IMG/VR virus record: IMGVR_UViG_3300034082_001172
Location: 1 to 24,289 of that record
DNA from: a virus
DNA length: 24,289 nt
Strand: one strand, 5' to 3'
How positions within the stretch are numbered: the first letter of the stretch is position 1; each line of letters begins with the position of its first letter. Below, piece after piece: positions 1 through 24,289 of the stretch. The notes beneath the pieces are model-generated. The model did no database searches and had not been told where the DNA came from. It saw only the letters and a program-made list of their open reading frames with translations. A program made the position numbers and the translations under genes.

Positions 1-1
1 C

Positions 2-1015
<1,014 letters not shown>

Positions 1016-1016
<1 letters not shown>

Positions 1017-2017
1017 TGCCCATCAGACACGGGTTTATTGCTTCGTCTGTTGCACTGGCACCAACTGTATCTTTGTCGGCTGCAAGTAACTTCAACCAAT
1101 CCATAGCGACACTCAACGCAACTGTTAGCGCAAACTTCTACTCAACAACAGTGAAGTTTCAGTACAACAAAACCAATAACTTTTCTTCGTACTCAGAAGT
1201 TAACGCTGCTACTACACCGATTACTGGGCAAAGTGTTTCTTCATATGCCAACATCACTGGCTTAGATGAAAACTCAACATACTATTTTCGTTGTGTCGCA
1301 ACCAATGCTATCGGGACAACCACCACATCGGTGTCTTCATTCGTTACATGGGCGAAGCAAACATTCAGCAAGACAGCATCAGGCACTTGGAACATCACTA
1401 TCCCGACTGTCACCCCTACTGGCGGTTCTATTGTTGTCCCATCAATTACTTCTGTCCAGTTAGTTGGTGCAGGAGCAGGCGGTAATGGTGGTGGAGGTGG
1501 TGGCGGTGCGGGTTATTCATCTGCGACTTTGACGTTTGCTAGTGGTTCAAGCACCGCAATCTCTGTTGTGGTCGGTGCTGGTGGCGGTGCTGGCAGTGCT
1601 GGAGGGTCATCGTCTATCTCCAATCTTTCTGTTTCTGCTGCTGGAGGAAACGCACCAACAGGAGATGTTTTTACTGGTCGTGCTGGCTCTAGTGGTTCAG
1701 GAAACTTGGGTGGTACAAACACTGGCGCTATTGACAAAAACGGCAACATTGTCAGTTGGGGATATGGCGGCGGCGGTGGCAATGCTGGCGGCGGTGGCAG
1801 TGCTGCACCTGATTACGGTGGCGCAGGTGGTGGACCATCATCATGCGTATACGGCGGTGGGACCTTCGGCGGTGGTGGAGGCGGCGATGGTGCTGTTGGC
1901 GATGGTTCAAACGGTGGGGGGAACTATGGTGTTGGTGGAAACGGGGCAGGAGGTGCGTCTGGTTCGCCAGGTCGTGTCTACTTCCAATACTATGCAAGTT
2001 CGGACTTAGCACCATGA
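1016..2017 (+). CDS. Fibronectin type III / glycine-rich tail fibre protein
   Basis: A 333-residue protein. Residues about 13-113 resemble a fibronectin type III module, with the GLDENSTYYFRCVATNAIG pattern typical of FN3 strands E-F. From about residue 145 it becomes glycine-rich, with long GGGG runs separated by short beta-like segments, ending in GSPGRVYFQYY. This organisation resembles poly-glycine adhesin domains at the tips of some phage long tail fibres (S16-type gp38), where the glycine-rich part carries loops that recognise the receptor; here that role is inferred. It overlaps the upstream fibre gene by one base and the downstream gene by four (ATGA), so the three are probably co-translated. 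No catalytic motif is visible. Confidence 0.75.
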
Positions 2018-3042
2018 TTCAAACACAGCCATTCACAACAACAATCCTCACAACGCACAGAGGTTTTTTCATCCTTGACAAACTCCCTAAGTTTGCAAGT
2101 GAACTAGACGTGTGGATTCAAACACCAACAGGTAACGAATCAGTTGATTTCATTGACGTATTTGTCCTGCAAGACGGGACACTTCTCGCTGCATGGGTGC
2201 ATCCATTCCAGAAACTACCCCTACACAACCTCACAGTGTTTTGCGATGGCGCAGTCCAAGTCCTCAATCTCTGCCCGCTTGAACGCATCATTGACATTTA
2301 TAACCGACCATTAGATGCAAATCTTGGAACATTCAGTTTTGCAAAGTCAATACCTATTGACGGTGGAGACTGGCGATGCCATCGTGGTGCGTATGGTCCT
2401 TGGCAGTTTACCGATGACAACCACCAAATCGTCATTGATGAAGTAACACAGATTGTTATTTACGAATCGTTGCTGAACTTAAACAACGCTGGGTATTTGG
2501 TTTATTTAGAGGCAACAGGGAAGACCCAACTTGCCGAACAGAAAGTCAACAACAGCATCGCACCCGTTACGGGGCGTACACTTCAGGAAACCATGCGCCT
2601 CATCTACGAATGGTCAGTCCTCGCAGAAGAACCATTCAACAGCACAGACGAAGCAGCAGTAGCAGCCAAGACATTCCTTGATTTCCTTGGGTTCACCAGC
2701 GATGAACGCACAGCCCTAGCATCCTTGCCTCCTATGCAAATCAGCAACTACCTAGCAGGTAGCGAGACAGCCCGTGTCCGACCATCAAACATCCCCGCCC
2801 TAGATGACGCAATTAAAACAATGGTGTTCAAACGCATGGCTTCATCATCACTGTCAGCCCTGTTCAAAATTCACGGTATTGAAGACACCTATGGTTTGCA
2901 AGCATTGGAGCAGGCAGAACTTGACGCTGGCATCCAAAGGTTTAACGACTACTACACCGAACCAGTTAGTGCCGCAGATAAACCTTTCTTTGATAATCAG
3001 GTAAGGTTCTTTAGGAACAAGCAAACTGTTTTGAATCTTTAG
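2014..3042 (+). CDS. Unknown protein linked to tail fibre genes
   Basis: A 342-residue protein that I do not recognise. The chosen ATG at 2014 overlaps the previous stop (ATGA); the same frame extends to 1843, but that part is the antiphase reading of the glycine-rich gene. The N-terminal 190 residues look beta-rich, with a WRCHRGAYGPWQF segment near residue 130. The rest (about 200-342) looks alpha-helical, starting with TGRTLQETMRLIYEWSVLAEEP and ending in a charged tail. The position after two adhesin genes suggests a fibre-associated virion protein, an assembly chaperone or a host-recognition accessory. No signal peptide or membrane segment is seen. Confidence 0.7.
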   Translation: MIQTQPFTTTILTTHRGFFILDKLPKFASELDVWIQTPTGNESVDFIDVFVLQDGTLLAAWVHPFQKLPLHNLTVFCDGAVQVLNLCPLERIIDIYNRPLDANLGTFSFAKSIPIDGGDWRCHRGAYGPWQFTDDNHQIVIDEVTQIVIYESLLNLNNAGYLVYLEATGKTQLAEQKVNNSIAPVTGRTLQETMRLIYEWSVLAEEPFNSTDEAAVAAKTFLDFLGFTSDERTALASLPPMQISNYLAGSETARVRPSNIPALDDAIKTMVFKRMASSSLSALFKIHGIEDTYGLQALEQAELDAGIQRFNDYYTEPVSAADKPFFDNQVRFFRNKQTVLNL

Positions 3043-3050
3043 GAGGGGCT

Positions 3051-4088
3051 ATGAAAATAGCGGTCTACACAATCGCTAAGAACGAAGCAAAGCACGTCGC
3101 ACGATGGGCTGAGTCTTGTAAGGAAGCAGACTATCGGTTAATCCTTGACACAGGCTCAACGGATAATACATGTCAAATAGCGTGGGACTGTGATGTAACT
3201 GTAGAGACAGAAACGTTTGACCCGTGGCGGTTTGACCATGCTCGTAACGTCGCACTTACCTGCCTCCCAGATGACATAGACCTGTGTATCTCTTTAGACA
3301 TGGACGAAGTTCTAACCCCTGGCTGGCGTAAAGCATTAGAGAACTTATCCCCAGATATCAACATGGTTAGGCACAAGGTCGTCACCACATTCAACGCCGA
3401 TGGTTCAGAAGGACAATCATTCACCATCGGACGCATCCACGCCAGACACAGCCACACATGGAAATACCCAGTCCACGAAGTTCTCACACCAGTGGCATTA
3501 GAAAACTCTGTGTATATAGATGGTTTAGAAATCCACCATCATCCTGACAACAGCAAACCACGCACCCAATACTTGCCCATGTTGAAACTGGCAGCAGAAG
3601 AAAACCCCAACGATGAACGCCACCAGTTTTACCTAGCCCGTGAATACTTCTTCCACGGACGATATGCCCTAGCCCAACACCACTTCTCACGGCACCTCTC
3701 CATCGCACAATGGAACCCCGAACGAGCAGCATCACACCGTTACCTAGCACAGATGCGCCCCGAAGCAGCCGAACACCACCTATACAAAGCAGTAGCCGAA
3801 GACCCAACCCGCAGAGAAAACTGGGTGGCACTAGCCAAGGTCTACTACGAACGTAAAGACTGGACATCAACACGGGCATCCTGCGAGATGGCTTTCCGCA
3901 CCGCACAGAAACCAACCGACTATTTCTGCGAAGAAGAAGCATGGGGATATCTACCCTACGACCTTGCCGCCTTAGCCTGCTACCACCTTGGAGATACCGA
4001 CCAGGCATGGGCATACGGGGCTGAAGCCTTAGCGTTAAATCCAGGGGATGAACGACTTGAAGCCAACCTCACATGGTATCGGCTATGA
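3051..4088 (+). CDS. GT2-like glycosyltransferase with TPR-like C-terminus
   Basis: A 345-residue protein behind a strong AGGAGG ribosome binding site. The N-terminal GT-A fold is signalled by YTIAKNE (residues 6-12), DTGSTDNT (33-40), FDHARN (61-66) and the DxD-like metal motif LDMDE (82-86), as in family 2 glycosyltransferases that use nucleotide sugars. From about residue 190 the protein is helical with repeat-like segments such as YFFHGRYALAQHHFSRHL and VYYERKDWTSTRASCEMAF, resembling tetratricopeptide repeats. Its place inside the fibre and tail operon, just after Thr-rich collagen-like and glycine-rich adhesins, suggests that it decorates virion proteins; phage glycosyltransferases are also known to modify host surface polymers. 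Substrate and sugar cannot be read from sequence. Confidence 0.85.
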   Translation: MKIAVYTIAKNEAKHVARWAESCKEADYRLILDTGSTDNTCQIAWDCDVTVETETFDPWRFDHARNVALTCLPDDIDLCISLDMDEVLTPGWRKALENLSPDINMVRHKVVTTFNADGSEGQSFTIGRIHARHSHTWKYPVHEVLTPVALENSVYIDGLEIHHHPDNSKPRTQYLPMLKLAAEENPNDERHQFYLAREYFFHGRYALAQHHFSRHLSIAQWNPERAASHRYLAQMRPEAAEHHLYKAVAEDPTRRENWVALAKVYYERKDWTSTRASCEMAFRTAQKPTDYFCEEEAWGYLPYDLAALACYHLGDTDQAWAYGAEALALNPGDERLEANLTWYRL

Positions 4089-4117
4089 TGTAGGCACCTC
4101 AACAATTAGGAGCAACA

Positions 4118-4258
4118 ATGCCAATGGTCGGAAAAAAAGAATTCCCATACAACGCTAAGGGAATGGCTATGGCGAAGGCTGAAGCCAAGGAAAAGGGCAT
4201 GAAGATGAACAAGTCCAAGAAGGCTCCAGTGCGTAAGGCTAAGGCTAAGAAGAAGTAA
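4118..4258 (+). CDS. Small lysine-rich basic protein
   Basis: A 46-residue protein starting MPMVGKKEFPYNAKGMAMAK and ending in KAKAKKK, with about 15 Lys. A GGAG ribosome binding site lies 8 nt upstream and the stop is followed directly by the ATG of the next gene (TAA then ATG), so it is almost certainly translated. Similar Lys-rich miniproteins beginning MPM(V/Y)GKK are, to my recollection, common between structural genes of podovirus-like environmental phages, but their function is unknown. The charge suggests binding to DNA or to acidic virion proteins. Confidence 0.75.
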   Translation: MPMVGKKEFPYNAKGMAMAKAEAKEKGMKMNKSKKAPVRKAKAKKK

Positions 4259-5146
4259 ATGTCCACAGTCGGTACCGTTATTGATAGGACAGTGCGCCAG
4301 TTAATGTCTGGCACTGTAGAAGAACGTAACAAAACAACCCTTGCCCTTACAGCAACGGGTACCACTGTCACATTTCAATACGACCTTAGCGGTATCCGAC
4401 CTGGTGGGGTTATCCAAATAGACAACGAACTCATGTATGTATGGGAAATCTCTGCTGGTTCAAAGTCTGTGACTGTTGAGCGAGGTTGGAACGGCACCAC
4501 AGCAGCCGCCCATGCTGCGTCTTCTATCGCAACTGTAGACCCCAAGTTCCCAAGGGCACAAATCCTTGAAGCGATGAACGCTGAACTGGACGACCTGGCA
4601 AGCCCAATGAACGGTTTGTTCCAAATCAAAATCCTGGAACTCAACTACAACGGCACCGACCTCATGGTCAACCTGCCAACAACAGACAAAATCATTGACC
4701 TGATTTCAGTTTCATTACGCTACATCTCAACTGACTACATCAAGGTACGTCGTTGCCGCCTCATCCGTGACCTCCCCAATGATGACTTCAACACTGGATA
4801 TGCCGTCCGTTTTGATGAACAGGTACGTGCGGGGCGTATGATTATTGTATACAAGACACCATTCAGCAACGTCACATCCGAATCTCAAAACATCCAGAAT
4901 GTCACTGGTCTTCCAACTTCGTGTGAAGACATCTTGATTCTAGGTTCACAGATTCGTTTGGTTGGTCCACGAGAAGTTAAGCGCAACTTTACAGAATCAC
5001 AAGGCGACACCCGCCGTTCCGATGAAGTCCCATCAGGTGCTGTAAGTAACTCAATCACTAACTTGTTGCGTATGCGCCGTGACCGCATCACATCTGAAGC
5101 AGCAAAACTTATGAGGCAATACCCAACATTCCTAAACAGGGATTAA
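4259..5146 (+). CDS. Probable tail or head-tail connector structural protein
   Basis: A 295-residue protein starting immediately after the stop of the Lys-rich miniprotein. The N-terminal part has a beta-rich section (about 25-85) with IQIDNELMYVWEI and VERGWNGTTAAAHAA, a pattern I associate with phage neck and adaptor proteins. Helical segments follow (FPRAQILEAMNAELDDLASP), then a beta-rich core and a basic C-terminal helix. No enzyme motif is present. Directly before a 625-residue tail protein and a collar fibre, a role like the tail-tubular/connector proteins of podoviruses is plausible but is inference from order and size. Confidence 0.65.
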   Translation: MSTVGTVIDRTVRQLMSGTVEERNKTTLALTATGTTVTFQYDLSGIRPGGVIQIDNELMYVWEISAGSKSVTVERGWNGTTAAAHAASSIATVDPKFPRAQILEAMNAELDDLASPMNGLFQIKILELNYNGTDLMVNLPTTDKIIDLISVSLRYISTDYIKVRRCRLIRDLPNDDFNTGYAVRFDEQVRAGRMIIVYKTPFSNVTSESQNIQNVTGLPTSCEDILILGSQIRLVGPREVKRNFTESQGDTRRSDEVPSGAVSNSITNLLRMRRDRITSEAAKLMRQYPTFLNRD

Positions 5147-5149
5147 GCA

Positions 5150-7027
5150 ATGGCGGTAACCACCTTCACATTGCCGTATGTTGGCACACCACCGTATTTC
5201 TCTGGTACAGCCTCATCATCTTTAGTGCCGCACACTTTTCCTGTTGCTATTGATGGTCGTCCATACATGATTGACCAGAAATCAGGTCAGTTCAAACGTG
5301 GTTATGAGCAGCGTGTTCGTGATTCAACGGATGATTCAACTACTCCTGGTGAGGGTGCTATTAACCCTGGTGGTTTGTGGAGGCGTGGTCAGGATTCGTG
5401 GCATTTTGGTGCGGGTCAGCAGTATGCTGACACTGCCGAATCTAAGGACTATATGTTCTACAAGTCTAAGGGCATTAACCCTTGGGTGAAGGGTCAGTTG
5501 TCGTTGCTTAACGCAACCAAACGTTCTTTGGAATCAGCCAGCACTAACTTGTTTACCTGTGTTGTTGAATCAGGCGGGACAGAATACCTGTATGTAGCAG
5601 ACAATGGTGTTGTCAGGTTCTCTAGTAACCCGTTCGCAGCCACTCCAACATGGACCGCTATCACAACAGGAACTCCCACCACGTTGCCTACCACTGCTAT
5701 AACTGGTTTAGAAACCAACGGAACCAACGTCTTTATCGCTTGGACAGGAAACGACATTTGGTACACAACACCAGGTTCAACTACTGCCACATTCTTTTAC
5801 CCCACATCAGGCACAGATGACCAAACCTATTCCGCTTTTGGTTTTGCAAAAGGTCGTGGCTTTACAGCAGTAGACCAAGACCTCTACCAAATCGGTCTTG
5901 GTTCAGGTTCACACACCGTTTTCTTTGACAACCCTGACACAACATTCCGATGGGTTGGTGCAGCAGCAGGACAAAACGCTGTCTACGCAGCAGGACATTC
6001 AGGGGACAAAAGCCTCATCTATAAAATCACCATCAAAGCAGATGGCACACTAGATGTTCCTGTTGTAGCCCTTGAACTACCAGTCGGTGAAATAGTTTCA
6101 TCAATCCACGGCTATCTTGGATTCATTGCTCTCGGTTCCAACAAGGGCGTTCGTTTCTGTAGCACCGACGCACAATCAAACCTCAACGCAGGCTCCCTTA
6201 TCCCCACCACAGGCGCAGTTAATGACTTCGCATCTGATGACCGTTTCATTTGGTTCGCATACACCAACTACGACGGCTTGTCTAGCGGTCTTGGACGTTT
6301 AGACCTGTCCGTGTTTACCGCAGCCAACACCCCTGCCTACGCAACAGACCTCATGTATACCAGCACAGGCGCAGTAAAGTCTGTGGCATCCATTGGCGGC
6401 AAGCGCATCTTTACCATCTCAGGTGTCGGTGTCATTGTGGAAGACACAGCAAACCTTGTTGCTACAGGGGAGATTGAAACAGGCACATGGCGTTGGGGTA
6501 TCCCAGACCGTAAGTTCGTAGCCAAAATAGACACCCGTTCCACGCCACTCGTAGGCTCCATCACTTCATATCTGAAACTAGACGACGGTGACTACCAAGA
6601 AGTAGGTGTATGGGACACAGGCAACGACATTGAAAACTCCTTTGACGGTTCCGACACACGAGCCATTGAAGCAGAATTCAAGTACGTTCTTGCCAGGTCT
6701 TCTACTGCCACCTCAACAGGACCAACCTTTACTCGTTGGATGGCTAGAGCCTATGCCGCACCGTTCCGTTCACAAGTATTCGTCATCCCCGTCTTGCTTC
6801 ACCAGTCGGTAACTGTCCGTGGGAAAGAGTATTACTACGACGTAGAAGAAGAACAATTATTCTTTGACGGTCTAATCGGTTCTCCTCGCATCATCTCTTT
6901 GCAAATGGGTTCGGTTACGCACTCAGTTATTTTGGAAGATTTGCAGTGGGATGCGTCCGATTCGCAGGGGAACACATGGCAATTTAACGGGACGCTTGTT
7001 GTAACCTTGCGTTCGGTGGAAAACTAG
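5150..7027 (+). CDS. Large beta-rich tail structural protein
   Basis: A 625-residue protein with no catalytic motif. It is dominated by repeated short beta-blade-like units of the form (T/V)NGTNVFIAW, GGTEYLYVADNG, DDRFIWFAY, GKRIFTISG, spread over about residues 120-450, which resemble a beta-propeller. An N-terminal segment with PFTFP-type residues (LPYVGTPPYFSG) and a C-terminal beta domain flank this. Podovirus nozzle proteins (T7 gp12 type) contain a propeller of comparable size, and the gene sits between a probable adaptor and a collar fibre. A tail nozzle or hub role therefore fits, but I cannot name a family. Start: ATG 3 nt after the previous stop with a weak GGGA site. Confidence 0.65.
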   Translation: MAVTTFTLPYVGTPPYFSGTASSSLVPHTFPVAIDGRPYMIDQKSGQFKRGYEQRVRDSTDDSTTPGEGAINPGGLWRRGQDSWHFGAGQQYADTAESKDYMFYKSKGINPWVKGQLSLLNATKRSLESASTNLFTCVVESGGTEYLYVADNGVVRFSSNPFAATPTWTAITTGTPTTLPTTAITGLETNGTNVFIAWTGNDIWYTTPGSTTATFFYPTSGTDDQTYSAFGFAKGRGFTAVDQDLYQIGLGSGSHTVFFDNPDTTFRWVGAAAGQNAVYAAGHSGDKSLIYKITIKADGTLDVPVVALELPVGEIVSSIHGYLGFIALGSNKGVRFCSTDAQSNLNAGSLIPTTGAVNDFASDDRFIWFAYTNYDGLSSGLGRLDLSVFTAANTPAYATDLMYTSTGAVKSVASIGGKRIFTISGVGVIVEDTANLVATGEIETGTWRWGIPDRKFVAKIDTRSTPLVGSITSYLKLDDGDYQEVGVWDTGNDIENSFDGSDTRAIEAEFKYVLARSSTATSTGPTFTRWMARAYAAPFRSQVFVIPVLLHQSVTVRGKEYYYDVEEEQLFFDGLIGSPRIISLQMGSVTHSVILEDLQWDASDSQGNTWQFNGTLVVTLRSVEN

Positions 7028-7036
7028 GAGATAACA

Positions 7037-8251
7037 ATGGCTTATTCACGCAGGTCTTACAAAGGTGCAGCAGTATCAAACGCTTTAGGTGGTAGCGGTC
7101 TTGCCGCTAACGCCACAAGCATCACTCTCTCAGCAGCAGTGTCTGGATGGTCCACAAGTGGGACACCTTTCTTTGTTGTTGTTGACCCAGGCACAGCCAA
7201 AGAAGAAAAGATTTGCGTTATCTATGCTTCTTCTACAACGTTGACCGTAGTTGACCCTGCTGTTACATCGGCGTGGTCAGCATCAGTTAATGGTCGTGGC
7301 GTGGACGACACCACAGACAGAGCGCACGATGTTGGTGCAACTATTTACCCTGTGTTCACTGCTACCGAAGCAAACCAGGCTAACGAACTTGTATCCAAGT
7401 ACACCGTCAATGGTGACATCGTTGTTCATGGTTCATCTGGTCCTAAGACTATTTCCACTGGTGGTTCAGGCAATAACAACAAGGTTTTGGTTGCCGACTC
7501 TACAGTGACTGACGGTGGTGTCAAGTGGGCAACCGTGGGAACTGACGGCATTGCTGACTCGGCTATCACATCAGGCAAGATTGCAGACGGTGCAATCGTC
7601 AACGCAGATATCAATGCCTCTGCCGCTATCGCTCTTAGCAAGTTGGCTACAGGTGCATTGCCTACCGATATCACAGTTGCATCTGCGAACCTTGTCAACG
7701 GCACTGTGGCATTAGCAGACCTTGCTACTGCTGTTGCCAATGCTCTTGTACCTGTCGGAACTATCAGTGCTTACGCAGGTGCAACAGCCCCTACAGGGTG
7801 GTTGCTTTGTGACGGTACAAGCACCACTGGCTACACAGCATTGGCTACTTTGGTTGGTGCGACAACCCCAGACTTCAGAGGTCACACCCTTGTAGGTAAA
7901 GGCTCTGCGCCTTTTGATGGTGCATTACTTTCTAAGTTCGGTTCAACCACTAGCACTGCTGCCCACACCCACGGCATTGACCACGACCATGCTTCTTTCA
8001 CATCTGGTGATGATAGTCCTGACCATACACACACCCAGTCAGGTCCAACTGGGACTACCACCTATGACAGTGGCGGTATACCACAATTCACTACGGACAG
8101 CGATATCCAAACCAGTGGTGCTTCTGTCCGACACCAACACAGCATTGATGTCCCTGCCTTCACTGGAACATCTGGTGCTTCCAGCGTTGGTTCCACCCAC
8201 GGCAACGTCCAGCCATCGGCATTAATCAATTTCATTATCAAGCACGACTAA
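7037..8251 (+). CDS. Tail fibre protein with phage tail collar domain
   Basis: A 404-residue protein with a good AGGAGA site. The hallmark is VPVGTISAYAGATAPTGWLLCDG at about residue 238 onward, followed by TPDFRGHTLVGKG near 279, the signature of the phage tail collar domain (short tail fibres and microcystin-dependent-protein-like fibres). A His-rich section follows (HTHGIDHDH, HTHTQ, RHQHSID), resembling the iron-binding HxH clusters of such fibres, and the end QPSALINFIIKHD is also characteristic. The N-terminal half contains a low-complexity beta section with SAITSGKIADGAI-type repeats typical of fibre shafts. It closes the structural operon; the next unit is the lysis cassette. Confidence 0.9.
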   Translation: MAYSRRSYKGAAVSNALGGSGLAANATSITLSAAVSGWSTSGTPFFVVVDPGTAKEEKICVIYASSTTLTVVDPAVTSAWSASVNGRGVDDTTDRAHDVGATIYPVFTATEANQANELVSKYTVNGDIVVHGSSGPKTISTGGSGNNNKVLVADSTVTDGGVKWATVGTDGIADSAITSGKIADGAIVNADINASAAIALSKLATGALPTDITVASANLVNGTVALADLATAVANALVPVGTISAYAGATAPTGWLLCDGTSTTGYTALATLVGATTPDFRGHTLVGKGSAPFDGALLSKFGSTTSTAAHTHGIDHDHASFTSGDDSPDHTHTQSGPTGTTTYDSGGIPQFTTDSDIQTSGASVRHQHSIDVPAFTGTSGASSVGSTHGNVQPSALINFIIKHD

Positions 8252-8254
8252 ACC

Positions 8255-8263
8255 TGCTAGTAT
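8255..8263 (+). promoter_or_regulatory. Possible extended -10 promoter before lysis genes
   Basis: TGCTAGTAT matches an extended -10 (TGn followed by a TATAAT-like hexamer, 4 of 6). It lies just after the collar-fibre stop and about 40 nt before the holin-like start. No good -35 is visible. A small GCTAG-TAT-CTAGC inverted repeat overlaps it and could instead be an RNA hairpin or operator. Confidence 0.3.
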
Positions 8264-8303
8264 CTAGCCATACCTGGAGGGGTCAACCAGTAGGAGAACC
8301 CCC

Positions 8304-8573
8304 ATGTTGTCATTGAAAATTGCCAAGGACGTAGCAAGCCGCATCATTGCGCTGTTCATCATGTCCAGCCTTACCATCATCACAGGCTCTAGCATCATCA
8401 ACTCCGTAGGCACAGGCGTGTCCATCCCGTTGTGGTACTCAGCAGCCCTTGGTGGTTTCCACGCAATCGCAGACGTACTCGTCAATCTTGCTAAGGCATC
8501 TCTTGACGGTAAGTTAGAAGCACATGAAGTGGACGCAGCCTTCGGTGTGAAGCGTGACGACCAGGCTCAGTAG
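8304..8573 (+). CDS. Holin-like small membrane protein
   Basis: An 89-residue protein with an AGGAGA ribosome binding site. Hydrophobic stretches at about residues 13-35 and 42-63 suggest two membrane helices, followed by a charged cytoplasmic tail with DGKLEAHEVDAAFG. This tail is of a type seen in actinophage and mycobacteriophage holins and in phage-encoded DUF membrane proteins. It is the first gene of a block containing an M15 endolysin, so it is the best candidate for the pore that times lysis. The stop overlaps the start of the next gene by 20 nt. Another two-helix protein (9641-9811) is an alternative holin. Confidence 0.65.
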   Translation: MLSLKIAKDVASRIIALFIMSSLTIITGSSIINSVGTGVSIPLWYSAALGGFHAIADVLVNLAKASLDGKLEAHEVDAAFGVKRDDQAQ

Positions 8574-9630
8574 AGCCGCACTACTTTTCATAGGGGTTAT
8601 TGCTTCTGCTTTACTGCTGTCATCCAGTGCTAAAGCAGAAAACCCAATCATCACACGACCAACAGACATTTGGTTTGAGTACACAGAAACAACACAGTTC
8701 GTAGCGCAGACCTACCAGTCTGAAGGCTACCCATCTGACCCTCAATTGTGGCTATACACAGAGGATGGCGAACTGATTGTCAGCAACGATGACTACAACG
8801 GTTTGCAATCCTATTTGTCTGTCCAGTTAGAGCCAGGTAGGTACCGTCTACGGGCAGGTACTTGCTGTTGGCAGCCCGATGTTTGGCGTGATGGCACTTC
8901 ATGGAATGTGCAGTATGAACTGGGCTACGGACAGGGCGCTGTAACTACCGTTGCAGAGTTGCCCACAACAACGCCCCAACCAGCAACAACCACGGAGCCA
9001 CCCCAAACAACAACTCTGCCAGCGACAACGACGACAACATCTACTGTCCCCCCGACCACAACAACAGAACAAACGACGACCACCACAGAAGCGACAACCA
9101 CAACCACAACGACAACCCTTGCCCCTGTAGTTTCTTCCACCTCCGTTGCGCCTGCCACAACTTCACCTCAAACCACCACATCTACTGTTGCTCCTTCCAC
9201 CACAACCACGACATCAAGCACGTCAGTGCCGCCAACAACACAGCCGCCCATTCCAGAACCCACATTACCTACTCCCATTCCTACGAGTACATCAACAATA
9301 CCCCCTAACATTACAGAAGAAGAAGCAACAAAGATAGCCCTAGACCCTGAAGTCTTGGCGACCATCACCCAAGAAGAAGCAACCCAGGTCTTTGAAGCCC
9401 TCGTCATAGACGAACTCACAGACACCCAGTTAGAAGAACTCGTAGCGTCAGTACAGGAAGCCCCTACAGAGGTACGAGAAGCCTTTGAAGATACCGTAGA
9501 CATCTTTAGCGGGGGTCTAGACACCTATGTACCCATCGGTTCCAACGTCCCCGTATCCACCCGTAGAACCCTCGTCACCCTAGCCGCAGTCACAATGACA
9601 GCCGCCGCCACGACCCGAATGAAATGGTAG
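8554..9630 (+). CDS. Secreted Thr-rich mucin-like protein in lysis cassette
   Basis: A 358-residue protein with a GTG start overlapping the holin-like gene. It has a clear signal peptide (basic TRLSR, hydrophobic core to residue 24, likely cleavage after AKA at 28). A beta-type domain of about 100 residues follows, containing a CC pair (GTCCWQPDVW), then a long Thr/Pro low-complexity stalk (about 140-250). The C-terminal helical domain has repeated EEEAT..ALDPEVLATIT / QEEATQVFEAL segments, then a short hydrophobic stretch ending in RMKW. I recall similar Thr-rich stalks with this kind of C-terminal domain in aquatic Actinobacteria and their phages. Signal, stalk and terminal hydrophobic tail suggest a cell-envelope or surface-displayed protein. 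A role in lysis, superinfection exclusion or host-surface modification is undetermined. Confidence 0.8.
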   Translation: MTTRLSRAALLFIGVIASALLLSSSAKAENPIITRPTDIWFEYTETTQFVAQTYQSEGYPSDPQLWLYTEDGELIVSNDDYNGLQSYLSVQLEPGRYRLRAGTCCWQPDVWRDGTSWNVQYELGYGQGAVTTVAELPTTTPQPATTTEPPQTTTLPATTTTTSTVPPTTTTEQTTTTTEATTTTTTTTLAPVVSSTSVAPATTSPQTTTSTVAPSTTTTTSSTSVPPTTQPPIPEPTLPTPIPTSTSTIPPNITEEEATKIALDPEVLATITQEEATQVFEALVIDELTDTQLEELVASVQEAPTEVREAFEDTVDIFSGGLDTYVPIGSNVPVSTRRTLVTLAAVTMTAAATTRMKW

Positions 9631-9640
9631 ATTTGTACCC

Positions 9641-9811
9641 ATGCGTAAATATCTAGGCGTTATCGTTTCCATACTTCTCTGGGCATCAGGCACAGGGCTA
9701 GTTCTCATCACCCTGTCAGGACCCACACTGTCCAAGGCTCTGATGATTAGCGTGACAACCCTTGTCGTTCTCATCCTCGCTGCCGTATTCAATATCGCAA
9801 CTGATGAGTAA
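9641..9811 (+). CDS. Small two-helix membrane protein, possible second holin
   Basis: A 56-residue protein, too short for a 60-residue cut-off. Two hydrophobic helices (about 5-24 and 34-52) are joined by SGPTLSK, with a basic N-terminus (MRKY) and an acidic C-terminus (ATDE). This is the topology of class II holins or antiholins, and it lies between the secreted Thr-rich protein and the endolysin. The start ATG is 10 nt after the previous stop with no obvious ribosome binding site, so coupling is likely. Pairing with the 8304 gene as holin/antiholin is plausible but unproven. Confidence 0.65.
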   Translation: MRKYLGVIVSILLWASGTGLVLITLSGPTLSKALMISVTTLVVLILAAVFNIATDE

Positions 9812-9820
9812 ATAGTAAAA

Positions 9821-9863
9821 GCCCCAGGCGAAGGAGAAAGGGAAAAAGAACTCCGCCTGAGGC
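9821..9863 (+). other. Imperfect hairpin before the endolysin gene
   Basis: GCCCCAGGCG and CGCCTGAGGC form a 10-bp stem with one C/A mismatch around a purine-rich loop, with a further GAG/CTC pairing. It sits in the 103-nt gap between the two-helix protein and the endolysin. No T tract follows, so it is not a standard intrinsic terminator. An RNA stability or translation-control element is possible. Confidence 0.45.
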
Positions 9864-9914
9864 AAACGAAATAGTACACCCACCCCAATACAAAAGCAAC
9901 ACAGGAACAAACAA

Positions 9915-10484
9915 ATGTCAAAGACACTCCCATATAAAAAGTTAGTAGTACCTACTGGTTTGAAAGGTCAAATCAATGGTCGCCTTGACAAGAGTCTTCT
10001 TGTTGGTGTGAAGACTGGCGGCAAGATGTACAAGGAAGCAGCCGAAGCGTTCAATAAAATGTATGACGCAGCAATGGCAGCAGGTATCCAACTCCGCAAC
10101 ATTGGTGACTATCGTTCCTATGACGGACAGTACGCAATGTTTATGGACCGCTATGAAGTAGCCAAGCCGAACGACCCACGCCTCGGCAAGAAGAACACAG
10201 TGACCCGTAAGTTTGACGGCAAGACTTGGATTCTGAAGAAGGGTAAGGCACCATCGGCTGCACCAGACCCGACAGGTAAGTCAGGTTCTAACCACGGATG
10301 GGGACTTGCCATTGACCTTGCTGTTGAAGGCAAGGGTGGCAACATTGTCGGCATGGCATCGGCTAAGAAGGGCTTTAAGTGGATGTGTGAGAACGCACCA
10401 ACGTTCGGGTTCTACCTCCAAGGGAGCAACATCAAGTCGCCAGAGTTTGAACACTGGCACTGGCAGTGGTGTGACGGGAAGTGA
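9915..10484 (+). CDS. M15-family peptidase endolysin (VanY-like)
   Basis: A 189-residue peptidase. The zinc-site motifs of the M15 / D-Ala-D-Ala carboxypeptidase (VanY) family are intact: SNHGWGLAID at 125-134 supplies His127 and Asp134, and EHWHW at 179-183 supplies catalytic Glu179 and ligand His182. The upstream GDYRSYDGQYAMF section (64-76) is the usual substrate-side Arg/Gln motif. M15 phage enzymes cut the peptide bridge of peptidoglycan, so this is the main endolysin. No signal peptide is present, consistent with holin-dependent release. No separate cell-wall-binding domain is seen; a basic insert (residues 90-122) might serve. The stop overlaps the GTG of the next gene. Confidence 0.9.
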   Translation: MSKTLPYKKLVVPTGLKGQINGRLDKSLLVGVKTGGKMYKEAAEAFNKMYDAAMAAGIQLRNIGDYRSYDGQYAMFMDRYEVAKPNDPRLGKKNTVTRKFDGKTWILKKGKAPSAAPDPTGKSGSNHGWGLAIDLAVEGKGGNIVGMASAKKGFKWMCENAPTFGFYLQGSNIKSPEFEHWHWQWCDGK

Positions 10485-10711
10485 CCGTCATCCAGGTCTT
10501 AGGGATGGTGGCTGCGGCAGTCGCCTCCCTTGGTGTCATTCACCGTGGCTTGCTATTACCTGCGTACCGTTGGGCTAAGCGCATTGAGAAGGATATGAGG
10601 TTCGTTGAGGAGCAGATGCGCCCGAACAGTGGCTCGTCTTTGCGGGATTCTCTTGACAGAATTGAGAACCGTTTGACCCTTGTGGAAACGTACATCACTA
10701 AGCCTGACTGA
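10481..10711 (+). CDS. Membrane-anchored coiled-coil protein, lysis-associated
   Basis: A 76-residue protein with a GTG start overlapping the endolysin stop (GTGA). One hydrophobic segment (about 3-27) is followed by a basic patch (YRWAKRIEK) and a charged helix (SLRDSLDRIENRLTLVETYI) with heptad-like Leu/Ile spacing, so a tail-in coiled coil is likely. The position directly after the endolysin suggests a lysis accessory such as a third holin-like or spanin-like protein, although actinobacterial hosts with no outer membrane would not need a spanin. Function is otherwise unknown. Confidence 0.7.
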   Translation: MTVIQVLGMVAAAVASLGVIHRGLLLPAYRWAKRIEKDMRFVEEQMRPNSGSSLRDSLDRIENRLTLVETYITKPD

Positions 10712-10727
10712 TAACCTGGCGAGTCCT

Positions 10728-10859
10728 ATGACACTCGCAGACCTTATCGCCATCCGTAATTTCCTAGTAAAAGTAGTGGTTCGGGGACCAGAAGAAGAAC
10801 AACTAGTGAATCTTGTAGCACGAATAGAGCAACTCCTCGCCACCCATAAAGCGGCGTAG
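10728..10859 (+). CDS. Small unknown protein
   Basis: A 43-residue reading frame (MTLADLIAIR start, RIEQLLATHKAA end) 16 nt after the previous stop. It has two amphipathic helices separated by RGPEEE. No recognisable family. It is kept because it fills the gap in a tightly packed operon and is followed within 13 nt by another gene; ribosome binding site support is weak. Confidence 0.45.
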   Translation: MTLADLIAIRNFLVKVVVRGPEEEQLVNLVARIEQLLATHKAA

Positions 10860-10871
10860 TAACCTAGAGCC

Positions 10872-10991
10872 ATGACCTCGTTGTCCAACCTCTACGTATG
10901 CCCCACCTGCGAAGAAGCATGGCACCAATCACAAGGACGCTACTGCCCTGAGTGCCGTACAGAAGGCGAGCCAGCAGAAAATGAACACTGA
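10872..10991 (+). CDS. Zinc-ribbon miniprotein
   Basis: A 39-residue protein with CPTC and CPEC knuckles separated by 11 residues (YVCPTCEEAWHQSQGRYCPEC), a compact zinc-ribbon arrangement. The stop overlaps the next start by 11 nt, which supports translation. Such phage miniproteins often bind host proteins or nucleic acid, but nothing here identifies the target. Confidence 0.6.
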   Translation: MTSLSNLYVCPTCEEAWHQSQGRYCPECRTEGEPAENEH

Positions 10992-11262
10992 CTTCCAACC
11001 AGTTCTCGTCACATGGATTGACGCACACGCCTACGAAGGCGGGTCTTGGGTTTACCCCCACGACATTGAAGACACAGGCGACTATGTAGTGAAAACAATC
11101 GGATGGTTGCTGCCATCAGGTGAAGGTGGTTTCTCCAATCATGCGAGTGTCGCCCAGTCATGGGGCGCAGACGATGCGATAGACCACATCATCAACATTC
11201 CCAACGGTATGGTCAGGTCAATTCAGTTTCTTCAACCCTTCTCAAAAGAAATCACAATTTAG
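10981..11262 (+). CDS. Conserved phage hypothetical protein
   Basis: A 93-residue protein overlapping the zinc-ribbon gene by 11 nt. The pattern VLVTWIDAHAYEGGSWVYP, VVKTIGWLLPSGEGG and ending IPNGMVRSIQFLQ resembles a small all-beta family common in phages of many hosts (W-x-D-A start, V-x-(S/T)-(V/I)-G-W middle, IP-x-G-M/I-x-x-I end). Its function is unknown to me. It is the last gene before the promoter at 11265. Confidence 0.65.
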   Translation: MNTDFQPVLVTWIDAHAYEGGSWVYPHDIEDTGDYVVKTIGWLLPSGEGGFSNHASVAQSWGADDAIDHIINIPNGMVRSIQFLQPFSKEITI

Positions 11263-11264
11263 TA

Positions 11265-11293
11265 TTGACTTTGACACACCCTGCCTGTAAAGT
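11265..11293 (+). promoter_or_regulatory. Sigma70-like promoter for the recombination operon
   Basis: TTGACT (11265-11270), a 17-nt spacer and TAAAGT (11288-11293) give a plausible promoter 35 nt before the exonuclease start, with a GAAGGAAGGGG ribosome binding site between. A second TTGACA at 11271-11276 would pair with GATTTA at 11294. No CRP-like palindrome accompanies it, unlike the leftward promoters. Confidence 0.6.
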
Positions 11294-11327
11294 GATTTAT
11301 ACATAACACAGAAGGAAGGGGAACTCC

Positions 11328-12275
11328 ATGAGTTTCACACGGTATCGCATACCAAAAGCACCACACGGTTCACAAGCATGGCTGAACCAACGCTACGAAG
11401 ATGACAACGGCAACCGCCGCATCTCCGCTAGTGCAGCAGCAGCCATCTACGGGCTACACCCGTTCGTGAAGCAAGACCAATACGCAGCAGAACTGCTGTC
11501 AGGAATTGCACCAACACCAATCCCACCAAACGCCGCTATGGAAACAGGCAACCGTTTAGAAGACACCATCATCCAGTGGGCAGGTGACCGCCTCGGCATC
11601 ACATTCACCACACCCGATGAACTGTTCTGCTATGACGATGAAGAAGGCGCACACCTTATCTCCACCCTTGATGGTTGGAACGAGGAGACACGCCACATCC
11701 TTGAAGTCAAAACAACCAGCCGTGAATACTCAGGAACCTTGCCTGACTATTGGAAAATCCAAGGCGTACAGCAAGCCATCTGTTCCGATGCAAGCCGTGT
11801 GACCTGGGCAATCTTTGACAACACCCTGCGCCTCACCATCGTGGAACAAAACGTCACCGAAGATGAGAAGCAAGAACACATCGCCGCCTCTGCTAAGTGG
11901 TTGAACAACATCGCACTGGGCATGGACCCCGAAGGCGTTGTCTACACATACGAAACAATCTCTACCCGCTACTCACGTTACAACGGCGACACAGTAGAAC
12001 TGAACCCATCCGCAACAGAACTCATTGCACAGTTAAAGCATGTTAAGTCCGAACTGTCCTCATACAAAGCAATGGAAGACAGGCTGAAGGCTGAACTGTG
12101 TGACTTGATTGGCGAGAACGAATCTGCCACAATCAACGGGGCAACAGTTGCCACATGGAAGGGATACAAGCGTGACTGGTTTGACTCCAAGAAGTTCCAG
12201 TCAGAGAACCCCGACCTATACGCACAGTACGTCAAGTCCACATCATCACGAACACTCCGTCTGAAAGGCGAATAA
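11328..12275 (+). CDS. YqaJ/lambda-exonuclease-type recombination nuclease
   Basis: A 315-residue protein with a strong ribosome binding site. Motifs of the YqaJ-like viral recombinase (PD-(D/E)XK) family are in order: SASAAAAIYG near 34-43, TGNRLED at 73-79 (Glu78), Asp115, LEVK at 125-128 (Glu126, Lys128) and YWKIQGVQQ at 141-149. These nucleases degrade one strand from a double-strand end and hand the single strand to an annealing protein, which is the next gene. After residue 220 it carries a helical segment (LIAQLKHVKSELSSYKAMEDRLKAEL) and a C-terminal domain that may mediate oligomer or partner contact. It is the first gene of the recombination unit. Confidence 0.88.
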   Translation: MSFTRYRIPKAPHGSQAWLNQRYEDDNGNRRISASAAAAIYGLHPFVKQDQYAAELLSGIAPTPIPPNAAMETGNRLEDTIIQWAGDRLGITFTTPDELFCYDDEEGAHLISTLDGWNEETRHILEVKTTSREYSGTLPDYWKIQGVQQAICSDASRVTWAIFDNTLRLTIVEQNVTEDEKQEHIAASAKWLNNIALGMDPEGVVYTYETISTRYSRYNGDTVELNPSATELIAQLKHVKSELSSYKAMEDRLKAELCDLIGENESATINGATVATWKGYKRDWFDSKKFQSENPDLYAQYVKSTSSRTLRLKGE

Positions 12276-12277
12276 CA

Positions 12278-12943
12278 ATGGAAACTTCTTACACATACAC
12301 AACACCAAGAAAGGTAACAACAGTGGAAGACAAAAATAAAACAGAGGAACTCAGGAACATCCTGAAGGACTACGCAAAGCCAGACCCATCAATCGTCCAG
12401 CAACTACCCAAGGGTGGCACCAAGTTGGACTTCGTTGGACACGCAGACATCACCCGCATCCTCATTGAGATTGACCCGTACTGGTCATGGGAACCCTGCG
12501 GTTGGGCACAAGGTCGTCCTGCTATCCATGTTGAGAACGGAACAGCAACCATGTGGGGATGGCTCACCGTACACGGCAAGGAACTCCTCGGTGTTGGCAG
12601 TGTCAAGGCTGACAAGGGAGACTACGAGAAGGAACTCATCGGTGACTTCTTGCGTAATGCTTCCATGCGTTTCGGTATCTCACTGAACCTGTGGACTAAG
12701 AACCAATGGGCTGACCTTGACAACGAGAAGACACAGCCAGCGAAGCCTGCACCTAAGCCAGCATTGCCTGACGATTCACCGTTGAGCGAAGAACAAATCA
12801 ATGCGTTCAACAAGGCATGTGTAGATAACGACTTGAACCCTATGACTATCTACAAGGACGCTAACGTGCGTTTCGGATTCGGTACACAGAAAGACCTGGC
12901 TGCTTTACGTAAGGCGTTCACTGCTGCAAAGGCAGGTAAGTAA
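12278..12943 (+). CDS. Rad52-like single-strand annealing protein
   Basis: A 221-residue protein directly after the exonuclease. The core reads KLDFVGHADITRILIEIDPYW (about 49-69), then a beta section, then EKELIGDFLRNASMRFGISLNLW (118-139). This is the arrangement found in actinophage proteins assigned to the Rad52/ERF-type annealing superfamily. A Lys/Pro linker (about 150-165) separates a C-terminal helical domain. With the YqaJ exonuclease it forms a Red-like pair for end recombination. The start at 12278 is supported by position; a GTG at 12323 has a better AGAAAGG site and would shorten it by 15 residues. Confidence 0.75.
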   Translation: METSYTYTTPRKVTTVEDKNKTEELRNILKDYAKPDPSIVQQLPKGGTKLDFVGHADITRILIEIDPYWSWEPCGWAQGRPAIHVENGTATMWGWLTVHGKELLGVGSVKADKGDYEKELIGDFLRNASMRFGISLNLWTKNQWADLDNEKTQPAKPAPKPALPDDSPLSEEQINAFNKACVDNDLNPMTIYKDANVRFGFGTQKDLAALRKAFTAAKAGK

Positions 12944-13131
12944 TGAGTGCGAAGCGAACAGTAGACCCAGATGGGGAGATTGCATCAACTCGTTTCATGG
13001 GGTTGCGTGTCACAACTAAGCAGTGGTACCACATTGAACTTCTCTGTCAGGTACGTGGCGGTATCACCAAGTCAGAACTGTTACGCCAGTTAGTGAAAGA
13101 GGCGATGGATAATGTCAAAGAGCCGTTCTAA
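12943..13131 (+). CDS. Ribbon-helix-helix-like small protein
   Basis: A 62-residue protein coupled to the annealing gene (TAATG). The segment TRFMGLRVTTKQWYHIELL followed by GGITKSELLRQLVKEAM matches a ribbon-helix-helix fold: a short strand then two helices. Such proteins are usually dimeric DNA-binding repressors. It lies inside the recombination operon, so autoregulation or control of the neighbouring genes is possible; no operator was identified. Confidence 0.65.
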   Translation: MSAKRTVDPDGEIASTRFMGLRVTTKQWYHIELLCQVRGGITKSELLRQLVKEAMDNVKEPF

Positions 13132-13447
13132 AGGAACATCATTTGAAACTCTCATTGCCCGCTTCATGCGTGACAACGGGTTCCCCTATGCAGAACGTCG
13201 TGCATTGCATGGCAATCTAGACAAGGGCGACATCAACTGTGGTGCGCCTCTCGTCATTGAATGTAAAGCAGCGAAACGACATGAACTGTCGGGATGGTTG
13301 CAGGAGACTGAGGCTGAGCGTGTCAATGCAGGGGCAGACTTCGGTGTGCTGGTTGTGAAACGTCAGGGTCATGCCACTGGTGCAGAGCAGTATGCCATCA
13401 TGCGTTTTGAGGACATGGTGAAGTTGTTGAAGCAGGCAGGTTACTGA
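13112..13447 (+). CDS. Holliday-junction-resolvase-like nuclease
   Basis: A 111-residue protein overlapping the RHH gene by 20 nt. The motifs KGTSFE (7-12), ERRALHGNLDKGDI (28-41) and IECK (49-52) give the PD-(D/E)XK core Glu12, Asp40, Glu50 and Lys52, as in archaeal-type Hjc and phage resolvase-like nucleases. It would cut branched recombination intermediates produced by the exonuclease/annealing pair. The length is close to the minimal family size. The stop overlaps the start of the broken repeat-family gene (TGATG). Confidence 0.8.
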   Translation: MSKSRSKGTSFETLIARFMRDNGFPYAERRALHGNLDKGDINCGAPLVIECKAAKRHELSGWLQETEAERVNAGADFGVLVVKRQGHATGAEQYAIMRFEDMVKLLKQAGY

Positions 13448-13609
13448 TGATTGATGACATTGTGACCCGAATCAGAAAGCATCAATGCACAGTAGATTTT
13501 AGTTGTCCATGTGCTGACGAAACAAGCCGATGAGATTGAACGCCTACGGAAAGAAAATGCAGAACTGCTTGCAGAAATACAAGAAGTCCATGAAGAATAC
13601 AGGTGGTGA
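13447..13609 (+). pseudogene. Frameshifted member of the DIVTRLR/ADEIERLR family
   Basis: From the coupled ATG at 13447 the frame reads MIDDIVTRIRKHQC and stops at 13531-13533 after 28 residues. The family signature LTKQADEIERLR continues in the +1 frame (open 13496-13609), followed by a charged helix (KENAELLAEIQEVHEEYRW). The same DNA encodes ADEIERLR in frame in the copy at 14071. So this copy either lost its frame by an indel between 13496 and 13530, uses a +1 shift (the stop context is CGA TGA), or is two short peptides with a GTG start at 13511. A remnant gene is the simplest reading. Confidence 0.6.
13515..13549 (+). repeat. 35-bp direct repeat, copy 1 (copy 2 at 14071-14105)
   Basis: The 35 bases at 13515-13549 and 14071-14105 are identical and encode TKQADEIERLR when in frame. 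Degenerate copies lie at 13931-13955 (one base different over 25) and around 14375-14400. A second repeated block, GATGACATTGTGACCCGA, begins the genes at 13447, 13842 and 14273. Sequence between the blocks is unrelated, so the conservation is confined to the two ends of each gene. Confidence 0.85.
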
Positions 13610-13612
13610 ATA

Positions 13613-13849
13613 ATGAGTAAGAGATACGGCGCAACAACCGACATTTCTGTGAAGGTACCAGAAGAAATACAGAAGCAGTTTTTAGAAACTATTGAACGAG
13701 ACATTATCTTTCGTGCAACTAAAGAAGGCTTCAAGATTGTTGGTAACTGGTCCCATCGCAAGGAACTATGTCTGCATATTGATGAGGAGACTGGCGAGAC
13801 ATACGAGTATTACAAAATGTTTTCATCTGTGGAGGTCTCTGATGACTGA
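13613..13849 (+). CDS. Unknown small protein
   Basis: A 78-residue protein starting MSKRYGATTDISVKVPEEIQ, 3 nt after the end of the broken gene. It has alternating beta/alpha character with a His/Arg section (NWSHRKELCLHIDEETGE) and an acidic end. No family recognised. A GGAGG site near its 3' end serves the next gene, whose ATG overlaps it by 8 nt, so it is part of a translated chain. Confidence 0.6.
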   Translation: MSKRYGATTDISVKVPEEIQKQFLETIERDIIFRATKEGFKIVGNWSHRKELCLHIDEETGETYEYYKMFSSVEVSDD

Positions 13850-14198
13850 TGACATTGTGACCCGACTACGGCAACAGGCACTTGAAGGCATTTGGGATTT
13901 CACTGCTGCTTCGTTCGATATGCAAGATGCAGCCGATGAAATTGAACGCCTACGGGCATGGAATGTTGAGATAACCAAGTTGTTAAAACAGGCGCAGGTT
14001 TGCATGGACATTTGGCAAAAGTCAGAAGATGAGTTAATTGAGTTTCATCAAGGCAAGTCGATTGAAGCGTTGACGAAACAAGCCGATGAGATTGAACGCC
14101 TACGGGCAGATGTTATGTATTGGAAAGCATTGCCCTACTGCCCTAAATGTGGTTGTGGTACTTGTCAAGACAATGAACAGGTCTTAAACAATGAATGA
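13842..14198 (+). CDS. DIVTRLR/ADEIERLR-family protein with zinc knuckle
   Basis: A 118-residue protein with a GGAGG ribosome binding site at 13831; the frame upstream of 13842 is not used. It begins MTDDIVTRLR and carries the ADEIERLR helix twice (31-38 and 81-88), each followed by a charged, probably coiled-coil stretch. The C-terminus has CPKCGCGTC (100-108), a likely metal site. The DIV-x-RLR start plus EAADEIERLR helix is, in my experience, a pattern scattered through many unrelated phages with no assigned role. It is one of three tandem copies here. Confidence 0.75.
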   Translation: MTDDIVTRLRQQALEGIWDFTAASFDMQDAADEIERLRAWNVEITKLLKQAQVCMDIWQKSEDELIEFHQGKSIEALTKQADEIERLRADVMYWKALPYCPKCGCGTCQDNEQVLNNE

Positions 14199-14280
14199 GA
14201 ACACAGCAACAGTTTTGATTATTGCAATTTTGGTTAGCCCACTTTTGCTTGTAATTTGGAAGGGACTTAACAATGACTGA
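14191..14280 (+). CDS. 29-residue single-span membrane peptide
   Basis: A tiny frame overlapping the previous stop by 8 nt and the next start by 8 nt. It reads MNENTATVLIIAILVSPLLL then VIWKGLNND: a short polar N-terminus, one hydrophobic helix of about 17-18 residues and a basic/polar end. Double overlap with neighbouring genes on the same strand supports translation. Function unknown. Confidence 0.5.
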   Translation: MNENTATVLIIAILVSPLLLVIWKGLNND

Positions 14281-14560
14281 TGACATTGTGACCCGATTAC
14301 GGATAGAAAATTATCCACTCCTTCAGTTTGGCAACCATCAAGATTGGTGTACCGCTTTAGGAATAATGGATGAAGCAGCAGATGAGATTGAACGCCTACG
14401 AACAATCATCCAAGACATTGCCAACGCTGTAACAGACGAAGGAAGAAAACCTGGCTACCACAAACAGCAAGTCAACTATGTACGAACCATGTGGTTCCCA
14501 CTGTACGAAGCCATCAGTAAAGCAGTAAAGGAAATGGATAATGGAACAAGCAAGCCGTGA
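14273..14560 (+). CDS. DIVTRLR/ADEIERLR-family protein
   Basis: A 95-residue protein with the same DNA-level start as the 13842 gene (24 identical bases) and one family helix, MDEAADEIERLR, at 32-43. The region between is unrelated to the other copy (IENYPLLQFGNHQDWCTALG), and the C-terminal half (VNYVRTMWFPLYEAISKAVKE) is helical. An AAGGGAC site precedes it. The start overlaps the membrane peptide. A probable protein-interaction scaffold; no catalytic residues are seen. Confidence 0.75.
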   Translation: MTDDIVTRLRIENYPLLQFGNHQDWCTALGIMDEAADEIERLRTIIQDIANAVTDEGRKPGYHKQQVNYVRTMWFPLYEAISKAVKEMDNGTSKP

Positions 14561-14693
14561 ACTCTTTGAATGTCTAATGAACCGTATCTACAATGCGTCA
14601 GACTTTGTACGGTTACAGGCACCATCAGACCGTGAACGTAAAGCCATTGACACATGGCTACAACTACAAGAAGAAAAGGAACTAGCAGAATGA
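14541..14693 (+). CDS. Small helical unknown protein
   Basis: A 50-residue protein, MEQASRELFECLMNRIYNAS at the start and TWLQLQEEKELAE at the end, predicted almost entirely helical. It overlaps the previous gene by 20 nt and the next by 4 nt (ATGA), which is the main support. No family recognised. Confidence 0.55.
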   Translation: MEQASRELFECLMNRIYNASDFVRLQAPSDRERKAIDTWLQLQEEKELAE

Positions 14694-14893
14694 ACAGCAG
14701 ACTTACAAGACCAGTTGAGCCTGCCTGCTATGGGAACGACGGAACATTCGGTTGGTTTTGGCGACACAACTTTGACAAGTTGATGGCACAAGCACAACTG
14801 ATTGAGAAAGAACGTGACCAGTTAGCGATGCAGGTTCGGGCGTTAGAGGCTGAAGTCTCTCGTCTTGAACGGGTGGCGACTAATCATGTTTAA
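14690..14893 (+). CDS. Small coiled-coil protein
   Basis: A 67-residue protein; the ATG at 14690 overlaps the previous stop and is preferred to an unsupported start at 14654. The N-terminal part (YGNDGTFGWFWRHNFDKL) is aromatic, and the C-terminal 40 residues (LIEKERDQLAMQVRALEAEV and on) form a heptad-like coiled coil. Function unknown; oligomerisation is likely. Confidence 0.6.
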   Translation: MNSRLTRPVEPACYGNDGTFGWFWRHNFDKLMAQAQLIEKERDQLAMQVRALEAEVSRLERVATNHV

Positions 14894-15185
14894 GAAAAAA
14901 GAAATATCTAAATGGGTCAATATCGCTGGCATTAATGGCGAACTTGCACAACACAACCTTGACCAATTTTTGTTGATGCAAACAGACCGTGACCATTGGC
15001 GAGCAATTGCAAACCGTTTAGGCACCCACATGGGTGAAGCATTATACGGTGATGATGAATGGTCTTGCCGTGAGTATGCAATTTCTGCCTACAGTGAATG
15101 GGAAAGTACAGATGGCGCACATCTATACACATACCAAGTAGAAGCAAAACCTCAGTGGTATTTTAGAGAAGGAAAAGAAACATGA
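14886..15185 (+). CDS. Unknown 99-residue protein
   Basis: The ATG at 14886 overlaps the previous stop by 8 nt and is preferred to the non-ATG start at 14865. The N-terminus is basic (MFKKKEISKW), then a helical section (LDQFLLMQTDRDHWRAIANRL) and a mixed C-terminal half rich in Tyr and Trp. No domain is recognised. The stop overlaps the next start (ATGA). Confidence 0.6.
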   Translation: MFKKKEISKWVNIAGINGELAQHNLDQFLLMQTDRDHWRAIANRLGTHMGEALYGDDEWSCREYAISAYSEWESTDGAHLYTYQVEAKPQWYFREGKET

Positions 15186-15544
15186 AAACCGACATCAAAC
15201 ATGGGCGTTCTGCCTACATGAAACACAAATGCCGATGCACCATCTGTGTCACAGAAGCACAGGCATACCGTAAGAAGTACCGTGAAACCAACATCAACGC
15301 AGGGCTACGACTAGACGCAACACCACTGCTCGCAAGGCTAGACCTTGACGAACGAATCGGTGCTGTGGAATCAAGTGTCAAGTCAAGGTGGCGGGCAGAA
15401 GGAATAGAAATCTACTCTGCCGACACATGGGCAACCCGACTGGGCTACCACCCTATTGAAATCTGGGGTCAAGACTTCTACCGTGGGTGCTTTGACAATC
15501 CCACAACAAAACAAGAGAAAGAATTACAGTATGTATCACAGTGA
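15182..15544 (+). CDS. Putative zinc-binding DNA-associated protein (HG-CRCxxC type)
   Basis: A 120-residue protein. The N-terminus HGRSAYMKHKCRCTICVTEA followed by a basic helix (YRKKYRE) matches a small cysteine motif (HG-x-Y-x-CRC-x-x-C) frequent in actinobacterial phage proteins, probably a zinc knuckle. The C-terminal part, IYSADTWATRLGYHPIEIWG, resembles a helix-turn-helix in which Ala-Thr-Arg-Leu-Gly forms the turn. A sequence-specific DNA-binding role is plausible. It overlaps the next gene by 14 nt. Confidence 0.6.
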   Translation: MKTDIKHGRSAYMKHKCRCTICVTEAQAYRKKYRETNINAGLRLDATPLLARLDLDERIGAVESSVKSRWRAEGIEIYSADTWATRLGYHPIEIWGQDFYRGCFDNPTTKQEKELQYVSQ

Positions 15545-15713
15545 ATTAGTAGGCATTATCCGCAAGATGGTGGCAGACAACACAGATGACATTGCATACC
15601 TGCCCAACTTTGCATTGATTGCTTGTCGTGAAATTGAACGACTTGCAGAAGAGTTAAAGAGAGAACGCCATATGCGTGGCTATTACAAAGCAGAGCAGAA
15701 CCCTTGGAAATAG
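15531..15713 (+). CDS. Small helical protein related in style to the ADEIERLR family
   Basis: A 60-residue protein starting at the ATG at 15531 inside the end of the previous gene. It consists of a helix (MYHSELVGIIRKMVADN), a short link and the helix ACREIERLAEELKRER, which echoes the ADEIERLR module of the upstream family without DNA-level identity. Function unknown. Confidence 0.55.
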   Translation: MYHSELVGIIRKMVADNTDDIAYLPNFALIACREIERLAEELKRERHMRGYYKAEQNPWK

Positions 15714-16117
15714 CAGGGTATAACCCTAAGTTTGATTTCAAAACGGACTTAGAATACGGGCATGAAGGTGAACAGAACCTGATTGATTTCTTCCACGCCT
15801 TCAACGCTGGCACAGTAGAAGTGAAGGCAGACCGATACCGCAATGGGCGTATGGCTGTAGAGACAGAGCAGAACCCAGGTGGTAAAGGTTGGAAGTTGTC
15901 AGGTATCAACGTCACGACTGCTACGTGGTGGGCGTATAGGTATGCACCTGATGCGTTCATCATTGTTGCTGTGCAACGGTTGAAGAAATATCTCAGACTA
16001 AACCGTGGCACGTTACAGAAACGTGACTTTGCACCCAACAGCGACAACCCCGCAAAAGGATTTCTCCTTTACCCACAACACATTCAAGACTTACAAACCA
16101 ACGAAGCCTACGATTAG
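15704..16117 (+). CDS. PD-(D/E)XK-like nuclease, TTG start
   Basis: A 137-residue protein. No ATG or GTG is available near the 5' end, so the TTG at 15704, overlapping the previous gene by 10 nt, is the likely start. The core GHEGEQNLIDFF (19-30, Glu23) followed by VEVKADRYRNGRMAVE (38-53, Glu39-x-Lys41) fits a restriction-endonuclease-like active site, and the section TATWWAYRYAPDAFIIV is typical of this fold after the catalytic strand. It could be a DNA-repair, resolvase or host-DNA-degrading nuclease. It is distinct in sequence from the nucleases at 11328 and 13112. Confidence 0.65.
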   Translation: MEIAGYNPKFDFKTDLEYGHEGEQNLIDFFHAFNAGTVEVKADRYRNGRMAVETEQNPGGKGWKLSGINVTTATWWAYRYAPDAFIIVAVQRLKKYLRLNRGTLQKRDFAPNSDNPAKGFLLYPQHIQDLQTNEAYD

Positions 16118-16169
16118 GCTAAACTCGCCTTAGAGAAACGGGGCGCAAACGTAGCCACAAGGAGGCACT

Positions 16170-16556
16170 ATGCGAAAAATTATATCGGCATCCCTTATTG
16201 CCATCACACTGGTCATACCAGCACCAGCCCACGCAAAAGAAAACAAGTCCTGCCCGCAGTACGAGAACGCACTACGCCGACACGGGTTGCCAGTCAAGCA
16301 ATTCAGTTACCTGTTTTGGCGTGAGAGCCGATGCAATCCACTGGCTGTGTCCTCACAGAACGGTGACGGTTCCTACGATTACGGCGGGCTTCAAGTGAAC
16401 TCAACGTGGAAGACCGTAACAGCCCGTGTCTGTTCCCGCCCATTCCGACAGACCAAGAAGTCCCTGCTCAACCTAGAGTGCAACCTCAAAGTGTCCCGCT
16501 ACCTATACGACAACGGTGGACTAGGACACTGGCGTGTGACAAGCGGAACAAAGTAG
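16170..16556 (+). CDS. Secreted lysozyme / transglycosylase-like protein
   Basis: A 128-residue protein with a perfect AAGGAGG ribosome binding site. A Sec-type signal peptide is clear (MRKI, hydrophobic 5-18, cleavage after AHA at 22). The mature part has FWRESRCNPLAV (49-60) with a candidate catalytic Glu52, then DYGGLQVN (70-77), the typical glutamate and GG-x-Q-x-N pattern of lytic transglycosylase or invertebrate-type lysozyme folds. Four Cys (28, 55, 88, 104) could form disulfides outside the cell. It is separate from the lysis cassette and lies in the DNA-metabolism block, so a role in local wall opening or in blocking superinfection is as likely as lysis. Confidence 0.75.
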   Translation: MRKIISASLIAITLVIPAPAHAKENKSCPQYENALRRHGLPVKQFSYLFWRESRCNPLAVSSQNGDGSYDYGGLQVNSTWKTVTARVCSRPFRQTKKSLLNLECNLKVSRYLYDNGGLGHWRVTSGTK

Positions 16557-16560
16557 TAAC

Positions 16561-16725
16561 ATGGAAACAATGAAGGGCAACACCCGAACAGACTGGCACT
16601 GCCCATCATGCGGTATCACCATGTCCACATTCGTGGTCTTAACAGACCCACCCTCGCATCCCTGCCCTAAGAAAGCAATGCGACATATAAATCTCCAACC
16701 AAAGAAGGAAGAACCAAATGAATAA
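16561..16725 (+). CDS. Zinc-finger-like miniprotein
   Basis: A 54-residue protein with CPSC (14-17) and a second cluster HPCPKK (33-38), plus His13, giving a possible metal site. It starts 5 nt after the previous stop and overlaps the SSB start by 8 nt. The C-terminus is basic (INLQPKKEEPNE). Unknown function. Confidence 0.55.
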   Translation: METMKGNTRTDWHCPSCGITMSTFVVLTDPPSHPCPKKAMRHINLQPKKEEPNE

Positions 16726-17125
16726 CATAACCATCCACGGCACAGTAGGGCAAGAGCCTGAACTGCGCTTTTCAGCCAGCAACAACGCAGTCCTCACCTT
16801 CTCGGTGGCAGACAACTATGGCAAGGACGACAAGAAGAAAACAACATGGCACAACGTCATCGTTTTCGGCAAGGTCGCAGAGAACGTAGCGAACAGCATC
16901 TCCAAAGGTACAAGTGTCCTCATCACAGGACGCTACGAACAAGAGGAGTTCACCAAGAAGGACGGCACCAAAGGCAAGACAACCAAGTTGATTGCCGATG
17001 AAGTGGGTGTGTCATGCCGTTGGAACGCATGGGTGCGTGACCAGACCAGCGACACGGTATCTCAGACAGGCATGATTGGTAAGCCAATGCCTTCATCCAA
17101 CTTCACCGATGAAGAACCATTCTGA
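16718..17125 (+). CDS. ssb: Single-stranded DNA-binding protein
   Basis: A 135-residue SSB. The OB-fold start NNITIHGTVGQEPELRFSAS, the NAVLTFSVADN strand, TTWHNVIVFGKVAENVANSI and KGTSVLITGRYEQEEFTKKDG are all standard bacterial SSB features. A short linker leads to an acidic tip, FTDEEPF, the usual partner-docking tail. The linker is shorter than in host SSBs. It would coat single strands made by the exonuclease and support replication or recombination. An AAGGAAGAACCA site precedes the ATG. Coupled downstream by TGATG. Confidence 0.92.
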   Translation: MNNITIHGTVGQEPELRFSASNNAVLTFSVADNYGKDDKKKTTWHNVIVFGKVAENVANSISKGTSVLITGRYEQEEFTKKDGTKGKTTKLIADEVGVSCRWNAWVRDQTSDTVSQTGMIGKPMPSSNFTDEEPF

Positions 17126-17334
17126 TGCTCTTTGAAGACTGGCTTGCGATTGGCAGGGAACATGGCTTTTGTTCCCCGCCAGTCTGCTCCACCCACGATG
17201 GGCAACCGATGTCAGACCGTGAACTAGACATGTGGGATGACGGGGACGACCCGTGTATCCACATCCTGCGCCTCTATGAAGACCCACGCATGATGGAAGA
17301 AGTAGAAAAGAACATGCCTAAACGTGGTGACTGA
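17125..17334 (+). CDS. Conserved actinophage-type small protein
   Basis: A 69-residue protein coupled to ssb. WLAIGREHGFCSPPVCSTHD followed by DDGDDPCIHILRLY is a pattern I recognise from small actinobacterial phage and host proteins (W-G-F/W-CSPPVC-THDG then E/D-GDDPC), with three Cys that may bind metal. No function is assigned. It is a supporting marker for an actinobacterial host. Confidence 0.65.
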   Translation: MLFEDWLAIGREHGFCSPPVCSTHDGQPMSDRELDMWDDGDDPCIHILRLYEDPRMMEEVEKNMPKRGD

Positions 17335-17509
17335 ACAATGGGAGTTCACCCGTTCACATCCTGACTGTACGCACTGTGGCACAATCCTAAGAGCCATCAC
17401 CGCATACGACCAGCGCACACACGACACCTGTCCATGTGTATGCCACAGAAACAAAACAACGCAGGCAAAGTACGACCTGCAACAAAACAAAAGAAAGAAA
17501 AAGAAGTGA
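17324..17509 (+). CDS. Zinc-finger miniprotein with lysine tail
   Basis: A 61-residue protein with a GTG start overlapping the previous gene by 11 nt. SHPDCTHCG (11-19) and CPCVCH (36-41) provide two metal half-sites, and the C-terminus is KRKKKK. A nucleic-acid-binding zinc finger fits. Its TGA overlaps the GTG of the WhiB gene (GTGA). Confidence 0.6.
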   Translation: MVTEQWEFTRSHPDCTHCGTILRAITAYDQRTHDTCPCVCHRNKTTQAKYDLQQNKRKKKK

Positions 17510-17778
17510 TACTAGACCGACCATCATGGCAACAACGAGCCGAATGTCGGGGCGTACCATACACGGTAATGTTCCCCGAAAATCCTGGCGGTCAAGACAG
17601 TGTGTATCGTGAAGCGTTGAAGTTCTGCAACCGATGTGCGGTACGTGATGAGTGTCTTGCGTTCGCTATGAAAGAGGAAAGTGGACAGCGTTGTAGGTAT
17701 GGAATGTTCGGCGGCAAGACCCCGAAGGAACGCTACGCATTAGCGGATGAGCAGATACCTGTCCGTATCAGGACATAA
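17506..17778 (+). CDS. whiB: WhiB-family iron-sulfur transcription factor
   Basis: A 90-residue protein. The four WhiB cysteines are present as C14, then CNRC (C41, C44) and C50, the CxxC-x5-C arrangement that binds a [4Fe-4S] cluster. The following GMFGGKTPKER (66-76) matches the G(V/I)WGG turn and basic DNA-contact segment. The trailing region is short. WhiB proteins occur in Actinobacteria and their phages and act with the primary sigma factor; phage versions can repress host whiB genes. The GTG at 17506 overlaps the zinc-finger gene; the frame to 17434 lacks WhiB features. It is the last gene before a terminator. Confidence 0.92.
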   Translation: MILDRPSWQQRAECRGVPYTVMFPENPGGQDSVYREALKFCNRCAVRDECLAFAMKEESGQRCRYGMFGGKTPKERYALADEQIPVRIRT

Positions 17779-17780
17779 GT

Positions 17781-17819
17781 GAACCCCCGACCTCGGAAGG
17801 GGAGACAAGGCGGGGGTTC
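17781..17819. terminator. Bidirectional terminator-like hairpin between convergent operons
   Basis: GAACCCCCG and CGGGGGTTC make a perfect 9-bp stem around a 21-nt loop. It lies exactly between the last rightward gene (WhiB) and the last leftward gene. The T tract is weak on both strands, so efficiency is uncertain, but the position strongly suggests a shared terminator. Confidence 0.75.
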
Positions 17820-17839
17820 GTTACTTATGATAGCAGATT

Positions 17840-18097
17840 TTATATAGAAACTATGGTGTAGTTACTTTCGTACTGCATCCATGTGGATTCAATCTCGTTG
17901 TTTACAGCGTCCCGACCACGGAAGATGGTAGCCCGTTCCTTGACGGTAGTCCAACGGTATCCATCTAGTTGCATACAGTAATACTGTTGCGACCTTGGGC
18001 TATTGCGAGCAATCACGTACCTTTTGGTGTGTCTCCTACGCACACGGGCAAGAGCAGACAGGTTGTTGCGTACCGTCAAGACAGGGGCAAACCTCAT
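17840..18097 (-). CDS. Unknown basic protein, end of leftward operon
   Basis: An 85-residue basic protein starting MRFAPVLTVRNNLSALARVR, with an Arg/Lys-rich helix, then YVIARNSPRSQQYYCMQLDG and WTTVKERATIFRGRDAVNNE. The second half looks like a short beta-sheet domain plus helix. The start overlaps the upstream stop (ATGA). No family recognised. Last gene of the leftward unit. Confidence 0.6.
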   Translation of the reverse strand: MRFAPVLTVRNNLSALARVRRRHTKRYVIARNSPRSQQYYCMQLDGYRWTTVKERATIFRGRDAVNNEIESTWMQYESNYTIVSI

Positions 18098-18366
18098 GAC
18101 ACGACCACCTCAGGTACAGACAAGTCCTCCTCATAGATAAGGTGCGTCACCATCCCTGTCACCTTCGTAGCAGTGATGTGCTTTACCTTGACCTGTGTGA
18201 TGCGGAACCGCCAGCACCCACGGTACTGTGCCTGCTCACGGGCGTACTCAATGAGGCACTCAGGGGTACGGTTCTGACGGGCAGACCTGCCATCCACTGT
18301 GACAATCTCGCTGTCATTCCATGCGAACTTGTCGGCGTGGTATTCAATCTCGTATGTCCCGTTCAT
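18094..18366 (-). CDS. Unknown leftward-operon protein
   Basis: A 90-residue protein, MNGTYEIEYHADKFAWNDSE at the start, predicted beta-rich with one helix (PECLIEYAREQAQYRGCW). The section RFRITQVKVKHITATKVTG is a beta hairpin. Overlaps both neighbours by 1-4 nt, so translation is coupled. Unknown function. Confidence 0.6.
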   Translation of the reverse strand: MNGTYEIEYHADKFAWNDSEIVTVDGRSARQNRTPECLIEYAREQAQYRGCWRFRITQVKVKHITATKVTGMVTHLIYEEDLSVPEVVVS

Positions 18367-18674
18367 TATTTACCTCCCAAGATTTGTGAGGCTAGTTCCC
18401 TGTATGCGTTGATGAGATTGTCATCCTGTGCCTTGACAGTTCCCTCTGCTACGCACACCCAACGGCTACCGTTAGTCTCCCCATTGTCCACTGCGTATGC
18501 ACTGACAGTTACCTTGTCGTCAATGTGGTACAGGTTTAAATCCCATCCGTCACTATGGTTCCATTCGTCATACTCTGCGTTGGTGTCTGTTGTGTTGGCT
18601 AGGTATCCCATTAGCCATAGTTGTGCTGACCGTACCGCCTTTGCTGATACGTCTTCTACTGTTAGTTGTTTCAT
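18366..18674 (-). CDS. Unknown leftward-operon protein
   Basis: A 102-residue protein. The ATG at 18674 follows an AGAAGGAGAAG site and is preferred over a longer frame starting at 18713. It has an N-terminal helix (VEDVSAKAVRSAQLWLMGYL), a Trp/Asp-rich middle (DEWNHSDGWDLNLYHIDDKV) and a helical end (NLINAYRELASQILGGK). The acidic character suggests a protein-binding role, but nothing identifies a target. Confidence 0.6.
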   Translation of the reverse strand: MKQLTVEDVSAKAVRSAQLWLMGYLANTTDTNAEYDEWNHSDGWDLNLYHIDDKVTVSAYAVDNGETNGSRWVCVAEGTVKAQDDNLINAYRELASQILGGK

Positions 18675-18805
18675 TGTTCTTCTCCTTCTGTTGGGTCTTG
18701 ATTGATGTAGCAAGTAGCGCAGTACCTACCACTGGCAAACGTGATGCCTGCCCCTGTTGGTGTCCACTCTCCGCAGACCACGCATTGTTTATCAGGTGTT
18801 TCCAT
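18671..18805 (-). CDS. Zinc-ribbon miniprotein
   Basis: A 44-residue protein with CVVC (8-11) and CATC (29-32) knuckles, a compact zinc ribbon. The ATG has a GAAAGGGAAAACAAC leader typical of this operon, and the stop overlaps the next start (ATGA). Similar in layout to the C-terminal half of the 19019 gene. Confidence 0.6.
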   Translation of the reverse strand: METPDKQCVVCGEWTPTGAGITFASGRYCATCYINQDPTEGEEQ

Positions 18806-18827
18806 TGTTGTTTTCCCTTTCTATGGA

Positions 18828-19022
18828 TTACTTCTGTACCGTACCACGGTTGTGGTTGTGATACAAATCTTTACGTTGTGACGGGTGTCTCTCATACGAG
18901 CCACGCCTATGGTCACGCTTGACATCTCGCCATGCCTCCCACAAAATCAGTAGGAAGATAGAACCGAACGCCATGCCCATCCACATTAGGGCGATATAAA
19001 TATGTTCATTGTTTGCGTTCAT
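18828..19022 (-). CDS. Single-span membrane protein with His/Arg-rich tail
   Basis: A 64-residue protein. A short polar start is followed by a hydrophobic helix (IALMWMGMAFGSIFLLILW, about 10-28) and a strongly basic, His-rich tail (VKRDHRRGSYERHPSQRKD and on). Topology predicts the tail in the cytoplasm. The start overlaps the previous stop (ATGA). An early membrane protein of this type could act in superinfection exclusion, but that is speculation. Confidence 0.6.
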   Translation of the reverse strand: MNANNEHIYIALMWMGMAFGSIFLLILWEAWRDVKRDHRRGSYERHPSQRKDLYHNHNRGTVQK

Positions 19023-19366
19023 TTTGTTTCCATTTCTTTATTAAACTCTGTAACGATTGTGTCTATTGTCTGCCAACAAGTGAGGCAGTATGAGTAATCC
19101 CACTTGTGAACCATACGGTTCAGGGTGTGAGGTTCACCACATACGTGGCACTCGTTCAAGATGATTCTTTCTGTTGTGTTCATTGCGCCACCTTCTTGTT
19201 TGATTCCGCAAGGCTTGACCCGTTGGGGTAGATAATGTCGTACCACCCGAAGTGTGGCGTAGTAGATACTCTGCCCCTGCTGGCGTAGAAGATAACGCCA
19301 CGCCTCGTTCTCTGTTCTGAATGTGGCGAGTGTTCGCCCGTCCCGTGTTACTTCGTATGTTTCCAT
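19019..19366 (-). CDS. Two-part protein: small alpha/beta domain fused to zinc ribbon
   Basis: A 115-residue frame. The ATG at 19366 has a GGGAAGA site; an upstream extension to 19426 is not supported. Residues 1-45 (METYEVTRDGRTLATFRTEN and a helix ending in YATLRVV) look like a compact alpha/beta unit. After a linker, CHVC and CLTC form a zinc ribbon. An internal ATG at 19183 has its own AAGAAGGTGG site and would make a 54-residue zinc protein like its neighbour at 18671. So this may be two genes joined by loss of a stop, or a fusion with internal start. Confidence 0.6.
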   Translation of the reverse strand: METYEVTRDGRTLATFRTENEAWRYLLRQQGQSIYYATLRVVRHYLPQRVKPCGIKQEGGAMNTTERIILNECHVCGEPHTLNRMVHKWDYSYCLTCWQTIDTIVTEFNKEMETK

Positions 19367-19382
19367 TTCTAATCTTCCCTTT

Positions 19383-19601
19383 CTATTTCTGTAACAATGC
19401 GATGATGAAATCACGGTGGGCTTCACGCTCTGCCCGTGGTGTGTCTAGTAGAATGTCAATCATTACCTTGACACCCTTTAGTGTTGGGTGGCTATGGTCG
19501 TCCTCTGTTGTGGCGAACCACACCTGACGACCTAGCGGTGTCCCTGCTGTTCCTTGTTCGTGCTTTACGATTACGTAACCACGGTATGTGTATGTAGCCA
19601 T
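19383..19601 (-). CDS. Unknown leftward-operon protein, first gene after promoter A
   Basis: A 72-residue protein, MATYTYRGYVIVKHEQGTAG at the start. The N-terminal half is beta-like with a VWFATTEDDHSHPTLKG loop, the C-terminal half helical (VMIDILLDTPRAEREAHRDF). A GAAGGGAAACATA leader precedes the ATG and is nearly identical to that of the 20294 gene. It is the first gene downstream of the promoter at 19632-19686. Confidence 0.65.
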   Translation of the reverse strand: MATYTYRGYVIVKHEQGTAGTPLGRQVWFATTEDDHSHPTLKGVKVMIDILLDTPRAEREAHRDFIIALLQK

Positions 19602-19637
19602 TATGTTTCCCTTCTGTTGGCTATGAGTAACACGGTA
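19602..19637 (-). repeat. Shared promoter-leader repeat (second copy 20507-20544)
   Basis: The leaders of the genes at 19383 and 20294 share CTATGAGTAACACGGTA plus CTGTTGG and a TTTCCCTT ribosome-binding block almost base for base, up to and including the first codons (MAT). The copies sit between a CRP-like promoter and the start codon in both cases. The genes downstream are unrelated, which points to duplication of a promoter-leader cassette. Confidence 0.75.
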
Positions 19638-19686
19638 CAGCCATTCCGTACCAGTGTCAAGTATTTATTTTGTGACATATGTTACA
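19632..19686 (-). promoter_or_regulatory. Leftward promoter A with CRP-like palindrome
   Basis: Reading leftward: palindrome TGTAACATATGTCACA (19671-19686), 10 nt, TTGACA (19655-19660), 17 nt, TACCGT (19632-19637). The palindrome fits TGTGA-N6-TCACA with one mismatch. If TACCGT is the -10, the palindrome centres near -53.5. It drives the 19383 gene and genes below it. Confidence 0.7.
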
Positions 19687-19699
19687 CTCACTAACTCAA

Positions 19700-19715
19700 T
19701 GTTTCACGTTAAACA
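19700..19715. promoter_or_regulatory. parS-like site 1 (one mismatch)
   Basis: TGTTTCACGTTAAACA differs at one base (G to T) from the bacterial chromosomal parS sequence TGTTTCACGTGAAACA bound by ParB. It lies between the stop of the 19754 gene and the palindrome of promoter A, in non-coding DNA. The pairing extends one AA outward on the left side. It could bind ParB or a phage regulator. Confidence 0.55.
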
Positions 19716-19753
19716 TCTACTTGTATAGAGCAACTATTATTTATAGGTTAGGC

Positions 19754-19945
19754 TCACCTGATATTCTTTACCGACCAGTGTGACACCCACACCGAACCAG
19801 TCCCCGACATTGGTGCTATGAGATAATCCGTATTCCCGAACCGTTCCCTAGCGTCGATGATTGCTACGGTGAAACTCACCCCGTCTATTTTGTTGTAGTC
19901 TGCAACCTTTCCGATTGCGCTCTGTAATTCTGTTGCCGTTCTCAT
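19754..19945 (-). CDS. Unknown leftward-operon protein
   Basis: A 63-residue protein with a GAGGGG ribosome binding site inside the end of the upstream gene. The N-terminus is helical (TATELQSAIGKVADYN), the rest beta-like (VSFTVAIIDARERFG, YLIAPMSGTGSVWVSHWSV). No family recognised. About 150 nt of regulatory DNA follow its stop. Confidence 0.6.
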   Translation of the reverse strand: MRTATELQSAIGKVADYNKIDGVSFTVAIIDARERFGNTDYLIAPMSGTGSVWVSHWSVKNIR

Positions 19946-19949
19946 TGGT

Positions 19950-20291
19950 TCACCCCTCTTGAATCTTGTGTAATGCTGTACGTGCCGACTTAAGGCTTGC
20001 GTACTGACCGAACTCTCCTACCGTGTCAATGCTCCCCGTACCATCCGCTAATCGGATTGTGTACTCACGTTGTCCATTGGTGGCGTAGTTGTTCATTTCG
20101 CTAGTGATGAAGTACCGACCTAAATGTAGGTCTTCATACACTTTGCTCTTGAAAAATCGCAGAGTGTCGGGGCTAAAGAAGTGATGCCCGATGTCCTCGT
20201 TGTGGCGTTTGATTTGCGTCACGCTGAGGTACTTGCCCCCATGCTCCGCTTTAGGTGCGTACACGCTTGTTCGTTCTGTTGTTGTTTCCAT
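19950..20291 (-). CDS. Unknown leftward-operon protein
   Basis: A 113-residue protein; the ATG at 20291 matches the METTTE/METYE/MATTTE starts of sister genes, so the longer frame to 20354 is not used. The middle (FFSPDTLRFFKSKVYEDLHL) is helical, followed by GRYFITSEMN and REYTIRLADG beta strands and a C-terminal helix (LKSARTALHKIQ). The KYLSVTQIKRHNEDIGHHFF stretch is His-rich. No known family. Confidence 0.6.
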   Translation of the reverse strand: METTTERTSVYAPKAEHGGKYLSVTQIKRHNEDIGHHFFSPDTLRFFKSKVYEDLHLGRYFITSEMNNYATNGQREYTIRLADGTGSIDTVGEFGQYASLKSARTALHKIQEG

Positions 20292-20293
20292 TT

Positions 20294-20506
20294 TTAGTAT
20301 TCCATTTCTTCGTAGTAATCTGTTTCTTGTCCGTAGAAAATACGGGCGGAGCATACCGTTCCCTTGTGGGTTTCTGCTCCTAGCATTTGGTAGGCGTAGC
20401 CTTGTGCGTTTGCCTGTAGTGAGAACGTAACGATTCGGATTATCTCCCCCTCCTCGTTGAACGTAACTACTTTGTAGTTGGTTGTCTGTTCTGTTGTTGT
20501 AGCCAT
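20294..20506 (-). CDS. Unknown leftward-operon protein, first gene after promoter B
   Basis: A 70-residue acidic protein (MATTTEQTTNYKVVTFNEEG). It resembles a small beta-alpha-beta unit: KVVTFNEEGEIIRIVTF strands, a helix ANAQGYAYQML, a strand SARIFYG, then an acidic tail. It has an AGAAAGGGAAAC leader shared with the 19383 gene. The N-terminal beta hairpin style also resembles residues 1-45 of the 19019 protein, so a common fold is possible. Confidence 0.6.
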   Translation of the reverse strand: MATTTEQTTNYKVVTFNEEGEIIRIVTFSLQANAQGYAYQMLGAETHKGTVCSARIFYGQETDYYEEMEY

Positions 20507-20538
20507 TTTAGTTTCCCTTTCTGTTGGCTATGAGTAAC

Positions 20539-20593
20539 ACGGTATCGTGTTGGTTGTTAGTTGTCAAGTATTTCTTCTGTGACTTTTGTCACA
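20539..20593 (-). promoter_or_regulatory. Leftward promoter B with perfect CRP-like palindrome
   Basis: Reading leftward: TGTGACAAAAGTCACA (20578-20593), 10 nt, TTGACA (20562-20567), 17 nt, TACCGT (20539-20544). The palindrome is a perfect TGTGA-N6-TCACA. It overlaps the 3' end of the 20557 gene, so the promoter is partly inside coding DNA. It would add transcription for the 20294 gene and beyond. Confidence 0.75.
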
Positions 20594-20829
20594 CTGTCGT
20601 AGTGGTATTTAGTTGTAGTAAATCGGCGTTGAAAAAATAGTTCCCATATTTTTCCGTTATCTGCCATGTGTTCTAGGTCACATTTACATTGGTGGCAGAT
20701 ATCTTCTAACAATTCTTCACCATTAGGCGTAGACCATTTAGGCGTAAACATATCGGTACGGTATGAGGCTCTATATTCGGGCGTATCCATATCGCAACGT
20801 GAACAGTATTTGTTGAGTGTTGTTAGCAT
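20557..20829 (-). CDS. CxxC-containing protein, possible zinc-binding
   Basis: A 90-residue protein; the ATG at 20829 overlaps the upstream stop (TAATG) and is preferred to the start at 20880. CSRC (about 9-12) and CHQCKC (about 46-51) give a split zinc site. The end (HYDSVTKVTEEILDN) is encoded by DNA that also carries the -35 and palindrome of promoter B. Unknown function. Confidence 0.6.
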   Translation of the reverse strand: MLTTLNKYCSRCDMDTPEYRASYRTDMFTPKWSTPNGEELLEDICHQCKCDLEHMADNGKIWELFFQRRFTTTKYHYDSVTKVTEEILDN

Positions 20830-21020
20830 TATTGTTCCCCAATTTCTTCGTGGCAGATATCGCAAGTCATATCGTGACATTCGTCACTAGCGAAGATAGG
20901 TTGTGGCATATCTCGTGTAGTTTGCGCATACCTAACGGTAGGCGTATGGTCTAGACAGTAAGCGGAACCATTAAAGGTATGTCCTAGCACTGTCCATGTT
21001 TTCATGTAGTAAGTAGTCAC
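20829..21020 (-). CDS. Cys/His-rich small protein
   Basis: A 63-residue protein with a GTG start preceded by AGAAAAAGGGAAAA. It contains YCLDHT, ECHDMTCDICHEE, giving a cluster of Cys and His near the C-terminus (CxxxxCxxC) that may hold zinc. The upstream 38-nt gap contains the perfect parS-like site. Unknown function. Confidence 0.6.
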   Translation of the reverse strand: MTTYYMKTWTVLGHTFNGSAYCLDHTPTVRYAQTTRDMPQPIFASDECHDMTCDICHEEIGEQ

Positions 21021-21040
21021 TATATTTTCCCTTTTTCTAA

Positions 21041-21056
21041 TGTTTCACGTGAAACA
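21041..21056. promoter_or_regulatory. Perfect parS-like site 2
   Basis: TGTTTCACGTGAAACA is identical to the canonical chromosomal parS of many bacteria, including Actinobacteria. The palindrome extends to 20 bp (21039-21058). It occupies the gap between the stop of the 21059 gene and the ribosome binding region of the 20829 gene. No promoter is visible beside it. Confidence 0.7.
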
Positions 21057-21058
21057 TT

Positions 21059-21256
21059 TTACCTTTCGTATTCTGTCCATGTCCATTCATCACACTGACT
21101 GCGTAGCCAGGTAGAACAAGTGGTGAATGGGTAGTCTTCTTCTGTTACGTGCCCGACAACTTTTGTATCGGTCACAATATCTGTCCATACGGACATTCTT
21201 TTGTTGGGTTGGTCACTATGCCAATTAGTGACTATGTAATGCCTGCCTTGTACCAT
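21059..21256 (-). CDS. First gene of the leftward operon, unknown
   Basis: A 65-residue protein (MVQGRHYIVTNWHSDQPNKR start). The ATG at 21256 has the operon's AAAGGGAAAACAAA leader; the longer frame from 21292 would start inside a parS-like palindrome and is rejected. Beta-rich N-terminus, KVVGHVTEEDYPFT loop and Trp-rich end (WLRSQCDEWTWTEYER). The first gene expressed from promoters C and D, so a likely immediate-early product. Confidence 0.65.
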   Translation of the reverse strand: MVQGRHYIVTNWHSDQPNKRMSVWTDIVTDTKVVGHVTEEDYPFTTCSTWLRSQCDEWTWTEYER

Positions 21257-21275
21257 TTTGTTTTCCCTTTCGTAA

Positions 21276-21291
21276 TGTTTCCCGTGAAACA
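21276..21291. promoter_or_regulatory. parS-like site 3 (one mismatch)
   Basis: TGTTTCCCGTGAAACA differs at one base from canonical parS. It lies in the transcribed leader between promoter C and the first leftward gene, around +16 to +31 if the assigned -10 is right. The pairing extends to 20 bp with one mismatch, so in RNA it could also fold as a hairpin. Confidence 0.55.
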
Positions 21292-21313
21292 TTTTCCCTA
21301 TCTGTTGGTAACT

Positions 21314-21368
21314 ACTCTATCAAGCGTTGCACACTTTGTCAAGTATTTATTGTGTGACCTTTGTCACT
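21314..21368 (-). promoter_or_regulatory. Leftward promoter C with CRP-like palindrome
   Basis: Reading leftward: AGTGACAAAGGTCACA (21353-21368), 10 nt, TTGACA (21337-21342), 17 nt, TAGAGT (21314-21319). The same architecture as A and B; the -10 is a better match. Placed about 60 nt upstream of the first leftward gene. Confidence 0.75.
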
Positions 21369-21408
21369 ATCTCTAGGGCTCCTAATCGGCTCCCCGTTGA
21401 TATGTACA

Positions 21409-21463
21409 ACACTACAGGAACCCGACCCACTTGTCAAGTCTTTTCTATGTGACTTCCGTCACA
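21409..21463 (-). promoter_or_regulatory. Leftward promoter D with perfect CRP-like palindrome
   Basis: Reading leftward: TGTGACGGAAGTCACA (21448-21463), 10 nt, TTGACA (21432-21437), 17 nt, TAGTGT (21409-21414). The outermost of four promoters, 95 nt upstream of promoter C, so C and D act in tandem on the whole leftward unit. Confidence 0.75.
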
Positions 21464-21472
21464 CCCCCAAAC

Positions 21473-21488
21473 ATACCCCCAAGGGTAT
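21473..21488. promoter_or_regulatory. ATACCC-N4-GGGTAT palindrome
   Basis: A perfect 6-bp inverted repeat (ATACCC, CCAA, GGGTAT) between promoter D and the first LexA box. It is probably an operator for an unidentified regulator, or a hairpin if transcribed. No second copy was seen in the window. Confidence 0.5.
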
Positions 21489-21495
21489 CCAAACA

Positions 21496-21509
21496 CGAAC
21501 ACATGTTCG
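21496..21509. promoter_or_regulatory. LexA-type SOS box 1
   Basis: CGAACACATGTTCG matches the actinobacterial/Bacillus-type LexA consensus CGAAC-RNRY-GTTCG at every position. It lies 33 bp upstream of the palindrome of promoter D. Binding by host LexA would tie leftward expression to DNA damage. Confidence 0.65.
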
Positions 21510-21547
21510 GTCTGCGAGAGCCTACCGCCAACCCCACCCAATTCCAC

Positions 21548-21563
21548 CGTGACTTCCGTCACA
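21548..21563. promoter_or_regulatory. Orphan CRP-like palindrome E
   Basis: CGTGACTTCCGTCACA repeats the core of palindrome D, including the same N4 (TTCC), exactly 100 bp away. No TTGACA follows at the 10-nt spacing on either strand. It may be an auxiliary site for looping or a remnant of a lost promoter. Confidence 0.55.
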
Positions 21564-21574
21564 CCAACCAACAA

Positions 21575-21588
21575 CGAACACACGTTCG
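21575..21588. promoter_or_regulatory. LexA-type SOS box 2
   Basis: CGAACACACGTTCG again fits CGAAC-RNRY-GTTCG completely. It is 79 bp from box 1 and 11 bp from palindrome E. Two boxes in under 100 bp, both in non-coding DNA, make chance occurrence unlikely. Confidence 0.65.
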
Positions 21589-21610
21589 CCTATCGTTCAT
21601 AGGCAGTTGT

Positions 21611-21634
21611 TAGGTGCCCCTACCTATTTTTTTT
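21611..21634 (+). terminator. Rightward intrinsic-terminator-like hairpin
   Basis: TAGGT-N6-ACCTA followed by eight Ts. The stem is only 5 bp, so it is weak. No rightward gene lies upstream, so it would end a short rightward transcript from the control region or insulate the region to the right. Confidence 0.4.
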
Positions 21635-22397
21635 AGTTTGCTGGGGGTAGCGGGGTGCTTGCTGTAGTTAGCGATTAAAGATAGGGAACGATGTTGTTGC
21701 ATTTGCAACTATCTTTCCTAGGTGCGTAGCAACAAGCAACTGGGGTATCTGCCGAGGCACTCCCCCCTATATATATATCATACTGTTGAGAGAGGGTTTC
21801 ACTCTTTTGCCTGGTTTGGTGGTGTGTGACTCTGAGTGGGGGTTGACTACTGTGCGTGGTTAAAGTGTGTTGGCTCTTGAAGCGGATGGAGCCTAGAGTT
21901 TTACGTATGGTCCGAGCCGTTGCACGTTCTGTGCAATTCACAGGCTGGAGACAAACAGCCTTAGTAAAAGAAAAAAGGAAAAAAGAAAAAGTCACCCGAA
22001 TGGTTTTACTAGCAGTACCAACTTGCTCACGTCTTCTTTGTGACCAACCGCAGCGAAGCAAGGGCGGTAGCCCTAACCAGAACAACCAGCCATCTAGATG
22101 TGTTAACTCCCCCCACGGTTTACCACTCAAAGTGGATGGTCGCCGTAGCCAAGATTTTAAGCCGACACCAAAAGGTCTACGAGATGACGTTCGTAACGCT
22201 GCTTGTCCCACTTACACAACAGGGGCATCAACTACTTAATGAGGCTTGGTTGCAGGGAACATCAACCCACGTTCCCGTGTATTAAATGCGCCGCATCATG
22301 CAACCGATGTACCGCCATGCCTGCCTTGCCGATATCCCATCGGGGAGGACTTGTGAAGTTGTAGACGAGTGTACACCTCATCTGATACTCTTGCAAC
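21635..22397. other. Gene-free region rich in inverted repeats, upstream of terminase genes
   Basis: About 760 nt without a convincing gene on either strand; long frames here lack ribosome binding sites and have Arg/Ser/Thr-rich antisense-like composition. Structures seen: a nested stem 21656-21738 (TGCTTG/CAAGCA around AAAGATA/TATCTTT around GTTGC-ATTT-GCAAC); an alternating TATATATATAT near 21770; TTGCAC/GTGCAA at 21920-21936; AGGCTG/CAGCCT at 21942-21961 followed by a 27-nt purine tract; GGGAAC/GTTCCC at 22255-22276; CCGAT/ATCGG near 22330. It may hold a structured RNA, a replication origin or the packaging site (it abuts the terminase genes). No DnaA boxes or iterons were found. Confidence 0.55.
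22359..22389 (+). promoter_or_regulatory. Weak promoter, possibly leaderless start for the 22398 gene
   Basis: TTGTAG (22359-22364) and GATACT (22384-22389) are separated by 19 nt. The -10 ends 8 nt before the ATG, so a transcript would start within about two bases of it. That fits the absence of a ribosome binding site and the frequent leaderless mRNAs of Actinobacteria. Confidence 0.35.
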
Positions 22398-22928
22398 ATG
22401 GCAGCAAAAAAGAAACCAGCATCAGCAGCAGACTTCCGTAAAGCAGAAGAAGCAAGCAAGAAGAAGCCATCTATTCAGACCACAGCAACCTACAAAGGTC
22501 AAAAGGTTGATTGGCAAACACCAAAGCCTGTCGCTGGTAACACAGTTAAACCAGCGAAATCAACACTCCGCAGCGGCGGTAAACTTTCCGAAGCACAAAA
22601 CATCGCCCGTGGTATTGCTGTTGGCGGTCCAGTCATTAAATCGCTTGTAGGAAAAATTGTTAGCGGAACCGCACCTAAAGTAACGGGCAGTGCCTTAACA
22701 GGTAAAGGTACCTACACCACACCTAATCCTTCTGTCGCAAACAGTTATTCTTCTGCAAGTTCTTCATCTTTGATGGGCAAAGGTTCCTACTCAGGTAGCG
22801 CCAACGCAGCAGGAAGTTATTCGTCTATCCGAGGCATGAACGTTTCTGGGAAAACTGTCCTTCAAGAAGATTTAGGTATCCCTATCGCAATAGGTGCGGT
22901 TCTTTCTAAGAAGAAAAAGAAGAAGTAA
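22398..22928 (+). CDS. Basic low-complexity protein before the terminase genes
   Basis: A 176-residue protein. Lys-rich N-terminus (MAAKKKPASAADFRKAEEAS), a central helix (SEAQNIARGIAVGGPVIKSL), then Ser/Gly/Tyr low complexity with a repeated (L)(T/M)GKG(T/S)Y unit, ending in SKKKKKK. No family recognised. Being the first gene of the rightward packaging block, it might be a DNA-binding packaging or virion-associated protein. No ribosome binding site is evident (see the promoter entry). The stop overlaps the next start (TAATG). Confidence 0.6.
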   Translation: MAAKKKPASAADFRKAEEASKKKPSIQTTATYKGQKVDWQTPKPVAGNTVKPAKSTLRSGGKLSEAQNIARGIAVGGPVIKSLVGKIVSGTAPKVTGSALTGKGTYTTPNPSVANSYSSASSSSLMGKGSYSGSANAAGSYSSIRGMNVSGKTVLQEDLGIPIAIGAVLSKKKKKK

Positions 22929-23188
22929 TGCCCCAAGACCCTCGTCTTAAACGAGCAGGTGTCACTGGTTTCAACAAACCAAAGGCAACACCCAGTCACC
23001 CAACGAAGTCACACGTAGTTGTAGCCAAAGTAGGCGACCAGGTGAAAACAATTCGGTTTGGTCAACAAGGTGTAAAAGGTTCACCAGAAGGTTCGGCTAG
23101 GAACAAAGCGTTCAAAGCCCGCCACGCTGGTAACATATCCAAAGGAAAAATGTCTGCCGCATACTGGGCTGACAAAGTTAAGTGGTAA
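22928..23188 (+). CDS. DUF6321-like conserved phage protein
   Basis: An 86-residue protein. GFNKPKATPSHPTKSHVVVA, VKTIRFGQQGVKG and then FKARHAGNISKGKMSAAYWADKVKW form a pattern I recognise as the DUF6321 type, known from cyanophages and other environmental phages, often close to packaging genes. It is strongly basic. Function unknown; the name is from recall and not a database search. It lies 6 nt before the terminase start and is coupled upstream. Confidence 0.75.
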   Translation: MPQDPRLKRAGVTGFNKPKATPSHPTKSHVVVAKVGDQVKTIRFGQQGVKGSPEGSARNKAFKARHAGNISKGKMSAAYWADKVKW

Positions 23189-23194
23189 ACCCGT

Positions 23195-24289
23195 ATGGGA
23201 ACAAAACGAACTGTATCCCCTGCGGATAAAGCCAAATTCTTTGCAGCCATCACTGCTGGACAAACAATCACCCAAGCATCTAGGACTGCTGGCATCCATG
23301 TTAATACTGGTTCCAAGTGGGTAGCGAAAGCAAAAGCAGCCGAGGCTCTCCGTAAAGAAACAGACGCTAAAGCAGCCAAGGTAAGACGCAACGAGGGTGG
23401 CGAGCAACGTGATGAATACAACGCCTTCATGGATGCAATTGATTTGCCATCTGCTGTACCTGACGACAGGCTATGCCCTGAAGCGCAACACGGCAAAGAA
23501 GACTTTGCTTTCTTCCGTGAGTATTACCTAGGACGTGTCCCATCCCCGTGGCAAGTAGAAGCCGCACTAGAACTAGTAAAACTTCTAGAGTCCGAAGAAA
23601 AAGAATTCGTTGTAGTGAACGTCCCCCCAGGTGCGGGCAAGTCCACCCTGTTCCACGATGTTGCTGTATGGGCGATTGTTCGTGACCGAAAAATCCGTAT
23701 CATGATTGGGTCTGTATCACAAAACATGGCGAAGTTGTACTCCCGCCGTATCCGTGAAACACTTGAACGTCCTATGCCTATCCAGCCAGACCCCCAACTG
23801 GTACGCAAAGGATTAGCACAAGACGCACAAGGATGCCTATCAATTGACTACGGCAGGTTCAAACCAACCGATAAAGGTGCATTGTGGCGAGCCGATGAGT
23901 TTGTAGTGGAACAACTAGATGGGAATGGACTTGACAACAAGGAACCGACTGTTCGTGCTTACGGTATTGAAGCAGAGTTCATCGGACATCGTGCCGACCT
24001 CTGCCTATTTGACGACGTGGCTTCACCTGATAACGCCCGTGAATCTGTCGCCAGAGATAAACTTCTTGAAAGATGGGACAACGTGGCAGAAGCACGTTGC
24101 GACCCAGGTGGGCTACTGGCGGTTGTTGGACAGCGCCTCGGACCAGGCGACCTATACGCACACTGTCTCTCCAAAGTTGCTTATGACTTGGATGATGAAG
24201 ATTATGACGGGTCGGACATAATCACACCTGAACAAGTGGAATCAATGGAACCATTGAAGTCACAAAAATACAAGCACATCATTTATCAG
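23195..24289 (+). CDS. Terminase large subunit, 3' partial
   Basis: The frame from ATG 23195 stays open to the window edge (365 codons visible). Residues 1-60 form a helix-turn-helix-like region (AITAGQTITQASRTAGIHVN and on), as expected for a fused or small-subunit-like DNA-recognition part. The ATPase follows: Walker A NVPPGAGKST near 145-154, the RIMIGSVSQNMAKLYSRRIR segment, Walker B DLCLFDDV near 273-280 and a coupling section ending LLAVVGQRLGPGDLYAH. The nuclease domain is beyond the edge. The sequence style is podovirus-like (T7-type PP-x-x-GKS). It powers DNA packaging into the prohead. No separate small subunit is seen, so the N-terminus may stand in for it. Confidence 0.9.
   Translation, partial: MGTKRTVSPADKAKFFAAITAGQTITQASRTAGIHVNTGSKWVAKAKAAEALRKETDAKAAKVRRNEGGEQRDEYNAFMDAIDLPSAVPDDRLCPEAQHGKEDFAFFREYYLGRVPSPWQVEAALELVKLLESEEKEFVVVNVPPGAGKSTLFHDVAVWAIVRDRKIRIMIGSVSQNMAKLYSRRIRETLERPMPIQPDPQLVRKGLAQDAQGCLSIDYGRFKPTDKGALWRADEFVVEQLDGNGLDNKEPTVRAYGIEAEFIGHRADLCLFDDVASPDNARESVARDKLLERWDNVAEARCDPGGLLAVVGQRLGPGDLYAHCLSKVAYDLDDEDYDGSDIITPEQVESMEPLKSQKYKHIIYQ

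Follow-up and report, generated by a model that had tools for sequence, protein, structure and literature searches.

The segregation protein ParB is the known reader of the parS 16-mer, and its recruitment by a phage is already known for phi29, a case for which Meijer et al. (2005) is reportedly the source. In PMC9437464, the DNA of this phage is described as being trapped in the spores of Bacillus subtilis by Spo0J, the ParB protein of this host. Phages borrowing LexA, CtrA or Spo0A likewise recruit a host DNA-binding protein via its recognition sequence (PMC9437464). Centromere sites of another kind are found in the cluster A mycobacteriophage RedRock, where each of two loci comprises an 8-bp motif repeated directly eight times (PMC7157519). 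No general report or survey of the use of host ParB by phages was found in the open-access literature searched. Here, three parS-type sites were characterized in the window, by which we mean the whole stretch of DNA analysed, a 24.3-kb virus record that is apparently a fragment of a tailed phage. As judged from sequence comparisons, these sites are very probably parS sites at which the ParB of the host would be loaded.

The phage fragment and its parS-type sites

Genes identified on the plus strand of the window include those for a RecE-like exonuclease, a single-strand annealing protein and a RusA-like resolvase (11328-13447), a WhiB-like regulator (17434-17778) and a probable large terminase (terL; 23195-24289), the latter being identified from its sequence and position and cut by the end of the record. 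An SSB gene is also present. On the minus strand is a leftward early block (18094-21256) made up of small genes without assigned function, one of which encodes a DUF7447 protein (19950-20354). The annealing protein and terL were the two anchors used for finding relatives, and relatives of 36-41 kb are present in IMG/VR. The WhiB-like gene points to a host that is apparently actinobacterial; when aligned with 84,980 genomes of bacteria and archaea, it gave only distant actinobacterial matches, with about 26-42% identity. Alignment of the terminase against the same genomes revealed no relative, neither host nor prophage, and a megablast comparison of the whole window with isolate phages gave no match. 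Identity with Streptomyces phages such as WRightOn is about 25% for the long tail protein. Two other products were recorded, namely a collagen-like protein with GPTGPTG repeats that is probably a tail fibre (249-1016) and, in the tail gene region, a TPR-repeat protein whose match to glycosyltransferase-2 was weak and under the cut-off (3051-4088).

The three sites are given without strand. The first (21041-21056; TGTTTCACGTGAAACA) is a perfect 16-bp palindrome with 0 mismatches to parS, located within the 38-bp gap that separates the leftward ORFs 20829-21020 and 21059-21256. It has no good promoter adjoining, and an equivalent site occurs at the same place in four relatives (L178, L179, L182 and L251). 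The second (21276-21291; TGTTTCCCGTGAAACA) has 1 mismatch and belongs to the 5' leader preceding the first gene of the leftward early block, where it covers approximately +16 to +31 relative to the predicted promoter 21342-21314; its counterparts in G008 and L181 are perfect and found at the same promoter. Its overlap with coding sequence is restricted to the first codons of a longer alternative ORF start, and a better start, the ATG at 21256 with GAAAGGG ahead of it, leaves the site in the leader. The third (19700-19715; TGTTTCACGTTAAACA), also with 1 mismatch, occupies the gap 19602-19753 and precedes the leftward promoter 19660-19632; its counterpart is perfect in L181 and has another single mismatch in G008. 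Since L181 is perfect at both single-mismatch positions, those of the window appear to be degenerate copies and not a distinct type.

When the whole window was scanned at up to 3 mismatches to TGTTTCACGTGAAACA, exactly three matches were obtained, a number reached in 0 of 100 dinucleotide shuffles, with 0.16 matches expected by chance. Each of them is the chromosomal-type parS sequence or a tolerated variant of it. The first-pass annotation, which had listed one perfect and two single-mismatch sites in non-coding gaps, was therefore accurate on both counts, the ORF check placing all three outside likely genes, in gaps or leaders of the leftward small-gene block (18094-21256). It had also noted that ParA and ParB genes are missing from the window, which agrees with the 0 matches to PF02195 and PF13614. 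The search for parAB that it had proposed beyond the window was run on the relatives: the ParB domain (PF02195) gave 0 matches in the family members searched and was also lacking in the relatives of 36-41 kb, the window record being a fragment; ParA (PF13614) was found in 0 of 11 records, and the same was true of the tyrosine integrase (PF00589) and serine recombinase (PF00239) domains. Control genomes in these searches behaved as expected. In the records searched, the phage family thus shows neither a parABS cassette of its own nor, in the 11 records, the recombinases of an integrating temperate phage.

Four leftward early promoters are predicted on the minus strand: 21314-21342 (TTGACA-17-TAGAGT, with TG before the second hexamer), 21409-21437 (TTGACA..TAGTGT), 20539-20567 and 19632-19660 (both TTGACA..TACCGT), the last being about 40 bp downstream, that is leftward, of the 19700 site. 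All four are preceded, directly upstream of their -35, by palindromes resembling TGTGA-N6-TCACA (19671-19686, 20578-20593, 21353-21368 and 21448-21463; 1 mismatch for the 21353 copy), and a further copy starts at 21548. The window contains 8 near matches to this motif, compared with 1.4 expected from Markov-simulated sequences (largest 7). A box on the plus strand (19743-19761; ATAGGTTAGGCTCACCTGA), 27 bp from the 19700 site, has 3 mismatches in the window and 2 in its G008 homologue, with 0.05 expected at up to 4. We take the palindromes to be CRP/GlxR-like and the box to be a DtxR/IdeR-like iron box, both names denoting a resemblance. A box of the latter type was also observed 27 bp from a parS-like site in L155 (16836-16854), and a 7-1-7 palindrome (TGAGAATNNTTCTCA), presumably Fur/Zur-like, is found directly beside parS in one sub-lineage (L205 at 8727, L210 at 197, L218 at 7571 and L229 at 8817). 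The presence of CRP-like and DtxR-like boxes at early promoters suggests a wiring to host regulators.

Such a wiring would agree with a regulatory role for host ParB, a reading that we consider unlikely, though not negligible, and according to which ParB would serve mainly as a transcription regulator, being loaded in early leaders, spreading over promoters and repressing leftward early transcription, perhaps in relation to the cell cycle or growth state. The window, G008 and L181 share the site that covers approximately +16 to +31 at the first predicted leftward promoter, family sites sit in gaps and leaders of the early block, and in Pseudomonas aeruginosa ParB represses genes beside the intergenic parS3/4 (PMC7022226). 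However, the spacing between site and promoter is not constant in the family, as illustrated by the 21041 site and by G003, L205 and L231; the sites of phi29-like and Arthrobacter phages fall within structural genes; and the loss of Spo0J in B. subtilis leaves the expression of parS-adjacent genes unaffected (PMC7022226).

Conservation and variation in the phage family

The exact 16-mer was found in six relatives identified by their annealing protein (G001, G003, G004, G008, G012 and G013), and wherever the record includes terL these copies are close to it, at the start of the early block. The scan of related phages that the earlier annotation had called for was extended to 80 terL relatives, about 10 lineages of which carry parS-type sites (TGTTYCACGTGRAACA or at most one base off). 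Family sites are nearly always located 1.2-3.7 kb upstream of terL, the exception within the loci read being a match with one mismatch, far inside the late region, in L205 and L210. In 829 kb of family sequence, 17 exact copies and 30 copies within one mismatch were counted, and 300 palindromes built from the shuffled half-site gave 0 exact copies and at most 1 near match in the same sequence. No other 16-bp perfect palindrome is as frequent in the family as the parS 16-mer.

That the matches would arise by chance or from host contamination is so improbable that it can be set aside. Host DNA is present to some extent in IMG/VR, and a small number of isolate records resemble metagenomic fragments (e.g., 'Listeria phage LM 4-11-1'), but the shuffle and scrambled-palindrome controls, the syntenic phage genes flanking the sites on both sides, and the occurrence of sites in complete isolate phage genomes all speak against it, the latter conservation refuting this explanation.

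The three window sites had been noted to extend past 16 bp, with AAT/ATT flanks, which left room for a phage repressor with a similar operator. The extended palindrome is real in the window clade, where it reaches 20 bp, but it was not retained elsewhere, the flanks being missing from G013, L205, L218, L229 and L252; in G013, the core is preceded by CAGAC and followed by ATAGA. As in chromosomal-type parS, the conserved unit is the 16-bp core and the flanks are variable, which is the opposite of the pattern that had been named as evidence against parS, with flanks kept and core lost. Operators read by a phage-encoded repressor or regulator recognizing the same palindrome are accordingly a highly unlikely explanation. 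In actinophages, it is usual to find operators repeated near early promoters, as with the stoperators of cluster A, and this, like the 20-bp palindrome, is in its favour. Yet the flanks are lost in other lineages, the variants follow parS, and the same 16-mer occurs in unrelated phages of Firmicutes, Actinobacteria and Alphaproteobacteria as well as in a filamentous phage. Furthermore, no early gene family convincingly tracks the presence of the site, and the early proteins tested had no confident DNA-binding match. Two candidates for such tracking, the 15704 protein (nuclease-like, named by eye) and the 18094 protein, were rejected, both being also present in the site-less G009, and the other leading candidates were window-edge effects. 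With no ParB in the family members searched and no early gene family convincingly following the site, a host protein is the simplest reader.

Variants observed in relatives include TGTTCCACGTGAAACA (L218) and the symmetric TGTTCCACGTGGAACA (L231 and L238). According to a review, several ParB proteins bind both half-sites GTTTCAC and GTTCCAC (PMC7022226), and the substitutions in family sites are in line with chromosomal parS variants. Where the record of a relative extends far enough upstream, the site is missing in about half of the cases; relatives without it include G009 and L198, where none was detected even at 2 mismatches; the site is therefore dispensable. On the terL tree, its presence changed 5-9 times. 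Taken together, these comparisons indicate that the sites are a maintained feature of the phage family, and what appears new is a conserved parS site in an actinophage family, with parS-like variation and repeated gain and loss.

Occurrence in other phages and in host genomes

Outside the family, the exact 16-mer was detected in at least 120 IMG/VR contigs, compared with 0, 1 and 31 for control palindromes. The control giving 31 contigs has the same CACGTG core as parS; the enrichment in IMG/VR is large and is itself a lower bound, the parS count being at least 120. The parS variant TGTTCCACGTGGAACA was likewise represented by numerous matches, at least among the matches listed. Of 146 exact sites, 40 (27%) lie inside ORFs of at least 150 aa, versus 67% of random positions. 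A ParB_N match over the curated cut-off was obtained for 3 of 50 site-bearing records, a set made up mostly of the longer ones.

Among isolate phages, a 33-mer containing the site matched 251 records, versus 16 for the scrambled control; the Flavobacterium phages in this search were discarded as flank artefacts because they also appeared with the control. Site-bearing isolates include phi29-like, Gordonia, Microbacterium, Lactobacillus and Enterococcus phages, and the 16-mer thus recurs in unrelated phages. Escherichia, Salmonella and Klebsiella phages were absent among the matches listed, and E. coli has neither a ParAB homologue nor a parS-like sequence (PMC8367383). Sites were present in 13 of 14 complete isolate genomes examined, these 13 having been picked for a prior 33-mer match; the fourteenth, Streptomyces phage WRightOn, which is among the nearest described relatives by tail protein, has none. 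ParB_N matches over the cut-off occurred in 2 of the 14. Gordonia phages PatrickStar and Luker each carry two perfect copies, 0.4-1 kb apart, and the Gordonia phage site examined lies between genes of the leftward block at the right end. In Bacillus phage vB_BcoS-136 (L350, MH884508.1), with a 160-kb genome and no ParB_N match, four perfect copies are grouped within about 1 kb. A case apart is Microbacterium phage KaiHaiDragon (L344) with its relatives: one perfect parS falls within a gene whose annotation is DNA-binding protein, and another ORF, of 297 aa, matches ParB_N, so that some phages may own both the site and its reader.

The filamentous bajarodino virus 3 (L348, PQ006097.1) carries six perfect parS 16-mers in a 6.2-kb record. 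Small phages with so many sites, together with the many phage copies of late infection, which could outnumber host parS, are what would be expected of decoys titrating ParB off the host sites and disturbing chromosome segregation or cell division. This role is nevertheless very unlikely for the sites described here, as most phages examined have one to three of them, and neither the placement in the early block nor the repeated gain and loss is predicted by it.

On the host side, 5 of 16 actinobacterial genomes tried had the 16-mer, exact matches being scored. Streptomyces and Nocardiopsis genomes have 5-9 exact copies clustered on one contig, although the host of the phage may differ, and most freshwater actinobacterial MAGs tried, which may be incomplete, had no exact 16-mer.

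Probable loading of host ParB and comparison with known systems

That the sites are parS for a ParB not encoded by the phage is well supported at the sequence level, based on a conserved core with variable flanks, parS-type substitutions, relatives devoid of ParB, and the occurrence of sites in isolates from ParABS hosts. The reading of the first-pass annotation is thus supported in part: its central proposal of parS sites is sustained by these same elements; its view that borrowing host parS would be unusual is not, the sites being widespread in phages and the phi29-Spo0J precedent being known.

The full explanation towards which we lean slightly is that parS would be kept for the early loading of a ParB-CTP clamp and for positioning with the host origin region. 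Early in infection, the host ParB-CTP clamp would load at the phage sites; ParB, followed by host ParA and possibly SMC, would position the phage genome with the host origin region, alongside which it would be shared out, for example when the infection is slow or stalled and no prophage is integrated. One of the sites immediately follows an early promoter, so that early transcription may in addition be weakened by the ParB loaded at this place. The sequence evidence fits both partition or positioning and transcription control, and early-promoter control is the main rival of positioning and segregation. Whether the latter is the main benefit is, in our estimate, evenly balanced; it is favoured because sites occupy very different places in other phages, structural genes included, and because phi29 DNA is trapped in spores through Spo0J (PMC9437464).

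In a wider perspective, borrowing a host centromere-binding protein via parS might be a common viral strategy that evolved repeatedly, a proposal whose chances appear equal either way. It would apply to tailed phages of Actinobacteria, Firmicutes and Alphaproteobacteria and to small single-stranded DNA phages, and phages having neither integrase nor partition genes would be positioned and inherited in non-sporulating hosts. If host ParB does load at these sites, many phages would plug into the segregation machinery through a 16-bp sequence alone. Carrier states or dormancy could then be reached in a simple way with no need for an integrase, such states could be predicted in metagenomes from a sequence tag, and phi29-Spo0J, so far a single case, would become one instance of a general, recurrent strategy. 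This would be directly testable in cultured Gordonia, Microbacterium, Arthrobacter and Bacillus phages. Also new here is the evidence that parS-type sites are common in phages.

Compared with phi29 as described in PMC9437464, the phage studied here shares the lack of its own partition genes and, presumably, the reliance on host ParB. The parS-type sites carried by its ParB-less genome have counterparts in the phi29-like phages Goe1 (two sites) and Chedec 11 (three sites). The two situations differ in that Spo0J brings phi29 DNA into the spore, with control by Spo0A, whereas the host here is probably a non-sporulating actinobacterium, and in that the sites occupy the early block, not structural genes as in phi29-like phages. 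With the chromosomal parS of ParABS systems, the phage sites have in common the same 16-bp palindrome, identical to the copies clustered on one contig in Streptomyces and Nocardiopsis, the same tolerated variants, and a clustered, mostly non-coding distribution; in contrast, they are carried by a phage, with no parAB nearby. Cluster A mycobacteriophages such as RedRock and phage-plasmids such as P1 also have centromere sites on phage DNA for extrachromosomal maintenance, but in their case both ParA and ParB are phage-encoded, and the sites are different ones. Finally, whereas LexA, CtrA and Spo0A are transcription factors, the protein that would be borrowed here, ParB, belongs to the segregation machinery, in which it acts as a sliding CTP clamp.
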